From Ignavibacteria bacterium (GTDB taxonomy: Bacteria; Bacteroidota; Ignavibacteria; Ignavibacteriales; SURF-24): a stretch of DNA of 64,000 nt. The DNA lies in NCBI GenBank assembly GCA_025612245.1, contig JAAXKQ010000004.1:186001-250000 (forward strand), in the 5' to 3' direction. Positions 1-64,000 of this stretch are shown here, one piece after another. The notes beneath the pieces were generated by a model, which worked only from the letters and a program-made list of their open reading frames with translations, did not search any database and was not told where the DNA came from. Made by a program: the position numbers and the translations under genes. Position 1 is the first letter of the stretch; each line of letters begins with the position of its first letter.

Positions 1-404
1 GGGTTAAGTTCAATGCTGCCAAGCTTAAGTACAGAATCCTCGCTGTCCTTAGGCCTTAGCTGCACGCGGATGCGAGCCAGGAGCTCCTCGAACTCGAAAG
101 GTTTGCGGATGTAATCGTTTGCCCCGCTTTCGAGCCCAAAGACGGCATCCTGCGCTGTATCTTTTGCCGTAAGGAAAATAATGGGTGTGAGGCTTTTGGA
201 TTTGCGGAGCTGGCGGCAGAGTTCAATTCCGCTTATTCCGGGGAGCATCCAGTCCAGCAGTATCAGGTCGTAGTCGTTCACTTCTGCCATCCGGAGGCCC
301 GACCTGCCCTCCAAGGCAACATCCACGGCAAAGGATTCCTCTTCAAGGCCGTCTTTCAGGAATTCAGCAATTCCTTTTTCATCTTCTACAACCAGGACTC
401 TCAT
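1..404 (-). CDS. OmpR-family response regulator, receiver domain (3' end outside window)
   Basis: The ATG is at 404 on the minus strand and the frame stays open to the window edge, so only about the first 134 residues are visible. The translation begins MRVLVVEDEKGIAEFLKDGL and shows a CheY-like receiver: an acidic pocket near the start, the phospho-acceptor Asp in LILLDWMLPG, Thr in FLTAKD, and the conserved Lys in YIRKPFEFEELLARIR. After the receiver the sequence enters a linker typical of OmpR/PhoB-type transcription factors, but the winged-helix domain itself lies outside, so the output domain is inferred. It starts 31 bases after the DUF2231 gene ends, on the same strand, and may share its transcript. 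No partner kinase is visible beside it. Confidence 0.85.
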   Translation of the reverse strand, partial: MRVLVVEDEKGIAEFLKDGLEEESFAVDVALEGRSGLRMAEVNDYDLILLDWMLPGISGIELCRQLRKSKSLTPIIFLTAKDTAQDAVFGLESGANDYIRKPFEFEELLARIRVQLRPKDSEDSVLKLGSIELN

Positions 405-435
405 AATGTTCAACGCTCCGTGATTATAGGATCAT

Positions 436-915
436 TTATTCTTTTTCGGAATCTCCGGCACCCGAATCAAAGCCAAGGTTGAACTGAACGCCGGCAGCGT
501 GCCTGAATACCAGGTCACCCCCGTAGTACCCGGTCCTGGCAATTGCCAGAACGCCCAGAAGGAAGAGTACCAGTGCAGCGTACTTAAATCCGCCCTGGTA
601 TTTTTTTGTTGCCACGAGGGCAATTCTTACAACAGCAGTAATGACCATGAGCCAGAGTGCAAGCTCTGCGGCTCCCTCGTGTGTTTCAAGGGCCTGTTTA
701 AGTGTTCCGGCCTCAGTAATGCCGCTTCCGGCGGATGTGCCGGAAAAAAAAGCTGCCACTACACCGAGCGTGCCAAGTATAAGCAGGTAAAAGCCCGCGG
801 TGCTGAAGAATTCCTTTTTTACGAAAAGGCTGATTGCATCGAATAAAAATCCAACTATGATCAATGCAATGGGGAAGTGAACTATCATCGGATGAAGGTG
901 CGATGTTTCAAACAT
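436..915 (-). CDS. DUF2231 four-helix membrane protein
   Basis: A 159-residue protein with about four hydrophobic segments (roughly residues 10-30, 40-60, 85-105 and 112-130). It opens with the motif HPMIVHFPIAL, the hallmark of DUF2231 membrane proteins, a family without an established biochemical role. The N-terminal His-rich stretch could bind a metal or heme, but that is inference. A purine-rich site (aggagg) precedes the ATG. It is co-oriented with and 31 bases upstream of the response regulator, so the two may be co-transcribed. Length and topology are normal for the family. Confidence 0.75.
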   Translation of the reverse strand: MFETSHLHPMIVHFPIALIIVGFLFDAISLFVKKEFFSTAGFYLLILGTLGVVAAFFSGTSAGSGITEAGTLKQALETHEGAAELALWLMVITAVVRIALVATKKYQGGFKYAALVLFLLGVLAIARTGYYGGDLVFRHAAGVQFNLGFDSGAGDSEKE

Positions 916-1119
916 GGGATCCTCCTTTAATGGTTTTAATTTAAGGTAAAAACGGATTCTTAAATATCCCTAAGGAGAATCTTAAAATTTGATTAAAAAC
1001 GCCCCCGGTAATTCCCGTGCAACATAAGCCTCTTTCAGTTAAAAGATAGCTCATAAGGGTATAAATATCAAATTTCAGTGCAAGGACGGCTGAATTTGTC
1101 TTAAAGGGGGTAAAAACAG

Positions 1120-1156
1120 AAATGCCCGCGCGGGGAAAAACCCCCGGCGGGCATTT
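1120..1156 (-). terminator. Rho-independent terminator of the arginine operon
   Basis: A 10-bp stem (AAATGCCCGC at 1120-1129 with GCGGGCATTT at 1147-1156) encloses a further GGGG/CCCC pairing around an A-rich loop. On the minus strand the hairpin is followed by a short U-run (CTGTTTTTACC). It lies 33 bases beyond the argH stop. 916-1119 shows no gene. Confidence 0.8.
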
Positions 1157-1188
1157 ATCGATCTATATTGAAAGATAATTATTTCTAA

Positions 1189-2562
1189 TTACCTGTTTAA
1201 TTTCTTCTTCCAGAAATTTACCTGTTCTTCAACAAGCGCAGGGTTCGGTGAGCCGAAGGTTTTCTTTCTTTCCAGGGCAGAACTGATGTTAAGGCATTCA
1301 AGCGCAGAGGCGTCGAAAACAGGGTTTATCGTCTTCATCTCTTCAACTGAAATATTCTCAAAGTTTACTGCCTTATTCTCTGCATACTTTACGAGCTCCC
1401 CGACAATCTTATGGGCCTCCCTGAAGGGGATTCCCTTCATTACAAGCCAGTCGGCCAGGTCAGTTGCAAGCGAGAAGTCGCCTTTTAGTTCACCAGGAAA
1501 TCTTGCGGTGTTGACTTCCATTGTTTCCACCATTTTCCCAGCCAAGAGAAGACTGTGCAGGTATGTCTCGTAGGAATCGAATACGGGTTCCTTATCCTCC
1601 TGCAGGTCGCGGTTGTAGCTCAAAGGAAGTCCCTTCAATGTTGCAAGAAGAGAAACCTGGTTGCCGAAGACCCGTCCGGATTTACCCCGTGTAAGCTCGG
1701 CCATGTCGGGATTTTTTTTCTGCGGCATTAAAGAAGAGCCCGTGGAATATTTATCCGAAAGCCTGATGAATTTCCATTCGGAAGTAGACCAAAGGACAAT
1801 CTCCTCGGCAAGGCGGCTTAAGTGCATCATTCCTGTAGAGCAGGCATTCAGAAAGTCCAGAAGAAAATCCCTGTCGGAAACCGCATCGAGTGCGTTTCTG
1901 CACGGCTCCTCAAAGCCCAGGAGCTCAGTCGTAAGATGCCTGTCCAGAGGAAGTGTCGATCCGGCAAGGGCGCCTGAGCCCAGGGGAAGCTTGTTTGCCC
2001 CGGCAAGGGCAAATTCAAACCTGTTTTTATCTCTTTCGAGCATTTCCACGTAGGCCAGGAGGTGGAATGCAAAAGAGACAGGCTGAGCCCTCTGAAGGTG
2101 CGTATAGCCCGGAATGAGCGTCCGGGTGTGGGCGGAAGCAAGTTCAACCAGGGAGGACTGGAAGAGTTGAATGTTGCTTACGACCTCCCTGCAGGCTTTC
2201 ATGATCCAGAGCCTCATTGCAGTTGCAATCTGGTCGTTTCTGCTGCGCCCCGTGTGAAGCTTACCTGCCGTAGCGCCAATTATCTCGCCAAGCCTGGCTT
2301 CAATTGCCGAATGGATGTCCTCGAAGACGTTTTCATCCGGATTCCAGGAGCCCTGTGACCATTCGGCTTCAATTTGTGCCAGTCCATTGCTGATCTGTGC
2401 AAGCTCGCCGGCAGTCAGTATTCCAATTGAGCAAAGCATTTTGGCGTGAGCCCGGCTGCCCTGTATATCCTCAAGTGTCAGGTTTTTATCGAAGCTGAGA
2501 GAAGAGGAGAACTTCATTGCAGCCTGATCCAGCTTATCCTTAAATCTTCCGCCCCAAAGCAT
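1189..2562 (-). CDS. argH: Argininosuccinate lyase
   Basis: The 457-residue cytoplasmic enzyme splits argininosuccinate into arginine and fumarate, the last step of arginine synthesis. It opens with [12 protein letters not shown], typical of ArgH. It carries HTGRSRNDQIAT, the TGYTHLQ-like stretch PGYTHLQRAQP, and the fumarase/aspartase-superfamily signature GSSLMPQKKNPD (around residue 280), whose serine is the catalytic base. The length is normal for the family. The start codon overlaps the argG stop (TGATG), so the two are probably translationally coupled. It is the last gene of the seven-gene operon and is followed by a clear terminator. Confidence 0.97.
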   Translation of the reverse strand: MLWGGRFKDKLDQAAMKFSSSLSFDKNLTLEDIQGSRAHAKMLCSIGILTAGELAQISNGLAQIEAEWSQGSWNPDENVFEDIHSAIEARLGEIIGATAGKLHTGRSRNDQIATAMRLWIMKACREVVSNIQLFQSSLVELASAHTRTLIPGYTHLQRAQPVSFAFHLLAYVEMLERDKNRFEFALAGANKLPLGSGALAGSTLPLDRHLTTELLGFEEPCRNALDAVSDRDFLLDFLNACSTGMMHLSRLAEEIVLWSTSEWKFIRLSDKYSTGSSLMPQKKNPDMAELTRGKSGRVFGNQVSLLATLKGLPLSYNRDLQEDKEPVFDSYETYLHSLLLAGKMVETMEVNTARFPGELKGDFSLATDLADWLVMKGIPFREAHKIVGELVKYAENKAVNFENISVEEMKTINPVFDASALECLNISSALERKKTFGSPNPALVEEQVNFWKKKLNR

Positions 2563-3782
2563 CAGGCCACTTCCTTCTTTGAAGCCGACTGTTTGACCTG
2601 TGTGAGGGTCTTATAAGGCAGGCCGTAAATTTTCATGAAGCCGCCGCTTGACTTGTGGTCGAACTGATCCTGGTCGGTGTAAGTAGCCAGTTCAACGCTG
2701 TAGAGGCTGTAGTTTGAGCTTCTTGAAAGAACCTTAATGCCGCCTTTGTAGAGTTCGAGCTTTACGTCGCCTGAAAGTGTTTCCTGTGTTGAGTCGACAA
2801 AAGCCATAAGAGCGTCAAAAAGCGGGCTGAACCAGAGTCCGTCGTATATGAGGTTAGCGACCCTGTTTGCAACGTCCTGCTTGTATCTGAAGGTTTCTTT
2901 GTCGAGTATGAGCTTTTCTAATTCGTTGTGTGCCTTGTGCAGTATTACGGCTGCAGGGGCTTCATAGATCTCGCGCGACTTAATTCCAACGACGCGGTTT
3001 TCGATCTGGTCCATTCTTCCGGCGCCGTTTCTGCCGCCGATGAGGTTAAGTTTTTCGACGAGTTCGATAGCACCGAGCTTCTGGCCGTTTAATGCAACCG
3101 GAACGCCTTTTTCAAAAGTAATTGTTACTGCCTCCGGTGTTTCAGGAGCATTTTTCGGGCTTGTAGTGATCTGGTATGCATCTTCAGGCGGAGCAACCGT
3201 AGGATCTTCCAGAACGCCGCATTCAATTGCAATTCCAAAGAGGTTTTCATCAATTGAGTAAGGTGAAGACTTTGTAACCTTAACAGGTATATTGTTTTTT
3301 ATTGCATAGTCAATTTCCTCTTCACGGCTCTTGAATTCCCAATCGCGCAGCGGGGCTATGATTTCAAGTCCGGGGCACAAGGTCTGAACGCCGACTTCCA
3401 TTCTTACCTGATCGTTTCCTTTTCCAGTGCAGCCGTGAGAGACGGCATCGGCGCCTTCCTGACGGGCAATATCGACGAGCATTTTTGCCAGAAGCGGGCG
3501 TCCGATAGCGCAAGCCATAGGGTAAACTCCTTCGTAAAGAGCGCCTGCCTTGAGTGCTTTCCAAACATACTCTGTAAGAAATTCCTCTCTGAGGTCTTTG
3601 ATGACTGCTTTAACGGCGCCGGTTTTCAGGGCTTTTTCTTCCAGGCCTTCCAGTTCCGAGCGCTGACCCAGGTTTCCAGTTGCTGTAATTATCTCGGCGT
3701 CATATTTATCATTCAGCCATTTAACCATTACGGAAGTATCCAGGCCACCTGAATACGCTACTACAATTTTCTTCTTAGCCAA
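2562..3782 (-). CDS. argG: Argininosuccinate synthase
   Basis: The 406-residue enzyme joins citrulline and aspartate using ATP to form argininosuccinate. The N-terminal PP-loop [15 protein letters not shown] (residues about 9-23) binds ATP. Conserved [13 protein letters not shown] and [13 protein letters not shown] stretches follow, then the long C-terminal multimerisation helix region. Its length matches the roughly 400-residue ArgG class. Its stop overlaps the argH start by one base, and argR lies 14 bases upstream. The C-terminal tail after KTLTQVKQ is short and basic, which is unremarkable. Confidence 0.97.
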
Positions 3783-3796
3783 TTGATCTATTCTCC

Positions 3797-4264
3797 CTAT
3801 TTAAGTTTAAAGTCAGGCTGCTGCATCATCATATTCTTTATCAGTGCAACAACTTTATCTACGTTTTTATGTGAATTTGGAATTACAATTACCGTATCGT
3901 CTCCGCCCACGGTGCCCAGAATTTCAACACGGTTAAGGCGGTCTATATAGTGAGCCACGCCCTGAGCCCTGCCGGCAAGCGTACGGATGACAATCATCGA
4001 TTCGTTGTGTTCAACGCTCAGGATTTCAAATCCAATCAGTCGGGCAATCTGTTTGCCCGATTCATAAAGGTTAAGGACATAACGCGTGCCCTGATCCGTA
4101 AAAGTACGTATTACTCCAAGCTCTGCAAAGTCGCGGCTTAAAGTAGCCTGTGTTATATTTATATCCTCCTTAAGAAGCAGCTTGAGCATGTCTTCGTGAT
4201 TGGAGATGAATTTGTTGTTGAGTATTTCTTTAATTCTGTTCTGTCTTTTAAGTTTTGCAGACAT
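3797..4264 (-). CDS. argR: Arginine repressor ArgR
   Basis: A 155-residue transcription factor. The N-terminal winged helix (residues about 1-75) contains [18 protein letters not shown], the DNA-recognition motif of ArgR/AhrC. The C-terminal hexamerisation and arginine-binding domain has [12 protein letters not shown], whose paired aspartates contact arginine in known family members. It lies inside the operon, between argD and argG, so the repressor is probably made from the transcript it controls. The matching paired ARG-box site lies upstream of argC at 8747-8785, which makes autoregulation likely. Confidence 0.95.
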
Positions 4265-4294
4265 AATGTTTACCAGAAAGTGTTATAAAATTTC

Positions 4295-5536
4295 CTATGC
4301 GTTCAGTACTTCTTTAAGAGTTTGTGTAAATGCAAGAATCTCTTCCATAGAAATTATAAACGGCGGAAGGATTCTTATTACCGTATCGCCCGAAGTACCG
4401 ACAAGAACCCCCTTTTCAAGGAGCTTCCTGGCCGCGGCCTTGGCAGAGACGCCCTCGGCAAGTTCGAGGCCAATCAGGAGGCCTTTGCCCCGGATTTCCT
4501 TGATGGAGTCGATGTTTAATTTTTCTATTGCGTTCATGAGCATATTACCCAGGCGTTCGACCTTAAGGAGTGTTTCCTGATCCAGCATGTTTACCACAGC
4601 ATTTGCAGCCGCAACTGCCAGTGGGTTGCCGCCGAAAGTAGATCCGTGGCAGCCGGGGGTAATTTCCTTTGCAACTTTTTCAGAGCAGATAGCGGCTCCA
4701 AGAGGGATGCCGTTTGCAATGCCCTTTGCCAGGGTGATAATATCGGGTTTTACTTCTTCCCACTGGTGGGCAAAGAATTTTCCCGTTCTTCCCATACCGG
4801 TCTGTACCTCGTCAAAGATTAGAAGCAGGTCGTGCTTGTCGCAGAACTCCCTGAGGCTTTTGAGGTAGCCCTTAGGGGGAACAACAATGCCGCTTTCGCC
4901 CTGAATAGGTTCAACCATTATGGCCACGAGGTTTCTGTCGTATGCATCCTCAAGCACGCTGGAATCGCCGAAGGGCAGGTAGCTGAAGCCCGGAGTGAGC
5001 GGCTGGAACCCGTCCCATACCTTGTACTGTCCGGTAGCAGACATGCTTCCCATGGTTCTTCCGTGGAAGCCTCCTACGGCAGTAATGATGTGGCTTCTGC
5101 CTTTACCCCATTTTCTTGCAAACTTGATTGCGGCTTCATTAGCCTCTGTACCCGAGTTGCAGAAAAACACCTGGCTTAAGCCGGAGTTTTCGGCGAGTCT
5201 GGAGGCAAGCGATTCCTGGCCTGAAGACTCAAACAAATTTGATACGTGCCAGAGGTTATTCAGCTGGTCCTCGACTGCTTTCTTGATGACGGGGTGGTTG
5301 TGTCCGAAACCCGTAACTGCAATTCCGCTCAGGAAGTCGAGGTACTGTCTGCCCTGTGTATCCCAGAGGTAAGCGCCGCTGCCTTTGGCAAATTCCACGG
5401 GGTAACGTGAATAATTCTGCATTAAGGCTTTTGAGTCTGCCGGTTTATGATTATTATGCTGTTTATCTTTTGTATTTTCAGGCTGAATGGTGGACGACCC
5501 AGGTTCCGCTACCGCCCGCAGTGCCGTTGTTCTCAT
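4295..5536 (-). CDS. argD: Acetylornithine aminotransferase
   Basis: A class-III PLP-dependent aminotransferase that converts N-acetylglutamate semialdehyde to N-acetylornithine. Diagnostic stretches are FFCNSGTEANEAAIKFARK, GGFHGRTMGSMSATG, LLIFDEVQTGMGRTG, and the PLP lysine in ITLAKGIANGIPLGA. The 413-residue reading starts at 5536 behind a good ribosome site (GAGGAG, 7-base spacing) but overlaps the argB end by 59 bases and adds a low-complexity leader. A second ATG at 5422 (MQNYSRYPVEF) gives a 375-residue protein closer to the usual family start. The Shine-Dalgarno favours 5536 and homology favours 5422. Ornithine versus acetylornithine specificity is assigned from operon context. Confidence 0.93.
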   Translation of the reverse strand: MRTTALRAVAEPGSSTIQPENTKDKQHNNHKPADSKALMQNYSRYPVEFAKGSGAYLWDTQGRQYLDFLSGIAVTGFGHNHPVIKKAVEDQLNNLWHVSNLFESSGQESLASRLAENSGLSQVFFCNSGTEANEAAIKFARKWGKGRSHIITAVGGFHGRTMGSMSATGQYKVWDGFQPLTPGFSYLPFGDSSVLEDAYDRNLVAIMVEPIQGESGIVVPPKGYLKSLREFCDKHDLLLIFDEVQTGMGRTGKFFAHQWEEVKPDIITLAKGIANGIPLGAAICSEKVAKEITPGCHGSTFGGNPLAVAAANAVVNMLDQETLLKVERLGNMLMNAIEKLNIDSIKEIRGKGLLIGLELAEGVSAKAAARKLLEKGVLVGTSGDTVIRILPPFIISMEEILAFTQTLKEVLNA

Positions 5537-6263
5537 TTATCATCTCCTCGGGATTCTTTGATCCGATCCAAATTTTATTAATTCCTTTGTTTAATAATTC
5601 CACGCAGCTATTGAGCTTTGGGATCATTCCGTCTGTAATTTCGCCATCGCTGATGCCCTGGGCAATTCTGCCCTCGTCAATCAGCGCCTGGTACGAGCCG
5701 CCGAGTTTAACGCCCTGCACGTCCGAGACAAAGAAAACTGAATCGGCCAGGAGTGACTCGGCAAGAATTTCTGTAAAGAAGTCGGCGTTTACGTTCATTA
5801 GGTTGCCCTGAAAGTCGCGGCATACGCTGGAGAATACGGGCACAATGTTTTTATTTAAGAGCTCATCGATCCATGTAGTTGAATTGACCTTTCTTGGAAT
5901 GCCGACAAAACCAAGGTCCTTATTCACGTTTTCTGCGACGAAGGTATTTCTGTCTATACCGGTAAGTCCCACGGCATTGATACCGGCAGTAATGAGCCTG
6001 CTGACGATCTTAGCGTTCAGGACGCCGGCCTGAACGGCAGCAACGACTTCCATAATGCCGGCAGAGGTTACCCTCTGTCCGTTATGGAATTTGACTTCAA
6101 GACCAAGGGCGGAGGACCATTCTGAAATTGTCCTTCCGGCACCGTGTACAATTACAACGCCATCGTAACTTTTCTGAAGGGATTGAATGGAGTTAATCCA
6201 TGCCTCATCGCTAAGCACGTCATTTAATGCTTTTCCGCTAATTTTTAAGACAGCTATCTTCAT
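5478..6263 (-). CDS. argB: Acetylglutamate kinase (divergent)
   Basis: An amino-acid kinase family protein of 261 residues that phosphorylates N-acetylglutamate. The N-terminal phosphate-binding lysine motif reads VLKISGKAL, and the substrate loop reads VVIVHGAGRTISEW, where most family members have HGGG. NGQRVTS corresponds to the usual NGxRVTD. Later VNADFFTEILAESLLAD and FVSDVQGVK match the ATP-binding half. It is shorter than the usual 280-300 residues and lacks the N-terminal helix found in arginine-inhibited hexameric enzymes, so feedback inhibition may differ; this is inference. It sits between argJ and argD and overlaps the argD start. Confidence 0.9.
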   Translation of the reverse strand: MKIAVLKISGKALNDVLSDEAWINSIQSLQKSYDGVVIVHGAGRTISEWSSALGLEVKFHNGQRVTSAGIMEVVAAVQAGVLNAKIVSRLITAGINAVGLTGIDRNTFVAENVNKDLGFVGIPRKVNSTTWIDELLNKNIVPVFSSVCRDFQGNLMNVNADFFTEILAESLLADSVFFVSDVQGVKLGGSYQALIDEGRIAQGISDGEITDGMIPKLNSCVELLNKGINKIWIGSKNPEEMINENNGTAGGSGTWVVHHSA

Positions 6264-6274
6264 TTTGTCTCTCC

Positions 6275-7480
6275 TTATGTCCTATAGTCCGCGTTAATTT
6301 TAATATATTCTTCCGTAAAGTCGCATGTCCACCAGGTGGATGATTTTTTGCCCGATGCGAGGTTGATGTTAATTTCGACCTCATCCTTAGAGAGCACTTC
6401 CAGTGCGGCAGCCTCGTCAAGAACGATCTTGTATCCTGGAAGGAGTACAGGTACGTTAGCGAAGCTGATGCTCATTTTCTCGGGGTCGAGCTTTGCGCCG
6501 CTCATTCCGGCAGCAGACATTATTCTGCCCCAGTTGGCATCGCGTCCGTACATTGCAGTTTTCACGAGTGCCGAATTAGCGACAGACTTACCGACGAGGT
6601 TTGCATCCTTATCGGTTTTGGCGCCGGTAACGTTGACCGTTATGAGTTTTGTTGCGCCTTCGCCGTCGGAGGCGATTGTCCTGGCCATCTTTTGTGTCAG
6701 GGCGTCCAGGGCTTCCTGGAACAAGCTTTCATTTTTTGATCCTGCCTTGATGCTGATTTCAGATTGCCCGTTGGCAAGGAGTACCACCATGTCGTTTGTG
6801 CTGGTCTCGCCGTCGACCGAGATTTTGTTGAAAGAATTCTGGACCGATTTCTTCAGGATCTTCTGAAGAGTTGCCTGGCTGACCTTGGCGTCGGTTGTAA
6901 TGAAGGCAAGCATTGTTGCCATGTTAGGCATGATCATTCCGCTGCCCTTGCAGATGGCGCCGATCTTAACCGAGCCGCCTTCAAGTTTAACCTTGAGTGC
7001 GTAAGATTTCATTTTCTTGTCGGTAGTCATTATTGCCTGCGCCGCATCGAGTCCACCTTCTTCAGAAAGGTGCGGAACAATTTTGTTGATGCCCTGGAGG
7101 AATGTATCCATGGGGAGTCTTTTTCCGATTACGCCGGTTGAGCTTACGAGCACTTCAGAGGGCTTAATTCCGAGCAGTTCTGCGCAGTGTTTCCGCGTAA
7201 TTTTTGCGTCATTATAGCCTTCAGAGCCGGTGCATGCATTTGCGTTGCCGGAATTGACCAGGACGGCCTTCACTGTTTTCTTGCCGCTGATGGCTTTTTT
7301 TGAAATAAGAAGCGGTGCGGCTTTAACTTTATTTATGGTAAATGTTCCAGCTGCGCTGCAGGGAAGTTCAGAATATATGAGCGCAAGGTCTTTTTTCTTT
7401 TTCTTGATGCCGCAGTGTATTCCCGCGGCCTTAAAGCCGCTGACACTCGTTACAGTTCCATTTTCAATAAATTGATACAT
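6275..7480 (-). CDS. argJ: Bifunctional ornithine acetyltransferase / N-acetylglutamate synthase
   Basis: ArgJ recycles the acetyl group from acetylornithine to glutamate and in many bacteria also makes N-acetylglutamate from acetyl-CoA. The N-terminal nucleophile is the threonine in MIMPNMATMLAFITTDA, where the precursor self-cleaves into two chains. Also visible are LVSSTGVIGKRLP and FNKISVDGETSTND. I chose the ATG at 7480 (401 aa), because GGGAG lies just upstream and the protein then begins MYQFIENGTVTSVSGFKAAG as in homologues. A longer frame reaches 7516. The start overlaps the argC end by 17 bases. No argA is present here, which fits the bifunctional role. Confidence 0.95.
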   Translation of the reverse strand: MYQFIENGTVTSVSGFKAAGIHCGIKKKKKDLALIYSELPCSAAGTFTINKVKAAPLLISKKAISGKKTVKAVLVNSGNANACTGSEGYNDAKITRKHCAELLGIKPSEVLVSSTGVIGKRLPMDTFLQGINKIVPHLSEEGGLDAAQAIMTTDKKMKSYALKVKLEGGSVKIGAICKGSGMIMPNMATMLAFITTDAKVSQATLQKILKKSVQNSFNKISVDGETSTNDMVVLLANGQSEISIKAGSKNESLFQEALDALTQKMARTIASDGEGATKLITVNVTGAKTDKDANLVGKSVANSALVKTAMYGRDANWGRIMSAAGMSGAKLDPEKMSISFANVPVLLPGYKIVLDEAAALEVLSKDEVEININLASGKKSSTWWTCDFTEEYIKINADYRT

Positions 7481-8498
7481 TTTTTTCTCCCGTGTGTAAT
7501 AAGCCAAGTCTTTCATCCAAGTGAAATAATTTGTTCATGTTCTGCACTGCCTGTCCGGCAGCGCCCTTTACCAGGTTGTCGATCGTAGAAGTGATGACGG
7601 CAACCCTGTTTGAAACCGATACATTTATGTCGCAGAAATTTGTTCCGACCACCCAGTTGAGGTTTGGCGGAAGGCTGCGCATTCTTACAAAATTAGAATT
7701 ACCGTACTTCTTCTCGTATAAGCCGATGACCTCGCTTTCAGAAATGTCCTTCTTCAGGTGAATTGAAGAAGTTGCATAAATTCCCGTTGCAACTGGAAGG
7801 AGGTGCGTTGTAAAAGAATACGGGGAGTCAAAACCGTTTTTATTCAGCATCTGCAGCACTTCGGGCTGGTGGCGGTGGGCGTTGACGTTGTAGGCTCTTA
7901 CGTTGCCATGCATCTCAGACATGAGCATTTCAGCCTTTGGAGTTTTTCCCGCACCGCTTGTTCCGGAGTAAGCAACTGTACTTACAGACACTATATCCTC
8001 GGCGAACCTTGAAGTAAATGGAAGCAGCGAGAGCAGTGTTGCCGTCGGGTAGCAACCCGGGTTTGCAATCAGGCTGACTCCGTCGTAATTGCTGTCAATA
8101 AAATCAGCAAGTCCATAGATCTTTTCTTTAAGGAGCATTGGGGAAGTATGTTTTAACTTGTACCACTTTTCATATATTTCAGGCGTATCCAGCCTGTAAT
8201 CTCCTCCCAGGTCAATTGCCTTTTTCCCGTTTTCGATGAGGGCAGGGATAAATTTCAGTGCCTGTCCGTGTGGAAGGGAAAGAAAATAAAGGTCGTGCTC
8301 AAAAGAGACGTTTTCAGCCGAAACAATGGTGCAGTCGGGTGTCTTTCCGGCCAGGTCGGGGAAGACCGAATAAAGCTGCTGTCCGGCCGTAGAGTTGCCA
8401 TAGATTGTGAGCTCTTTTACGAAAGGGTGCTGAGTTAAAATCTCAACCAATTTTTTCCCTGCGTAACCGCTGCCGCCAATAATGCCAATAGAAATCAT
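7464..8498 (-). CDS. argC: N-acetyl-gamma-glutamyl-phosphate reductase
   Basis: A 344-residue NADPH-dependent enzyme that reduces acetylglutamyl phosphate to the semialdehyde. The Rossmann motif is GIIGGSGYAGKKL at residues 4-16. The catalytic cysteine is in ANPGCYPTATLLSLLPF, near residue 147. The conserved histidine region AHRHQPEV follows. First gene of the operon; about 250 bases of leader separate it from the ArgR sites. An AGGAGA-like purine stretch precedes the ATG. The length is normal for the family. Confidence 0.96.
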   Translation of the reverse strand: MISIGIIGGSGYAGKKLVEILTQHPFVKELTIYGNSTAGQQLYSVFPDLAGKTPDCTIVSAENVSFEHDLYFLSLPHGQALKFIPALIENGKKAIDLGGDYRLDTPEIYEKWYKLKHTSPMLLKEKIYGLADFIDSNYDGVSLIANPGCYPTATLLSLLPFTSRFAEDIVSVSTVAYSGTSGAGKTPKAEMLMSEMHGNVRAYNVNAHRHQPEVLQMLNKNGFDSPYSFTTHLLPVATGIYATSSIHLKKDISESEVIGLYEKKYGNSNFVRMRSLPPNLNWVVGTNFCDINVSVSNRVAVITSTIDNLVKGAAGQAVQNMNKLFHLDERLGLLHTGEKNVSIY

Positions 8499-8577
8499 TA
8501 AGAATCTATTCTCCTGATAGTAATAAAAGTAAATATGTAAAAACGATAGTATTAAAGAATATATGAGTAAGCTTTAG

Positions 8578-8592
8578 TGTCAGGCCCTGACA
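8578..8592. promoter_or_regulatory. Perfect 15-bp palindrome in the argC leader
   Basis: TGTCAGGCCCTGACA is a perfect inverted repeat (7-bp arms around one base), 80 bases upstream of argC and inside its probable untranslated leader. It could be a small RNA hairpin or an operator. No U-run follows on the minus strand, so it is not a classical attenuator terminator. Function unknown. Confidence 0.4.
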
Positions 8593-8723
8593 GGTCGTCG
8601 TAAGAGACGGATCCAGGAATGCTTGCTTAAAGAAAGTGAAGTTTTTTCAATATGTATGTGTCTGAATTTCATATACATAAAAATATGATGTTTATACAGA
8701 TTTGTCAAATTAATAATTGCATT

Positions 8724-8729
8724 ATTATA
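8724..8729 (-). promoter_or_regulatory. argC: Candidate -10 box of the arginine operon
   Basis: The minus strand reads TATAAT, a perfect sigma-70 -10 hexamer. The matching -35 position, 17 bases upstream at 8747-8752, is a poor hexamer (TGCATC) but falls inside the proximal ARG box, as expected for a repressed promoter. Bacteroidota-type promoters differ from this consensus, so the assignment is tentative. Confidence 0.4.
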
Positions 8730-8746
8730 CATAAAATTTCTCATTA

Positions 8747-8785
8747 GATGCATATATATGCATAAAGCATGAATAAAATTTGATA
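8747..8785. promoter_or_regulatory. Tandem ARG boxes (ArgR operator)
   Basis: Two 18-bp sites at 8747-8764 and 8768-8785 are separated by exactly 3 bp, the 21-bp centre-to-centre spacing seen in known ArgR operators. The first core is the palindrome TGCATATATATGCA. The second is TGAATAAAATTTGA, with a perfect TGAAT half. Both resemble the TGAATnnnnATTCA consensus. argR is in the same operon. A weaker third core, TGCATTATTATACA (8718-8731), lies 31 bp closer to argC. Confidence 0.65.
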
Positions 8786-8966
8786 TGCATTCCTATTGCA
8801 AATGAAAAATATTGCAGGTCCAGGAAAACGCTCCATTACTGATGGGATATTTATTCCACCATTCAGGTCGAAGAGGACGGAATGAAACATTTGCAATCAA
8901 ATGACCATTTATTTAATTTATGAAGCAAAATATATTGATAACAGTTCGCTGGCAGTGGTCTGAGAA

Positions 8967-10082
8967 ATGGGAAAAACTTCACTAGTCATCGGCGGCGGTT
9001 TTTTTGGCATGTACATAGCAAACCACCTGGCCCGTAAAGGTTCTCAAGTCTACCTGGTTGAAAAGGAAAATCAGTTCATGTCGAGGGCCTCTTTCAACAA
9101 TCAGGCACGCGTGCACAATGGATATCACTATCCGCGCAGCATACTGACCGCCATGCGCTCTAGGATATCGTTTCCAAGGTTTGTAGCTGAGTTTCCAGGC
9201 TGCATTGTTTCAGATTTCAGGAAATATTACCTTATAGGTAAAGCACTGGGCAAAATTTCAGCCAGGCAGTTTCTTGAGTTCTGTGAACGAATTGGCGCAC
9301 CCTGCGAGCCGGCTCCGAGGCAGATCAGGGCTCTAGTAAACCCGGCTCTGATCGAGGATTGCTTTTCTGTGGTTGAATATGCCTTCAACGCAGTCAAGCT
9401 CCGCGACCTGATGAAAGAAAGGCTAGATTCTCTCAAGGTAAACTGCGTGCTCGGTACGTCGGTTGAGAGTATAAGTAGCGAGGGTGGGGAAGGCCTGAAG
9501 GTAACCCTGCTGGATAAGGAGTCTCTTGAAAGCCGGAGCCTAAAGGCAGATGAAGTTTTTAACTGCACGTATTCACAAATCAACTACGTGAATAGAAATT
9601 CGGGACTGGAGATGGTGCCGCTCAAGCACGAGCTGACGGAGATCTGCCTGGTTGATGTTCCCGAAGAGCTGAAGTCGGTAGGTATAACCGTCATGTGCGG
9701 GCCATTTTTTTCCATAATGCCCTTCCCGCCTACGGTCCTTCATTCCTTCAGCCACGTACGCTACACCCCGCATTTGGAATGGCAGGATGTGCCGGGGATG
9801 GATTACGGCTTTAGGGACCAGAATCTTTCAATTCACTCAAGTGCCTGGCACCACATGCAGAAGGATGCCGAGCGTTATATGCCAGTACTTTCAGAATGCA
9901 GGTATCAGGAATCTCTCTGGGAAATTAAGACCGTACTGCCGCGCAGCGAGTCGAATGATTCCCGCCCGATTCTGTTTCTGCCCGACCATGGATTGAAAGG
10001 TTATCACTGCATAATGGGCGGCAAAATAGATAATGTTTATGACGTAATTGAGGCCGTAGGGAACAATAACCTTCTGTCATAA
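8967..10082 (+). CDS. FAD-dependent oxidoreductase of a glycan cluster
   Basis: A 371-residue flavoprotein. The N-terminal dinucleotide-binding fold reads LVIGGGFFGMYIANHLARKG (residues 6-25), followed by the acidic ribose-binding VYLVEKE. The stretch NNQARVHNGYHYPRS, then a DAO-type body, places it among D-amino-acid-oxidase-like FAD enzymes. The C-terminal substrate region gives no clue to substrate. No signal peptide or membrane segment, so cytoplasmic. It is first in a co-directional row with glycosyltransferases, so a sugar-linked oxidation is plausible, but this is context only. The ribosome site before the ATG is weak. Confidence 0.75.
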   Translation: MGKTSLVIGGGFFGMYIANHLARKGSQVYLVEKENQFMSRASFNNQARVHNGYHYPRSILTAMRSRISFPRFVAEFPGCIVSDFRKYYLIGKALGKISARQFLEFCERIGAPCEPAPRQIRALVNPALIEDCFSVVEYAFNAVKLRDLMKERLDSLKVNCVLGTSVESISSEGGEGLKVTLLDKESLESRSLKADEVFNCTYSQINYVNRNSGLEMVPLKHELTEICLVDVPEELKSVGITVMCGPFFSIMPFPPTVLHSFSHVRYTPHLEWQDVPGMDYGFRDQNLSIHSSAWHHMQKDAERYMPVLSECRYQESLWEIKTVLPRSESNDSRPILFLPDHGLKGYHCIMGGKIDNVYDVIEAVGNNNLLS

Positions 10083-10120
10083 ATCCCCGTGGAAAGAGCA
10101 TTTATCAGAGGAGCATTTAA

Positions 10121-11131
10121 TTGAAAGACGATATTTTTGTTTCTGTTGCAGTGGTGATAAGCCCGCCTCTTTCAGATCATGAAAGTAAGCTGCATGGCAT
10201 TCAGCAGTACCTGGATTCCAGCTACACAGATTATGAGATTGTTATTGTGGGACAGGGAGGGACGACAACTTTCAGCCGCAAAGATGAAAGCGTACTTCAA
10301 AGCGTTCCATGCCTGCGTTATATACAGCTTACAGCGCGTGTCGAGGAGGACGTGGCCTGGGCGGCTGCCCTGGAGAACGCAATCGGCGACTTTGTAGTAA
10401 TGTTCGACCCTGAGGCAGACCCGGTGCACGTCATTCAGGATACGGTAGTTAAATGCAAGTCGGGCTTTGACGTCGTGGTAGGCGTTGCCATGCAGCCGGG
10501 AACTAAGGCCTACAGAATTTTCCGTTCAGTATCGAAGAGGATCTTGAGCTTAGTTGACTATTCGCTGCCGCGCGACGCAACGCATCTCAGGTGCTTAAGC
10601 AGAAGAGCCGTAAACTCGGTGACCAGAACGGGCAGGTTTTATCACCAGCTTTCCATGAGAATTCAGAAGACCGGTTTTCCGCAAGCAGCATACAATTACA
10701 GACTCATGCCGGATTTTCATCGTGTGAGTTCACATTCGCTTTTTGCAGGAGTCAGAAGCCTCCTGAGGCTTATGGTTTTTAACTCCTTGCGTCCCTTAAG
10801 GTGGATGTCGGGGCTGGGGCTTCTGGGAAGCCTTTGTGCTTTTATCTTTTCACTCTACAGCCTTCTTATACACCTGGTAAAAAGCAGGGTAATTGAAGGC
10901 TGGACTACTACAATCCTTTTCATGTCCACACTTTTTATGATACAGTTTATCATGATGGCCTTCTTTGGAGAGTACATCGGAAGGCTTTTGGATGAGCACA
11001 GTGAAAGGGCCGACTATTCGGTCGTCTTTGAAAAAAACAGCTCTCTTATGGTCAATAGCAGCAGGATTAACGTCTTTAAGGATTCCATGGGAAGCGGAAA
11101 AAACTACGTGCAGACTGGAAGAGACAGATAA
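10121..11131 (+). CDS. GT2-like glycosyltransferase with two C-terminal membrane helices
   Basis: 336 residues, starting at a TTG codon preceded by GAGGAG. The N-terminal half resembles a GT-A fold (VSVAVVISPPLS, then DFVVMFDPEADP, where family members carry the Asp-rich metal site). The C-terminal half has two hydrophobic segments (about residues 225-250 and 265-290). This is the layout of polyprenyl-phosphate glycosyltransferases such as GtrB and DPM synthases, which load a sugar onto undecaprenyl phosphate at the inner membrane. The catalytic motif is divergent from the standard DxD, so activity is uncertain. The following gene is a multi-pass membrane protein, a typical partner. Confidence 0.7.
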   Translation: MKDDIFVSVAVVISPPLSDHESKLHGIQQYLDSSYTDYEIVIVGQGGTTTFSRKDESVLQSVPCLRYIQLTARVEEDVAWAAALENAIGDFVVMFDPEADPVHVIQDTVVKCKSGFDVVVGVAMQPGTKAYRIFRSVSKRILSLVDYSLPRDATHLRCLSRRAVNSVTRTGRFYHQLSMRIQKTGFPQAAYNYRLMPDFHRVSSHSLFAGVRSLLRLMVFNSLRPLRWMSGLGLLGSLCAFIFSLYSLLIHLVKSRVIEGWTTTILFMSTLFMIQFIMMAFFGEYIGRLLDEHSERADYSVVFEKNSSLMVNSSRINVFKDSMGSGKNYVQTGRDR

Positions 11132-11205
11132 AAATAATTAAATAGGGGCAGGCACAAACAGGGGCTTAGGCCTTTGCAGATTTTGAAACTTAAAAGAGGG
11201 GTCTG

Positions 11206-12789
11206 ATGCATAAGGGTACTTTTAAGTTCTCGCTTAAAGAGCACCGAATTTTAATTTTTTCCATTCTAGCCGGACTAATTGCCTTTTCGAGCGATATTAC
11301 ATATCTGATTGCAAGCAGCGATTACAGCTTCCACGAAGGGGAATACCTGGGGCTGCTGTGGAATATAACGGCGTTCTATAAGGGACAGTCGTTGGTCTTT
11401 CCGCTTTTAATGCACGGGGCAATGGATTATATCCCCGGCATCATTTCACTGTTCATCTACGGCGGCGATCACGCAATTGTAGCTACAAGAATATTGAACA
11501 CTGCGGCAACCTGGGCGTGCTGGGTGCTGTTTCTGGACATAATTTACTTGCTGACTTCGAAGACCCGTCAGAAGGCTTTCTTGATGGCTTTGGCCGTTTT
11601 AATATTCTTCCTGCTTGCTCCGGGCTTTAATTCAAAACCCCTGGACGTTCACGATGCCTTCCTGGGTCCGAGGGACCTGTTTCTTATTGCAAGCATCTGG
11701 GCCTTTACAAATTATATCTTCTCTGAGGAAGGTAATAATAGTCTATACTCCCGTCTATTTCTAATTTCCGGAGGCATACTTACTGCAATAAGTTTCTTCT
11801 GGTGCTATGACCGCGGAATAATGACGCTGGCTTTCTTTTTCCTAGTACTTATGGGCATAATATTAAATAAAAAAACGGCCGATGCTTTTCTGACATTCAT
11901 AGTTTTCAGCCTGAGCCTGGGAATAATAGGCATGACGAGAGTATTCGGGCCCATTACTGCAAACCTGGAGAATGCAGTCTACTGGGTTCAGCACTCGGCT
12001 GAAATCTGGGGGAAAGTGCCAGCCTACGGGTTAGGCGGTATGCTGTCAATTTTTTGCATACTGGCCTTTGCAGTTCTTACGGTGGTAATTGCTATAAAGG
12101 AAAAATTTTATAAAAATAAGAAAGAAGCATTCCTGGTTCTTGCCATTATGGCAGTACAGCTAATTTTACTTAAAGGGACTTCAAACAGGCCGGACATACC
12201 CCACCTCAGGGCGTCGTTCTGGCCGTCGATACTGCTGATGTTCTATTTGACGGCAGGAAGAATTTCTTCAGATCAGCCGGTGGTTTCGTTTAACTTTTAT
12301 AATTCTTTCAAAAATGCCGGGGGAGTCTACAGAGTTTATTTCCTTGTGCTTCTTTTATTAAGCTGCTTTTTTGTATTTAATGAAAGCCTTGTCGGTTACG
12401 GAAAGTTTGCAAGGAACGTTTTTAAGCCTGCAAATAACAGCGAGGTTGTTGCCGGGGATATTATAAACATGAGTAATGCACTCAGCCGGTCAAAGGACCG
12501 GGTGGTACTGGGATGGGTAAACGACGGGGTGCTTACATTCCTGAGTAAAAAGAAATTTGCGACAAAATACCCATATGCAATTTATGTCTGCAAAAATGAG
12601 GAGAAAAATTACTTGAGGCAGGTAAAAGGCGATTCGCTTTCTGTTGTGGTGTTTAACATGGAAGATGACCAGTACATGAAAGTTGACGGAAGGAGCATGC
12701 AAAGCCGCCTGCCCGAGGTTTATAAATACATTCAGCTTAGTTACCGGGATTGCCGTCGCATTGACCAATATTTTGTAGTAGGGAAGTAG
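11206..12789 (+). CDS. Multi-pass membrane protein, probable GT-C-type glycosyltransferase
   Basis: 527 residues with roughly ten hydrophobic segments between residues 15 and 400 and a soluble C-terminal part of about 130 residues. Near the first external loop it has SDYSFHEGEYLGLLWN, where GT-C enzymes carry their acidic catalytic residue. The overall plan (many helices, then a periplasmic tail) fits GT-C transferases that use polyprenyl-phosphate sugars, and the gene follows a GtrB-like enzyme. I do not recognise a specific family. An AGAGGGG site precedes the ATG. It could instead be a polymerase or flippase-like protein. Confidence 0.55.
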   Translation: MHKGTFKFSLKEHRILIFSILAGLIAFSSDITYLIASSDYSFHEGEYLGLLWNITAFYKGQSLVFPLLMHGAMDYIPGIISLFIYGGDHAIVATRILNTAATWACWVLFLDIIYLLTSKTRQKAFLMALAVLIFFLLAPGFNSKPLDVHDAFLGPRDLFLIASIWAFTNYIFSEEGNNSLYSRLFLISGGILTAISFFWCYDRGIMTLAFFFLVLMGIILNKKTADAFLTFIVFSLSLGIIGMTRVFGPITANLENAVYWVQHSAEIWGKVPAYGLGGMLSIFCILAFAVLTVVIAIKEKFYKNKKEAFLVLAIMAVQLILLKGTSNRPDIPHLRASFWPSILLMFYLTAGRISSDQPVVSFNFYNSFKNAGGVYRVYFLVLLLLSCFFVFNESLVGYGKFARNVFKPANNSEVVAGDIINMSNALSRSKDRVVLGWVNDGVLTFLSKKKFATKYPYAIYVCKNEEKNYLRQVKGDSLSVVVFNMEDDQYMKVDGRSMQSRLPEVYKYIQLSYRDCRRIDQYFVVGK

Positions 12790-12796
12790 CAGAAAT

Positions 12797-13588
12797 ATGA
12801 AAAATGCACTCATAGGATATTCGGGTTACGTAGGTTCAAGCCTTTTAAGGCAGCACGTCTTTGAAAATCTTTACCGGTCCTCTAACATAGGGGAAATTAC
12901 TTCAAAAGCCTTTGACCTTGTAGTCTGTGCTGCCGCCCCGGCAAAGAAGTGGATTGCCAACAAGGAGCCCGGGGAGGACCTGAAGAATATTGAAAACCTT
13001 ATAAGTCACCTTGCAACAATTGACTGCGGGAAATTCATTTTAATAAGCACCGTTGACGTCTTTAACGATCCACATGGGGTAAGTGAAAAAACAGGAGTCA
13101 AAGAAGAAGGATTGCATCCTTACGGGCTTCACCGCCGGATGCTGGAAAAATTTGTAGAAGAGCATTTTAAGGATTACCTGATTATCAGGCTGCCGGGTCT
13201 TGTTGGGCCGGGCCTGAGGAAGAACGTGATATTCGACTTCAGGAACGGCAACAACCTTCATGCAATTGACAGTCGCGGGCTTTTCCAGTTTTATCCAATG
13301 GTAAACCTGTGGGCGGATATTAAACTTGCAATTGAAAGCAAGCTGAAGCTTCTTCACCTGACGGCAGAACCGCTAGGTGTGTCGGAAATTGCGGAGGCCT
13401 GTTTTGGAATGTCCTTCCATCAGCTAGCTGCAGGCACTCCGGCGCGTTATGACTTCAGGAGTGACTATGCCGGGCTCTTCGGGGGCAAAGGATTCTATCA
13501 ATACAGCAAACGTGAAAGCATTCTGGCAATAAGGGCATACGCACAGTCGGAGCCGCTTGCGTTAAGAAGGGAAGGGGACCTGAAATGA
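12797..13588 (+). CDS. NAD(P)-dependent SDR / sugar-nucleotide epimerase-like protein
   Basis: A 263-residue extended-SDR-like protein. The N-terminus reads MKNALIGYSGYVGSSLLRQH with a GxxGxxG dinucleotide motif, then LVVCAAAPAKKW and ILISTVDVF, as in nucleotide-sugar epimerases and dehydratases. The expected catalytic Tyr-x3-Lys appears as YGLHRR, with Arg in place of Lys. It is shorter than standard epimerases (300-340). It starts 7 bases after the previous gene and its stop overlaps the next start (ATGA), so it belongs to the operon. Substrate unknown. Confidence 0.65.
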   Translation: MKNALIGYSGYVGSSLLRQHVFENLYRSSNIGEITSKAFDLVVCAAAPAKKWIANKEPGEDLKNIENLISHLATIDCGKFILISTVDVFNDPHGVSEKTGVKEEGLHPYGLHRRMLEKFVEEHFKDYLIIRLPGLVGPGLRKNVIFDFRNGNNLHAIDSRGLFQFYPMVNLWADIKLAIESKLKLLHLTAEPLGVSEIAEACFGMSFHQLAAGTPARYDFRSDYAGLFGGKGFYQYSKRESILAIRAYAQSEPLALRREGDLK

Positions 13589-14397
13589 GAATATCTATTT
13601 CAAATCTTGCCTGGAATCGGGAAGAAGACGAAGATATTTCGGGCGTTCTTAAGAGCCTTTCAATCGATGCGATTGATGTTGCGCCAGGGAAATATTTTCC
13701 TGATCCCGCCCTGGCCTCCAAAGAAGAAATTGAGCGCGTAAAAAACTGGTGGGGTGAAAGGGGGATTTCAATTATTGGCATGCAGTCGCTTATGTTCGGA
13801 ACCAGCGGGCTGAATATGTTTTCGGATGAAAAGATTCAGGCCTTAATGCTAAGGCATCTTTCCCAAATCTCCCGCATTGGAAGTATACTTGGGGCCGATA
13901 AGCTTGTTTTCGGTTCTCCAAAGAACCGCGACCGGGCCTCGTTAAGTGACGAAAAGGCACAGGAGTCTGCCGTGAGTTTTTTCAGGCGCCTTGGTGAAAT
14001 TGCCGAAGGCTACGGCGTCACGTTCTGTCTGGAGGCAAATCCCGCCTGCTACGGCTCCAACTTCATGACTACGAGTGCCGAAACGGCACAGATGGTAAAA
14101 GACGTGTCGAATAGTTCAATACTAATGCAGCTGGATTCGGGTGCAGTTGCAATAAACAGTGAAGATCCCGTTCAGATTGCGAAGAACTTCAGAGGCTTAA
14201 TAGGCCACGTGCATTTAAGTGAGCCTGATTTGGTTACGCTTGGTGAGGGGAAGGCAGATCACGGGGCTTTTTCTTCTGCACTGAAGGCCTATCTGCCGGA
14301 TAAGGCTGTTACCGTTGAAATGCTGAGGCAGAAAAATGAGCCCGCGCTGTCAGCAGTAAAAAAGGCTTTAATGGTTGCAAAAAAATATTATTTGTAA
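13585..14397 (+). CDS. Sugar phosphate isomerase/epimerase-like TIM barrel
   Basis: 270 residues. It matches the AP-endonuclease-2/xylose-isomerase TIM-barrel superfamily: CLEANPACYGSNFMTT carries the metal-binding Glu, QLDSGAVAIN a ligand Asp, and GHVHLSEPDLVTLGEGKADH a His plus the gate loop, with a final Glu in TVEML. Such proteins interconvert sugars, inositols or hydroxypyruvate. The start ATG overlaps the upstream stop (ATGA). Substrate cannot be read from sequence; the cluster suggests a glycan precursor. Confidence 0.7.
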   Translation: MRISISNLAWNREEDEDISGVLKSLSIDAIDVAPGKYFPDPALASKEEIERVKNWWGERGISIIGMQSLMFGTSGLNMFSDEKIQALMLRHLSQISRIGSILGADKLVFGSPKNRDRASLSDEKAQESAVSFFRRLGEIAEGYGVTFCLEANPACYGSNFMTTSAETAQMVKDVSNSSILMQLDSGAVAINSEDPVQIAKNFRGLIGHVHLSEPDLVTLGEGKADHGAFSSALKAYLPDKAVTVEMLRQKNEPALSAVKKALMVAKKYYL

Positions 14398-14400
14398 AAG

Positions 14401-15222
14401 ATGACGACAGAAATTAGTGCTGAGGCCCGCAAAAAGTGGCAGGTGCCTTCATTTGAAATATCATTTTATGGGAAGAAAGATCGCGACTGGTGTGTTGTAA
14501 TTCCCGTCATAAACGAGGGGATCCGTATAAGAAAGCTTCTTTACAAGATGGCGGAAAAGAACATTCCTAAGCTGGCCGATATAATTATCGTTGATTCCGG
14601 GAGCACGGACGGCTCACTGGACAAAGGCTACCTTCAGGAAAAAGGTGTAAAAGGGCTTCTGGTAAAAACGGGTCCCGGTAAGCTTAGCTCTCAGCTGCGC
14701 TGTGCATACTATTTTGCGCTGGAGGAGGGCTACAGGGGAATTGTTACAATTGACGGCAACGACAAAGACGACCCTGGGGCAATAGAACGCTTTATCGGGG
14801 CGCTTGAAGAGGGGGTGGATTTTGTACAGGCATCGCGTTTTATTCCGGGCGGCATGGAGGAAAATACGCCTAAAAGCAGGTATTTAGCCGTCAGGCTGCT
14901 TCATGCCCCGTTACTGAGCATTTCTTCGGGATTTCACTGGACGGATACCACTCAGGGCTTCAGGGCATACAGCCGCAGGATGCTCCTGGATTCGAGGCTT
15001 TCGATATTCAGAGATGTGTTTCAAGGCTATGAACTCCTGGCCTATCTGTCATACAGGGTTCCAGGGCTTGGCTACCGCTGCATGGAGATTCCGACTGTGA
15101 GGAAATACCCCGAAGGGAAGGTTCCGACAAAGATAAGCAGTCTAAAGGGCAACCTGGAGCTAATCCGGGTGCTTTTCCGGGCGTGCCTGGGTTATTATAA
15201 TCCGGGGCGAAAGCAGGATTAG
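14401..15222 (+). CDS. Family 2 glycosyltransferase
   Basis: 273 residues with a classical GT-A fold: VVIPVINEGIRIRKLL, IIIVDSGSTDGS for nucleotide binding, VTIDGNDKDDPGAIERFI as the metal/acceptor motif, and TQGFRAYSRRML further on. The DGNxKDDP form is common in DPM1-like enzymes that act near lipid carriers. No membrane segment is present. It starts 3 bases after the preceding stop and is the last gene of the cluster, followed by a strong terminator. Confidence 0.85.
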   Translation: MTTEISAEARKKWQVPSFEISFYGKKDRDWCVVIPVINEGIRIRKLLYKMAEKNIPKLADIIIVDSGSTDGSLDKGYLQEKGVKGLLVKTGPGKLSSQLRCAYYFALEEGYRGIVTIDGNDKDDPGAIERFIGALEEGVDFVQASRFIPGGMEENTPKSRYLAVRLLHAPLLSISSGFHWTDTTQGFRAYSRRMLLDSRLSIFRDVFQGYELLAYLSYRVPGLGYRCMEIPTVRKYPEGKVPTKISSLKGNLELIRVLFRACLGYYNPGRKQD

Positions 15223-15247
15223 GGAAAAATGAGTTTCAGATAAAGAA

Positions 15248-15276
15248 AAAGGCGGGTCGTAGATGAACCCGCCTTT
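15248..15276. terminator. Bidirectional terminator
   Basis: A 10-bp perfect stem (AAAGGCGGGT with ACCCGCCTTT) and a 9-base loop lie between the convergent GT2 gene and SIS gene. T-rich flanks are present on both strands, so it probably ends both transcripts. Confidence 0.85.
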
Positions 15277-15313
15277 ATTACTATTCCTAATAGTACCTTT
15301 AATATAGGAAGTT

Positions 15314-16078
15314 TTACACTCCGGCTACTCTTTTCTTGTACTCTGAGAGGGCATCAGCAAGTCTATCCTTTGCTGTTGTGTCGCCCGGTACGTTGTGAGA
15401 CGGGTGAATATAGAGTTTAACACCGCGGTCAGCGAGTATTTCAGCTACAGTAGTAATTGTCATCCAAACGGTTGTAACAAAAGCCATTGTAGAAAGAGGT
15501 CCGATCTTATCCTGGTGGTCTTTCAGTACAACTGAAGCATCTTCAATTGGAGCGCATGAATCGACTACAATATCGGCAATATCAAATATGGTCTTGCCGG
15601 ATGAGTGCCTGGTCTTTTTCCCCTTTGCAGCGGCAGCCGATCCGTAAACGATAACCTTCATGCCGCGTTTTTTGGCTTCGAAAGCGATATCGATATTAAC
15701 GTTATTAATGCCTGAATGTGAGAATATCCACATGCAGTCATCAGGGCTGAAGTTGTAGCTTTTCATGATTTCAACGCCGTAGCCTTCAACTCTTTCCAGG
15801 AATACAAACTGATGCACGCCCATTTCGCCAACGATGTGTGTGAAGAATCCAAGTGGGAGTTCAACCATAGGGTGGAAGCCGACGAATCCGCCGATTCTCG
15901 GGTACATTTCCTGGATTGGGATCGTAGCGTGTCCGCAGCCGAAAGTATGAACCCAGCGACCTTTTTCTATAGAATCGGCCATAGCCTCTGCTGCTTTTCT
16001 AATATTTTCCATCTGAGTCGTTTCTATGTTCCCCATTACGGCTCTTGCATTATCTAACCACTGCTTTGCTAATGACAT
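15314..16078 (-). CDS. SIS-domain sugar isomerase-like protein (UPF0309 type)
   Basis: 254 residues. A single SIS domain with WVHTFGCGHATIPIQEM and IFSHSGINNVNIDIA, the serine-rich phosphosugar-binding loops, then VIVYGSAAAAKG. The length and the SHSGINxxxID stretch fit the UPF0309-type group of SIS proteins, which are thought to act on phosphorylated amino sugars. It is cytoplasmic. It lies downstream of the ROK gene on the same strand, separated by 162 bases, so the two may cooperate in amino-sugar metabolism; that is inference. Confidence 0.8.
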   Translation of the reverse strand: MSLAKQWLDNARAVMGNIETTQMENIRKAAEAMADSIEKGRWVHTFGCGHATIPIQEMYPRIGGFVGFHPMVELPLGFFTHIVGEMGVHQFVFLERVEGYGVEIMKSYNFSPDDCMWIFSHSGINNVNIDIAFEAKKRGMKVIVYGSAAAAKGKKTRHSSGKTIFDIADIVVDSCAPIEDASVVLKDHQDKIGPLSTMAFVTTVWMTITTVAEILADRGVKLYIHPSHNVPGDTTAKDRLADALSEYKKRVAGV

Positions 16079-16240
16079 TTCTTATCTCCTGAAAATACTT
16101 ATAAGATTTTATGCTATCTGATTAAATTCCATTTGACTGGTTATCTTTCAGAAATTACAAATGCAATTTATCAGAATGAAAAAGAAACATGCAAGTATTA
16201 TTTTCTTTAAAAAACATATTGACATTTTCTGCATAAATAA

Positions 16241-17272
16241 TTAAAACTTTTTCATTGCCAGGTGTCCCGCCCCAATTAGTCCGGCGTTAGATCCGAGCTG
16301 TGAGCCGAGGATTTTGACGTTTTTCATGAAAAGAGGCTGAGCCCACCGGGCGGTCTCGGCCTTAATTTCATCCAGGAACTGCTGTGCCGGTCCGAATAAG
16401 GAGCCTCCGAAGATGATCAGTTCGGGGTTAAAAAGGCTGATCAGGTTTGCAGCAGCCATGCCCCAGTACTTTCTGCTCTGCTGAAGCACTTTCTTTGCGG
16501 TCGGATCTTTCTGCCTGTAAGCCTCAAATATGTCCATCAGTGTAATCTCATCGGGGTTTTTCTGCGCAAGAATGCCCATGGAATCCTTTTTCTTTGAAAG
16601 CAAAGCCCTGGTTGAATTAAGTATGCCTCTTCCGGAGGCGAGGTACTCGAAGCTGCCGCGGAGCTTAAACTCCGGATGGAACGAATCGCTGAGGGCGAGC
16701 CAGCCTGCGGCGCCGACGCCGTCGTTGAAGCCGTGAAGGACGTTGCCATCTACAAGAATGCCTGCACCGATACCCTTGCCGATTGAAAGGTAAATGGCAT
16801 TTCTGGACTTCTGTGCGGCTCCAAGCCACATTTCGCCCAGGATGTAGCACGTTCTGTTGTTAGCTATCTTGACGTTCACGCCGTGCTCGATAAGGAATGG
16901 TTTCATATCCTGCTTAAGAGGATATTCATCCCATCCTTCAATATTTGGAGCCCAGACGCAGCCTGTTTTTGAATTATATATGCCAGGCACAGAGATGCCG
17001 GCGGATTTTATCTGAATGGGCCTGTTCTTAAAGATGTTTAATATTTTTGTTATCTGGCCTTTAATGAGGCGGCTTACTTCAGTTCCTTTTAAGCCTTCAA
17101 TACTCAGCGTTTCCTTGTATAAGACTTTGCCGGAATTTCCTAAGGCCGCACTGGTGAGGCCGGTAGAAATAAGGTCTATTGCAATTACAGCCAATCTATC
17201 TCCGGTTTGTTTTAAGTATAATGATGCCTGCGTGGCAAAAATGAGCTTAATCCTAAAAAATGGCATCGGCAA
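16241..17272 (-). CDS. ROK-family protein lacking the zinc motif
   Basis: 343 residues. ROK-type sugar kinase/regulator: AGISVPGIYNSKTG, SIGKGIGAGILVDG and LIIFGGSLFGPAQQFL match the conserved core. Three things are unusual. The phosphate loop reads AIDLISTG, not DxGGT. The Cys-rich zinc motif after GAAGWLALSD is absent. The first 30 residues (up to YLKQTGDRLAV) resemble the linker of NagC-like repressors without their helix-turn-helix. It may be a non-kinase or a regulator that lost its DNA-binding domain. The true start may be internal. It is divergent from the symporter, 74 bases apart. Confidence 0.7.
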   Translation of the reverse strand: MPMPFFRIKLIFATQASLYLKQTGDRLAVIAIDLISTGLTSAALGNSGKVLYKETLSIEGLKGTEVSRLIKGQITKILNIFKNRPIQIKSAGISVPGIYNSKTGCVWAPNIEGWDEYPLKQDMKPFLIEHGVNVKIANNRTCYILGEMWLGAAQKSRNAIYLSIGKGIGAGILVDGNVLHGFNDGVGAAGWLALSDSFHPEFKLRGSFEYLASGRGILNSTRALLSKKKDSMGILAQKNPDEITLMDIFEAYRQKDPTAKKVLQQSRKYWGMAAANLISLFNPELIIFGGSLFGPAQQFLDEIKAETARWAQPLFMKNVKILGSQLGSNAGLIGAGHLAMKKF

Positions 17273-17346
17273 TTTAACATTTATTTCATTAACTTGTTCA
17301 GGCCAAAAATAATCTATTTTTCTGTTGTTTTACGCCGGAAGGGAAA

Positions 17347-18642
17347 ATGAAAAGAGAAAAACTTTCGCTTCACGTTAAAATATTTATGGGACTTGCTGCG
17401 GGTTTATTGGCAGGGCTTCTCTGCAACTTCTTCTTCAGCGGAAGTCCAGGAATACAGTGGGTGGTATCGAACGTTTCATACCCCCTGGGGCAGGTTTTTC
17501 TCCGTTTGATATTCATGATCATAATTCCCCTGATATTCACGGCTATTGTTTTGGGGGTGGCGGACTTCAGCGACGTGCATAAAATCGGGCGCGTCGGGAT
17601 TAAATCCCTTCTTTTTACCGTAATCATAACGGCTCTTTCGGTCATAATTGGTATAGCGCTTGTTAACCTGGTAAGGCCGGGCTCAGGCATTTCGGGTACG
17701 AGCCGTGATGCACTGATGCAGACGCTGACAAATAACAAGGCCGTTACCGGAATACTAAGCTCTGCCAGGCAGTCAAAAACTTTTCTTCAGATACTAGTTG
17801 ACATAATTCCTAGAAACCCTTTTGTGGAAATTACGGGAGCCTTCGACCCGAACTACCAGGGCGGGGGATTACTTTCCATAATGTTCTTTGCCCTGGTATT
17901 CGGCATTGCAATGACGCGCTGCCGAAAGGAGCGCATGGAACCGCTTAGAAGAGTTCTTCAGAGCCTTTATGACGTGGTAATGAAAATAATCGACTTTGCA
18001 ATGAAGCTTGCCCCTTACGGCGTGGCGGCACTGATATTTTCCACGGCCTCGCAGCTGGGTTTTCAGATAATTGCCCTATTGCTTAAATATGTGCTTGTTG
18101 TAATGGGGGCACTTACAATTCACCTCATCTTCACTTACGGCTTTATAATCAAGTTTGCAGCAAAGAAAAGTCCCCTGCATTTTTTCAGGAACATTACCGA
18201 AGTCCTTGTAACCGCATTTTCCACCAGCTCGTCAAACGCCACGCTGCCTACCTCAATCCGCGTTGCAACCGATAAGCTGAAGCTGGACAAGGATATTACA
18301 AACTTTGTCCTGACCGTAGGCTCCACGGCAAACCAGAATGGCACGGCACTTTATGAAGGCATTACGGTGCTTTTTCTGGCTCAGTTCTATGGAATTGGCC
18401 TCGGGCTCGGGCAGCAGCTCATGGTGGTATTGTTATCCATACTTGCAGGCGTCGGTACGGCAGGGGTTCCGGGCGGGTCGCTTCCGATGGTGGTTATGGT
18501 GCTTCAGACCTTAGGCATCCCCGCCGAAGGAATCGGCATAATTCTGGGGGTAGACCGCCTGTTGGACATGTCGCGCACGGTAGTCAATGTAACGGGCGAT
18601 ATTGTGCTTGCAAGCTGGGTTGACAGCACAGAGAGGGCATGA
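17347..18642 (+). CDS. Dicarboxylate/amino acid:cation symporter (DAACS family)
   Basis: 431 residues, eight helices plus two re-entrant hairpins. Diagnostic stretches are SSSNATLPTSIRVA (hairpin 1), STANQNGTALYEG, AGVGTAGVPGGSLPM (hairpin 2), and NVTGDIVLASWV at the end, which bind substrate and Na+ in GltPh and human EAAT relatives. It imports glutamate, aspartate or C4-dicarboxylates with Na+ or H+. The exact substrate is not readable, but C4-dicarboxylate uptake would feed the methylmalonyl/propionate module that follows. GGAA precedes the ATG. Confidence 0.92.
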   Translation: MKREKLSLHVKIFMGLAAGLLAGLLCNFFFSGSPGIQWVVSNVSYPLGQVFLRLIFMIIIPLIFTAIVLGVADFSDVHKIGRVGIKSLLFTVIITALSVIIGIALVNLVRPGSGISGTSRDALMQTLTNNKAVTGILSSARQSKTFLQILVDIIPRNPFVEITGAFDPNYQGGGLLSIMFFALVFGIAMTRCRKERMEPLRRVLQSLYDVVMKIIDFAMKLAPYGVAALIFSTASQLGFQIIALLLKYVLVVMGALTIHLIFTYGFIIKFAAKKSPLHFFRNITEVLVTAFSTSSSNATLPTSIRVATDKLKLDKDITNFVLTVGSTANQNGTALYEGITVLFLAQFYGIGLGLGQQLMVVLLSILAGVGTAGVPGGSLPMVVMVLQTLGIPAEGIGIILGVDRLLDMSRTVVNVTGDIVLASWVDSTERA

Positions 18643-18723
18643 ATTCCATGGAGCAGGGATTTGCTTAAGACGGCGGATTAGTTTATTATTAAACAGTATT
18701 AACATCCCGAGGGATGAAGAAAC

Positions 18724-19206
18724 ATGCTATTTCTTAAAGAATTATTTACAATAGGCAATGTCCCGGAAGACGATGAGACGCAGAATAACCTGAATTACGT
18801 AAAAAGGATTCAGGTTGCAACCTGCGCATTGTTTCTTGAGATTGCCAGGGCCGACAACAACATCGGTTCTGATGAAAGGGAAAAAATTGTTTCCATCATG
18901 AGGTCCACCTTCAAGATCGAGCCTGAATATGTCCAGGAATTGATGCTTCTGACCGAGAATTCCATTAAAAAGAGCAGCAGCATTTATGAATATACAGAAC
19001 TGGTAAAAAAAAGCTTTACGAGGAAGGAAAAAGCCGAAATAATTGAAAATTTATGGCGTCTTGTTTTTGTGGATGAGATAATGGATAAGTATGAAGAGCA
19101 CTTGCTAAAGAGTATCGGACGAAACCTCGGGCTTGACTACAGGGAGATCCTTAATGCCAAGATCATGATTCTGGAGGAACAAAAAACAAGAAGGGAAACT
19201 AAGTGA
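18724..19206 (+). CDS. TerB-like helical protein
   Basis: 160 residues, all-helical. VATCALFLEIARADNNIGSDEREKI shows the acidic ARADnnIxxxE loop of the TerB/DjlA fold, and FVDEIMDKYEEHLLKSIG repeats the pattern. TerB-fold proteins bind divalent metal and often accompany membrane-stress systems. A TerC-family gene lies about 1.5 kb away on the other strand but not in the same transcript. GAGGGATGAAG precedes the ATG. The molecular role is unknown. Confidence 0.7.
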   Translation: MLFLKELFTIGNVPEDDETQNNLNYVKRIQVATCALFLEIARADNNIGSDEREKIVSIMRSTFKIEPEYVQELMLLTENSIKKSSSIYEYTELVKKSFTRKEKAEIIENLWRLVFVDEIMDKYEEHLLKSIGRNLGLDYREILNAKIMILEEQKTRRETK

Positions 19207-19210
19207 GTCT

Positions 19211-19245
19211 TAAAAAAAAGGCACGGCCATAAGATCTCTGGCCGT
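19211..19245 (-). terminator. Terminator of the sodium-pump operon
   Basis: Stem ACGGCCA (19223-19229) with TGGCCGT (19239-19245), followed on the minus strand by a run of eight T residues (19211-19219 region). It ends the leftward operon and also faces the TerB-like gene. Confidence 0.85.
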
Positions 19246-19280
19246 ACCCTTCGAAAACGTTTTTGCGGACCCTGTTTTCT

Positions 19281-19439
19281 TTAGTCCTTCTTCTCATCTT
19301 CAGCTTTATACGGGAATATTTTATCCATCACCTTAATGGCAACGTAGAAGAGTCCCATGAAAACGAAAATTCCGGACATTCCTTGTCCCGTAACAACCAG
19401 GGCATTCCAGAAAGTGTCGAAAACCTGTTGAGTGAACAT
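19281..19439 (-). CDS. Short membrane peptide, gamma-like subunit 2 of a Na+-pump decarboxylase
   Basis: A 52-residue frame: start MFTQQVFDTFWNAL, then one hydrophobic helix (residues about 12-36, including VTGQGMSGIFVFMGLFYVAI) and a charged tail ending KAEDEKKD. AGGAGG lies 9 bases before the ATG, a strong ribosome site, and the gene begins 18 bases after oadB2. OadG/MmdD gamma and delta subunits share this one-helix N-terminus, with GMxxVFxFLxxL-like residues. Here the soluble C-terminal part is missing, so it is a minimal form. Its length and position make a structural role with the beta subunit likely. Confidence 0.75.
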   Translation of the reverse strand: MFTQQVFDTFWNALVVTGQGMSGIFVFMGLFYVAIKVMDKIFPYKAEDEKKD

Positions 19440-19457
19440 TTTGGATATCCTCCTATG

Positions 19458-20576
19458 CTAAAACATTGATCCGACTAAAGCCAGAATAAGGCCTCCTGCA
19501 ACTACAGAGCCAATCTGGCCGGCAACATTAGCGCTTACGGCGTGCATAAGCAGAAAATTAAACTGATCCTCAGCCTGTCCCATATTATGTATAACGCGGG
19601 CAGACATCGGGAAAGCTGAAATACCGGCAGCCCCTATCATTGGGTTCATTTTCTTCTTTAGGAATAGGTTCAGAAATTTGGCAAACAAGACGCCTCCGGC
19701 CGTATCGAAAATAAACGCGACCAATCCGAGCGCAATAATAATGAGCGTTTGCGGCTGAAGGAACCTTTCTGCGGTCATCGTGCAGGCTATTGTAATGCCA
19801 AGCAGTATTGTGACCAGGCTTGCGAGCTCATTTTGTGCTGAAAGAGAAAGCTTGTTGAGTACGCCGCATTCGCGTATGAGGTTGCCAAACATCAGAAATC
19901 CGATCAATGCAGCCGAGGAGGGTGCAATAATACCGGCAAAGATTGTAATTACAATCGGGAAACAGATCAGCATTGTCTTGGAGACGCTTTTTGCGTGACC
20001 TTCCATTCTGATCCTTCTTTCACTCTTTGTTGTAAGTGCCCTGATGACCGGGGGCTGAATGATCGGTACGAGTGCCATGTATGAATATGCTGCAACTGAA
20101 ATAGGCCCGAGCAGTTCCTTCGCAAATTTTGTGGCCACATAGATCGAGGTCGGTCCGTCAGCCGCGCCGATAATGCCGATTGAGGCTGCTTCTTTGAGCG
20201 AGAAACCGAAAAGCGTTGCAACCATCATTGTGAAAAAAATGCCGAACTGTGCCGCTGCGCCGAAGAGCAAGAGGTATGGCTTCTTAAGCAAAGGCGAAAA
20301 GTCGATCATTGCACCAACGGCGACAAAAATCAAGAGCGGAAAAATTTCTGTCAGAATTCCCGCATCGAAAAAGACATTTAAGACCCCTTTTTCCTGACCG
20401 TGTGTAATTGCAGCCGACAGGGGAATATTTGCAAGTATTGCACCGAAACCTATCGGCAGCAGCAGCGACGGCTCATATTCTTTTGCAATTGCAAGATATA
20501 TGAGTATTGCGCCAATTCCAATCATGACGATTTGCTGCCAGGTAATAGACATTAGCCCGACAAATAATGAACTCAT
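19458..20576 (-). CDS. Na+-translocating decarboxylase beta subunit, OadB type (copy 2)
   Basis: 372 residues, about ten helices. IGAADGPTSIYVATKFA and YSYMALVPIIQPPVIRALTTK are the canonical OadB motifs; the Asp of ADGPT and the polar residues of the QPP segment carry Na+ during decarboxylation of carboxybiotin. The length is typical. It differs clearly from the other beta copy at 22663-23883. A biotin carrier gene (21779-22234) and a short membrane peptide (19281-19439) flank it on the same strand, with terC in between. Substrate of the associated carboxyltransferase is not determined by this gene. Confidence 0.9.
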   Translation of the reverse strand: MSSLFVGLMSITWQQIVMIGIGAILIYLAIAKEYEPSLLLPIGFGAILANIPLSAAITHGQEKGVLNVFFDAGILTEIFPLLIFVAVGAMIDFSPLLKKPYLLLFGAAAQFGIFFTMMVATLFGFSLKEAASIGIIGAADGPTSIYVATKFAKELLGPISVAAYSYMALVPIIQPPVIRALTTKSERRIRMEGHAKSVSKTMLICFPIVITIFAGIIAPSSAALIGFLMFGNLIRECGVLNKLSLSAQNELASLVTILLGITIACTMTAERFLQPQTLIIIALGLVAFIFDTAGGVLFAKFLNLFLKKKMNPMIGAAGISAFPMSARVIHNMGQAEDQFNFLLMHAVSANVAGQIGSVVAGGLILALVGSMF

Positions 20577-20674
20577 AAAAAGATCTCCTCAATAAAGATT
20601 AAACAGAACTAAAAATTAAAACCCGAAGATTCAACAAGCTTATGTTAGAAAAGAAACCTCGGTAAATTCATTTA

Positions 20675-21619
20675 TTACTTGACTGACTCGATAGCCTTTT
20701 CTTCCTTCGGCTTGAGCATGATAGATATCAGTATTGAAACGCTCAGGGCCACAACAATAAAAAGAAGAGAAAAGCTGATGGAAATCTGGTACCATCCCGA
20801 GATGATCATCTTAATGCCCACGAAAAGAAGTATTACCGCAACTCCCTGCTTGAGAAACCGGAATATATTCATAATTCCTTCAAGAGCAAAGAAAAGGCTT
20901 ATGAGCCCCAGGACTGCAAAAACATTTGAAGTAATTACCAGGAATGATTCCGTAGTGATTCCAAGTATGGCCGGAATGGAATCCACCGCAAATACAATGT
21001 CTGTTGTGCCTATGAGTATGAATATCAGGAAAAGGGGTGTTGCGTGGAGTATTCCTTTTTTCCTGACGAAAAAGTGCATTGAATTCTGGTCGTGTTCTAT
21101 TGGTATATACTTTGAAACCCTCTTGTAGAAAAAGTTATCCCTGGGATCAATCTCCTCGTCGCCCGCGAAGGCCATTTTATAGGCGGTAAACAAGAGAACG
21201 ACGCCGAAGACGTAAATGAGCCAGTGGAACAGGTGCAAAAGTCCGACTCCGAAAAGTATGAACAAAATCCTCAGGAATATTGAAAGCAATATGCCTATCT
21301 TGAGCATTCTAGGCTGGTTTTTCTGGCTGATTCCCATTGCGGTAAAGATCATGATAAAGACGAAAAGGTTATCTACGGAAAGGGAATACTCTGTAAGGTA
21401 TCCTGCAACAAAGGCAGTGGCTTTTTCGCTTCCGCCGGGATAGAACAGGAAAATTGCAAGCCCGTACAAGAGTGCCACAGAAATCCATACCGCCGTCCAG
21501 CTCAGTGCCTGTTTAATGCTTATAGCACCCTTCCTGTGGTCAGTGACAAACATATCCACCGTGAAAACTATAAAAAAGACGAGCACAAATGCCGCCCAGA
21601 ATATCATTTCGGTTGTCAT
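20675..21619 (-). CDS. TerC/Alx-family membrane protein
   Basis: 314 residues with about nine hydrophobic segments. EYSLSVDNLFVFIMIF and LIGTTDIVFAVDSIPAILGIT hold the paired acidic residues that define TerC/Alx, a family linked to manganese export and metalation of exported proteins. The length is usual for Alx-like members. It sits inside the row of sodium-pump genes, 98 bases before oadB2, which is not a known association. A 58-base structured element precedes it (21673-21730). It does not match the yybP-ykoY manganese riboswitch motifs I know. Confidence 0.9.
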   Translation of the reverse strand: MTTEMIFWAAFVLVFFIVFTVDMFVTDHRKGAISIKQALSWTAVWISVALLYGLAIFLFYPGGSEKATAFVAGYLTEYSLSVDNLFVFIMIFTAMGISQKNQPRMLKIGILLSIFLRILFILFGVGLLHLFHWLIYVFGVVLLFTAYKMAFAGDEEIDPRDNFFYKRVSKYIPIEHDQNSMHFFVRKKGILHATPLFLIFILIGTTDIVFAVDSIPAILGITTESFLVITSNVFAVLGLISLFFALEGIMNIFRFLKQGVAVILLFVGIKMIISGWYQISISFSLLFIVVALSVSILISIMLKPKEEKAIESVK

Positions 21620-21672
21620 TGGGAGTCTCCGATGTTTACAGTAATTTTTGTTGTATTGTTAATTTGAGCCGC

Positions 21673-21730
21673 TGCGTGGGAAAATGCCCCTGCAGAAGGC
21701 AGGGCCGGAAGCCCGCTATTCTGCCACGCA
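21673..21730 (-). promoter_or_regulatory. Structured leader element upstream of terC
   Basis: A 7-bp outer stem (TGCGTGG at 21673-21679, CCACGCA at 21724-21730) encloses an inner hairpin CCCTGC-AGAAG-GCAGGG. It lies in the 159-base gap between the biotin carrier gene and terC. A separate GC palindrome GCCCGCGGGC lies just upstream. It could be a metal-responsive leader, an mRNA processing site or a stabilising structure; not identified. Confidence 0.4.
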
Positions 21731-21778
21731 CCATATTTAGAGATATAGCCCGCGGGCACTTTCTCTTTTTTTTACACA

Positions 21779-22234
21779 CTACCCGATTTCAATCAGCACG
21801 TCACCCTCAAGCACGGAATCTCTTTCTTTTACCCTGATAGCGCGTATAAGACCTTCCTTATCGGAGTTAATGTTATTTTCCATCTTCATTGCTTCAAGCG
21901 TAATAAGCCTGTCGCCAACTTTGACATAGGTCCCTTCTTTTACGTGGATTTTCAGCACCGTGCCGGGTAAAGGGCTTTTAATTGTAGCAGAACCTTTTGT
22001 AGCCGGGCTGCTGCCGGTACTTATTACCTCCTCATTGCCTGCTGCTGTTCTATCAGTTACGGAAGGATCTTTCTGCCGGCGTGCAATAGTGGGCGTCTTA
22101 GGCGGCTGAGTCTTTTTTTGTATCTCAACCTGGTAAGAAGTTTCGTTAACCACTATTTCAGCGACGTCGTCTTCAATGTTTAAGATATCTATGTCGAACT
22201 GATCGCCTTGAATCTTAATCTTGAATTTTTTCAT
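21779..22234 (-). CDS. Biotin carboxyl carrier protein (copy 2)
   Basis: 151 residues. The C-terminal 75 residues are a biotinyl domain with the biotinylation site TLEAMKMENNI, the lysine being modified. The N-terminal 50 residues form a small beta domain (MKKFKIKIQGDQFDIDI), joined by a Pro/Thr/Ser-rich linker (about 50-80). It is closely similar to the 147-residue carrier at 24074-24517, so the two arose by duplication. It would shuttle carboxyl groups between a carboxyltransferase and a membrane beta subunit. Only the nearby MmdA-like gene is present here to load it. Confidence 0.92.
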   Translation of the reverse strand: MKKFKIKIQGDQFDIDILNIEDDVAEIVVNETSYQVEIQKKTQPPKTPTIARRQKDPSVTDRTAAGNEEVISTGSSPATKGSATIKSPLPGTVLKIHVKEGTYVKVGDRLITLEAMKMENNINSDKEGLIRAIRVKERDSVLEGDVLIEIG

Positions 22235-22662
22235 ATTTTGTGTCCCCGTTTGTCTCCCGAAAAATTGTCTTAATAAATGCCTGTTAATTTATTGCCTAAA
22301 GAATAAATATTAAACTCATTTAGATAGCCCTGCAGAAAAGCAGTTCCTTAGAATCAGGGCAAAAGACATCAAGAAAGTAAATGGATGAGATGGCAAAACC
22401 GTTCAATAAGGGCGCTGCCTGCACTCCAGGACGCCCGGTTTCAGTAAAAGGCACAGGACCCTTACTGACAGCTGAAATGACTTTACCTGAAGCAGACCTT
22501 TTTAATATACCTAACAGCATTGTTACACCTCAGTATACGTTAAAAAGCGGAATATTTATGTTAAAATGTTCTAGTGCTCAAGCAAATTGCCTGAATACCG
22601 GTAACAGAGAGTCTCTATATTGCCGGTATTCAGAGCCTCAGGAAAAAAAGCTGCAAGCCAAT
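22235..22662. other. Intergenic gap between the two pump modules
   Basis: 428 bases separating oadB1 from biotin carrier 2. The main feature is the long hairpin at 22591-22633. A 66-codon minus frame (22320-22520) has a GAGGTG site before its ATG, but its translation resembles no protein type I know and shows no membrane helix. I do not call it a gene. Confidence 0.5.
22591..22633. terminator. Strong hairpin after oadB1
   Basis: An 11-bp perfect stem (CTGAATACCGG / CCGGTATTCAG) encloses a second small stem (GAGAG/CTCTC-like). It begins 30 bases beyond the oadB1 stop. No U-run follows on the minus strand, so it could be a transcript-end stabiliser or partial terminator rather than a simple intrinsic terminator. 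Confidence 0.5.
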
Positions 22663-23883
22663 TTATTTCAGGAGAGCAGGAATTAGCGTAATATAAATAC
22701 CTGCTATGATTGCCGTTGTAATAACCCCGCAGATGTTGGCCCCAATGGCTTCCGGAAGCACCAGAGCATCGGGATTTACCTCGTTTACCGACTTCTGCGC
22801 AACCTTGGCCGTTGTCGGTACACAGCTCACACCTGCAATTCCTATTACGGGATTAAATTTACCCCCTGTGATAAAGTACATTATGTATCCTCCTATAATG
22901 CCTCCGATTCCGGAGAGCAGAAGAGCGAGTATACCAAGGACAAGGAGTATAAGAACTTTAGGATTAAGAATTAAGTGTGCTTCGCACAAAACACCAAGCG
23001 TAAAACCTAAAAAGAAAGTCGATCCATAGAGAAGCGGACCGCCGATAAAGTCTATGAAGTGCTTAAGTCCCGACTCCCTTACAGCAACGCCCAGGAAAAG
23101 GGAAATGAACAGAGGGGCAGCAACGGGGAAGAGCAGGCAGAGCACCGTGTTTACAATTGCGGCAAAGGCCATCTTTTCTCCCGATGTAATGGGCCGCGTG
23201 GCTTTCTTCGGGGGCATCTTAATTCCTCTGAGTTTTTTGGGCACAAGGAGTTTAATAAGGTAAGGGTAGCCGCCGTATGTAAGTCCCAGGTAAAGGTATG
23301 CAACAACTGTAATCGGTACAAAAAGTTCTTTTGAAAGGCTCAGTGAAGTAAAAAGTACCATGGGGCCGTCTGCACCACCCACCATTGCAATGGAGGCTGC
23401 ATCGTTCAGGCTTAAGCCCAGCGCTTTTGCAATTGGGACCGTAGCAAATGTGCCCAGTTCGGCGCATAGTGCAAGAAACATGCTTAAGAAAGGGCGCGCA
23501 AGTAAAAATCCCACATCCAGAAGTACTCCTATACCCATGAATACGAAACAGGCTATAAGTCCGTTGCTGAAGGTAAGTGTGTAAATTGGCTGAAGAAAAT
23601 CTATCTGCATGATGTCGAGCAAAGCCTTTGGATCCGTAACCAGCGGATCGACGAAAAGGTTTCCCTGCTGGCCGTTACTGAAGAAGAGAACCCCAGCGTT
23701 GATGGCCGACATTCCCAGTCCCATCGGAATCATCAATAAAGGTTCCAGAATTTCCTTTTTACCCAGGTAAACCAGGAGCATGCCCAGAAGGATGAGGGAA
23801 ATTCTGGCAATTATGATTTTCGGATCTGAACTAACAAGTGTAGCTATACCCTGGAACAGGTTTAATATATTTTGAATTCCCAT
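22663..23883 (-). CDS. Na+-translocating decarboxylase beta subunit (divergent copy 1)
   Basis: 406 residues, about eleven helices. It belongs to the same beta family as the gene at 19458 but has GGADGPMVLFTSLSLSKELF and YLGLTYGGYPYLIKLLVPK in place of ADGPTSIY and QPPVIRALTT. That variant resembles beta subunits assigned to CoA-ester decarboxylases such as glutaconyl-CoA decarboxylase, as I recall it; a phylogeny would be needed. It follows the short membrane peptide by 47 bases, with a hairpin in the gap. No clear ribosome site precedes its ATG, so translation may depend on the upstream gene. Confidence 0.88.
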   Translation of the reverse strand: MGIQNILNLFQGIATLVSSDPKIIIARISLILLGMLLVYLGKKEILEPLLMIPMGLGMSAINAGVLFFSNGQQGNLFVDPLVTDPKALLDIMQIDFLQPIYTLTFSNGLIACFVFMGIGVLLDVGFLLARPFLSMFLALCAELGTFATVPIAKALGLSLNDAASIAMVGGADGPMVLFTSLSLSKELFVPITVVAYLYLGLTYGGYPYLIKLLVPKKLRGIKMPPKKATRPITSGEKMAFAAIVNTVLCLLFPVAAPLFISLFLGVAVRESGLKHFIDFIGGPLLYGSTFFLGFTLGVLCEAHLILNPKVLILLVLGILALLLSGIGGIIGGYIMYFITGGKFNPVIGIAGVSCVPTTAKVAQKSVNEVNPDALVLPEAIGANICGVITTAIIAGIYITLIPALLK

Positions 23884-23904
23884 ATTGTTTCACAATTTTA
23901 AGAA

Positions 23905-23922
23905 GGCCTGCTTTTGCAGGCC
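23905..23922. promoter_or_regulatory. Intra-operon hairpin before oadB1
   Basis: GGCCTGC-TTTT-GCAGGCC, a perfect 7-bp stem with a tetraloop, lies between the 40-residue membrane peptide and oadB1. In the minus-strand transcript it could act as a processing or partial-termination site, setting the subunit ratio. Only a short, broken U-stretch follows. Confidence 0.45.
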
Positions 23923-23930
23923 CTATGTTG

Positions 23931-24053
23931 TTAAGAATTTTTCTTAAAGATCCTTATTGACATGAATATTAATTTAATAATGAATGCGACAAAAAACGAT
24001 ATAACCGCTGCTATGCCGTACATGTATAAGGTTTGTATTATAACTTCGCTCAT
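23931..24053 (-). CDS. 40-residue membrane peptide, gamma-like subunit 1
   Basis: A 40-codon frame: MSEVIIQTLYMYGIAAVISF, a second half of the helix (FVAFIIKLIF), then a basic end (RIFKKNS). One membrane helix covers about residues 10-31. It begins 20 bases after biotin carrier 1, in the operon position where an OadG/MmdD gamma or delta subunit is expected. The soluble C-terminal part of that subunit appears to be encoded separately at 24569-24841. The upstream purine stretch (GGGAAGATGAGG) gives a plausible ribosome site. It is too short for most gene callers. Confidence 0.65.
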   Translation of the reverse strand: MSEVIIQTLYMYGIAAVISFFVAFIIKLIFMSIRIFKKNS

Positions 24054-24073
24054 TTTGCCTCATCTTCCCTTAG

Positions 24074-24517
24074 TTAACTGCCGATTTCCATCAGTATATC
24101 GCCTTCCAGGACGGAATCTCTTTCGTTGACCTTGATCGACCTGACGAGACCTTCCTTGTCTGAATTAATGTTGTTTTCCATCTTCATTGCCTCAAGCGTC
24201 AGCAGTTTGTCTCCAATCTTGACGACGTCTCCGACCTTTACGTGTACTTTCAGTACAGTTCCGGGTAAGGGACACTTAATTGTGCCGGTGCCTTTCGGGG
24301 AAGAGGGACTGCTAGTACGTGCCACCGATGCATGTGTATCGGTTGACGGCTCGGCCTTCGAGCGCACGAGCGTAGGCGTTTTAGTAGTCTGTATCTTTTG
24401 TTCAACTTCCACGCGGTAAGTGGTGCCGTTGACGACAACTTCAGCAATGTTATCCTCGATATTTACGATATCGACTTCATACTGGTTGTCTTTTATCTTG
24501 AATTTGAACTTTCTCAT
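24074..24517 (-). CDS. Biotin carboxyl carrier protein (copy 1)
   Basis: 147 residues with the same plan as copy 2: N-terminal beta domain (MRKFKFKIKDNQYEVDI), a linker rich in Thr, Ser and Pro, and a C-terminal biotinyl domain with TLEAMKMENNI. The last 70 residues are almost identical to copy 2, while the linkers differ. It is placed between the gamma-like soluble subunit and the membrane peptide, and is the likely carrier for the MmdA-type carboxyltransferase upstream. Confidence 0.93.
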   Translation of the reverse strand: MRKFKFKIKDNQYEVDIVNIEDNIAEVVVNGTTYRVEVEQKIQTTKTPTLVRSKAEPSTDTHASVARTSSPSSPKGTGTIKCPLPGTVLKVHVKVGDVVKIGDKLLTLEAMKMENNINSDKEGLVRSIKVNERDSVLEGDILMEIGS

Positions 24518-24568
24518 TTTTTTATGCCGTATTTTAATGCTGTTACAGTATTTTACGAGATTGCAATT

Positions 24569-24841
24569 TTATCTTCTGGGGTACTGACGTAACCCGTAAA
24601 TTTTGGAACTCCATGGCGAATAAGGTCTCATTACTTTCTGCATCGTGAGCACCATCTTCTCATAGTCGTGTATGTCCTGAAGATAGAGATGCAGTGCCAG
24701 GCCGATGGCGGCATAGACTTCACCTTCAGTTCCGAGGCTATTTGCCTCTTTTTGAATGGTCTTCATCTCGTCTATTCCATCGTGCTGTTTAGGAGCCGAC
24801 CCGTTGCCTGAAGAGAACAATTTTTTAAAAAATCCTGCCAT
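24569..24841 (-). CDS. Soluble gamma/delta-like subunit of the decarboxylase
   Basis: 90 residues from the ATG at 24841, chosen because GAGG sits close upstream and the gene then follows the carboxyltransferase stop by 7 bases; a longer frame to 24904 overlaps that gene. The start MAGFFKKLFSSGNG is a short amphipathic piece, not a membrane helix. The C-terminal half, EVYAAIGLALHLYLQD through YSPWSSKIYGLRQYPRR, matches the conserved end of Bacteroidota OadG/MmdD subunits, which binds the carboxyltransferase. The membrane helix normally fused to it is separate here. This makes a split subunit likely. Confidence 0.7.
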   Translation of the reverse strand: MAGFFKKLFSSGNGSAPKQHDGIDEMKTIQKEANSLGTEGEVYAAIGLALHLYLQDIHDYEKMVLTMQKVMRPYSPWSSKIYGLRQYPRR

Positions 24842-24848
24842 ATTTCCT

Positions 24849-26408
24849 CTACAATGGTATGTTAGAATGTTTCTTTGGAGGATTGACATCCTTCTTTGTA
24901 GCAAGCGACTGCAGAGCCCTTATGATGCGGAATCTTGTGTTCCTGGGTTCAATTACGTCGTCTATATAGCCATATTTTGCAGCCACATAGGGAGACGCAA
25001 ATTTATTCCTGTATTCTTCTTCTTTCTGTTTGAGGAATTCAACGCGCTCTTTGTCGTCGGTAATGTCCTTAAGCTCCTTATTGTGGAGAATTTCAATTGC
25101 GCCTTTGGGGCCCATGACGGCAATTTCGGCAGTAGGCCATGCGTAGTTGATGTCTCCCCTTAAGTGCTTTGAGCTCATTACGTCGTATGCTCCGCCGTAA
25201 GCCTTTCTGAGTATGACCGTAACCTTAGGTACCGTAGCCTCGCCATATGCATAAAGGAGCTTAGCGCCGTTGATGATAATGCCGCCGTATTCCTGAGCAG
25301 TTCCGGGAAGGAAGCCGGGGACGTCGACCAGTGTAACGATCGGGATATTGAAGGCATCGCAGAACCTGACGAAGCGGGCGGCTTTCCTGGAAGAGTTTAT
25401 ATCGAGCACGCCGGCCAGGTAGTTGGGCTGGTTTGCAACGATGCCAACGGGCTGACCGTTAAAGCGAGCAAAGCCAATTATGATGTTAGGAGCGTAGTGG
25501 CGATGAACCTCGACAAATTCATTGTAGTCCACAATAGAGTGTATGACGTCTTTAATATCATAGGGTTTGTTGGGGTTGTCGGGCACTATGCTATTAAGTG
25601 CGTCATCGAGCCTGTCTATAGGATCATCGCACGGGCTTACTGGAGGGTCCTCGAGGTTATTCTGGGGCAAGTAGCTCAAGATTTTTCTAATAAGAAGGAT
25701 CCCTTCCTGCTCGTCGTCGGCAACAAAGTGTGCAACTCCGCTTTTAGAGCCGTGAACCGCAGCGCCGCCAAGTTCCTCTTCTGTTACTGTTTCGCCGGTT
25801 ACAGTTTTTACAACCTTCGGGCCCGTTACAAACATGTAGCTAGTTCCCTGTGTCATTATTGTAAAATCTGTAAGTGCAGGAGAGTAAACAGCGCCGCCGG
25901 CGCAGGGGCCAAATATGGCCGAAATCTGCGGAATTACTCCGGAGGCCAGAATGTTGCGCTCGAATATTTCAGCGTATCCGCCGAGGCTTTTTACGCCTTC
26001 CTGGATACGTGCTCCACCCGAATCGTTGATCCCTATAATAGGGGCTCCGACTTTCATTGCTTTGTCCATAACTTTGCAGATTTTCATTGCGTACATTTCC
26101 GATAATGATCCGCCGAAGATCGTAAAGTCCTGTGAAAACACATAAACCAGCCTTCCATCGATGGTGCCGTAACCGGTTACGACGCCATCGGAAAGATAAT
26201 CCTGCCCTTGAAGTCCGAAGTCGATGCACCTGTGAGAGACGAACATGTCAAACTCTTCAAAACTGCCTTCGTCCAAAAGCATATTTATTCTTTCGCGTGC
26301 GGTGAACTTGCCCTTGCGGTGCTGCGATTCAATTCGCTTTTCACCGCCGCCTAAGCGGGCTTTATCGCGCATGCTGGTTAGTTCCTGAAGTTTTTCCTCA
26401 ATAGCCAT
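24849..26408 (-). CDS. mmdA: Acyl-CoA carboxyltransferase (methylmalonyl-CoA decarboxylase alpha / PccB type)
   Basis: 519 residues, crotonase-fold carboxyltransferase. The two halves each bring an acyl-CoA/biotin pocket: [20 protein letters not shown] and [17 protein letters not shown] in the first, and [20 protein letters not shown] with [11 protein letters not shown] in the second. It transfers carboxyl between methylmalonyl-CoA and the biotin carrier. The alpha subunit of the Na+-pumping decarboxylase and PccB are very similar; the adjacent beta, biotin and gamma-like subunits favour the pump. It follows the epimerase gene by 34 bases. Confidence 0.92.
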
Positions 26409-26442
26409 ATTTTCTCCATTCAGCAGTTAATTATTAACTTTA

Positions 26443-26850
26443 TTAGTCTTTATGTTCACAAAGTTCAGTCAATACGCCGCCAGTGGACTTTGGATGCAGG
26501 AATGCAATATCCAGGCCTTCGGCGCCCTTGCGGGGAGCTTTGTCTATTAATCTGACTCCTTTGGATTCAACTTCCTCTAAGACACCTTCCAGTCCATTTA
26601 CGGCAAAAGCCATGTGATGGATGCCTTCGCCCTTTTTCTCAATGAACTTGGCTATTGTACTTTCTTCTGAGGTTGCCTCAAGAAGTTCAATTTTAGTCTG
26701 CCCGACCTTAAAAAATGCCGTCTTTACCTTTTGGTCTGCAACTTCTTCAATTGCGTAGCACTTAAGTCCAAGTACCTCTTCGTAGTATTTAATTGCCTCA
26801 GCGAGGTTTTTAACTGCAATTCCAATATGTTCGATGTGTGTTGGGTTCAT
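26443..26850 (-). CDS. mce: Methylmalonyl-CoA epimerase
   Basis: 135 residues, glyoxalase/VOC fold with two repeated halves. The metal ligands appear as His in HIEHIGIAV (residue 7 region), His in GIHHMAFAV, and Glu in LTELCEHKD. It converts (S)- to (R)-methylmalonyl-CoA, linking the decarboxylase to the mutase. It is 17 bases downstream of the mutase gene and in the same operon, which fixes the assignment well. Length is normal. Confidence 0.94.
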
Positions 26851-26867
26851 TTTATTTATTCCTTTTC

Positions 26868-28550
26868 TTATACTACAACATTTTCTTTATATTCGCCGAA
26901 AACTGCACGCATGGTGTTGCAGATCTCTCCGATGCCGGCATAAGCCTTTACGGCTTCAAGTATATAAGGCATCAGGTTTTCATCGCCCTGAGAAGCCGCT
27001 TTGAGTGCTTTGAGTTTTTCCTGTACAAGTTCATTATTTCTCTCAGAGCGGACTTTGTTAAGGAATTTGACCTGTTCTTCCTGGGCGCTCATGTCGATCT
27101 TAAGAAGTCCTGTTGGTTCCTCTTCATGGACCTGGAATTTGTTTACGCCCACAACGATCCTTTCGCCGCTTTCCATTTCTTTCGTGAACTGGTAAGAAGC
27201 CCTCTGGATTTCGCTCTGTACGTAGCCGCCTTCAATGGCCTCAATAACGCCGCCCATGGAATCTATCTTATTTATATATGCTTCGGCTTCCTTTTCGATC
27301 TGGTCAGTAAGTGCCTCAACGTAGTAAGAGCCGGCAAGGGGGTCGATTGTATTTGCAACGCCGCTTTCGTGAGCAACAATCTGCTGTGTGCGCAGTGCGA
27401 TCATTACGGATTCCTGTGTCGGGAGGGCAAGGGCCTCGTCGCGTGAATTTGTATGGAGGCTTTGAGTTCCGCCCATGACAGCGGCAAGAGTCTGTACTGT
27501 AACTCTTACGATGTTGTTGTTAACCTGCTGTGCAGTCAGTGTAGAGCCTGCGGTCTGTGTATGGAAACGGAGCATCATGGATTTCTCCTTCTTTGCGCCG
27601 AATCTTTCTTTCATTATCTTAGCCCAGAGCCTTCTGGCAGCCCTGTATTTTGCAACTTCCTCGAGGAGGTCGTTATGTGCGTTGAAGAAAAATGAAAGGC
27701 GGCCTGCAAACTCATCAACATCAAGTCCTGCTTTAATTGCTGCCTCAACGTATGCGATACCGTCTGCAAGAGTAAAGCCTACTTCCTGTCCTGCCGTTGA
27801 ACCTGCCTCCCTGATGTGGTAGCCGGAGATGGAAATGGTATTCCATTTAGGAACTTCCTTAGAGCAGAATTCAAAGATATTTGTAATCAGTCGCATTGAG
27901 GGTTTTGGCGGAAATATATAGGTTCCTCTAGCTATATATTCTTTTAATATATCGTTCTGGATTGTGCCGCTGATCTTATCGCGGCTGACGCCCTGTTTTT
28001 CAGCTACAGCAATGTACATTGCAAGCAGGACCGAGGCAGGGGCATTAATTGTCATTGATGTGGATACTTTGTCGAGGGGGATCTTGTCAAAAAGGATCTC
28101 CATATCGGCAAGTGTATCAATGGCAACGCCAACCTTGCCAACTTCACCGTAAGCCATCGGATCGTCACTGTCGTAGCCGATCTGTGTGGGGAGGTCAAAT
28201 GCAACCGAAAGTCCCGACTGTCCCTGTGAAAGGAGATAGCGGTATCTTTCGTTTGATTCTTTTGCGGTACCGAATCCTGCATACTGTCTCATAGTCCAAA
28301 GCCTTCCCCTGTACATAGTAGGCTGGACGCCGCGTGTAAAGGGATATTTCCCCGGGAAGCCAACCTTTTCGGTGTAGCCGTCAGCGTCATTGTTCAGGGG
28401 TGTATATAAAGGCTTAACAGGGTGAAATGAAGCCGTTGTAAAGTTCTTCAGTCTTTCAGGAAATTTAGAGGTAGATTTTTTGTAAATTGTTTCTTCCCAT
28501 TCCTTATAGGCAGTCTGTACTTTTGCCTTGAGGTCTTCATTGTTTGTCAT
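26868..28550 (-). CDS. Methylmalonyl-CoA mutase, catalytic (N-terminal) subunit
   Basis: 560 residues: the substrate-binding TIM barrel of a B12-dependent acyl-CoA mutase without the cobalamin-binding domain. Conserved stretches include [70 protein letters not shown] and [14 protein letters not shown]. This is the archaeal-type split form; the roughly 140-residue B12 subunit must be elsewhere in the genome. It is the first gene of the operon and catalyses succinyl-CoA/methylmalonyl-CoA interconversion. The Tyr and Arg positions fit methylmalonyl rather than isobutyryl-CoA substrates, but this should be checked by alignment. Confidence 0.93.
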
Positions 28551-28898
28551 GTTATTATCCTCGAAAAAAATTTATAGCAATTATTGAAAGCAACTTGCGT
28601 GCCTTAATTTGAATTAAAATTCAGATATGTTAATTCTTTGATTAAAGTGAAATTTTATAATATTCCGGACCCTTAATTAAAGAAAAAAAGACATCATTCT
28701 CAAATTTTAGAATAATGTGTATTTGTTGTGAAAATAAATAATATAATTCCATATTCGGACAATAAGTGTTGTGATGGTTACCGCAGAAAACGGGGCCTGA
28801 GGTCTTGATAAGCCGTATTTTGGGGTAAATTTTTGTTTTGATTTAATTTAATTCCTTCTATTTTAATATTTAGCTAAACATGAATTTCAAGGGAACTG
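28551..28898. other. Divergent promoter region, mutase operon / cheB
   Basis: 348 AT-rich bases with no gene. It must hold promoters for both directions. The only clear element is the imperfect inverted repeat at 28689-28720. I could not pick reliable -10/-35 pairs. Confidence 0.6.
28689..28720. promoter_or_regulatory. Imperfect palindrome, candidate operator of the mutase operon
   Basis: AGACATCATTCT (28689-28700) and AGAATAATGTGT (28709-28720) match as inverted repeats in 10 of 12 positions around an 8-base A/T spacer. It is 139 bases upstream of the mutase start. The arm length and spacing suit a dimeric repressor; no candidate regulator is adjacent. Confidence 0.4.
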
Positions 28899-29912
28899 AT
28901 GAAAGTTCTTGTAGTAGAGGACAACGTGTCGGGCAGGCTCCTTTTATTTAAAGTCCTGAAAAAGGAGGGCTACCAGGTTTTTAGCTCTAATAACGGGGCT
29001 GAGGCCGTAGAGCTTTTGAAGAAGGAGGCATTTGATGCGGTACTAACCGACTGGATGATGCCGAAGCTGGATGGAATAGAGCTTGTGCAGTACATACGAA
29101 AAAACATAAAGCCCGTTCCTGTTGTAATAATAATTACGGCTCTGGATTCGCCCCAGGCAAAACTAAAGGCACTTGAAGCAGGTGCCGATGACTACATAGC
29201 AAAGCCATTTCACATAAATGAAATAAAAAAGTGCCTCGAAAGCTCAATTATGAGGCGGAAGTCGGAGTTCGATCCCTCTTCAGGTATAAAAGAGGCTGAG
29301 AAAAACCTTAGGCCTGTTTTCCCGGCGCTGGGCATTGCGGCCAGCACCGGGGGGCCATCGACACTAACGGAGCTTTTTTCGGCCTTAAGGCCTCTTGACG
29401 AGGCCGCGGTTTTCATTGTTCTGCATGGGCCCGTCTGGATGCTCAAGTCGTTTTCCGAAAGGCTGCAAAGCTTTACAAAGATGGAAGTAAGGCTTGCAGA
29501 GGACAAAATGCCGATAAAAAAGGGTACCGTTTATGTGGCGCCCGGCGATGTTCACATGATGATTGATCCATCCTGCATGGAAATTAAACTGTGGGACGGG
29601 CCGCCGGAGAACTATATACGCCCTTCGGCCGATCCTTTATTCAGAAGCATGGCTTTGGCCTTCGGAAAGAACGCGGTGGCAGTGGTTCTGACTGGCATGG
29701 GGCACGACGGCAGCATTGGTGCAGGCTACATATCGGCCTCCGGGGGCAGAGTAATAGCACAGGAGCCTTCGGGAGCTATTGCCCCTTCGATGCCGCAAAG
29801 CGTAATTGACCTTAGAATTGCAGGAGTTGTTGCACCCCTGGAGGAAATCCCTAAGATAATCGAAGAATCCATAGGCAGTTTGGTTAAATCCGTGAAGGAA
29901 AAGCCGGACTGA
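28899..29912 (+). CDS. CheB-type response regulator / protein-glutamate methylesterase
   Basis: 337 residues. Receiver domain at 1-120 (KVLVVEDNVSGRLLLFKVLK, phospho-Asp in AVLTDWMMPKLDG, Lys in YIAKPF), then a CheB methylesterase domain. The catalytic triad is likely Ser in IAASTGGPS (about 147), His in IVLHGPVWM (about 174) and Asp in TGMGHDGSIG (about 268). The histidine loop reads LHGP where standard CheB has QHMP. No cheR, receptor or kinase gene is adjacent, so it is an orphan. It demethylates receptors or a similar partner, unknown here. Confidence 0.85.
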   Translation: MKVLVVEDNVSGRLLLFKVLKKEGYQVFSSNNGAEAVELLKKEAFDAVLTDWMMPKLDGIELVQYIRKNIKPVPVVIIITALDSPQAKLKALEAGADDYIAKPFHINEIKKCLESSIMRRKSEFDPSSGIKEAEKNLRPVFPALGIAASTGGPSTLTELFSALRPLDEAAVFIVLHGPVWMLKSFSERLQSFTKMEVRLAEDKMPIKKGTVYVAPGDVHMMIDPSCMEIKLWDGPPENYIRPSADPLFRSMALAFGKNAVAVVLTGMGHDGSIGAGYISASGGRVIAQEPSGAIAPSMPQSVIDLRIAGVVAPLEEIPKIIEESIGSLVKSVKEKPD

Positions 29913-30006
29913 AAGATGGATTACTTATTATGCCACTGCTCTTCAGAACTGAATAGTCTATATTGACATTACGCATCGGTTTAGAACATATTGGAGGGAA
30001 ATATAT

Positions 30007-31998
30007 ATGAAAGTATTCAAGGTTACTTTTTTATTTATTCTTTTCTCGGGCCTGCTTTTTTCGCAGAATGACCGGGGGCGCCAGGCCGAGTTCAAAAAAA
30101 TGACTGCCGAGGGGAGTTTCAGGAATTCACAGGTAAAAGCCTATCCCGGTGATTCCACGATTGATGTTACCTACTACAAACTGGACCTGAATTTAACCTA
30201 CGACCCCAGGTACTTAAAAGGGGCTGTAACCGTGGGCTTCAGGAGCACCACGGCGGCACTCAACAGCTTCTTTCTGGACCTGCAGCAGGCAATGACCGTG
30301 GATTCGGTTACATTGAACGGGGGACAGAAGCTCAGCTTTACGCACAGCGATGCAAAGCTTCAGATAACGCTTCCAAAAGCCTACGGCCAGTCTGAAAGTG
30401 CAAGCGTAATTGTTTACTACCAGGGACTGCCCGGTGCCACAGGGTTCGGAAGCTTTATTTTCAGCACGCATGGGACTAATAACGATCCTATTATCTGGAG
30501 CCTTTCGGAGCCATACGGGGCCAGCGACTGGTTCCCGTGTAAGGACACCCCGGGCGACAAGGCGGATTCATCGGACGTATGGGTCAGAGCCCCGCAGTTT
30601 TTTACCGTGGCTTCCAATGGGACTCTCGTAAGCGAAATAAATAATCAGGACGGAACTAAAACGACCAAGTGGAAAAACCACTATCCGATTGCGCAGTACC
30701 TGATCTCCATAGCAATGACAAACTACTATCTTTATACAAATTACTTCAGGTATTCCAAAACGGATTCCATGATAGTTACACATTACATTTTCCCCGAGGC
30801 CAATACGCCTCAGAATATAGAACTCCTTAATAAGACCGTGGACATGCTGAGGATATTTTCCGACAAGTACGAGCTCTACCCGTTCATCAAAGAAAAGTAC
30901 GGCCACGCCCAGTTCGGCTGGGGCGGAGGAATGGAGCACCAGACAATTACTTCGCTGGTCAGTTTTGCCGAGGTGCTGGTTGCGCATGAACTCAGCCACC
31001 AGTGGTTTGGCGACAAGGTAACCTGCAGGGACTGGAATGACATCTGGCTTAACGAGGGTTTTGCCACGTATTCAGAAGGGGTTTATTATGAGAACTCAGC
31101 GGGAAAAGACGCATATGACTCCTTTATTAACGACATTATGTTCAGATCCAAATATGCACAGGGCGCAATTTACCTGACAGATATAAGTTCAGTCAATAAT
31201 ATTTTCAATTCCGACAGGACGTACTCCAAGGGAGGAACCGTCCTGCACATGCTAAGGGGCATTGTAGGCGACAGTGTATTCTTCAGGATATTGAGGACGT
31301 ACCTGGATGACCCGAAATATTCCTATGGGACTGCCGTTACGGCGGATTTCCAGTCTGTAGCTGAGAAAGTCTATGGAAAGAGCCTGGACTACTTTTTTAA
31401 GGAGTGGATCTATGGGGCAGGCTACCCAAGCTATGTTTTTAACTGGGCGAGCCCGCAAGAGACAAATAATGTTCTGCAGCTGGAAGTAAAGCAGGATTTG
31501 AGCAGCGGTATGTCTGTTTTCAAGATGCCCATACAGCTGAAAATAAAAACCACGGTCGGGGATACGCTCGTTACGGTATTTAATGATCAGGCCGATCAGA
31601 CATTTTCCATTACACTGAACGGGCAGCCTCAGGGAGTCATCTTTGATCCCGATAACTGGATACTAAAAGAAGTCACCGGGCCGACTGCGGTTCAGCAGGA
31701 GGCAGGCCAGCCAAACAGGTATGGGCTGGAGCAGAACTATCCAAATCCCTTTAACCCGTCTACAAAAATCAAGTTTCATGTGGGGGCCTCTATTTTGGGG
31801 GCGCTTCAGCGGGTAAGCCTCAAGGTTTTCGACCTCCTCGGGCGCGAAGTGGCCATGGTAATGAACGAAGAAAAACCCTCGGGGAATTACGAAGTGGAAT
31901 TTCTGCCCGCAAACTATAACCTTCCTTCAGGCACCTACTTTTACCGGCTAAACGCAGGCAACTACATGGAAACAAAGAAAATGATGTACCTTAAGTAA
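30007..31998 (+). CDS. Exported M1-family aminopeptidase with type IX sorting domain
   Basis: 663 residues. A signal peptide covers about residues 1-19 (ends LLFSQ). The N-terminal beta domain leads to the exopeptidase motif as GGGMEHQT and the zinc site VAHELSHQWFGDK (about 326-330), with the second Glu in NEGFATYSE. Residues from about 576 on carry the sorting domain starting EQNYPNPFNPSTKIKF and ending YMETKKMMYLK, the signal for type IX secretion. A GGAGGG site precedes the ATG by 8 bases. It probably cleaves N-terminal residues from peptides outside the cell. M1 length is shortened at the C-terminus, as in bacterial secreted forms. Confidence 0.93.
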   Translation: MKVFKVTFLFILFSGLLFSQNDRGRQAEFKKMTAEGSFRNSQVKAYPGDSTIDVTYYKLDLNLTYDPRYLKGAVTVGFRSTTAALNSFFLDLQQAMTVDSVTLNGGQKLSFTHSDAKLQITLPKAYGQSESASVIVYYQGLPGATGFGSFIFSTHGTNNDPIIWSLSEPYGASDWFPCKDTPGDKADSSDVWVRAPQFFTVASNGTLVSEINNQDGTKTTKWKNHYPIAQYLISIAMTNYYLYTNYFRYSKTDSMIVTHYIFPEANTPQNIELLNKTVDMLRIFSDKYELYPFIKEKYGHAQFGWGGGMEHQTITSLVSFAEVLVAHELSHQWFGDKVTCRDWNDIWLNEGFATYSEGVYYENSAGKDAYDSFINDIMFRSKYAQGAIYLTDISSVNNIFNSDRTYSKGGTVLHMLRGIVGDSVFFRILRTYLDDPKYSYGTAVTADFQSVAEKVYGKSLDYFFKEWIYGAGYPSYVFNWASPQETNNVLQLEVKQDLSSGMSVFKMPIQLKIKTTVGDTLVTVFNDQADQTFSITLNGQPQGVIFDPDNWILKEVTGPTAVQQEAGQPNRYGLEQNYPNPFNPSTKIKFHVGASILGALQRVSLKVFDLLGREVAMVMNEEKPSGNYEVEFLPANYNLPSGTYFYRLNAGNYMETKKMMYLK

Positions 31999-32005
31999 CT
32001 TGAAA

Positions 32006-32035
32006 AGCAGGAGCAGGCATATGCCTGCTCCTGCT
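32006..32035. terminator. 30-bp perfect palindrome after the M1 peptidase gene
   Basis: AGCAGGAGCAGGCAT joined to its exact reverse complement, 7 bases beyond the stop. It can form a 13-14 bp hairpin on either strand. No long T-run follows, but position supports a terminator. The following 220 bases hold no gene. Confidence 0.65.
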
Positions 32036-32261
32036 CATAAAATTACTGATCTCTTAAATGAACTTTTTTGTTGAACGGAATTCAAAAGTGGCTCACATAA
32101 GTAATAATGCATATTATCGTTCCCAGATCTTACGGCTATTACATATGTGAGCGGTGACTGTAATCCTCTGAAAACAGAATGTCCCTGCCTGATAAGGCCT
32201 TTTTTATCATAAATATATGGAAAGCCATCTGGGCAGCAGTGGCAAATAAAGCCTTATAGTT

Positions 32262-32852
32262 TCAATATCCCCAGGATATTATATCCCAGCTGAAACCAAT
32301 CCCGAGCTTCCAGATATTCTTTAGCTTCACTTTAGTATAGTTCCCCTCATTTGGAATTTCAAGAAAAGGCCAGTAGCTTCCTACTGCTTTATTTTGAGGA
32401 TTAAGGTATAGAAGTTCTAAATTAAATGCGCCCCAAAGGTTTAATCCTATTCCATATGTTGGCATTTTAACTACTGTAGGAGGAATTGAAAGACTCATAT
32501 GTCCATCATCGAATACGGTATGTGAAATATACCCCCCTGCAACATATACAGATTTCAAAAAATTGATATCTGGAGTATAGTAGAACTTTGCAATGATACC
32601 CAGTTCCCCTCCCGCATAATACTGAATGCTCGGCACTAAAGCCGCCCTGCCTTCAATCGCCATCCACTTTACAGGGAAAACGGAGGCATTGGCCTGAATT
32701 CCATAAAAATATTCATATGGATGTATTTCACTGCCGTGTTGAGTCTGCACAAAAGTAGGTTCAATCCTAAAGCCTAGCTGTATTTTCTGAGCGTAAGCCG
32801 AACTAAATAACAATAAAAAAGTTAAGAATACCGCCTTAATTCTGTTAAACAT
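32262..32852 (-). CDS. Exported beta-barrel-like hypothetical protein
   Basis: 196 residues. A clear signal peptide (MFNRIKAVFLTFLLLFSSAYA, cut before QK) is followed by alternating hydrophobic/polar strands with many aromatic residues (for example GFRIEPTFVQTQHG, GGELGIIAKFYYTPD, LGIGFSWDIISWGY), the pattern of a small outer-membrane beta-barrel. It ends in an aromatic residue (WGY). I do not recognise a family. The neighbours are exported proteins. A weak AGGAG site precedes the ATG. Confidence 0.6.
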   Translation of the reverse strand: MFNRIKAVFLTFLLLFSSAYAQKIQLGFRIEPTFVQTQHGSEIHPYEYFYGIQANASVFPVKWMAIEGRAALVPSIQYYAGGELGIIAKFYYTPDINFLKSVYVAGGYISHTVFDDGHMSLSIPPTVVKMPTYGIGLNLWGAFNLELLYLNPQNKAVGSYWPFLEIPNEGNYTKVKLKNIWKLGIGFSWDIISWGY

Positions 32853-32952
32853 TTGCGTACTCCTTCAGGTAAAACTGTGGCTTAAATCTGGGAATTACAG
32901 GGTGACTGACGATTTTACTGGTCCGGAATTCTAATAAATTCAGAAAATACGT

Positions 32953-33402
32953 TTAGTTAAAATATTCCGCATAACTAAAATGACCAGTACAAAAATATAA
33001 GGCTCTTTTTAACCAACCATTTTCCCATGCACATGTGCCAAAATAAACCATCTGATATGGTTCAGGATAAATTTTATTGTCGGGATCGTATTCCACCCAA
33101 AGCCAGATGGAATTGAAGCCCATTTCATTTGCAGTGGCAAATAAATCATTAAAAGAATTAGCTCTATTGTTAAGCCATGCGCTCCAATAATTACCTTCAT
33201 TTTTTGCACTACTCATCCAATTTGCATAAACAAAAGCAGCAAATAACTCACTGGTATGATGCCAAAAAGTTGCAACTTTCACTCAAATTGACTTTTATTG
33301 ATGGCGAGGTAGTTTCTGGATCGCTAATGGTTTTGCTGCATGCAGGGACTAAAGTGCCAAAACGAAAATCTTGAGGATAAGTGTAGTAAGTGATTTTCCC
33401 AT
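32953..33402 (-). pseudogene. Lipoprotein gene with two frameshifts
   Basis: Reading from the ATG at 33402, with AGGAG 5 bases upstream, gives MGKSLTTLILKIFVLAL then a stop. Adding one T in the CTTT run joins it to a second frame with the lipobox LVPACSKTISD. Removing one T from the later TTTTT run joins that to a third frame, FWHHTSELFAAFVYANW, which stays open to the stop at 32953. The repaired product would be a lipoprotein of about 149 residues. Both lesions are in T-runs, so sequencing error is possible. The 109-residue frame 32953-33282 alone is its C-terminal part. No family recognised. Confidence 0.6.
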
Positions 33403-34144
33403 TATTACTCCTATTAATTGAGGATGAAAATGAATTTACTAAAAAACGATAATATTATAGTTGCAAGTAAAATAATTCCATTTTGTAAAAGTCAATAGAT
33501 TAATAGAGTTTCATAAAACATCTTCTCGAAAAATTCTTTTCAAATGTGATACTATCGGGTGGTTCAAGAATTACTTGATGGATTTCCCCCATTCACTGGC
33601 CGGAACCTTTTCATGATCAAAAATTACCTGATTAGTTTAAAGAATATTCCCCGAATTCCCAAGAGTTATCCAAAATAATTATTAGACTTGCTTCTGTTCA
33701 AAAGTTAATGCGTGACACTGCTAATCTGCTGTAATTCTATGCAGGAGGGCTATAGCATTCAAATTTAATTCATGAATGTCAGCAAAGTGTAATGATCCAG
33801 GCAAAAAAAGGTATTGGTTAAAGAAATAAAATAGAACCTCCCGGGCTCTAGGATGCGGATCATTTAATTTCGCTGCTATTCCGGCTCCCGGAAGTTTTTC
33901 TACCATGATGATATTTCCCAAATTACTGATTATCTGATGAACCAAATCATAAAGCACTATGTTATAACCCTGTTGATTGAAATTAGGAGACAGGGCATTA
34001 TTTTTGGGATAAGTTTTTAGGATATTGAGTATTAAAAAAACTCTTTAAAATCCGATAATACCTTACTAAACCTTTTGATTTTGAGGAGCTTTATCATTTT
34101 GCAATTATTTCTTATGTTTAGCTGATACAAAACAGAAGAGTAAA
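33403..34144. other. Gene-poor AT-rich stretch with a possible gene remnant
   Basis: 742 bases with no confident gene. On the minus strand an open stretch of about 110 codons (ending 33721, running back to about 34055) reads protein-like in the middle (YNIVLYDLVHQIISNLGN, then EKLPGAGIAAKLNDP) but has no proper start, and the upstream part is interrupted. It may be a decayed gene. The promoter for the GH13 gene should lie close to 34145. Confidence 0.4.
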
Positions 34145-36250
34145 ATGAAAACAATAATTCACCTCCTGGCCTTAACTTTAACTCTATTTTCTTATTCAAA
34201 TAATATTGGTGCATCTGTGTATATTTCCGATAAAAAAGAAAAGGATATACTGACTCGGGAAGAGTCGAAAAAAATAATTCAGTCTGACCTTAACAGGTAC
34301 TATACAGATAAAAAGCTGGGTTCTTTCGTCGAAAACGGAAAAACTTACTTCAGGCTCTTTGCCCCCACGGCCGACAGGGTAACGCTCGTTACCTATATGA
34401 AGCCCGGGGACAACAAGCCGATTTCCTATGAAATGAAAAGTGATACCGCGGGCGTCTGGGAAGCCGTGATAGATGGCGAAAAGTACGGACTTTTCTACGG
34501 TTTTAAGATCGGGCGCGAAGGTCAGAACCACCAGGACGTCATCTGCCTTGATCCTTATGCCAGGGCAGTTGCAACATACAACACTTACATGAATCCCCGC
34601 CTTGCCATTGTGGTTAAAGACGGCACATACGACTGGGAGGGCGACAAACCGGTTGAACGCGACTGGCGTGACCTTATTGTTTATGAAATGCACCTGAGGG
34701 ATATGACTGCACATCCGTCCTCGGGAGCCAGACAACCCGGAACATACAGGGGCCTGATTGAAAAGGGAATTAAAGGCGGGCTAAATTATATCAGGGACTT
34801 GGGAGTCAACACCGTAGAACTTCTTCCGGCGCAGGAGTTTGCAAATATTGAAATCCCTTACAGGGATTCCATGGCCGGGCGTTTTAATACATGGAACCCT
34901 TATGAACGCAACCACTGGGGTTATATGACTGCCTCATTCTTTGCTCCTGAAGCCTACTATACCGAAAAGGAATTCAAGTGGAACAGCTGGATGGGCAGCA
35001 GGGCCGAACAGATTGACCAGTTTAAGGACATGGTGAAGGCTTTTCATAAAGATGGAATAGCCGTTATTATGGACGTTGTTTATAACCATATCTCGGAGTA
35101 CGAGCTTGGAAACCTGAAGGAGATCGACTCAAAGTATTATTTCAGGTTTGACGAGCGCGGCAACTACAGGGCTGAAAGCGGCTGCGGCAACGACTTTAAG
35201 ACCGAGCGGCCCATGGCAAGACGAATGATAATTGAAAGTCTTCTATACTGGATGAAAGAATATCACGTTGACGGCTTCCGCTTCGATCTTGGAAAAATGA
35301 TCGACTGGGAGACGGTCGAGGAAATCATCAGGGAAGCAAAAAAAGTCAACCCGAGCGTTGTAATTGTGTGCGAGCCCTGGGGCGGGGGATACGACCCGAT
35401 GGGATTTTCCCTGAGGGGCTGGGGAAGCTGGAACGACCAGATCAGGAACGGCATAAAAGGGGAAAACCCCACAAACGGCCACGGCTGGATTTTCGGCAAG
35501 TGGTACGGCAATAACAACATGGGAAGAATTAAGAGCTACGTCAATGGCACACTCGTGCGCGACAGCCTGGGACTTTTCCAGAAAAAAGAACATTCTGTTA
35601 ATTACCTCGAAAGCCACGACGGCCTTACGCTGGGTGATTTTATCAGGATCGGGACAAAGGAAGTAGATCAGAATAAGGTAATAAAGGACGTAGATGAGAA
35701 CGCGAAGCTTACTCCTGTGCAGCTAAAGCTGAATAAGCTGGCAGCACTATTCCTTTTTACCTCGCAGGGAATGACAATGATTTCCGAAGGACAGGAATTT
35801 GCACGCAGCAAGGTTATTCCACTCGACGTTAAAGTGCCCGACGAAAATAAGGGCAAAATCGACCATAACAGCTACAACAAGGACAACGCAACAAACTATA
35901 TCAACTATAAGCATGCTGATATGAATAAGGACCTTGTTGACTATTATAAAGGACTTATTAAATTAAGAAGTAACTATGCCGCATTCAGAAGAGCTGCCTA
36001 CGAGGACGTATCGTTTATGGAAGTGCCGGGCAAGGCTTTTTCTCTCGGCTTCAAGGTTTTATTTGAAGGCGACGACTTTATTGTGCTTTTTAACGCCGAG
36101 AATTCGGGTGAGGTGAGGTTCAGCCTTCCGGAAGGAAACTGGGACATACTGGTTAATGCCGACAAGTCAGGCATTGATCCCCTGGGGACCATTTCAAAAG
36201 AAGCAAAGCTGGGTCCAAAGACCGGCCTGGTTCTGAAGAAACAAAAATAA
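34145..36250 (+). CDS. Exported GH13 alpha-glucan debranching enzyme (pullulanase/isoamylase-like)
   Basis: 701 residues. A signal peptide covers about residues 1-24. An N-terminal CBM48-like beta domain (KTYFRLFAPTADRVTLV, about 50-150) precedes the catalytic barrel. GH13 regions: VIMDVVYNH, the nucleophile Asp in GFRFDLGKMID (about 378), the acid/base Glu in VIVCEPWGGG (about 407), and ESHDGLTLGD (about 492). The C-terminal beta domain closes the protein. It hydrolyses alpha-1,6 or alpha-1,4 links of starch or glycogen-like glucans outside the cytoplasm. It is followed 22 bases later by the dipeptidase gene. Confidence 0.9.
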   Translation: MKTIIHLLALTLTLFSYSNNIGASVYISDKKEKDILTREESKKIIQSDLNRYYTDKKLGSFVENGKTYFRLFAPTADRVTLVTYMKPGDNKPISYEMKSDTAGVWEAVIDGEKYGLFYGFKIGREGQNHQDVICLDPYARAVATYNTYMNPRLAIVVKDGTYDWEGDKPVERDWRDLIVYEMHLRDMTAHPSSGARQPGTYRGLIEKGIKGGLNYIRDLGVNTVELLPAQEFANIEIPYRDSMAGRFNTWNPYERNHWGYMTASFFAPEAYYTEKEFKWNSWMGSRAEQIDQFKDMVKAFHKDGIAVIMDVVYNHISEYELGNLKEIDSKYYFRFDERGNYRAESGCGNDFKTERPMARRMIIESLLYWMKEYHVDGFRFDLGKMIDWETVEEIIREAKKVNPSVVIVCEPWGGGYDPMGFSLRGWGSWNDQIRNGIKGENPTNGHGWIFGKWYGNNNMGRIKSYVNGTLVRDSLGLFQKKEHSVNYLESHDGLTLGDFIRIGTKEVDQNKVIKDVDENAKLTPVQLKLNKLAALFLFTSQGMTMISEGQEFARSKVIPLDVKVPDENKGKIDHNSYNKDNATNYINYKHADMNKDLVDYYKGLIKLRSNYAAFRRAAYEDVSFMEVPGKAFSLGFKVLFEGDDFIVLFNAENSGEVRFSLPEGNWDILVNADKSGIDPLGTISKEAKLGPKTGLVLKKQK

Positions 36251-36272
36251 AATAATAAAGGTAAGGTGAATT

Positions 36273-36887
36273 ATGAGTAGAAAAATCTACTGTTCAGCTT
36301 TTCTCCTTTTATTTATTTGTTCTTCCTTATTCGCCCAGGTAAGCGATACCTCCATAGTATTGCTGAAATCCATAGATTCAACAATCGTTACGGATGTCAG
36401 GTATGCAACGGCGAATAATTTTACGGGTAAGGTTCTTTATCCTACCGCGAACGTGTATTTAAGAAAATCTGCTGCTGAAAAGCTCCATGAGGCTGAAGTG
36501 GAGCTTCTAAGCAGGTACAACCTGAGACTCAAGGTATTTGACGGCTACCGTCCGCTTTCGGTCCAGAAGAAGCTCTGGGAGATAATGCCGGACACGAGGT
36601 ACGTTGCCAATCCGAAGAATGGTTCCAGGCATAACCGCGGGGCGGCCGTGGACCTGACGCTCATAGACTCAACGGGACGTGAACTTGAAATGGGGACTTC
36701 GTATGACGACTTTACAGACAGGGCTCACAGGGATTACGAGGATCTGCCTGAGAATGTTCTTAATAACCGTAGGTTCCTGGAAGAAATAATGGTAAAGTAC
36801 GGATTTGAACCATTAAGCACGGAATGGTGGCACTTTGATTATTCGGGCTGGAAGAATTATTCCATTCTGGATGAAGAGATCAAATAG
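36273..36887 (+). CDS. D-alanyl-D-alanine dipeptidase (M15D, VanX/DdpX type), exported
   Basis: 204 residues. A signal peptide is present (MSRKIYCSAFLLLFICSSLF, cut after FAQ). The M15 zinc site is SRHNRGAAVD (about residue 117) and the catalytic Glu plus third ligand are in TEWWHFD (about 183). GYRPLSVQKKLW is characteristic for the VanX/DdpX branch. It cleaves D-Ala-D-Ala from peptidoglycan turnover in the periplasm. There is no vanHA, so a resistance role is not suggested. AAGGTAAGG lies near the start. Confidence 0.92.
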   Translation: MSRKIYCSAFLLLFICSSLFAQVSDTSIVLLKSIDSTIVTDVRYATANNFTGKVLYPTANVYLRKSAAEKLHEAEVELLSRYNLRLKVFDGYRPLSVQKKLWEIMPDTRYVANPKNGSRHNRGAAVDLTLIDSTGRELEMGTSYDDFTDRAHRDYEDLPENVLNNRRFLEEIMVKYGFEPLSTEWWHFDYSGWKNYSILDEEIK

Positions 36888-36950
36888 TCAGTTTACTGTG
36901 CGAAGAAAAAAAGTAAGTGAAAGGTTTCACGTCAAAAAGGAAGTAATCAT

Positions 36951-39900
36951 TCAGGTGAATAGGGCCTTCTTGAGCGACTTTTCAATTGCTGTTTTGAAGT
37001 TGCTGAGGTTGACCGGTTTACGGAAGACGTACTCCACCTGAAGCTCGCGATATTCCTCAAAAATGTGTTTATTTATGTCGCCGCTCAGTACAATTACGGG
37101 CGGCTTTCCTTTTATATCCATTCCGTTAAGATTCCTAACCATGTCATATCCGCTCATAAGAGGCATGTCGTGGTCTGTAATTACGAGTGCGGGAGTTTTC
37201 TTTGCGATAAACTCAAGTGCCTCCTGGCCGTTCGAGGCTTCATCTATCCTGTAATTGGGTACAATGTTTTTGAGTATTTTCTGGTACAAGAGCCGGTCGG
37301 TTTTATTGTCGTCCACCAGGAGAATATTTGCTGCTGCTGCGGGAAGGGTGAAGTGAAATTCTGAGCCCTTGCCGAATTCGCTTTCAACGTGAATTTCGCC
37401 ACCGTGTTTTTCGATGATCTCACGGACGATTGAAAGCCCGAGTCCACTTCCTTTCTCGCCTTTAGTACCCTCAAGGGTGAATTTCGAATCCACCCTGAAA
37501 AGTTTTCCTAAATCCTCTTTCTTAATTCCCACCCCGGTATCTTTTACAATAAAGAGGTAACTGGTCAATCCTTCCGAAGGGCGGCATGAAACGGTAATTG
37601 ATCCATCAGGGTTTGTAAACTTAATTGAGTTCGAAATAAGGTTATTAAATACCTGAAGAAGCAGGTTGGAATCGGCATGCACGTATATATCCTTCTCAAG
37701 CAGCGACTCGAGGTGTATTCCTTTCTGCAACGCGGTACCGGCCATTATGGTAATGGATTTCTGAATGACTTCTCTTATATTCAGCCTTTCAGGTTCAAAT
37801 TTCATTCTTCCCGTCTGCAGCCTCGTCCACTCGAGGAGCGAATTGACGAGCTGGAGCATATTTTTAGATGACTCCTGAATAAAGCTGATATACTGGTTCT
37901 TCTGTGCTTCACTCAGCTCGCTGTCGGATAAGAGGAGGTCAGTAAAGCCAAGTATTGAGCTGAAGGGTGTTCTCAGGTCGTGCGAGATTATGGACAGGAA
38001 CTTGTCTTTTGTATCGTTCGACTGCCTTAAGGCTTCGGTTACTTTGTATAGGTCTTCTGAGGCTTTCTTGTAAAGTGAAATATCGCTTACGAGTCCGAAT
38101 ATCCTATGTGGCCTGCCAGAGTCATCTCTTTGTACTTTAATTTTATTCCTGATCCAGGTAATGTTGCCCGATTTATTGATGATCCTGAATTCAAGCTCAT
38201 CGGACTGCCTGGCGGGATCTTTGAGGAGGTTCTTTAATTTTTTGTTTACTGCTCTCAGGTCGTCCGGGTAGATGAGCTTAAACCACAGCTTAGAGTCCGA
38301 GAGGAACTCCTCCTGGCCGTAGCCGGTGACTTTCTCAATTGAAGAGGTATAAAAGACTGGTCTCATATTCTGTTCAATTCTTTCTGCACTCCAGAGGAAG
38401 TCGTCTATGTTATCGGTAATGCTTCTATAGCGCTCTTCGGAATCCCTCATTGCTTTTTGAGTTCTTTTTCTTTCTGTAACGTCGCGGCATACGGAAACAA
38501 TATAAGTCTTGTTTTCCGCTTCGTATGAAGTTACAGAAGCCTCGGCATAGAACAATGATCCGTCTTTATGCTTGGCCAGAAATTCATAGCGGCTTGGAGC
38601 GGTTTCCTTGTTCTCTCGTGCCTTGATGAGCCTGGCCACCTTAGGGATATCCTCGTTAGAGACGATATCCAGGGGATCTTTGCCGATCATTTCGGCCGCA
38701 TTATTATAGCCGAATATGGCTGCAAAGGACTCATTGACGAGGATGAACTTTCGCCCGGTCTCAACGGCAATGCCGTCCTGTGAGGCCTCATAGACAGAGC
38801 GGACCATGAGGAGCTCTTTTTCAGCTTCCTTCTGTTCCGTAATATCGGTAAAGATGCAGTTGTGGTATTTTACGGCGTTATTAAGGTCCTTGATTGGGGA
38901 GAAGTTAGCCAGTGTAACAATTTCCTTTCCGCTTCTTGTAATTAGATGAAGTTCCGTAGAGCCGGAATGGTCCTCCAGAAGTTCGGGTAGGCTGATTTCC
39001 TCTTCCTTCAGGGAATCCGGGCAGATGAGGTCCCTGATATTCTTCTGCAGAAGCTCGCCTTCGGTGAAGTCGAACGCCCTTAAGAAGGCGGGGTTCACGT
39101 AAATTATGTTTCCGCCGGTATCCAGATTGCAGATGAACTCATTTGCATTTATTACAATATTTCTGAAACGTTCCTCTGAAATTCTCAGCTCTTTTTCGAC
39201 TCGCATTCTTTCCGTAACCGATGAGCAGAGGAATATAAAGGCACGGCTGTTGCCTTCACCTGCAGAGCTGACTTTAACGGAAACAATTTCCTCCCTTCTG
39301 TCCCTTGTAGCGGCATTAAGCTCTGCTTCATAGGGAGAGCCCGCTATCACCTGTTTTTTAATTTCCAGGAAGCTTATTTTATCGAATGAGCTGAAAATTC
39401 TTCCAATAAACTGCCTGAAAATTTCACTTTTGCAGTAGCCGAAGAGTTTTTCGGCAGACCTGTTCCAGAAAATTATTTTTCCTTCGGCATCCGTGGTAAT
39501 TACGGCATCTGTTACACTTGAAGTAATAAACTGGTACTGCTTAAGTTCGGCAATTTCATTCTGGTACCTGATCTTTTCATTTTCCTCGGCCGTAATATCC
39601 TTCAGTGAGACATATATCAGCTTCGGCGTACTGCCGAATGAAAAGGGGATAAACGAGACCTGGAATGAAACCATCTGCCCCTCAATTTCAACTGAGGCCT
39701 TTTCAAGGGTTTTACCGCCATTAGAAGGTATACGGCTAAATATTCCGGATGTCTTTTCTTTTAGGATAGGGTAGAGGATCTCTTCAAGGGGACTGTTAGC
39801 GAGATCGCCTTCGGGCAGAATATTCCCCAAAGATCCGTTCAGGCAGAAGTATTTGATCTTAAAGCCGTAGTCCGTAATAAAGCAGGAATCTTCCGACTCT

Positions 39901-40337
39901 TTAGCCATTATGCCAAAGAATGAATCCTTAAAGCTGATATTATCCAGGTTTTCCGCTTCAAGCTTCAGGTCCTCAAGAATGAGCATTCCCCCGAGGAAGG
40001 CATTCTCATTAAATATGGAATACCCCTTAATGAAAACCGAAATTTCGCTTCCGTCGATTGTTCTTGAGCTTTTAATTTTCCTTTCAAAGAACTTTCCTTC
40101 GCCAAGGCTTTTAATTTCATCCTTCAGGTTAAGTGCTTCAGGTATTCCCGATTGGAAGAGGTTTATATCGGCAGGAATTCCGGTTCCTGGATTACAGATG
40201 ACCCCGAAATTAAAAAAGCTTGTATTGACATATGTCACTTTCCAGTCCGAAGAAAAGGTAAGGATGCCTACGGGTGCCTCTTCAAGGAAACTTAAAGTCT
40301 GTTCCTGGGATGATGTTTTTTGTAAATCCTTCGACAT
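36951..40337 (-). CDS. PAS-rich hybrid histidine kinase with C-terminal receiver
   Basis: 1128 residues from the ATG at 40337 (AAAGGA upstream; a longer frame to 40550 is unlikely and overlaps other sequence). About six PAS/PAC modules fill residues 15-760 (for example TDAVITTDAEGKIIFWNRSA, SEERYRSITDNIDDFLWSAE). Then HisKA with the phospho-His in SHDLRTPFSSILGF (about 786), HATPase with NLISNSIKFT, DTGVGIKKEDLG and GSGLGLSIV, and a receiver with Asp in LVITDHDMPLMSG (about 1055). No membrane helix, so a soluble sensor; PAS ligands unknown. No dedicated output gene is adjacent. Confidence 0.92.
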   Translation of the reverse strand: MSKDLQKTSSQEQTLSFLEEAPVGILTFSSDWKVTYVNTSFFNFGVICNPGTGIPADINLFQSGIPEALNLKDEIKSLGEGKFFERKIKSSRTIDGSEISVFIKGYSIFNENAFLGGMLILEDLKLEAENLDNISFKDSFFGIMAKESEDSCFITDYGFKIKYFCLNGSLGNILPEGDLANSPLEEILYPILKEKTSGIFSRIPSNGGKTLEKASVEIEGQMVSFQVSFIPFSFGSTPKLIYVSLKDITAEENEKIRYQNEIAELKQYQFITSSVTDAVITTDAEGKIIFWNRSAEKLFGYCKSEIFRQFIGRIFSSFDKISFLEIKKQVIAGSPYEAELNAATRDRREEIVSVKVSSAGEGNSRAFIFLCSSVTERMRVEKELRISEERFRNIVINANEFICNLDTGGNIIYVNPAFLRAFDFTEGELLQKNIRDLICPDSLKEEEISLPELLEDHSGSTELHLITRSGKEIVTLANFSPIKDLNNAVKYHNCIFTDITEQKEAEKELLMVRSVYEASQDGIAVETGRKFILVNESFAAIFGYNNAAEMIGKDPLDIVSNEDIPKVARLIKARENKETAPSRYEFLAKHKDGSLFYAEASVTSYEAENKTYIVSVCRDVTERKRTQKAMRDSEERYRSITDNIDDFLWSAERIEQNMRPVFYTSSIEKVTGYGQEEFLSDSKLWFKLIYPDDLRAVNKKLKNLLKDPARQSDELEFRIINKSGNITWIRNKIKVQRDDSGRPHRIFGLVSDISLYKKASEDLYKVTEALRQSNDTKDKFLSIISHDLRTPFSSILGFTDLLLSDSELSEAQKNQYISFIQESSKNMLQLVNSLLEWTRLQTGRMKFEPERLNIREVIQKSITIMAGTALQKGIHLESLLEKDIYVHADSNLLLQVFNNLISNSIKFTNPDGSITVSCRPSEGLTSYLFIVKDTGVGIKKEDLGKLFRVDSKFTLEGTKGEKGSGLGLSIVREIIEKHGGEIHVESEFGKGSEFHFTLPAAAANILLVDDNKTDRLLYQKILKNIVPNYRIDEASNGQEALEFIAKKTPALVITDHDMPLMSGYDMVRNLNGMDIKGKPPVIVLSGDINKHIFEEYRELQVEYVFRKPVNLSNFKTAIEKSLKKALFT

Positions 40338-40375
40338 ATGTCCTTTGCTGGAAATAATTGGCTGAAATATAAATA

Positions 40376-41053
40376 ATGAAACTGAAATATAAAAACCAGA
40401 AAACAGGAAGAAAGATGGTGGGGGAGGCAGCCGGTTCTTGGGACTTATATCCACACTGCATCTTCGGCCTTTCGAGAAATGATTTCTATACGGGAGGCAA
40501 TGGTATTTATCATTTCTCAGGCTCCTCATGGAAAGAGATATTTGTTCCAAAGGTAGACAGTTTAATTTATCGTGATGTTGTAATAACGGACATAAGAGGA
40601 ACTAGTCCTGATAACATCTGGGCTGTGGGATATGGCCTCAGGGATGAGAATACTAGCTATGGCGTAATTTATCACTACAATGGAAAGGATTGGAAGCAAA
40701 GCACGATCCTGAAAATGAAGAACATTAACCCTTTGCGTATCTATCCCACTGGTGAAGGAACTAAATGCCTGATTTTTGCTGTAGACGATAAGTATGACAC
40801 TTTCCCTGATGGTACCAAAGTATTCGAATATGACGGGAACTCTACGCTGAAGGAGATCGCTTCGGGCTCGTTCTGGGAAAGAGAAAATCAGACAAGGATT
40901 TATGCCATAAATGGAAAGCTCTTTGTGGAAATGAACAATATTATCTATGAATACTACTACGGGCAGTACAGGAAATTAATCCCAATCCAGAGACTGAATA
41001 ACGGATTGATAATAGGAGGTAGAAGTAAAAGCGACATCGGTATTTGTCAATAA
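40376..41053 (+). pseudogene. Truncated beta-propeller-like protein fragment
   Basis: A 225-codon frame without signal peptide or recognisable start. Its repeats (GLSRNDFYTGGNGIYHFSG, IRGTSPDNIWAVGYG, then VIYHYNGKDWKQ) are typical of internal blades of large exported propeller proteins in this phylum. The frame stops 3 bases before the left end of the insertion element at 41057. The N-terminus begins only 38 bases from the kinase start, so the 5' part is missing too. It is most likely a relic left by insertion and deletion. Confidence 0.6.
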
Positions 41054-41203
41054 AAATGAGACAAAATTTTATAAATATTTAAGCAACATTTTTAAACTCT
41101 TCAATAGATTCCCCGGGTTTATTTATCCACACTTTCTCATCAGGCTTTTTAACCTTCGTTGGTCCTTTTACAAACCTCTCCGGGTGTAACTTATAAATTC
41201 TAT

Positions 41204-42127
41204 TCATGACAGACTGCCTGAGAACGTGGACCTCGTCAACCCTTCCGTAGTGCACGTCCTCAGAGGCGTGAAGTAAGCAATGCCAGAGTGCTTGTGGCTC
41301 TTGTTATACCAGTTGAAGAAATCCCCAGAGAACATTCTTGCCTCTTCAATCGAATGGAAGCATTCCGGGAAGTCAGGCCTGTATTTCAGGGTCTTAAAGA
41401 CCGACACTCGGAGTAAGGGTTGTCATTTGAAACATGAGGCCTGGAGTGAGTCTTTGTAACTCCAAGATCCATCAGAAGCTGCCCCACGGAACTTGACTTC
41501 ATGGATGACCCCCGGTCTGCATGAAGCGTAAGCTCACCCTTCTTTATACCCTGCCTTCTGATGGTTTCATTTATCAGTATTTTTGCAAGTGAGGCCGACT
41601 CCCTGCAGGCCACCATTCAGCCAGCCACTACTCTTGAATATACGTCCATAATTTTATAGAGGTAGTAATAAGTCCATTTCCTGGGGCCTTTCAGTTTCGT
41701 TATATCCCAGCTCCAGAGCTCATTGGGCCGTGTTGCCAGCAGCTCAGGCTTCCGGTAATTCCCCTTGTCTTTCTGCCTACGCTGCACATTTTCCTTATTT
41801 TTCATGAGGATTCTGTACATTGTCCTGATAAGCAAAGGTAGACCGACTCGTCAAGCAGTGTGGCATAAACCTCAGGTGGTGCCACATCGCAAAATCTCTC
41901 GCTGTTCAGTAAGGAAAGAACCTTTTCTTCCTCCTCTTCTCTAAGAGCTCCTGGGGATGCCGGCAGGGCTTCTTTTCTTCAGGAGAACTTACCTCTTCTT
42001 TCTTACGTGTAATGCGGTAGTAAGTTGCCCTTGAGAGTCCCAGGACACTACACATTTCATACTTGTCTATAAGACAACTCTCTTCCTTTGACTTCTCTAA
42101 AATCACCTCTGCCATCCTAAGCCTCAC
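41204..42127 (-). pseudogene. IS3-family orfB transposase, broken by several frameshifts
   Basis: Four consecutive fragments on the minus strand in different frames (42127-41906, 41835-41617, 41616-41386, 41407-41204) together read as one IS3 OrfB: helix-turn-helix CSVLGLSRATYYRITRKK, then WSWDITKLKGPRKWTYYYLY with the first Asp, LHADRGSSMKS with the second Asp, DNPYSE with the Glu, and FKTLKYRPDFPECFHSIEEAR to the end. Indels or stops separate each piece, so no active transposase can be made. Confidence 0.85.
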
Positions 42128-42181
42128 TTCAGCATGGGAGATTACTCCTTCTCCTCCTTGTCCGGGTTCAGCAAGATTGAA

Positions 42182-42628
42182 TTATTTTTGGGGGAAGTCT
42201 ATTATCATCTCACTTTTCTGGAGCTTTTTCCTTGTTGCTTCAAGCTCACGCTCGAGCGCCTTTACCTTTTCTTCAAGCTCTTTTTCCCTTGAAGACGGTG
42301 CCGGTTTAGTATGTACCTGCTTACTTATATTATTCTTATTTTCACTCATCTGAAACTTCTTTTCCCATTTCCTTGCCAAATTATAATATACGCCTTCCTG
42401 TCTTAAGTATCCGCCTATTTCACCCGTACCTGATTGCCTGATCTGCTGAATGCGTTCTACTACTTTCCTCTTGTAACTTTCTGTGTACTTCTTCCGCTTT
42501 TTGAAAGAACCCGACTGGACCTCAGTTTCCTGACTGTAAAACCTTTCTTTCTTCTCATCAGTTCCTCCAGTTGTCGCCACACCGGCGGCTCCTTCCGTCA
42601 CTGATCTTTTTTCTTCATTAGAATTCAT
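42182..42628 (-). CDS. IS3-family orfA transposase subunit
   Basis: 148 residues. The first 40 are low complexity; then KKYTESYKRKVVERIQQIR and a helix-turn-helix-like region (YYNLARKWEKKFQ), followed by a long leucine-zipper coiled coil (REKELEEKVKALERELEAT) and the end KLQKSEMIIDFPQK, typical of IS3 OrfA. OrfA normally joins OrfB by ribosomal frameshifting; here orfB is broken, so the protein has no partner in this copy. Confidence 0.8.
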   Translation of the reverse strand: MNSNEEKRSVTEGAAGVATTGGTDEKKERFYSQETEVQSGSFKKRKKYTESYKRKVVERIQQIRQSGTGEIGGYLRQEGVYYNLARKWEKKFQMSENKNNISKQVHTKPAPSSREKELEEKVKALERELEATRKKLQKSEMIIDFPQK

Positions 42629-42689
42629 GTAATCTCTTAGACTTTCTCGCCCTCACAAGTTAACGGTTTTTTTATTATTTTTTGTCTCA

Positions 42690-43761
42690 CTAATATAGAC
42701 ACAAAGGGCTATTTAATATTTTTATCCTGAATGGTAAGGGGATTACTATGTTCATTCCTCAACAATTCAGGCGTTTTTAAACAAATGCCGGATGATTTGC
42801 TTTCTGAAAAATGGCAGACCTTACTTTAGTGATGGAGAGTTAGCTATGGTTTGTATAAAATATCAGCTCAGATGGAGTTTTGAATATGGACACCCATAAT
42901 TTTTACTCAGATACCAATAAAGCCACATTAAGTATCAGTTGAACAACCTTGGCTATCATATCTTTTACTTCATTCCAATAAACCCTTTCTATCGAAAGCG
43001 TTTTTCCTTTTAGGACTGCAAATATGTTTGTTGCAAAAATAGATTAAAGAAACTTAAAAAGGTACAGAACTTAAAATAAATTCAGCAAAGACGGATAGTA
43101 GCATTCAAGACATCACTGTGATTCAGATTAGCAATGTCGATTTTTAATGCAATTCTAGCTGAAAGTTTATTTAAATAAAACAAAATCCTGTCCCCATAAA
43201 AATATTTTTATTATTTCTCCTATTTTTTGAAATATTTTTCCGAAAACGCTCCTCGTCACCATATATATAGAGAGAGAATATTTTTGCAGGAATATCGTTT
43301 TTCCCCTGAACGGAAAATAGGGGAATAGATTATATGGCTTATTTAACGAAATTAATTTGAAGAGCTTTTATGAACTATAACAATTAGATAGGAACTGATA
43401 AAGGGAATTAGTGTCGTTTTCTCAGTAATTTGAGTTAAGTCCGAAAAGTGTTCTGAAATCTAAACTGTGTAATGAATATTCCTATTAGAAGATTCAAGTT
43501 AAGCTAATAACAAGATACAGTAATGTTATATAGTAATTCTCTGCTTTAATAATTCTCATTAATTTAAGGAGGTTAAATGCAAAGGGATCTATTGTTCTCT
43601 TGTCTTTTGTGTTACTATTTTCCTGGATAATTGCATCTTATGGCTTCTGCTTTCACATTGTTCAACTGAGTCATTTGCAATATTATTGCAAATGTGCAAA
43701 ACATGGTTCATCTAAATCAGTTTTTAATGAAATATTTAATCAATTATTCGGAAAAATCATT
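42690..43761. other. AT-rich non-coding stretch after the insertion element
   Basis: About 1.07 kb with no confident gene. It contains runs of A/T and a TATATATAGAGAGAGA stretch near 43262-43277. Near its end, AGGAGG precedes an ATG at 43577 that opens a 17-codon frame (MQRDLLFSCLLCYYFPG). A stretch near 42780-42900 reads protein-like for about 40 codons but is closed by stops, so is probably decayed. Confidence 0.45.
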
Positions 43762-44991
43762 ATGAAGAAATACAGATTTTTGATTTATCTCCTTTTGTTA
43801 ATTTCTTTTATAAGTTGTTCGTGTTCCGATAGCGGTATGATCAATAATGGAGGCAATAACGAGGATAATCCTGCCTATGTACTTACAACACAAACAGCCA
43901 GTACTATTAGTGCTGAATATAAACTGTATAATTTTGTTGTTAAAAATAACCAATGTGAAAAAAGAAACATTATGGTTAGAGGAAGGATAGATACTAAAGC
44001 AGATGAGGGGGGGAAAATTATTAACGATATTCGTGTGATCTGGGATGATAATGAGTACGGTTCAACCTCCTCTGTAGTGTATATAAATCCGCCCGAAAAG
44101 TCTGAAAACTATTATAATATGAACACTAATGAATTCGTTGTTCCATTTACTTATCAATGTACAATGCCTTTCAATTATCCATTAACTCTTTTAGGAGGAA
44201 CCGATAATGGTGAGCCGACTGAAAAACGAGTTTGTTCTGCTACTACATCTATCCACGTTGTTCAAGACAGAAAAATGAAAATTCACTATAATTATATGAA
44301 GAGTTTTGATATATTAAATGATAACACGGTGGGGGATCATGTTTTGGATAACTTTACGAATGCATTTGCTGAAGCGAACACCGGTATTGAAGTTGCCAAG
44401 GAAAATAAAGGAGAAATAGCGAATGCAAACCTTCAAATAGACGATATTAGTTGGGATGAGGATCTTTATAATGAGTTAATAAATAAAAAATTAATTCCTT
44501 CAGGAAATTTGATGCCTGATGGTACTGCCACCCCAGATGCGTCTGTGTGGCTTATAGGATTGATGGGCTACTCCTCTACTGCCACCCAAGGAAGTGAACT
44601 TGCGGGAGGGTACACTTTGAGGACCACAAATACCACAGGGAAATTATTAGCGGTTACGTGTATTTTTGTTGAAAAAGCCAAATTGCAATATCCAAACGAC
44701 ACTGAAAAACAAAAGAAATTTGTATCTGTAGTAACATGCCATGAATTGGGACACGCCAGAGCAATTGAACTCACTAATGAACAAACTCCATTCCTTTTTC
44801 TTGATGTTTTTAATGGACTTACTTATGGGAATTTGACTAGTGATGATCATACTGGTGGTCATAATGGCCTTAATAAAGATACCTGCGTTATGTCCTATGG
44901 AATCCCCGATAAGCAAATTGAAAAGATTCATTTCTGTTCTGGTCATCTACAAATGTTATTCAATTGTTCATCCCAAGATGGAGGATTTTAA
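43762..44991 (+). CDS. Metzincin-like zinc metalloprotease lipoprotein
   Basis: 409 residues from the ATG at 43762. The start MKKYRFLIYLLLLISFISC is a lipoprotein signal with the lipobox FISC. Near residue 325 the zinc site reads VTCHELGHARAIEL, and near 374 CVMSYGIPDKQ looks like the Met-turn of metzincins. The third zinc ligand could be a His in DDHTGGHNGLN, further away than in the classic HExxHxxGxxH. The gene is AT-rich compared with housekeeping neighbours. A longer frame to 43600 exists but is not supported. It lies 2 bases upstream of the next gene. Family not identified. Confidence 0.6.
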   Translation: MKKYRFLIYLLLLISFISCSCSDSGMINNGGNNEDNPAYVLTTQTASTISAEYKLYNFVVKNNQCEKRNIMVRGRIDTKADEGGKIINDIRVIWDDNEYGSTSSVVYINPPEKSENYYNMNTNEFVVPFTYQCTMPFNYPLTLLGGTDNGEPTEKRVCSATTSIHVVQDRKMKIHYNYMKSFDILNDNTVGDHVLDNFTNAFAEANTGIEVAKENKGEIANANLQIDDISWDEDLYNELINKKLIPSGNLMPDGTATPDASVWLIGLMGYSSTATQGSELAGGYTLRTTNTTGKLLAVTCIFVEKAKLQYPNDTEKQKKFVSVVTCHELGHARAIELTNEQTPFLFLDVFNGLTYGNLTSDDHTGGHNGLNKDTCVMSYGIPDKQIEKIHFCSGHLQMLFNCSSQDGGF

Positions 44992-44993
44992 TT

Positions 44994-45887
44994 ATGAAAA
45001 AGAGCCTATTTATTTTCTTCCTTTGCATAGTAAATTATAGCTGTATCTGTGCTCAGGATTTAACACTCAAGCTTACCCTGGATAAGAGCGAGTTCTTAAA
45101 GGGGGAGCCGATCTATGGCTTTGCCTTTTTAACAAATAATTCAAGTACAGTTAAAATTTGCCCGCTTAAGGGGTCAACGAAACTACTGCTCCTGTTCATG
45201 GATAATAACAGGAACCTCCTGCAGTCGGGAGTAGCACAAAGGCCGTTTGATTGTGCAGAAAAAGTTGATTTTAAGAAGGGTGAATCTATGGGGGCATTTT
45301 TGCAAATCAGCAGGGCTATATCGAAAGATTTGACTCCGGGTATTTCTGTCTGGGAACCGAGATCAGTAAAAACAGGGAAATATATCCTGCAATTAGCATA
45401 TGTTTATCAGGACACCTCAGGCAACAGCGATGAACATAAAGAATTCTATTCTGATCCAATTGAAATCAGTGTTGTTGATCCGGTGACTGAAACTGATAAA
45501 ACGGTCTATAAAATGCTGACGGATGAATCAAAAATGCACATTATTGACATGCCTAATGAGGAGAGGGCTGGTTATGCTCAGATGCTGCTGGACGTGATTA
45601 AAAACAATCCCGATTCCAGGTATTTCCCGGCTGCCTATTATAATCTGTTTTATGCTTTTGGGGAGAACGACTATTACAAGTTCGATTCCATCATTGAAAA
45701 CATGTTTATTAAGTATCCTGAATCAGTAATGGGTGCTGTTACCTTTACATGGTATAATACCCACAGAGAAAAAGTATTTAAGTCAAAAGAATTCTATAAG
45801 AAGGTTGGTGGCAGAACGAAAGAGTTATTAAAGTCCTATAATAAATTCTATAAGAAGCTTCTTAAAGAAATGGATGATTCTTTATAA
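44994..45887 (+). CDS. Exported protein with BsuPI-like beta domain and helical tail
   Basis: 297 residues. A signal peptide (MKKSLFIFFLCIVNYSCICA) ends before QDLTLKLTLDKSEF. The next 130 residues form an Ig-like domain, similar to the BsuPI proteinase-inhibitor type (FLKGEPIYGFAFLTNNSS, then KTGKYILQLAYVY). Residues 165-297 are helical and TPR-like (YFPAAYYNLFYAFGENDYY). GGAGG is 9 bases before the ATG. It sits directly after the metzincin-like protease gene, so an inhibitor or chaperone role is conceivable but not shown. Confidence 0.55.
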   Translation: MKKSLFIFFLCIVNYSCICAQDLTLKLTLDKSEFLKGEPIYGFAFLTNNSSTVKICPLKGSTKLLLLFMDNNRNLLQSGVAQRPFDCAEKVDFKKGESMGAFLQISRAISKDLTPGISVWEPRSVKTGKYILQLAYVYQDTSGNSDEHKEFYSDPIEISVVDPVTETDKTVYKMLTDESKMHIIDMPNEERAGYAQMLLDVIKNNPDSRYFPAAYYNLFYAFGENDYYKFDSIIENMFIKYPESVMGAVTFTWYNTHREKVFKSKEFYKKVGGRTKELLKSYNKFYKKLLKEMDDSL

Positions 45888-46016
45888 TAAGTTACAGCCA
45901 TTGATGCTAATTCATGGTCGCTTTACGACCTTTGGATTGTAATGTTCCTCTTTTAATATCTATAGTAAATTCAAAATCTATTTTAACAATTTGCCAAAAA
46001 CATAAGGATTTACAAT

Positions 46017-49000
46017 TTGAAAAGATTATTATTGATTCTTTCGTTATTGACAATTATTGTCCAAGGACAAGTTATCAAAACTCCATTTTTAAGATGTATT
46101 CCACCCGATGAGAATAATATAGTCGAGGAAAAGATTGAAGAAATAAACAACATTTTAATACAACGTAGGACCCTTAGTTCAGTTGTATCGCAAGATACGG
46201 CAGATTCTCTTAACCGGCAAAAGTATAAAGATTTGAGCAATCAGATAATTAAATTAGAAATTCAAAGAATATATAATAATGAAAAAATAATCAGTGTAGA
46301 ATGTAAAGTTCTATATAAAAAAGTAAATAAAATAAAAAGTGTAACAAGAAAACTAGAATTTGATAAAAGCCTAAATCTCGAAATAATGAATATTGATGTA
46401 TTAAATGAGATTTCTGATGACGAGATTGATACTCTGGAGGTGAAATGTATCTCAAATGATGCAGCCAAACTTGCAGGTATTACAGCTACAACTTTATCTT
46501 TAAATAATGTGCCTACTGTAAGTCTAGTGAACAGCAGTTCAACACTAATATCTATTCCTTTTGCAACAATAGATAATAATGATATATTTTCAGTCGATTG
46601 TAACTTAATAAGATCGAAGTATGATGGCAAATCATTATTTGCTCTGGGCTCTGCACCACAGATAAGTGCTAGTATGATTACTACAAATGCTAATCTGTAT
46701 ATAATTGATGTCGTAACGTTTTATTATGACCCCAAATGGAGTAGAATTGTTTATAGTAAAAAAGACGATGATAATTATTTTAATGTTAAGACATATGGTG
46801 ACAATCCTGAAGATCCTGTTCATTTTGCCTGGGTGCAATCAATTTGTACTTCACCGGCTGGCAATTTATTCGTGTGTGACCGTGCAACAAGAAAGATCTA
46901 CAAATTCAGTTATGACTTTGCTAATCATAATCTGACCTGCATTGGAAATGAAAGTTTTGTTGCTCCTGGACATTTACAAGCGCCTTCCGATATTACATGT
47001 TATTCATATAAAGGCACTACTTGGTTATTAGTCGCAGATGCTGCCAGTAATTCCATCCATATATTTAATCCGGACAATGGTGCTTTTGCAGGTGATATTG
47101 AAACATTTTCAACTGGTACTTCTACCAATTCATTAAATTCTCCTACAAAACTTATTACTTATAGTGATGTAATAGCATTTATAGGGAATAACAATTGTTT
47201 TTATAAGGGTACCTGGCAAGGATATGGAAATACCATTATAGATGGAAAAACGGTTTATTTCCCTAATGATTGTTTGCTTGCTGGTCTTGGAGTAGATCAT
47301 AATGGTACGTTTTCAGTTTGCGATCCGGCCAAAATGGCAATACATAGAATAAGTGGGTCAGGGGAGTATATGTGTTCCATGGTTTTCCCATACCTCTATT
47401 ATCCATGTGATATGACAGAAGCACTTATGAGCGAAATGCATAAGGTAATGGCAACTTATGTTTCAAGTGTTTGGGGTGAAAATACTGGATTAAGGACATT
47501 CCTTCCAGGAATAGACATTCTGGATTTTAGAACTGAATATACTTTAGATGGGAAAACTCACATTTTTTACAAATTATCAGATCCTGCGCAAGTTACTGTA
47601 CAATTAAAGCGTGGTTCAGATGGTGTAATAGTTTTTAATAGCAACCATGTAACAAGTTCAGGAGGTACTTTTGAAGATACATTTGATAATAATTCTTTTG
47701 GTGCTGGAAGTTATACCTTTATCCTAAAATGCACCCCATACTGGAATTCACTTTATGGAACATACGGATTAGAAAAAATACTTGAGCGGTCAGTTGATAT
47801 TGGAAATGTTGTTAGTGTTACATTATCAGCGCCTCAATGTCCAGAAGCTCCAAATTCTAATTTATCTGGGAGTTATTATAAAATTAATGATAATATTAAA
47901 AGCAATATACTTGGTGTTCAAAATACTAATGTTAAAATAGAAGCTATTTCTCCGGCTGGATATTATTTCTTCCAGTGGTCAGATGGAAATACACAAAATT
48001 CAAGAAATTACCAGTTTAATTCATCTACAACGCTATCAGCAGTTTTTAAGAAACCTTTTGTATCCAACGCCCAAACTGCATTTACCAATACGAGCCAGCG
48101 TAAATTCGTAAGAACAGATAACGGCTATCTCCACTTAGTCTACGAAAGCATGAACCACATCTGGTATGAACGCTCGACTGATAACGGGTCAACGTGGCAG
48201 ATAATGAATGGCGGAAAGTATTTAGATCAGGGTGCTGCAGAGTCCAAAAACCCCTCAATTGCCACAATTTATGATGACGTTGCAATTGTATGGCAGGAAC
48301 AGTATGAGGGAGAGTTTTATGCACTCAAACTTGCAAGGTTCGATGGAAACACTGTCTTAAGGTACGTAAGAGAGCTCTATAACAGCTTCTGGAATGAACT
48401 ATACCCTCCTTTATACTCGACCAATGCCGACCCGGCTATTGCATTTAATGCACCTTCAGCCGTACTTGTCTGCTGGAAGAAGGAAATGCCCGAAGATCCG
48501 GAATCCTCAGGCATATGGTACAAATTCGGACAGGCCTATATAGATCCCTATGGAGCCATCAGGGATGACTCGAGATGGTATCAGGAAGATAAGATACAGG
48601 GGACGACTACTGATTCATATACTCCAACAGTGGAAAGAGCTCTTCCATGGCAAAGCTTTGCCCTGGCATGGGAGCAGAGGGGCTACCAGAGCTCCATTAA
48701 ATTTGCGATGATGAACTATAAGGTCGATGAATCCGGGGAGGATAATCCAGGGTACATGATGTACAACATTGCCCAACAGACAGTATCCGACTGGAACTAC
48801 TGCCAGCTGCACAGCAGGCCCTCGCTTGCCCTGATTCCATCTTCCACCGGAAGCGACAAGCTGGAGCTTGGCTGGGTGGGGGAAAGGGTTTACTATGAAA
48901 ATGGCGTCCAGAAAAGAGAGAAAAGCGCTTTCTACAGGAGAAATTCATATTCTAATGTAACACACAGCTGGACCTGGGATGCAACTACATGGCACTGGCA

Positions 49001-50075
49001 TTACGGACAGGTAAGAAACGTTAACGTCAATACGTCCAGTACAGACGGCGTTATAGGCTGGAACGAGGAGTCCGGAACGTGCCGTTATGTTAAAAGTTCA
49101 GACCTCTTCGGGACAAGAACTTTCTCTCTCTACGGGAGCCCTCTTTCAGGCTCCGGCATTCAGGTGAATAATGGAAGTGACTTAAATTCGGTCTACGGCA
49201 TGACCCTCAACACCAGCGCACCCCCATACTACTTCAAAAAATCGGGCTCGGTTTCTTCTCTCGGGAAAACAGGAGGTGAAGCACTCTCCAGCCGCACGGC
49301 CGTTGCAAGACTTGACAGCGCAGCCTTCTACATTTCCTCCTCCAGACTTAATCTTGACAAAAAGCGCCTGGGATTTACTTCTAAACGAGACAGCATAATG
49401 TCCTATGACGCGAAATCCATCGGTGAAGCCCTTTCAACCCGGACTTTCACGCCAGGAGCTAATTCCTCAATCAGCTATGAAATTGAATACGGGGCACTTG
49501 ATACGCTCTACTCTCAAAAAGCTCTTTCAAAAGATAAAGGCATAGACTGCCGACTGGAGCTTCAGGACGTGGATAACGGTGGTACCTTAAAAATTCTCGA
49601 CAGGTTTTCTCTTGACAAGTTATCAATGAGGGGCATAGATGGAAGCTCAAGGAAACTGTCAGGAAGTCTGGAGCTAAGGAAATTTGCAGGCAGGAACTTA
49701 AGGCTTAAGCTTGTGATTGAAGACGGCATAAATGCCCGGTGGGGACTGATGGAAAGAGTTCTTAACGCCGAAGATGAGAAAGAAATTGAAAAGATTACTT
49801 CAGAGAAGGTGTCCGACTACAGTTTAAGCCAGAACTACCCGAATCCCTTCAATCCCACGACCGTAATAAACTATCAGATTCCAAGAGCCTCAAAGGTCAC
49901 GCTTAAGGTTTATGACCTGCTGGGAAAAGAAGTTGCAACACTCGTTGATGAAGTAAAAAGCGAGGGAAAGTATTCGGTTGAATTCAACGCATCCAGCCTT
50001 CCAAGCGGGATCTATTTATATGAGATTCGTGCTAATGAATTCGTAAAAAGCGGTAAGATGATGCTCCTGAAATAA
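46017..50075 (+). CDS. Large exported multidomain protein with type IX sorting domain
   Basis: 1352 residues from a TTG start (AAGGAT upstream). A signal peptide is present (MKRLLLILSLLTIIVQG). Residues about 250-500 read like an NHL-type propeller (AWVQSICTSPAGNLFVCDRA). Residues about 640-680 form an InlB-like repeat (YYFFQWSDGNTQNSRNY). From about 680 a sialidase/BNR-like section follows (SMNHIWYERSTDNGSTWQI). The last 85 residues are the sorting domain (SQNYPNPFNPTTVINYQ to KSGKMMLLK). Base composition jumps at about 48055 from very AT-rich to the window average, so the gene looks chimeric. Ligand unknown; probably a surface-exposed binding protein. Confidence 0.85.
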   Translation: MKRLLLILSLLTIIVQGQVIKTPFLRCIPPDENNIVEEKIEEINNILIQRRTLSSVVSQDTADSLNRQKYKDLSNQIIKLEIQRIYNNEKIISVECKVLYKKVNKIKSVTRKLEFDKSLNLEIMNIDVLNEISDDEIDTLEVKCISNDAAKLAGITATTLSLNNVPTVSLVNSSSTLISIPFATIDNNDIFSVDCNLIRSKYDGKSLFALGSAPQISASMITTNANLYIIDVVTFYYDPKWSRIVYSKKDDDNYFNVKTYGDNPEDPVHFAWVQSICTSPAGNLFVCDRATRKIYKFSYDFANHNLTCIGNESFVAPGHLQAPSDITCYSYKGTTWLLVADAASNSIHIFNPDNGAFAGDIETFSTGTSTNSLNSPTKLITYSDVIAFIGNNNCFYKGTWQGYGNTIIDGKTVYFPNDCLLAGLGVDHNGTFSVCDPAKMAIHRISGSGEYMCSMVFPYLYYPCDMTEALMSEMHKVMATYVSSVWGENTGLRTFLPGIDILDFRTEYTLDGKTHIFYKLSDPAQVTVQLKRGSDGVIVFNSNHVTSSGGTFEDTFDNNSFGAGSYTFILKCTPYWNSLYGTYGLEKILERSVDIGNVVSVTLSAPQCPEAPNSNLSGSYYKINDNIKSNILGVQNTNVKIEAISPAGYYFFQWSDGNTQNSRNYQFNSSTTLSAVFKKPFVSNAQTAFTNTSQRKFVRTDNGYLHLVYESMNHIWYERSTDNGSTWQIMNGGKYLDQGAAESKNPSIATIYDDVAIVWQEQYEGEFYALKLARFDGNTVLRYVRELYNSFWNELYPPLYSTNADPAIAFNAPSAVLVCWKKEMPEDPESSGIWYKFGQAYIDPYGAIRDDSRWYQEDKIQGTTTDSYTPTVERALPWQSFALAWEQRGYQSSIKFAMMNYKVDESGEDNPGYMMYNIAQQTVSDWNYCQLHSRPSLALIPSSTGSDKLELGWVGERVYYENGVQKREKSAFYRRNSYSNVTHSWTWDATTWHWHYGQVRNVNVNTSSTDGVIGWNEESGTCRYVKSSDLFGTRTFSLYGSPLSGSGIQVNNGSDLNSVYGMTLNTSAPPYYFKKSGSVSSLGKTGGEALSSRTAVARLDSAAFYISSSRLNLDKKRLGFTSKRDSIMSYDAKSIGEALSTRTFTPGANSSISYEIEYGALDTLYSQKALSKDKGIDCRLELQDVDNGGTLKILDRFSLDKLSMRGIDGSSRKLSGSLELRKFAGRNLRLKLVIEDGINARWGLMERVLNAEDEKEIEKITSEKVSDYSLSQNYPNPFNPTTVINYQIPRASKVTLKVYDLLGKEVATLVDEVKSEGKYSVEFNASSLPSGIYLYEIRANEFVKSGKMMLLK

Positions 50076-50104
50076 AAATGCAGGCTGAAAGGTGAAGTAT
50101 TCGG

Positions 50105-50141
50105 GGCAGAGGTCCTTTCTAAGTGGCTTCTGCCTTTTTTT
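50105..50141 (+). terminator. Rho-independent terminator
   Basis: GGCAGA (50105-50110) pairs with TCTGCC (50129-50134), with extra pairing inside, followed by seven T residues. It lies 30 bases beyond the 1352-residue gene. Confidence 0.8.
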
Positions 50142-50244
50142 GTGATGTTATGCATCAACTGCAGCCTCCTGTTTGGGCTTCAGTCCCCGATATTCCGGAG
50201 TATAAAAATTACTACCGGAGATAAATGGTTTCAACTGTTCTCGT

Positions 50245-50316
50245 GAATTGCCACGGCCTCTGAAGGCCGTGGCAATTCAGGGCCAGGCTGTTTCGGGCAT
50301 GGCTAAAACAGCCTGG
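50245..50316. repeat. Tandem strong hairpins
   Basis: Two adjacent inverted repeats: a 15-bp perfect stem with a CTGA loop (GAATTGCCACGGCCT / AGGCCGTGGCAATTC, 50245-50278), and an 11-bp stem (CCAGGCTGTTT / AAACAGCCTGG, 50283-50316). GGCAATTC recurs at the end of the first and again after the second. They may be a REP-like or MITE-like element or a double terminator. No T-run follows on either side. Confidence 0.5.
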
Positions 50317-50364
50317 GCAATTCAAAGGTGGCAGTTTAATGTTAATTTAATAATGCCCATTCTC

Positions 50365-51027
50365 TCAGACATGGTCACCGGGTCTGAGCTTTTGGACCCT
50401 GGCGGAATTTTCAGTTTCGAAGTTGGTCTTGTAGATTATATCCCACATGGGCTGACTTACTCCGAACCCTTTTGTTGCATCCATGTAGTGATGCCTCATG
50501 TGGTGTTTCTTGATAAAAAGGAACAGGCCGTTTTTTATGCTGAAGTGATGAATTGCATAGTGCGTAACGTCATAAAAGAGATAGCCGGTCAAAAATCCCG
50601 AAAAGAAGGGATAGACAAATCTTGGGCCCAGAAGGTGATAGAACATCCAGTAAAACAAGAGTGCCAGCGGAATGCTTACCGAAGGCGGCATGACGAGTCT
50701 TCTTGAATCCCTTGGATAGGCATGGTGGACTCCGTGAAATATGTAGTGCAGCCTTTGCCCGATGCTGTTAGCGGGAACATAGTGGAAAATAAACCTGTGA
50801 AGCGAGTATTCTGTGAAGGTCCAGATGAAAGTTCCGAAAATGAACAGTAAAATTATACTTGAGTATTTAACGTTGGGATTACCATAAGAGTAATGAAGCA
50901 GGTAAACGATAAGAGGCAGATACATTATAACGGGGACAGACGGATGGACCCTGCTCAAGGCCTCAAAAAAGTTATTATCAAACATTCTTGCAGTTATATC
51001 TTCGTTTGAAATGTATTTCTTTTGCAT
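50365..51027 (-). CDS. Fatty acid hydroxylase / sterol desaturase-superfamily protein
   Basis: 220 residues, four hydrophobic segments. The di-iron ligands come as eight-histidine clusters: HRFIFH, HGVHHAYPRD, HYAIHH and HHMRHHYMD. This spacing fits fatty acid 2-hydroxylases, which add a hydroxyl to acyl chains of membrane lipids or sphingolipids; the exact lipid is unknown. It is a lone gene, with an AGGAAA-like site upstream, divergent from the MFS gene. Confidence 0.88.
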   Translation of the reverse strand: MQKKYISNEDITARMFDNNFFEALSRVHPSVPVIMYLPLIVYLLHYSYGNPNVKYSSIILLFIFGTFIWTFTEYSLHRFIFHYVPANSIGQRLHYIFHGVHHAYPRDSRRLVMPPSVSIPLALLFYWMFYHLLGPRFVYPFFSGFLTGYLFYDVTHYAIHHFSIKNGLFLFIKKHHMRHHYMDATKGFGVSQPMWDIIYKTNFETENSARVQKLRPGDHV

Positions 51028-51248
51028 ACGGGTTTCCTCCAGAAATTGATTCCGTGTTTTCGTAATTTTATTCTTTTCCCGAGAGGGAGATTAAGCTCTA
51101 TAGATAAAGAATATCAAAGATCAGATAAAATATTAAGTCAGTAAGAAATCCTTTTTGATGACCTGGAGATAATTTTCTAATTCACGCGTAAATTAGCTAT
51201 TTTTCGGAATGACCTTTTTTTTCAAAACAAATCCTTTGCTTTCAGAAG

Positions 51249-52457
51249 ATGATTCAGCCCGTAAGAAATAGATCGCGCAAAGTTGTGGGCGTGGTGATTT
51301 TAGCCTTCATCGCATTCATATCGCTTGGACTTCCCGACGGGCTTCTAGGTGTGGCGTGGCCTTCGATGAGGCAAAGCTTCCTGCGCCCCATGGATTCGCT
51401 CGGAGTGCTTCTTTTTTCATCCATGGCGGGATATCTTATTTCCAGCTTTTACAGCGGGCACGTGAGCTCAAGGCTTGGAGTGGGATGGCTTCTGGCTTTA
51501 AGCTGCATGGCTACAGGGTGCTCACTCCTGGGCTACACGATTGTTCCATACTGGTGGATGATGATCCCTCTGGCTGTATTGGCGGGGCTTGGAGCCGGTG
51601 CCATTGATGCAGGCATTAATACCTATGTGGCCTCCAACTTCGGGGAAAGCCTGATGCAGTGGCTGCATGCGAGCTATGGAATCGGGATAACCATGGGACC
51701 CGTGATTATGACATACGGCATCAGCTATTTTTATTCCTGGCGCGTGGGCTATGTTGTAGTGGGAAGTGTACAGGTGGCTCTTGCAGCGGCATTTGCAATG
51801 ACCGCCTCCATGTGGAAGATCAAGAGCCATCCTTCACCTGAAGAAAGGGAAAAGACGGTAACAGAATCCAGGAGGACCCCGGTACTGGAAACCTTGAAGC
51901 AGGCGGACGTATGGATTAGCATACTTCTATTCTTTATTTATACGGGTATTGAGTCGACTATAGGAAGCTGGTCCTACACTTTCCTTACCGAATCGCGCGG
52001 CATATCAAAAGAGACGGCGGGATTTATCGTGGGCAGCTACTGGGCGACATTTACCATCGGGCGCATACTGGCGGGATTATTTACAAGGCGCGTAAGGATG
52101 CATTTAATGATAAGGGGCGGCATAGTTGGCGCCTTTGTGGGAGGGGTGCTTATGCTGTTTAGTTTTTCGGGAGCCTTGAGTCTGGCGGGAGTTGTGGCCT
52201 CGGGATTTGCAATTGCGCCGATATTCCCGGGGCTGGTTTCTCTAACAGAAAAGCGCGTCGGGCGCAGATATTCAGCTAACACAATAGGGATGCAGATCAG
52301 TGCGGCAGGCCTGGGCGTGGCCTTAATTCCGGGACTGACGGGAGTTTTAGCTCAGCGCATTTCTCTTGACGTAATTCCGGTTGTAATTTTATTCTGGACG
52401 GTAGCCCTGTTTATACTCGAAAAAATATCCCAAGGCCGTGAAAAAGAGCCGTCTTAG
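51249..52457 (+). CDS. MFS transporter
   Basis: 402 residues, twelve membrane helices in two six-helix halves separated by a loop near residue 200 (PSPEEREKTVTESRR). The second-third helix loop reads SGHVSSRLGVGWL, a weak version of the MFS A motif (GxLxDRxGRR). GAGAIDAGINTYVASNF in helix 4-5 resembles the FucP/NagP-like sugar or drug transporter group. Substrate not determined. Not in an operon with neighbours. Confidence 0.85.
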   Translation: MIQPVRNRSRKVVGVVILAFIAFISLGLPDGLLGVAWPSMRQSFLRPMDSLGVLLFSSMAGYLISSFYSGHVSSRLGVGWLLALSCMATGCSLLGYTIVPYWWMMIPLAVLAGLGAGAIDAGINTYVASNFGESLMQWLHASYGIGITMGPVIMTYGISYFYSWRVGYVVVGSVQVALAAAFAMTASMWKIKSHPSPEEREKTVTESRRTPVLETLKQADVWISILLFFIYTGIESTIGSWSYTFLTESRGISKETAGFIVGSYWATFTIGRILAGLFTRRVRMHLMIRGGIVGAFVGGVLMLFSFSGALSLAGVVASGFAIAPIFPGLVSLTEKRVGRRYSANTIGMQISAAGLGVALIPGLTGVLAQRISLDVIPVVILFWTVALFILEKISQGREKEPS

Positions 52458-52469
52458 GGGGATAAGGGT

Positions 52470-53003
52470 TTATTTCCGGACCCTTTTATAGAAATTCTTG
52501 ATTATAATGTTGTTCAGGACCTCAGTTTTTACGTATTCAAACTTCAATTCCCTGTGGATATTGCCAAATAGAGGGATGCCTTCACCGAGTAGAATCGGGA
52601 TTGTGGATATAATGAGTTCATCGATGAGGTCATCTTTGAGGAAATTCTGGATCGTAATGCCTCCGTCCACATAAAAGTTGCAATAGCCGCGGTCCTCCAG
52701 CTTGCAGAGAACGGTTTTGGGGTATCCCCTGATTATCTCGGCCTTGCCGTGAAGCTCTCTTGGAATTTCTTTTAGTTTGTTGCTCAGGACGAAAACGTGT
52801 TTTGTATAGATCCAGGTATTCATTGAGAGGACCTTTTCGAAGGTATTTCTTCCCATTATTACGGCGTCGATTTCCTTCATGAATTCATTAAAGCCGAAGT
52901 CGCTTCCATCAGGGTTCGGGAGGTCAATAAGCCAGTCAATATTCCCGTCTTTTTTTGCAATAAAGCCGTCCAGGCTTGCAGCTACATAAACACATGTTGA
53001 CAT
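52470..53003 (-). CDS. RibD/DHFR-like reductase domain protein
   Basis: 177 residues. It starts MSTCVYVAASLDGFIAKKDG and contains AVIMGRNTFEKVL and FYVDGGITIQNFLKDDLIDE, the NADPH and substrate motifs of the RibD C-terminal/dihydrofolate-reductase-like family. The length matches stand-alone members such as YyaP/YwjB-type proteins. They reduce unknown substrates; riboflavin enzymes are not adjacent, so the name DHFR-like should be taken only as a fold. It is convergent with the MFS gene, 12 bases apart. Confidence 0.85.
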   Translation of the reverse strand: MSTCVYVAASLDGFIAKKDGNIDWLIDLPNPDGSDFGFNEFMKEIDAVIMGRNTFEKVLSMNTWIYTKHVFVLSNKLKEIPRELHGKAEIIRGYPKTVLCKLEDRGYCNFYVDGGITIQNFLKDDLIDELIISTIPILLGEGIPLFGNIHRELKFEYVKTEVLNNIIIKNFYKRVRK

Positions 53004-53088
53004 ATGGTATTCTCATTAATTATAAATCAAATACAGGTCAAGATACTTCGTTCGTTATTTTACGGGGCTCTGTTATTAAGGAACAATC

Positions 53089-53123
53089 AAGGCCGCCCGG
53101 AGAATATTTCCCCGGGCGGGCCT
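53089..53123 (-). terminator. Terminator after pckA
   Basis: A GC-rich hairpin (AAGGCCGCCCGG with CCGGGCGGGCCT, about 8-10 pairs) 20 bases downstream of the pckA stop on the minus strand. The U-run after it is weak. Confidence 0.65.
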
Positions 53124-53142
53124 GAATTTTCAGAAAGCTAGA

Positions 53143-54744
53143 TTAGAATGTTTTTGGACCAGCGTTGAGGACGTCTTTGGAAACGTCTTCAGCAAACTGT
53201 TTGAAGTTTTCGTGGAACATTCCAGCAAGTTTCTTTGCAGTTGCATCGTACTTTTCCTTGTCTTTCCATGTGCTCTTCTGGTTGAGGACTTCGCTTGGAA
53301 CCTCAGGGCAGGAGACAGGAACTTCAACGCCGAAGACCGGATCTGTACAGGTTTCAACCTTGTCCAGTTCGCCGTTTAAGATTGCATTTAACATAGCACG
53401 TGTGTAGCGGATTTTCATTCTCTGGCCTTCACCGTAAGGACCGCCTGTCCATCCTGTATTAAGCAGCCAGCACTTTACGTCGTGCTTTATTATTTTCTCG
53501 CCCAAAAGCTTTGCATAAACCGAAGGGTGCAGAACCATGAAAGGTGCACCGAAGCATGTGCTGAAAGTAGCCTTTGGTTCTGTAATACCTTTTTCTGTTC
53601 CGGCAACCTTTGCTGTGTAGCCTGAAAGGAAGTGGTACATAGCCTGGTTATAGTCCAGTTTTGAGACCGGAGGAAGCACGCCGAAAGCATCTGCAGTAAG
53701 CATAATGATGTTCTTCGGGTGTCCGCCCATTTCGCTGGGTTCGGTATTGTCGATGAATGTAAGCGGGTATGCAGCACGAGTGTTTTCTGTCAGAGTGTCG
53801 TCATCGAGGTCCAGAAGTCTAGTATTTGCATCCATTGCCACGTTTTCAAGGACGGTACCGAATTTTCTTGTAACGCCGTAGATTTCAGGTTCAGCTTCTT
53901 CAGAGAGGCGGATCATCTTAGCGTAGCAGCCGCCTTCGAAGTTAAATACGCCCTTATCGCTCCAGCCGTGCTCATCGTCGCCAATGAGTCTTCTGTTAGG
54001 ATCTGCAGAAAGGGTGGTTTTGCCGGTTCCTGAAAGGCCGAAAAGGACTGCCACGTCGCCGTCTTTTCCGATGTTTGCCGAGCAGTGCATAGACATTACA
54101 TTCTTCTGAGGAAGGATGTAGTTAAGGACGGTGAAGATAGATTTCTTAATTTCACCGGCATAGCTTGTACCGCCTATGAGGACCAGTTTTTCTTCAAAGT
54201 TGATTGTAACAAACACTTCAGAATTTGTTCCGTCGAGCTTTGGAGTAGCGTGGAAGTTAGGCATGTCTATAACTGTGAATTCAGGTGTATGCTGTTCGAG
54301 CTCTTCCTTGCTCTTTGGCTTAATGAACAGGTTGCTGGCAAAGAGGTTATGCCATGCAGTTTCTGTAATTACCCTTAAATTCATTCTGTACTCAGGGTCT
54401 GCTCCAGCGAAGCAATCCTGGACATAAATATCCTTGTTCTGAATGTAAGCCTGCATTTTGTGGTAAAGGTGAGTGAATTTCTCCTTATCCAGTGCGCAGT
54501 TTACTTTTCCCCACCAGATTTTATCCTGGTTTGTAGGCTCTTTAACGATAAATTTATCGTTAGGGCTTCTTCCCGTGTGCTGACCTGTTCTTACTACGAG
54601 TGGGCCGAAATGAGCCAGTGTGCCTTCACGTCTGTAGAGGGCACGTTCAACAAGCTGAGCTGTGCTGAGATTATAAAAAACATCATTGACGTTTCTGATT
54701 CCCAGGCCTTCCAACTGACTGATAATCTTATCTTTTGGTATCAT
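53143..54744 (-). CDS. pckA: Phosphoenolpyruvate carboxykinase (ATP)
   Basis: 533 residues from the ATG at 54744, giving the usual start [15 protein letters not shown]; a frame to 54789 only adds a basic leader. Motifs: [36 protein letters not shown] and the P-loop [16 protein letters not shown], then [19 protein letters not shown] with the metal-binding Asp residues. It converts oxaloacetate to PEP, the first committed gluconeogenic step, and in anaerobes may run in reverse to fix CO2. With fbp about 5 kb away and the propionate module, it suits growth on organic acids. It has a long structured leader. Confidence 0.96.
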
Positions 54745-55416
54745 TTGACATATATCCCTAGAATGTGAACACCTCCGCGGAGGATCCAACCTTTTATATT
54801 TATATGTTGCTATAGTAATTATATTGAACCCGCTGCACTCCTGTATTAACCTAAAAGGACTAAATCGATTTTTTTAGCTGCGTTCAGCGGTAATCGTTTA
54901 GAAGTACACGATTCACTGCTCCGGAAGAATCCGCCGCGGCGGATTAGAAAACAATTTGCCTTTTTTCAATCCGGAGCTTAGAAAGGCAATCTGAAAGATA
55001 ACTATACGTAAGAACAATTTCCAGAAAACGGACCATTTTTAGTCACTGATAGATTTTTTTTATAAAGTGCTACCGGGAGACCTGGCTCATATTGCGAGCC
55101 TGATCTGCCGGAAATTCCACGGCCTGAAACGCCTGCATGAATTCCTTCCGTTCCTGTAAGTTATTTCCAATGAACTGTTTAGCTGAAGCTAACTGCTCCC
55201 GGAAGAGCCCGTTTTTCTATGATATATTAAATCAGGCCCAAATGCAAGAAAAGAAGTTATGGAGTCTTATTTTATGGAGCGAAGTGCCTTAAAAAGGAAA
55301 AAGCCAGAGTTAAAGCTCTTGCGATTTAGGTAAATAAAGTTCAAATTTAAAATAATCTGTGCATTAAAATAATTAGTATCCTTAAGATTTAACTATCTAA
55401 AACAGCAGGAATTATC
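54745..55416. other. Divergent intergenic region, pckA / rhomboid, with palindromes
   Basis: 672 bases without a gene. It holds a 12-bp palindrome CCTCCGCGGAGG (54772-54783) just upstream of pckA, the nested element at 54918-54977, and a small hairpin GGCTC-ATATTGC-GAGCC (55084-55100). The rest is AT-rich. Promoters for pckA and the rhomboid gene should be here. Confidence 0.55.
54918..54977. promoter_or_regulatory. Nested inverted repeats upstream of pckA
   Basis: The outer arms are GCTCCGGA (54918-54925) and TCCGGAGC (54970-54977). Inside lies the perfect 18-bp palindrome AATCCGCCGCGGCGGATT (54928-54945), followed by a T-rich piece (TTGCCTTTTTT). It could be a terminator-like leader structure or an operator cluster; unknown. 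Confidence 0.4.
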
Positions 55417-56148
55417 ATGATTTTCCCGATTGGCGACGACAATGCCGACCGCACACTGTTCCCGACAGTAAATTACCTGATAATTTTGGTAAATATTTTT
55501 GTGTTTGTATTTCTGCAGGATCTTGGATCGAACATAAAGTTTACTTATACTTATTCCACGGTTCCGGCGGAGATTATTACGGGTAAGGATATCGTTACAG
55601 AGGACCGGATAATAAGGGATCCTGAAACCGGGGAGAGGTATGAGATGCCGGGGCTGCAGGAGACGCCAATAAGTGTATATTTTACGCTTTTTACTTCGAT
55701 GTTCATGCATGGCGGCATAGCGCATATATTCGGCAACATGATTTTTCTGTGGGTATTCGGGGATAACATTGAAAACAAGCTCGGGCACCTGCGTTACCTC
55801 ATTTTTTATCTCTTATGCGGGGTTTTGTCGTCACTTTCGCAGGTATTTTCGACGGTAATGTTTAACGGCAATGCTTATGTGCCGTCGCTGGGAGCCTCGG
55901 GCGCAATTTCGGGAGTTCTGGGGGGCTACATACTTCTTTATCCAAGAAGGCGCGTAAGGGTAATTCTGTTTAACATACTGACGGTTGTACCTGCCATTGT
56001 AGCGCTCGGCTTATGGTTTGCCTTCCAGGTTATAAGCGGGCTTGGGGGGCTGGGCTCTCAGAGCGGGGGAGTAGCCTATGCGGCGCACGTGGGCGGATTT
56101 TTAGCGGGTTTTATATTAATAAAGGTCTTTGCTCTGGGAAGAGCTTAA
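55417..56148 (+). CDS. Rhomboid-family intramembrane serine protease
   Basis: 243 residues, six membrane helices. The catalytic Ser is in SLGASGAISGVLGGY (about residue 159) and the His in YAAHVGGFLAGF (about 222). HGGIAHIFGNMIFLWVFGDNIE is the helix-2 His/Asn region. A long L1-like loop between helices 1 and 2 (residues about 45-90, charged) is somewhat large. It cleaves single-pass membrane proteins; substrates unknown. AGGA lies before the ATG. Not in an operon with its convergent neighbour. Confidence 0.92.
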   Translation: MIFPIGDDNADRTLFPTVNYLIILVNIFVFVFLQDLGSNIKFTYTYSTVPAEIITGKDIVTEDRIIRDPETGERYEMPGLQETPISVYFTLFTSMFMHGGIAHIFGNMIFLWVFGDNIENKLGHLRYLIFYLLCGVLSSLSQVFSTVMFNGNAYVPSLGASGAISGVLGGYILLYPRRRVRVILFNILTVVPAIVALGLWFAFQVISGLGGLGSQSGGVAYAAHVGGFLAGFILIKVFALGRA

Positions 56149-56150
56149 TT

Positions 56151-56528
56151 TTATACGGACATATTGACGAGTGAACCGGTAAGGTCATGAACTGATGAAT
56201 TAAAGGAGTTAGACAGCTTCTCCTGCCTTGCTGCCTCCCGGGGTATTGCCTGAAGCCTTCTTATGTGCTCCTCCGGGACAGAAATGACGTAGCCTCTGGG
56301 TTCAGGGATAATTTTACTTTCAAGTGAAGTAGAATCAGTCAAGCCAGCCTTAGACAGCAGTTCGGGAAATTCGCTCTTAAGAGTGTCGTGAAAGACTTCC
56401 CTGAAGGATTGGAACCTGCTGCTTTTAAGACTTGATACTCCGGGATTTTTAGGAAAAATCCTGTCGACGATCTTTCCGCCTGCACTGGATGCGGAGATGC
56501 TGTAGGAGTTCCCGAGGCTTTGTGTCAC
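56151..56528 (-). CDS. Hypothetical protein
   Basis: 125 residues, not recognised. The start MTQSLGNSYSISASSAGGKI is polar and Ser-rich; no signal peptide or membrane helix. The middle (FQSFREVFHDTLKSEFPELL) and PEEHIRRLQAIPREAARQEK look helical. It is on the minus strand 62 bases after the stop side of the rhomboid gene and precedes waaA. The gene ends only 3 bases from the rhomboid stop on the other strand. It may be a real small gene, as its codon use looks normal. Confidence 0.5.
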   Translation of the reverse strand: MTQSLGNSYSISASSAGGKIVDRIFPKNPGVSSLKSSRFQSFREVFHDTLKSEFPELLSKAGLTDSTSLESKIIPEPRGYVISVPEEHIRRLQAIPREAARQEKLSNSFNSSVHDLTGSLVNMSV

Positions 56529-56589
56529 GCTATAATCCCAGATATTTTAATGCAATATTGCAATTGCCGCATTAAAGAGCAACAGGAAA

Positions 56590-57867
56590 TTACAATATCT
56601 TATGGATTTCCTTTAGAATTTTGTCCGTGGCGCCCAGGTTTTCATTGACGAACATGGAAGATATCCTTCCCATTTTTTCCCTCAGGCCGTCGTCTTTAAG
56701 GAGTGTTCTGAGCCACCTGTAGGCTTCTTTTTTATCCCTGAGCACTTTTGAGGCCCCGATCTTTACGAGCTTCTGTGCTTCCTGTGAGTTTTCAATTTTG
56801 GGACCGAAAAGTACAGGGATGCCGTAGACTGCGGGCTCCAGGACGTTATGGATTCCCTGTTTGAAGCTTCCGCCTACGTAGGCAAGGTCGGCATAATAGT
56901 AAAGTGTAAGGAGTATACCGATTGAGTCCACTATTATTATTCTCTCCCCCTTGTAATCATTCAGGTAAGAGAACCTGATGGAGCTGCACTTGTTGCGAAG
57001 CTGGTCTTCCAGCTTTTCGAGGTGTGCGATGGTGGGCTCATGCGGGACCAGAATCATAATGACGTCATCGTCGTATTTTGCAATTTTAAGGAATGCAGGA
57101 AGAAGCACTTCCTCGTCGGCTTCCCAGGAGCTGCCGGCGACAAAAACTTTCTTTCCGTCGAAGAATCCGTCCTTAAAGAGTTTCTTTTCCTTTGCCGCAA
57201 CGCTTTTCTGAAAGACGCGGTCGTACCGGGTGTCGCCTGCAGTTTCAAGCTGGCCGTTTTTAATGTCGAAAGAGCGGAAACTTTCGAGGTCGGCTTTGGA
57301 CACGGTAAATATCTTTGAAATATTTTTATAGAGCGATTTATGGAAGCTGATTGAAACGGGCAGCTTGCGGTTGGAATTTTCTCTCATCGTGGCATCTATA
57401 ATAAAGCACGGGATGTTTCTTGACTTAAGCTGCCAGATAAAGTTAGGCCATATATCGTAACGCATTATGACGGTAAGGTCGGGGTTAACGATATCAAGGA
57501 ATCTTTTTACAAGTCCCGGGGTGTCGAAAGGCATATAAGAGACGACGTCGGCAAAAGGATAATTCTTTGAGTTTTCATAGCCCGAGGGGGAAAAGAAAGT
57601 GACAATTATGTTTACGTCCTTTTCAGCCTTCAGTTTCTGTATGACCGGCTTTGCCTGTTCGAACTCTCCCATTGAGGAGGAGTGAACCCAGACCATCTTT
57701 TTTTTCTTATCCAGCTGTATGAAAGCCAGTATAAGGTCTTCGAAAAGCCTTTGCCTGTCCTTAATCCCTTTTTTTATCTTGGCGTTAAAGAGCCCGGCCA
57801 GCTGAAAGACCAGGAACAGAAAAGGGAGAACTATAATATTATAGATTAGATACCAAAATTTCATCAT
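56590..57867 (-). CDS. waaA: 3-deoxy-D-manno-octulosonic acid transferase
   Basis: 425 residues. An N-terminal membrane anchor (about 1-22), then a GT-B fold of family GT30: WVHSSSMGEFEQAKPVIQKL, MRYDIWPNFIWQLKSRNIP, and VAGSSWEADEEVLLPAF, with FVPHEPT-like and GIHNVLEPAVYGIPVLFGP stretches further on. It adds Kdo to lipid A precursor at the inner face of the inner membrane. The start overlaps the stop of the upstream heptosyltransferase gene (ATGA), so they form an operon for LPS core assembly. Confidence 0.93.
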   Translation of the reverse strand: MMKFWYLIYNIIVLPFLFLVFQLAGLFNAKIKKGIKDRQRLFEDLILAFIQLDKKKKMVWVHSSSMGEFEQAKPVIQKLKAEKDVNIIVTFFSPSGYENSKNYPFADVVSYMPFDTPGLVKRFLDIVNPDLTVIMRYDIWPNFIWQLKSRNIPCFIIDATMRENSNRKLPVSISFHKSLYKNISKIFTVSKADLESFRSFDIKNGQLETAGDTRYDRVFQKSVAAKEKKLFKDGFFDGKKVFVAGSSWEADEEVLLPAFLKIAKYDDDVIMILVPHEPTIAHLEKLEDQLRNKCSSIRFSYLNDYKGERIIIVDSIGILLTLYYYADLAYVGGSFKQGIHNVLEPAVYGIPVLFGPKIENSQEAQKLVKIGASKVLRDKKEAYRWLRTLLKDDGLREKMGRISSMFVNENLGATDKILKEIHKIL

Positions 57868-58904
57868 GACAAGTCTAACATTCTTTTTACGTTATCAAAC
57901 ACCATTTCCGGAGTCAGCTCCAGCATGCACTTAAAGTGTCCCAGCGGGCATTTATCTCTTCCAATGTGAGAACACGGTCTGCAAGATAACGAATTGTTTT
58001 CTAAAATTAAATTCTTATTCTTATATGGCGTAAAGCCGAACTCTTTTACAGTCGACCCGAAGATAGCAAGAACCGGAACGCCGGCAGCGCAGGAAAGGTG
58101 CATTAGTCCCGAATCGTTGCAAACAACGAGCCGGCACTTCTTCATCAGGGCTGCCATAAAGAAAAGCTCGTCTTCGTTACTTAAGTCAACCGAAGAGGGG
58201 ATTTTCTCTGAGAGCCTTTGGCAGACTTCACGGTCCGATCTTCCGCCCAGAAGCACGATCTTAAAGCCTTTTTTTTCGAGGAGTCTGCCAAGCGCGGCAA
58301 AATATTCCAGGGGCCACATTTTTGTAAAATGCCTAGAGCCCGGGCAGAAAGCGATTAAATTATCCTGTCGTTCCACTTTAGGGGCATTAAACTCTTCAGC
58401 ATTTTCGGGCAGAAACAGGTCCAGCCCCTTATCGTCCAGGTTAAAGCCCGGAATTGAGGAAGCGTAGCGCACGGGAATCTGCGGGGCATCAGAGAGCCTG
58501 TTTACTTTGAACTTTACCAGCAGGAATTTATCAAATGACCTTTTATTGAACCTGTAGACGGGAATATCTTTGAACGTTTTAACGATTTTCCTGCTCCTGA
58601 GGTTATTCTGGAGGTCAACTATCATGCCGTAGCTTTTGGTCTTGAGCCTTTCAAGTAGCCCCTCGTTGGGGTCCCTGTTATAGAGGAGGACCTCGCTTAC
58701 ATAGGGGTTAAATTTTAAGACGCCGGCGTATTCTGATCTTACTAAAAAGTCTATCTTTTTCCCGGGGTACAGGTTTTTCAGGCTGCGGAGGAGGGGTGTA
58801 GTAAGAAGAATGTCTCCAAGGGAGCTAAGTCTAATAATTAAAATATTTTCAGCCTCGCCAGTGCTCACGAAAAGGTGTCCTAATTTAATCAAATTTGAAA
58901 CCAC
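57864..58904 (-). CDS. ADP-heptose:LPS heptosyltransferase-like (GT9)
   Basis: 346 residues from a GTG at 58904 with a weak ribosome site; an internal GTG (VSTGEAENILIIRLSSLGD) could be the true start. GT9 markers: LIIRLSSLGDILLTTPLLRSL, FCPGSRHFTKMWPLEYFAALG, VCNDSGLMHLSCAAGVPVLAIFGST. It transfers heptose, or a similar ADP-activated sugar, to the LPS core. It overlaps the waaA start by 4 bases. The C-terminal CRPCSHIGRDKCPLGHFKC cysteine pattern is common in this family. Confidence 0.9.
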   Translation of the reverse strand: MVSNLIKLGHLFVSTGEAENILIIRLSSLGDILLTTPLLRSLKNLYPGKKIDFLVRSEYAGVLKFNPYVSEVLLYNRDPNEGLLERLKTKSYGMIVDLQNNLRSRKIVKTFKDIPVYRFNKRSFDKFLLVKFKVNRLSDAPQIPVRYASSIPGFNLDDKGLDLFLPENAEEFNAPKVERQDNLIAFCPGSRHFTKMWPLEYFAALGRLLEKKGFKIVLLGGRSDREVCQRLSEKIPSSVDLSNEDELFFMAALMKKCRLVVCNDSGLMHLSCAAGVPVLAIFGSTVKEFGFTPYKNKNLILENNSLSCRPCSHIGRDKCPLGHFKCMLELTPEMVFDNVKRMLDLS

Positions 58905-59010
58905 AAATTTACTTAATTAACAGCTATTCTTCCAATGAAAGTTTATTGTAGTTTTCCTCAGACTTGTTTATTTTTGGGAAAATAAACATATAAGATAAGG
59001 ATGCAATAAG

Positions 59011-59277
59011 ATGACTACTTTACCGCCGCCATCAGTGAAGCCATTTCCGGAAGATTCCCTGGAAAAGCAGGTATACAATATAGTTGAGAAATTTAAGGAA
59101 AACATTCCTATTATGAACGACAGGAACAGGCTCGGCTATAACCTGGTTAAGTACATGAGCGGAGAAGGTGACAGTCCTGAGATTCTGGTAAAATCCACAA
59201 AGATCAAGATTGTGGGGATGACAAGAGAAGAACTGGCGCAGAAACTTAATACGGAATTAAAAGCCGTTAAAAAATAG
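59011..59277 (+). CDS. Small hypothetical protein
   Basis: 88 residues. It starts MTTLPPPSVKPFPEDSLEKQ and is mostly charged and helical (VYNIVEKFKENIPIMNDRN, KIKIVGMTREELAQKLNTE). No signal peptide or membrane segment. AAGGATGCAATAAG precedes the ATG. It is monocistronic, followed by a hairpin at 59300-59326. I do not recognise a family, but the regular start and composition support a real gene. Confidence 0.6.
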   Translation: MTTLPPPSVKPFPEDSLEKQVYNIVEKFKENIPIMNDRNRLGYNLVKYMSGEGDSPEILVKSTKIKIVGMTREELAQKLNTELKAVKK

Positions 59278-59299
59278 ACATTGTAAATTTCCTTATAGC

Positions 59300-59326
59300 T
59301 TCCCCCTCCCGGCTAGAGAGGGGGAA
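59300..59326. terminator. Hairpin between convergent genes
   Basis: TTCCCCCTC (59300-59308) and GAGGGGGAA (59318-59326), a perfect 9-bp stem with a 9-base loop, lies between the small hypothetical gene and fbp. T-runs on either side are short. Confidence 0.65.
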
Positions 59327-59352
59327 AAAGCACTTATTCTTAAAGGTTAAGT

Positions 59353-60384
59353 TCAGACCGCGGGAACGTTAACTTCCTCTTCAGCAATAAACTTTTCCAC
59401 CATTTGAACGTCTTCCTTATTGCCGACAAAAAAAGGCGTCCTCTGGTGAAGCGATTCAGGCATAAGTTCAAGAACCCTTTTTTTTCCGTCGGAGGCCATT
59501 CCGCCCGCGGATTCCACGATAAATGCCATTGGGTTGCATTCATAAAGGAGCCTTAGCTTGCCGTTCGGGTTGCGCGAATCGGCGGGATACATAAAAATGC
59601 CCCCGTAAAGAAGGTTGCGGTGTATGTCGGCCACCATGGAGCCTATATAGCGCGATGAGTACGGCCTCCTGGACTTTTCGTCTTCTTCCTGCAGGTATTT
59701 TATGTATTTCTTTAGGCCGGGGTGCCAGTACTTGTAGTTTCCCTCGTTAATGCTATAGATTTTTGAGGCCGCGGGGATTCTTATGTTGTTATAAGAAAGA
59801 AGGAACTCGCCAAGTGCCGGGTCGAGCGTAAAGCCGTAAACCCCGTGTCCGGTTGTATAGACTAAAATTGTGCTGGAGCCGTAAAGGACGTACCCGGCAG
59901 CCACCTGTTTAAGGCCGGGCTGCAGGCAGTCCTGCAGAGTCCCGTCGCTTCCGCCGTCGGGAGTAACCCTTTTAAGTATCGAGAAAATGGTACCCACGCT
60001 TACATTTGCGTCTATGTTTGAGGAGCCGTCGAGGGGATCAAAGAGAAGCACGTACTTGCCTTTTACGAAATTTTGAGGTATGGGGATGATATTTTCCTCC
60101 TCCTCTGAGGCCATAACGCAGAGGTGGCCTCCGTGCTCCATTGCCTTAAAGAGCACTTCATGCGAAAAGACGTCGAGTTTTCGGACCTGTTCGCCTTGGA
60201 TGTTGGTGCTGCCCGTATAGCCAATGATACCGACCAAGCCCGCCTTATTGACCTCCAGAGAAATAATTTTTGCAGCAAGTACCAGGTCTGACAGCAGTGC
60301 CGAAAGCTCACCGGTAGCCTGCGGGTGTTTTCTTTCCTCTTCAAGAATATGCCTTTGGATGGTCATCAGACTCTGTTCGGCCAT
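59353..60384 (-). CDS. fbp: Fructose-1,6-bisphosphatase, class I
   Basis: 343 residues from the ATG at 60384, which has AGGAGG 7 bases upstream; the longer frame to 60543 overlaps the ABC gene and is rejected. Motifs: ASEEEENIIPIP, LLFDPLDGSSNIDANVSVGT (metal site), GYVLYGSSTILVYTTGHGVYGF and the C-terminal AFIVESAGGMASDGKKRVL. It removes the 1-phosphate of fructose-1,6-bisphosphate in gluconeogenesis. Together with pckA it fits growth on propionate or succinate. It lies 49 bases downstream of an ABC transporter gene on the same strand. Confidence 0.96.
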   Translation of the reverse strand: MAEQSLMTIQRHILEEERKHPQATGELSALLSDLVLAAKIISLEVNKAGLVGIIGYTGSTNIQGEQVRKLDVFSHEVLFKAMEHGGHLCVMASEEEENIIPIPQNFVKGKYVLLFDPLDGSSNIDANVSVGTIFSILKRVTPDGGSDGTLQDCLQPGLKQVAAGYVLYGSSTILVYTTGHGVYGFTLDPALGEFLLSYNNIRIPAASKIYSINEGNYKYWHPGLKKYIKYLQEEDEKSRRPYSSRYIGSMVADIHRNLLYGGIFMYPADSRNPNGKLRLLYECNPMAFIVESAGGMASDGKKRVLELMPESLHQRTPFFVGNKEDVQMVEKFIAEEEVNVPAV

Positions 60385-60433
60385 ATAGTTTCCTCCTTTC
60401 CTGTAAATATTAGAAAAAGCAGGTCTTAAAGAA

Positions 60434-62227
60434 TTACGCGGTCCTGGTAACCTCCTGGTCTTTATACTGGAGCTGGTAGAGTTTGTAGTAAATGCCGCGT
60501 TTTGCGAGCAGTTCCTGGTGTTTACCAATTTCCCGAACCTCACCCTTGTGCATTACGATGATCTGGTCGGCGTTCTGGATTGTTGAAAGCCTGTGTGCTA
60601 TTACAATGGCTGTCCTGTCGACCAGAAGTTTTTCAATTGCTCTTTGAATGAGAATTTCGGTTTCAGTGTCAACACTGGAGGTCGCTTCATCTAAGATAAG
60701 GATTTGCGGGTTATATGCAAGGGCCCTTGCAAAGGACAGGAGCTGTTTCTGTCCCACGCTTAAGGTAGCGCCCTTTTCCTTTACCTCTTCGTCGTATTCC
60801 TTTGGCAGCTGGCTGATGAACTTATGGGCCCCTACGCTTTTAGCGGCTTCGATTATCTTCTCATCTGTAATTTCGGGGCTGTTAAGGCTGATATTTGACT
60901 TTATGGTGCCCGAGAAAAGGAAGACGTCCTGGAGCACGATGGAAATAAATTTCCTTAGTTCTCTTTTATCCATGTCTTTTATGTCAATTCCGTCCAGGCA
61001 GATTTTACCCTTATTGATGTCGTAAAAGCGGGTAAGAATGTTAATAAGGCTGGTCTTGCCTGCGCCTGTTGCGCCAACTATGGCCACGGTCTGTCCCGGC
61101 GTAATGTTAAAAGAGATGTCCTTTAAGACGTAATCGTCGCCGTTATAGGCAAACCATACGTTCCTGAACTCTATTTTCCCCTCGACTTTCTTGAGCTCGA
61201 CCGGGACTTCGGGATTTTTTACAAACGTATTGTTATCCAGGAGCTTAAAGACGCGTTCACTAGAGGCCATGGCGGTCTGCATTATGTTGTACTTATCCGA
61301 GAGGTCCCTTATTGGGCGGAAGAACTGGTCGATGAGCTGAATAAAAGCAAAAAGAACGCCTATAGTCATAGTGTTATGAATAATTTCGCCGCCGCCGTAC
61401 CAGATGATAAGTGCAAGAGCAATTGAGCTTAAAAATTCGACGGCAGGGTAGAATACGGCATAATAGAATATGGAATCTATATTGACTTTCCTGTAATCGG
61501 CGTTAATGGAAGAAAACCTCTTTAGCTCTTCATTTTCCTTGTTAAATATCTGAACCACGCCCATGCCCGTTACGTGCTCCTGCATGTATGAGTTAAGGCG
61601 TGCAAGGTGGAATCGCACGTCCCTGTATGAATCCCTTACTTTTTTCCTGAAAAGGAAAGTCCCGTAGATCAGGAAAGGGAAGACAGAGAGGGTTACGAGT
61701 GAAAGTTTCCAGTCCATGAAGAACATGAAGCCCAGAATCCAGATGACGATAAAGATGTCGCTAAAGACGTTGACGATTCCGGAGGAAAACATTTCGTTTA
61801 AGGATTCGATGTCATTTGTCACCCTGGTTACAATTCTTCCAATCGGGGTCTTGTCGAAATATTTAAGGGCGAGCTTTTCGATGTGAGCAAATAGTTTTAC
61901 CCTTAGGTCGTAGATGATCCTCTGGCCCATGAGCTGGGTGTAATAGGTAAGATAATACTGCATTACGGCCTGGAAGACGAGTGTTCCGATCATAGCAAGC
62001 GTAACCATCAGCAGTCCGTGGTAGTCCTTACCCTTGATATTATCGTCGATTGCAACCTTTGTCAGCACCGCTCTAAGCGGGCCGAAGGCAGCAACAATAA
62101 TGTTCAAAACAATGGCAAATGCCATGTATTTTTTGTAAGGCTTTACATAGCCCAAAAGGCGTTTCATCAGCTTGGAATCGTATGCCTTGCCTAAGACTTC
62201 ATCATCTGCTTTATAATCCTGTGCCAT
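60434..62227 (-). CDS. ABC exporter half-transporter (canonical Walker B)
   Basis: 597 residues: six membrane helices (residues about 30-310) and one ATPase domain. Walker A is IVGATGAGKTSLIN, the Q-loop is ISIVLQDVFLFSGT, and the signature is LSVGQKQLL rather than LSGGQ. Walker B is ILILDEATSSVD, with the catalytic Glu. The His switch is AIVIAHRLST. This pairs with the upstream half at 62297: together they are a heterodimeric exporter with one weak ATP site. Substrate unknown; such pairs export drugs or lipids. It follows the partner gene by 69 bases. Confidence 0.93.
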   Translation of the reverse strand: MAQDYKADDEVLGKAYDSKLMKRLLGYVKPYKKYMAFAIVLNIIVAAFGPLRAVLTKVAIDDNIKGKDYHGLLMVTLAMIGTLVFQAVMQYYLTYYTQLMGQRIIYDLRVKLFAHIEKLALKYFDKTPIGRIVTRVTNDIESLNEMFSSGIVNVFSDIFIVIWILGFMFFMDWKLSLVTLSVFPFLIYGTFLFRKKVRDSYRDVRFHLARLNSYMQEHVTGMGVVQIFNKENEELKRFSSINADYRKVNIDSIFYYAVFYPAVEFLSSIALALIIWYGGGEIIHNTMTIGVLFAFIQLIDQFFRPIRDLSDKYNIMQTAMASSERVFKLLDNNTFVKNPEVPVELKKVEGKIEFRNVWFAYNGDDYVLKDISFNITPGQTVAIVGATGAGKTSLINILTRFYDINKGKICLDGIDIKDMDKRELRKFISIVLQDVFLFSGTIKSNISLNSPEITDEKIIEAAKSVGAHKFISQLPKEYDEEVKEKGATLSVGQKQLLSFARALAYNPQILILDEATSSVDTETEILIQRAIEKLLVDRTAIVIAHRLSTIQNADQIIVMHKGEVREIGKHQELLAKRGIYYKLYQLQYKDQEVTRTA

Positions 62228-62296
62228 AAACCTTTCTGATTTCCTTTATTGCTACAAAGAGCAAAGAATGATAAAAAACTGCTTAAACTTAAAATA

Positions 62297-64000
62297 TCAG
62301 CTCAGCTCTTCCAGTTCCTTTTCGAGCAGCTGTTTGTAATGCAGGCCCGAGTAAATTCCCTGTTTTCGCACGAGCTCCTCGTGTGTACCCTGTTCGGCAA
62401 TTCTGCCCTCGCTTAGGACAAAGATAAGGTCGGCGTCCTTGACCGTTGAGATGCGGTGGCTAATGATTATGCTCGTCCTTTCTTTCATGAAAGTCCTCAG
62501 GTTTTTCAAAATTCCCTCTTCGGTTCTTGTATCCACTGCCGAGAAGGAGTCGTCCAGTATCAGTATTGCAGGGTCAATTGCAAGTGCCCTTGCAAGGCAC
62601 GTTCTCTGCTTCTGTCCGCCAGAAAGAGTAATGCCTCTTTCGCCCAGCATGGTTTCGTAGCCAAGAGGGAAGCTTTCAATGTCTTTTGTAAGCTGTGCAA
62701 TTTCAGCCGAGGAGGCAACTGTCTTCATGTTCGTTTCCTTCAGTCCGTATGCGATATTATTTGCAAGAGTATCGGAAAAAAGGAAAGTTTCCTGGGGGAC
62801 GAGCCCAATGTGTTTTCTGAGCGTCTTGAGGGGAATTTCCTTAATGTTTCTGCCGTCAATGAGTACTTCCCCTTCTGTTACGTCATAGAGCCTGGGTACA
62901 AGGTCAACGAGCGTTGTTTTTCCTGCGCCTGTCTGCCCGATGATTGCGGCAGTCATTCCGGCCGGGATCTTAAGGTTAATATTCTTAAAGACATAAGGCA
63001 GTTCGGGAGAATACCTGAAGCTCACGTTCTTAAATTCAATTGTGCCTTTAACGTTATCTATGGAATGGTCGGTTATGCTGCTATCCTGAATTTCGTACTT
63101 TTCGGAAAGCATTTTGTTAAGGCGCTTCATGCTGGCCGAAGCCTGCTGTATCAGGTTTACGACCCAGCCTATTGCTATCATGGGCCAGATTAAGAGTCCC
63201 AGGTATATTACAAATGCCGAGATTTCTCCCAGGTCCATGGTTCCGTTTATGACCTGTATGCCGCCAAGCCAGATGACAAGTATTATTGAAATTCCGGTTA
63301 CAAGGTAGAGCGCAGGCTGGAACATGGATTCGATTTTAACCATGTCCATATTTTTCAGGAGGTAGTCGTGGCTCAGTTTCTGGAATTCATTTATCTCGTT
63401 ATCCTCCCGGACGTATGACTTAATTACACGAATTCCGGAGAAGCTTTCCTGTGCCTTGGTTGTAAGTTCCGAGAACTTCTCCTGTATATAGGTATACTTA
63501 ATGTGGATCTTTTTCCCCAGCTTATAGACCAGGTACGACAAGACGGGCAACGGGAGCAGGGAATAAATGGTCAGCGGAATGCTTAAGGATACCATTATAA
63601 CGATTACCATGACTAGTCTTACGAACGTATCGGTTGAATACATGACAGCCGGGCCCACAAAGGTTCTTACGGCGTTCAGGTCATTTGTGGCGTGCGCCAT
63701 AATGTTGCCCGTGGAGTTGTTCTGGAAATACCTGAGCGAAAGCCTCTGTATGTGGCTCCAGAAATCCTGCCTCAGGTCGTACTCGATTTCGCGGGATACG
63801 ACGATGATGGTTTCCCGGATGAGGAACCTGAAGAATCCGCTTAAGAAAGAGGTGGCTACAATCAAGATCCCATAGCGGACGAGCGCCGCGTAGCCGACAT
63901 TTTTCTGCAAAGCGTTAATGCTGTCCTTTAAGAATAAGGGAACATAAACCGTACCCAGGTTCGACAGCAAAATAAACAAGACTCCCCAAAGGAGTTTGGA
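62297..64000 (-). CDS. ABC exporter half-transporter with degenerate ATP site (5' end outside window)
   Basis: 568 codons visible, including the stop; the frame is open to base 64000, so the start is beyond the edge. Six membrane helices precede an ATPase domain: Walker A IIGQTGAGKTTLVDL, Q-loop LVPQETFLFSDTL, standard signature LSGGQKQR, but Walker B AILILDDSFSAVD, with Asp in the catalytic Glu position, and IISHRIST. This is the degenerate-site partner in heterodimeric exporters such as TM287/288 or BmrCD. The next gene (60434-62227) supplies the canonical Walker B and the altered signature. Confidence 0.92.
   Translation of the reverse strand, partial: SKLLWGVLFILLSNLGTVYVPLFLKDSINALQKNVGYAALVRYGILIVATSFLSGFFRFLIRETIIVVSREIEYDLRQDFWSHIQRLSLRYFQNNSTGNIMAHATNDLNAVRTFVGPAVMYSTDTFVRLVMVIVIMVSLSIPLTIYSLLPLPVLSYLVYKLGKKIHIKYTYIQEKFSELTTKAQESFSGIRVIKSYVREDNEINEFQKLSHDYLLKNMDMVKIESMFQPALYLVTGISIILVIWLGGIQVINGTMDLGEISAFVIYLGLLIWPMIAIGWVVNLIQQASASMKRLNKMLSEKYEIQDSSITDHSIDNVKGTIEFKNVSFRYSPELPYVFKNINLKIPAGMTAAIIGQTGAGKTTLVDLVPRLYDVTEGEVLIDGRNIKEIPLKTLRKHIGLVPQETFLFSDTLANNIAYGLKETNMKTVASSAEIAQLTKDIESFPLGYETMLGERGITLSGGQKQRTCLARALAIDPAILILDDSFSAVDTRTEEGILKNLRTFMKERTSIIISHRISTVKDADLIFVLSEGRIAEQGTHEELVRKQGIYSGLHYKQLLEKELEELS

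What the first reader, a model, noticed from the sequence alone, without database searches (positions are those of the whole stretch)
43762..45887. Metzincin-like lipoprotease next to a proteinase-inhibitor-like protein
The two genes are 2 bases apart, both exported. The first has HELGH and a Met-turn candidate with an unusual distance between zinc ligands. The second has a BsuPI-like domain. A protease plus inhibitor pair in an accessory AT-rich stretch, upstream of a large surface protein, could be a new surface-processing or antagonism module.
Basis: inference. Interest (0 to 1): 0.5.

Follow-up and report, generated by a model that had tools for sequence, protein, structure and literature searches.

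The report
Swappable surface hydrolase cassette in Ignavibacteria
The two genes encode a predicted surface-bound zinc protease and an exported partner that, in a dozen related bacteria, sit just before the gene of one large surface protein, and other enzymes with other partners can take their place there, which looks like an exchangeable tool or weapon cassette rather than a lone protease with its inhibitor.

Summary
ORF A (43762-44991) is a lipoprotein whose predicted fold is a metzincin protease (VIA Z 11.8), with the third zinc histidine displaced: 31 residues after HExxH instead of 5. ORF B (44994-45887), 2 bases on, is an exported beta-sandwich plus helical protein, like BsuPI in fold only.

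The finding is larger than a pair. Next comes C (46017-50075), a type IX-secreted NHL-propeller protein. I accepted 14 A loci in 13 genomes of the same class. B is next in 14 of 14 (fused to A in one); C follows in 12 of 13 readable. Of 12 C genes without A and with readable upstream, 9 follow another hydrolase plus another exported partner: CHAP/NlpC-like (6), M74 murein endopeptidase (2), a different metzincin (1). The C tree rejects one origin of A-linked C (AU p 5e-46), and one CHAP+partner cassette (41-42% identical) sits before two distant C genes. So hydrolase and partner are exchanged in front of C. The window's C is chimeric: third-codon GC jumps from 0.21 to 0.51 at 48063, close to where homology to a resident protein begins.

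I read it as a polymorphic surface-hydrolase cassette, probably antagonistic. Function is inferred; B as inhibitor is unproven.

The parts
43762..44991 (+). gene A: lipoprotein metzincin-type metallopeptidase, 409 aa
   Evidence: AlphaFold2 model pLDDT 70.2, pTM 0.77; VIA-align Z 11.8 to acutolysin A over residues 168-406
43897..44271 (+). N-terminal Ig-like beta domain of A (residues 46-170)
   Evidence: model strands between 49 and 178; VIA matches of 46-170 to Ig-like folds, Z about 8-9
44740..44754 (+). HELGH (residues 327-331), first two zinc ligands and catalytic Glu
   Evidence: HE[LF]xH in all 14 A loci; in model helix 314-338, block pLDDT 92 for 321-330 and 69 for 331-340
44848..44850 (+). 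His363, proposed third zinc ligand after a 31-residue spacer
   Evidence: a His at this place in all 14 loci, spacer 6-31, matched by eye; metal geometry not tested
44884..44892 (+). CVM, Met-turn candidate (C375, M377)
   Evidence: C-x-Met in 11 of 14 loci; Leu, Thr, Phe in G236, G004, G610
44994..45887 (+). gene B: exported partner, 297 aa
   Evidence: AlphaFold2 model pLDDT 79.5, pTM 0.78; leave-one-out profile E 2.2e-40
45060..45476 (+). beta-sandwich domain of B (residues 23-161), arrestin/BsuPI/Spo0M-like fold
   Evidence: profile match to the arrestin C-domain E 7.6e-6; BsuPI 3isy TMt 0.60, Z 6.5
45489..45881 (+). helical, TPR-like domain of B (residues 166-296)
   Evidence: DSSP of the model; weak CpoB TPR match E 2.6e-4; weak PorW/SprE match E 0.0077, far below its cut-off
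46017..50075 (+). gene C: type IX-secreted surface protein, 1352 aa
   Evidence: Por_Secre_tail PF18962 E 2.9e-10; leave-one-out profile E 3.7e-58; homologous C in 12 of 13 readable A-B loci
46017..48062 (+). low-GC N-half of C: N-terminal domain and NHL propeller, GC3 0.21
   Evidence: change point; C profile matches NHL propellers of known structure, best E 7.2e-30
48042..48120 (+). composition junction inside C
   Evidence: GC3 0.21 to 0.51, dLL 65.7 against at most 10.0 in 500 shuffles; own-genome paralogue aligns from about codon 666 (48012) on
48063..50072 (+). resident-type C-half of C with T9SS tail
   Evidence: 35% identity to G000:C5:27302-29425, whose N-terminal part is an M6 protease domain, E 2.6e-57
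49836..50048 (+). T9SS type A sorting domain of C (residues 1274-1344)
   Evidence: PF18962 E 2.9e-10, TIGR04183 E 3.3e-11

Best explanation
A-B-C is one version of a polymorphic, type IX-linked surface-hydrolase module. SHOWN by sequence: a lipoprotein hydrolase, an exported partner and a T9SS-tailed NHL-propeller protein in fixed order; hydrolase and partner differ in kind between loci (metzincin+B, CHAP/NlpC-like with two kinds of partner, M74 with another partner) while C stays homologous; the enzyme-partner cassette has been exchanged relative to C; in the window the N-half of C has a foreign composition and is joined to a resident-type T9SS carrier half. PREDICTED: A is a zinc metzincin with an inserted loop before its third ligand. 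INFERRED: A is anchored in the outer membrane and acts outside the cell or on a neighbour's envelope; C, displayed by the T9SS, recognises or holds the target; B keeps A harmless, folded or docked during its passage through the periplasm (inhibitor, immunity protein or chaperone). M74 (by its Pfam name) and CHAP (recalled) are peptidoglycan-hydrolase families, so the likely target is an envelope and the likely use is antagonism between cells, working like lipoprotein polymorphic toxins.
For: Metzincin fold: VIA Z 11.8, rmsd 3.5, 174 aligned to acutolysin A; Z 10.4, 20% identity to archaemetzincin. B next to A in 14 of 14 accepted loci, gaps -11 to 21 bases in 13, one fused. C next in 12 of 13 readable, one with an ORF between B and C; leave-one-out E 2.9e-47 or better. 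Of 12 C genes without A and with readable upstream, 9 have another hydrolase plus another exported partner; none of 10 such partners is a B (best E 0.59). M74 at E 1.4e-12 and 3e-9. Exchange as a unit: the CHAP-like enzymes of G267 and G584 are 41% identical over 348 columns and their partners 42% over 375, while their C align over only 105 columns (32%); the C of G584 is instead 39.5% identical over 668 columns to the C of its congener G565, which has A-B. C tree: G565 (A) with G584 (CHAP) 98/97; G606 (M74) with G705 and G648 (A) 100/100; two C of genome G491 100/100 with different upstream genes. Label A needs 8 changes on that tree, no fewer than shuffled labels (mean 7.6); one clade of 12 A-linked C rejected, AU p 5e-46, and of 7 CHAP/Y-linked C, p 1.1e-7. 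Orphan B genes: 8 in 5 genomes, three in G267 where no A was found, and a split second B beside A in G705. Chimeric C. Precedents: SitA lipoprotein toxins with an adjacent immunity gene (PMC5562445, passages); TANFOR toxins enriched beside T9SS-tailed proteins (PMC7073777, outline and sections 6 and 9).
Against: No activity, toxicity or localisation is shown. Distances of A, B and C do not correlate (Mantel r -0.02, -0.13, 0.12; p 0.55, 0.82, 0.20), so A-B coevolution is not supported; identities near 20% may be saturated. The A and B trees are mostly unresolved; AU tests on B decide nothing (p 0.39-0.40) and do not separate A-linked from stand-alone B. The A-B fusion in G236 argues against B as a free inhibitor, although that A has lost the Met-turn Met. 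A metzincin is not a usual peptidoglycan hydrolase (recalled). CHAP and NlpC/P60 matches lie under Pfam's cut-offs. 3 of the 12 readable C genes without A do not show the pattern: G491:C183 has the partner but IS21 genes where the hydrolase would be, and the weak relatives G055 and G251 have other neighbours. In G004 the third ORF is not recognisable as C. The C tree has long branches. Foldseek's own best 50 rows for A held no metzincin; the fold rests on the VIA re-alignment of Foldseek's list.
Confidence: 0.4

Rival explanations
1. B is an accessory subunit (adaptor or substrate-binding module), not an inhibitor; A-B-C is a surface degradation or matrix-remodelling machine, with the hydrolase exchanged according to the available substrate (protein or cell wall).
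For: A and B fused in G236; some partners of the other hydrolases look like beta-propellers (PD40, NHL, SGL, DUF5128 matches, all below cut-off), a common binding fold; stand-alone B genes, three of them in G267 where no A was found.
Against: Exchange of enzyme kind together with its partner, orphan partner genes and strong divergence are more typical of conflict systems (recalled); I saw no transporter of a nutrient system shared by the listed neighbourhoods, but did not search for one.
Confidence: 0.3
2. A is a maturation protease for C or for its T9SS export, and B a chaperone.
For: Fixed gene order A-B-C and short gaps.
Against: The same C family stands behind CHAP-like and M74 enzymes, and enzyme type does not follow C phylogeny. 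A dedicated processing protease would be expected to follow its substrate.
Confidence: 0.1
3. A plain protease and proteinase-inhibitor pair (BsuPI-type) whose closeness to C means nothing.
For: Fold resemblance of B to BsuPI 3isy, TMt 0.60 and Z 6.5; A-B pairing in 14 of 14 loci.
Against: C is conserved too, 12 of 13 readable loci; no BsuPI profile match in 16 B proteins; the sandwich resembles arrestin, Spo0M and Ig domains as well.
Confidence: 0.08
4. Decaying accessory genes of foreign origin without present function in this strain.
For: AT-rich stretch beside a broken transposase; in-frame stops in A of G483; split B copy in G705.
Against: All three window genes are open over 409, 297 and 1352 codons, and HExxH and the third His are kept in 14 of 14 loci.
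Confidence: 0.08

Closest known systems
Metzincins of the adamalysin, archaemetzincin and leishmanolysin types
   Same: Predicted fold, HExxH, Met-turn candidate; leishmanolysin also has an insertion (62 residues) between the Gly and the last His (PMC5572447, passages).
   Different: Spacer of 6-31 residues in this family, 31 in the window; the Gly is missing in the window (HELGHARA); no significant Pfam or NCBIfam match; lipoprotein with an N-terminal Ig-like domain.
SitBAI lipoprotein toxin cassettes of myxobacteria
   Same: Lipoprotein with exchangeable toxic part, adjacent partner gene, accessory third gene (PMC5562445, passages).
   Different: SitA toxin domains are typically nucleases delivered by TraAB outer membrane exchange; here they are protease or envelope-type hydrolases next to a T9SS protein; toxicity untested.
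TANFOR polymorphic toxins of Bacteroidetes
   Same: Exported toxins enriched beside T9SS-tailed proteins (PMC7073777, sections 6 and 9).
   Different: No TANFOR-named match in A, B or C; here the hydrolase is a separate lipoprotein and the constant protein is an NHL-propeller protein.
BsuPI intracellular proteinase inhibitor (3isy)
   Same: Beta-sandwich fold of the B N-domain.
   Different: No sequence-profile match in 16 B proteins; B is exported and has a helical domain.

Membership tests
Metzincins, clan MA(M) | consensus HExxHxxGxxH/D | tested here: not met
   Window A reads HELGHARAIEL; the third His comes after 31 residues; no strict match in any of 14 loci, nearest spacer 6 in G699
Metzincins, clan MA(M) | metzincin fold of the catalytic domain | tested here: met
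   VIA-align Z 11.8, rmsd 3.5, 174 aligned, residues 168-406, on a model of pLDDT 70.2; not visible in Foldseek's best 50 rows
Metzincins, clan MA(M) | Met-turn below the zinc site | tested here: inconclusive
   C-x-M in 11 of 14 loci; no coordinates could be measured
Leishmanolysin M8 | insertion between Gly and third His; M8 profile | tested here: inconclusive
   Insertion present, but no Pfam family matched A significantly; leishmanolysin is not among the fold rows shown
Archaemetzincin M54 | HEXXHXXGXXHCX4CXMX17CXXC | tested here: not met
   Sequence of A; motif as quoted in the start of the abstract of PMC3427221 (search listing)
BsuPI, PF12690 | profile match | tested here: not met
   No match in 16 B proteins at E up to 1 (accession number recalled)
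BsuPI, PF12690 | beta-sandwich fold | tested here: inconclusive
   3isy TMt 0.60, Z 6.5, but Z under 8 and many unrelated sandwiches tie
BsuPI, PF12690 | inhibits a protease | not testable with these tools
   needs an assay
T9SS type A cargo (gene C) | C-terminal sorting domain | tested here: met
   PF18962 E 2.9e-10, TIGR04183 E 3.3e-11; 5 of 5 complete C genes scanned have it
Polymorphic toxin-immunity systems | constant part with exchangeable enzyme and partner | tested here: met
   three hydrolase folds beside homologous C; AU p 5e-46; shared CHAP cassette of G267 and G584 before distant C
Polymorphic toxin-immunity systems | orphan partner genes | tested here: met
   8 B genes without A beside them in G267, G444, G455, G456, G326
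Polymorphic toxin-immunity systems | toxicity and cognate neutralisation | not testable with these tools
   needs co-expression and competition assays
SitA lipoprotein toxins | TraAB in the genome | not tested
   -
TANFOR toxins | N-terminal TANFOR domain | tested here: inconclusive
   No TANFOR-named family among matches of A, B, C; whether the libraries hold it was not checked

The most novel reading that the evidence does not exclude
A previously undescribed class of polymorphic antagonism system in Ignavibacteria: outer-membrane lipoprotein hydrolases of at least three unrelated folds (inserted-loop metzincin, CHAP-like, M74), each with its own exported immunity-like partner, exchanged as cassettes in front of a constant T9SS-displayed NHL-propeller protein that aims or delivers them; the constant protein itself can be rebuilt by splicing its N-half onto resident T9SS carriers.
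Probability: 0.33. Interest if true: 0.82.

Novelty: new variant of a known kind. Interest (0 to 1): 0.62.

Why it matters
If true, it would give these T9SS bacteria a surface or contact weapon system and would support a role of T9SS in competition, which PMC7073777 only proposes (section 9). It also adds a metzincin family whose third-ligand spacer varies from 6 to 31 residues between relatives, useful for testing how much that motif tolerates. The exchange test (enzyme type against C phylogeny) is repeatable on any larger genome set.

Tried and rejected
Single-sequence tblastn in genome contigs found nothing; a profile was needed. Viral contigs: no relative. PADLOC: no match for A, B or C; one weak BrxF match (E 0.015) to a CHAP-type protein, ignored. 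Foldseek alone on A was uninformative: Ig-like, glycosidase and other rows. Mantel tests of A-B, A-C and B-C were not significant. AU tests on B decided nothing. GC3 change points inside C exceeded shuffles clearly in the window, G565 and G584 (the last near the end of its frame) and marginally in G236, of 13 C genes tested, so the chimera claim is made for the window only. The own genome holds 128 matches to the C-half, nearly all to the T9SS tail alone.

I first counted 9 of 9 other hydrolases; with G491:C183, G055 and G251 included it is 9 of 12. The M6 label for the own-genome paralogue is supported by NCBIfam (E 2.6e-57) though not by Pfam at E up to 0.1.

Rows dropped before counts: weak A-profile hits that I looked at and rejected because the neighbourhood holds a matrixin-like HExxHxxGxxH protein without B (G429, G397, G140) or no HExxH (G462:C63); weak hits not examined (G443; G021, G042, G051; G396); most weak single-sequence hits. 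The weak B hit G496:C462 (E 0.003) is a 235-aa TPR-like ORF and was left out. From the C searches I examined the 8 places with E below 1e-70 that lack A, and the 5 new places; places weaker than E 1e-20 were not examined. G385:C42 was not counted as readable (contig starts inside C). The GC3 baseline used 33 of the 53 ORFs of 150 aa or more, chosen as likely genes. The BLAST comparison of N- and C-parts used 13 of the 22 C genes, plus one own-genome row for the C-parts.

Papers: no description of this module turned up in search listings 54, 55, 80, 81, 99, 100, 106, 107; this is not proof of absence. PMC6414381 (passages) describes a surface lipoprotein elastase of another clan and was set aside.
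Full report
What is there. ORF A runs from 43762 to 44991 and ORF B from 44994 to 45887, both on the + strand, 2 bases apart. A begins with a lipobox, B with a signal peptide (read by eye; no predictor was run). A has HELGH, a further His 31 residues later, CVM and FCSGH. The stretch from 43 to 48 kb is AT-rich. A's GC3 is 0.29, B's 0.42, against a mean of 0.529 (SD 0.046) for 33 other ORFs of the window. Neither protein matches a Pfam or NCBIfam family above its cut-off; B has a weak match to the TPR part of PorW/SprE (E 0.0077).

A is a metzincin by fold. AlphaFold2 on a 15-row alignment gave pLDDT 70.2 and pTM 0.77; blocks 301-330 are at 85-92, while residues 340-355 of the inserted loop are below 50. 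VIA-align placed residues 168-406 on acutolysin A (Z 11.8, rmsd 3.5, 174 aligned), on archaemetzincin (Z 10.4, 151 aligned, 20% identity) and on other metzincins. Foldseek by itself did not show this in its best 50 rows. The strict HExxHxxGxxH motif is not met. Across 14 loci the spacer between the second His and the conserved next His is 6, 8, 8, 9, 10, 12, 13, 15, 20, 21, 24, 26, 27 and 31 residues (matched by eye); G648 could also be read as 11. Leishmanolysin is the known precedent for an insertion at this place (PMC5572447, passages). C-x-M is present in 11 of 14; three members have Leu, Thr or Phe. All 14 keep HExxH and a His at the third place.

B is a beta-sandwich (residues 23-161) followed by helices (166-296), pLDDT 79.5, pTM 0.78. 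A B profile matches the arrestin C-domain (E 7.6e-6) and a CpoB TPR (2.6e-4) among solved chains. BsuPI appears at fold level only: TMt 0.60, Z 6.5, with Spo0M, Wzt and Ig domains alongside. None of 16 B proteins matched BsuPI in Pfam.

The module. Profile searches of 164 order genomes, 395 phylum genomes and 391 class genomes (the samples overlap) gave 14 accepted A loci in 13 genomes: G000 (window), G483, G491, G444 (two), G116, G385, G236, G004, G699, G705, G610, G565, G648. In the order, 7 of 164 genomes have accepted loci; the congener G516 has none. Of five titled records, three are named Ignavibacteriales or Melioribacteraceae and two only Bacteroidetes. B follows in 14 of 14; gaps run from -11 to 21 bases in 13, and in G236 A and B are one 673-aa ORF. 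A profile built without the tested row recognises each of these B (E 2.2e-40 in the window, weakest 1.7e-13 in G236; decoys 0.78 or worse). C follows in 12 of the 13 loci where the contig goes on (one ORF lies between B and C in G565; the G483 contig ends); in G004 the third ORF, 124 aa, is not recognised as C. Each of the 12 C is recognised by a profile of the others, E 2.9e-47 or better. The C profile matches NHL propellers of known structure (best E 7.2e-30; PknD 3.8e-20), and 5 of 5 complete C genes scanned end in a T9SS tail.

Other enzymes in the same seat. A C profile on the order and on a class sample of 159 found C genes without A. Twelve have readable upstream genes. Nine follow another hydrolase and another exported partner: CHAP/NlpC-like lipoproteins in G430, G463, G462, G019, G267 and G584 (Pfam E 1.9e-5 to 0.011, below the cut-offs), M74 in G606 and G551 (E 1.4e-12 and 3e-9, above the cut-off; in G551 the gene is split over two ORFs), and a matrixin-like metzincin in G413 whose N-terminus is not readable. 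Three do not: G491:C183 has the partner, then IS21 genes (IstB E 4.2e-62); G055 and G251, weak relatives (E 8.7e-34 and 7.4e-31), have other neighbours. Lipoboxes and signal peptides of these proteins were read by eye. The partners fall into families of their own: five related ones (G430, G463, G462, G019, G491:C183), a pair in G267 and G584, a pair in G606 and G551, and one alone in G413; none of the ten is a B.

Exchange. A tree of 22 C N-halves does not group by enzyme kind. G565 (A) joins G584 (CHAP-like) of the same genus at 98/97; G606 (M74) lies with G705 and G648 (A) at 100/100; two C of genome G491, one behind A-B and one behind a propeller-like partner, join at 100/100; the window's C joins that of G267 (CHAP) of its own family at 97/98, a join flagged for long branches. 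Label A needs 8 changes, against 7.6 for shuffled labels. Holding the 12 A-linked C together is rejected (p 5e-46), as is holding the 7 CHAP/Y-linked C together (p 1.1e-7). The clearest case: the CHAP-like enzymes of G267 and G584, of different families, are 41% identical over 348 columns and their partners 42% over 375, but their C align over only 105 columns (32%); the C of G584 is 39.5% identical over 668 columns to the C of G565, which stands behind A-B. So an enzyme and its partner moved together relative to C. The window's A pairs with A of G116, another family, at 93/97 (the G116 row is a fragment, 32% identity over 119 columns by BLAST). Among 13 C genes compared, N-halves are alike in 73 of 78 pairs; C-parts without the tail, with one own-genome row added, in 18 of 91.

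The window's C is a chimera. GC3 changes from 0.214 to 0.510 at 48063 (support 48042-48120; dLL 65.7, shuffles at most 10.0). The own genome holds one further relative of the whole C-half, at G000:C5, 35% identical, starting at about codon 666, that is 48012; its N-terminal part is an M6 protease domain (NCBIfam E 2.6e-57). So a low-GC N-half appears joined to a resident-type carrier half.

How it works. The anatomy and the exchange are shown by sequence. Catalysis by A is predicted. Surface location, target and the role of B are inferred. I favour an antagonistic surface-hydrolase system because the enzyme kind is exchanged together with its partner, M74 and CHAP are peptidoglycan-hydrolase families (CHAP recalled), orphan B genes occur (8 in 5 genomes, three in G267 where no A was found), and SitA and TANFOR systems give precedents. 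Against it stand the A-B fusion, the missing A-B distance correlation, undecided B tests and the absence of any activity data. An accessory role of B is nearly as likely as an inhibitory one.

Verdict.

Noticed in passing
window 41079-42652, - strand: Remains of an IS3-like transposase in several frames (family recalled; Pfam HTH_Tnp_1 only E 0.16), broken, upstream of the module; only one copy in the own genome.
   Followed up: partly
window 40376-41053, + strand: 225-aa ORF with propeller-like repeats (IWAVGYG...), no Pfam match, between the histidine kinase and the transposase remains.
   Followed up: no
L003/L050 185-493: A matrixin-like ORF (HEIGHVLGLGH) lies directly upstream of A in G491.
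   Followed up: no
L090 7994-8892: In G705 a second B-like gene, split into two ORFs, stands upstream of A; its first part is recognised by the B profile (E 1.8e-31).
   Followed up: partly
L002 900-2090: A of G483 has in-frame stops in its N-terminal half, so it is probably broken there.
   Followed up: partly
L088 1099-1473: In G004 a 124-aa exported ORF follows B where C is expected, but the C profile does not recognise it and Pfam finds nothing.
   Followed up: partly
L129 4914-7164: IS21-type istB and transposase genes sit where the hydrolase would be expected before the second C locus of G491.
   Followed up: partly
G516:C30:28138-28641 and G431:C42:51699-52166: Short frames matching only the N-terminal domain of C (E 3.7e-6 and 9.2e-9), with stops; possibly remnants of C in genomes without the module.
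   Followed up: no
G000:C5:25193-29428 (L159 5194-9429): M6-domain T9SS protein sharing the carrier half of the window's C, flanked by two similar lipoprotein-like ORFs of 478 and 486 aa.
   Followed up: partly
L144 and L145: Divergent C-like T9SS NHL proteins beside DUF3570 and HZS_alpha-containing proteins, a different context.
   Followed up: no
L051 301-360 and L052 7488-7547: The two A copies of G444 share nearly identical 5' leader reading frames (MQAYT[AE]FIKAVYG) before unlike proteins.
   Followed up: no
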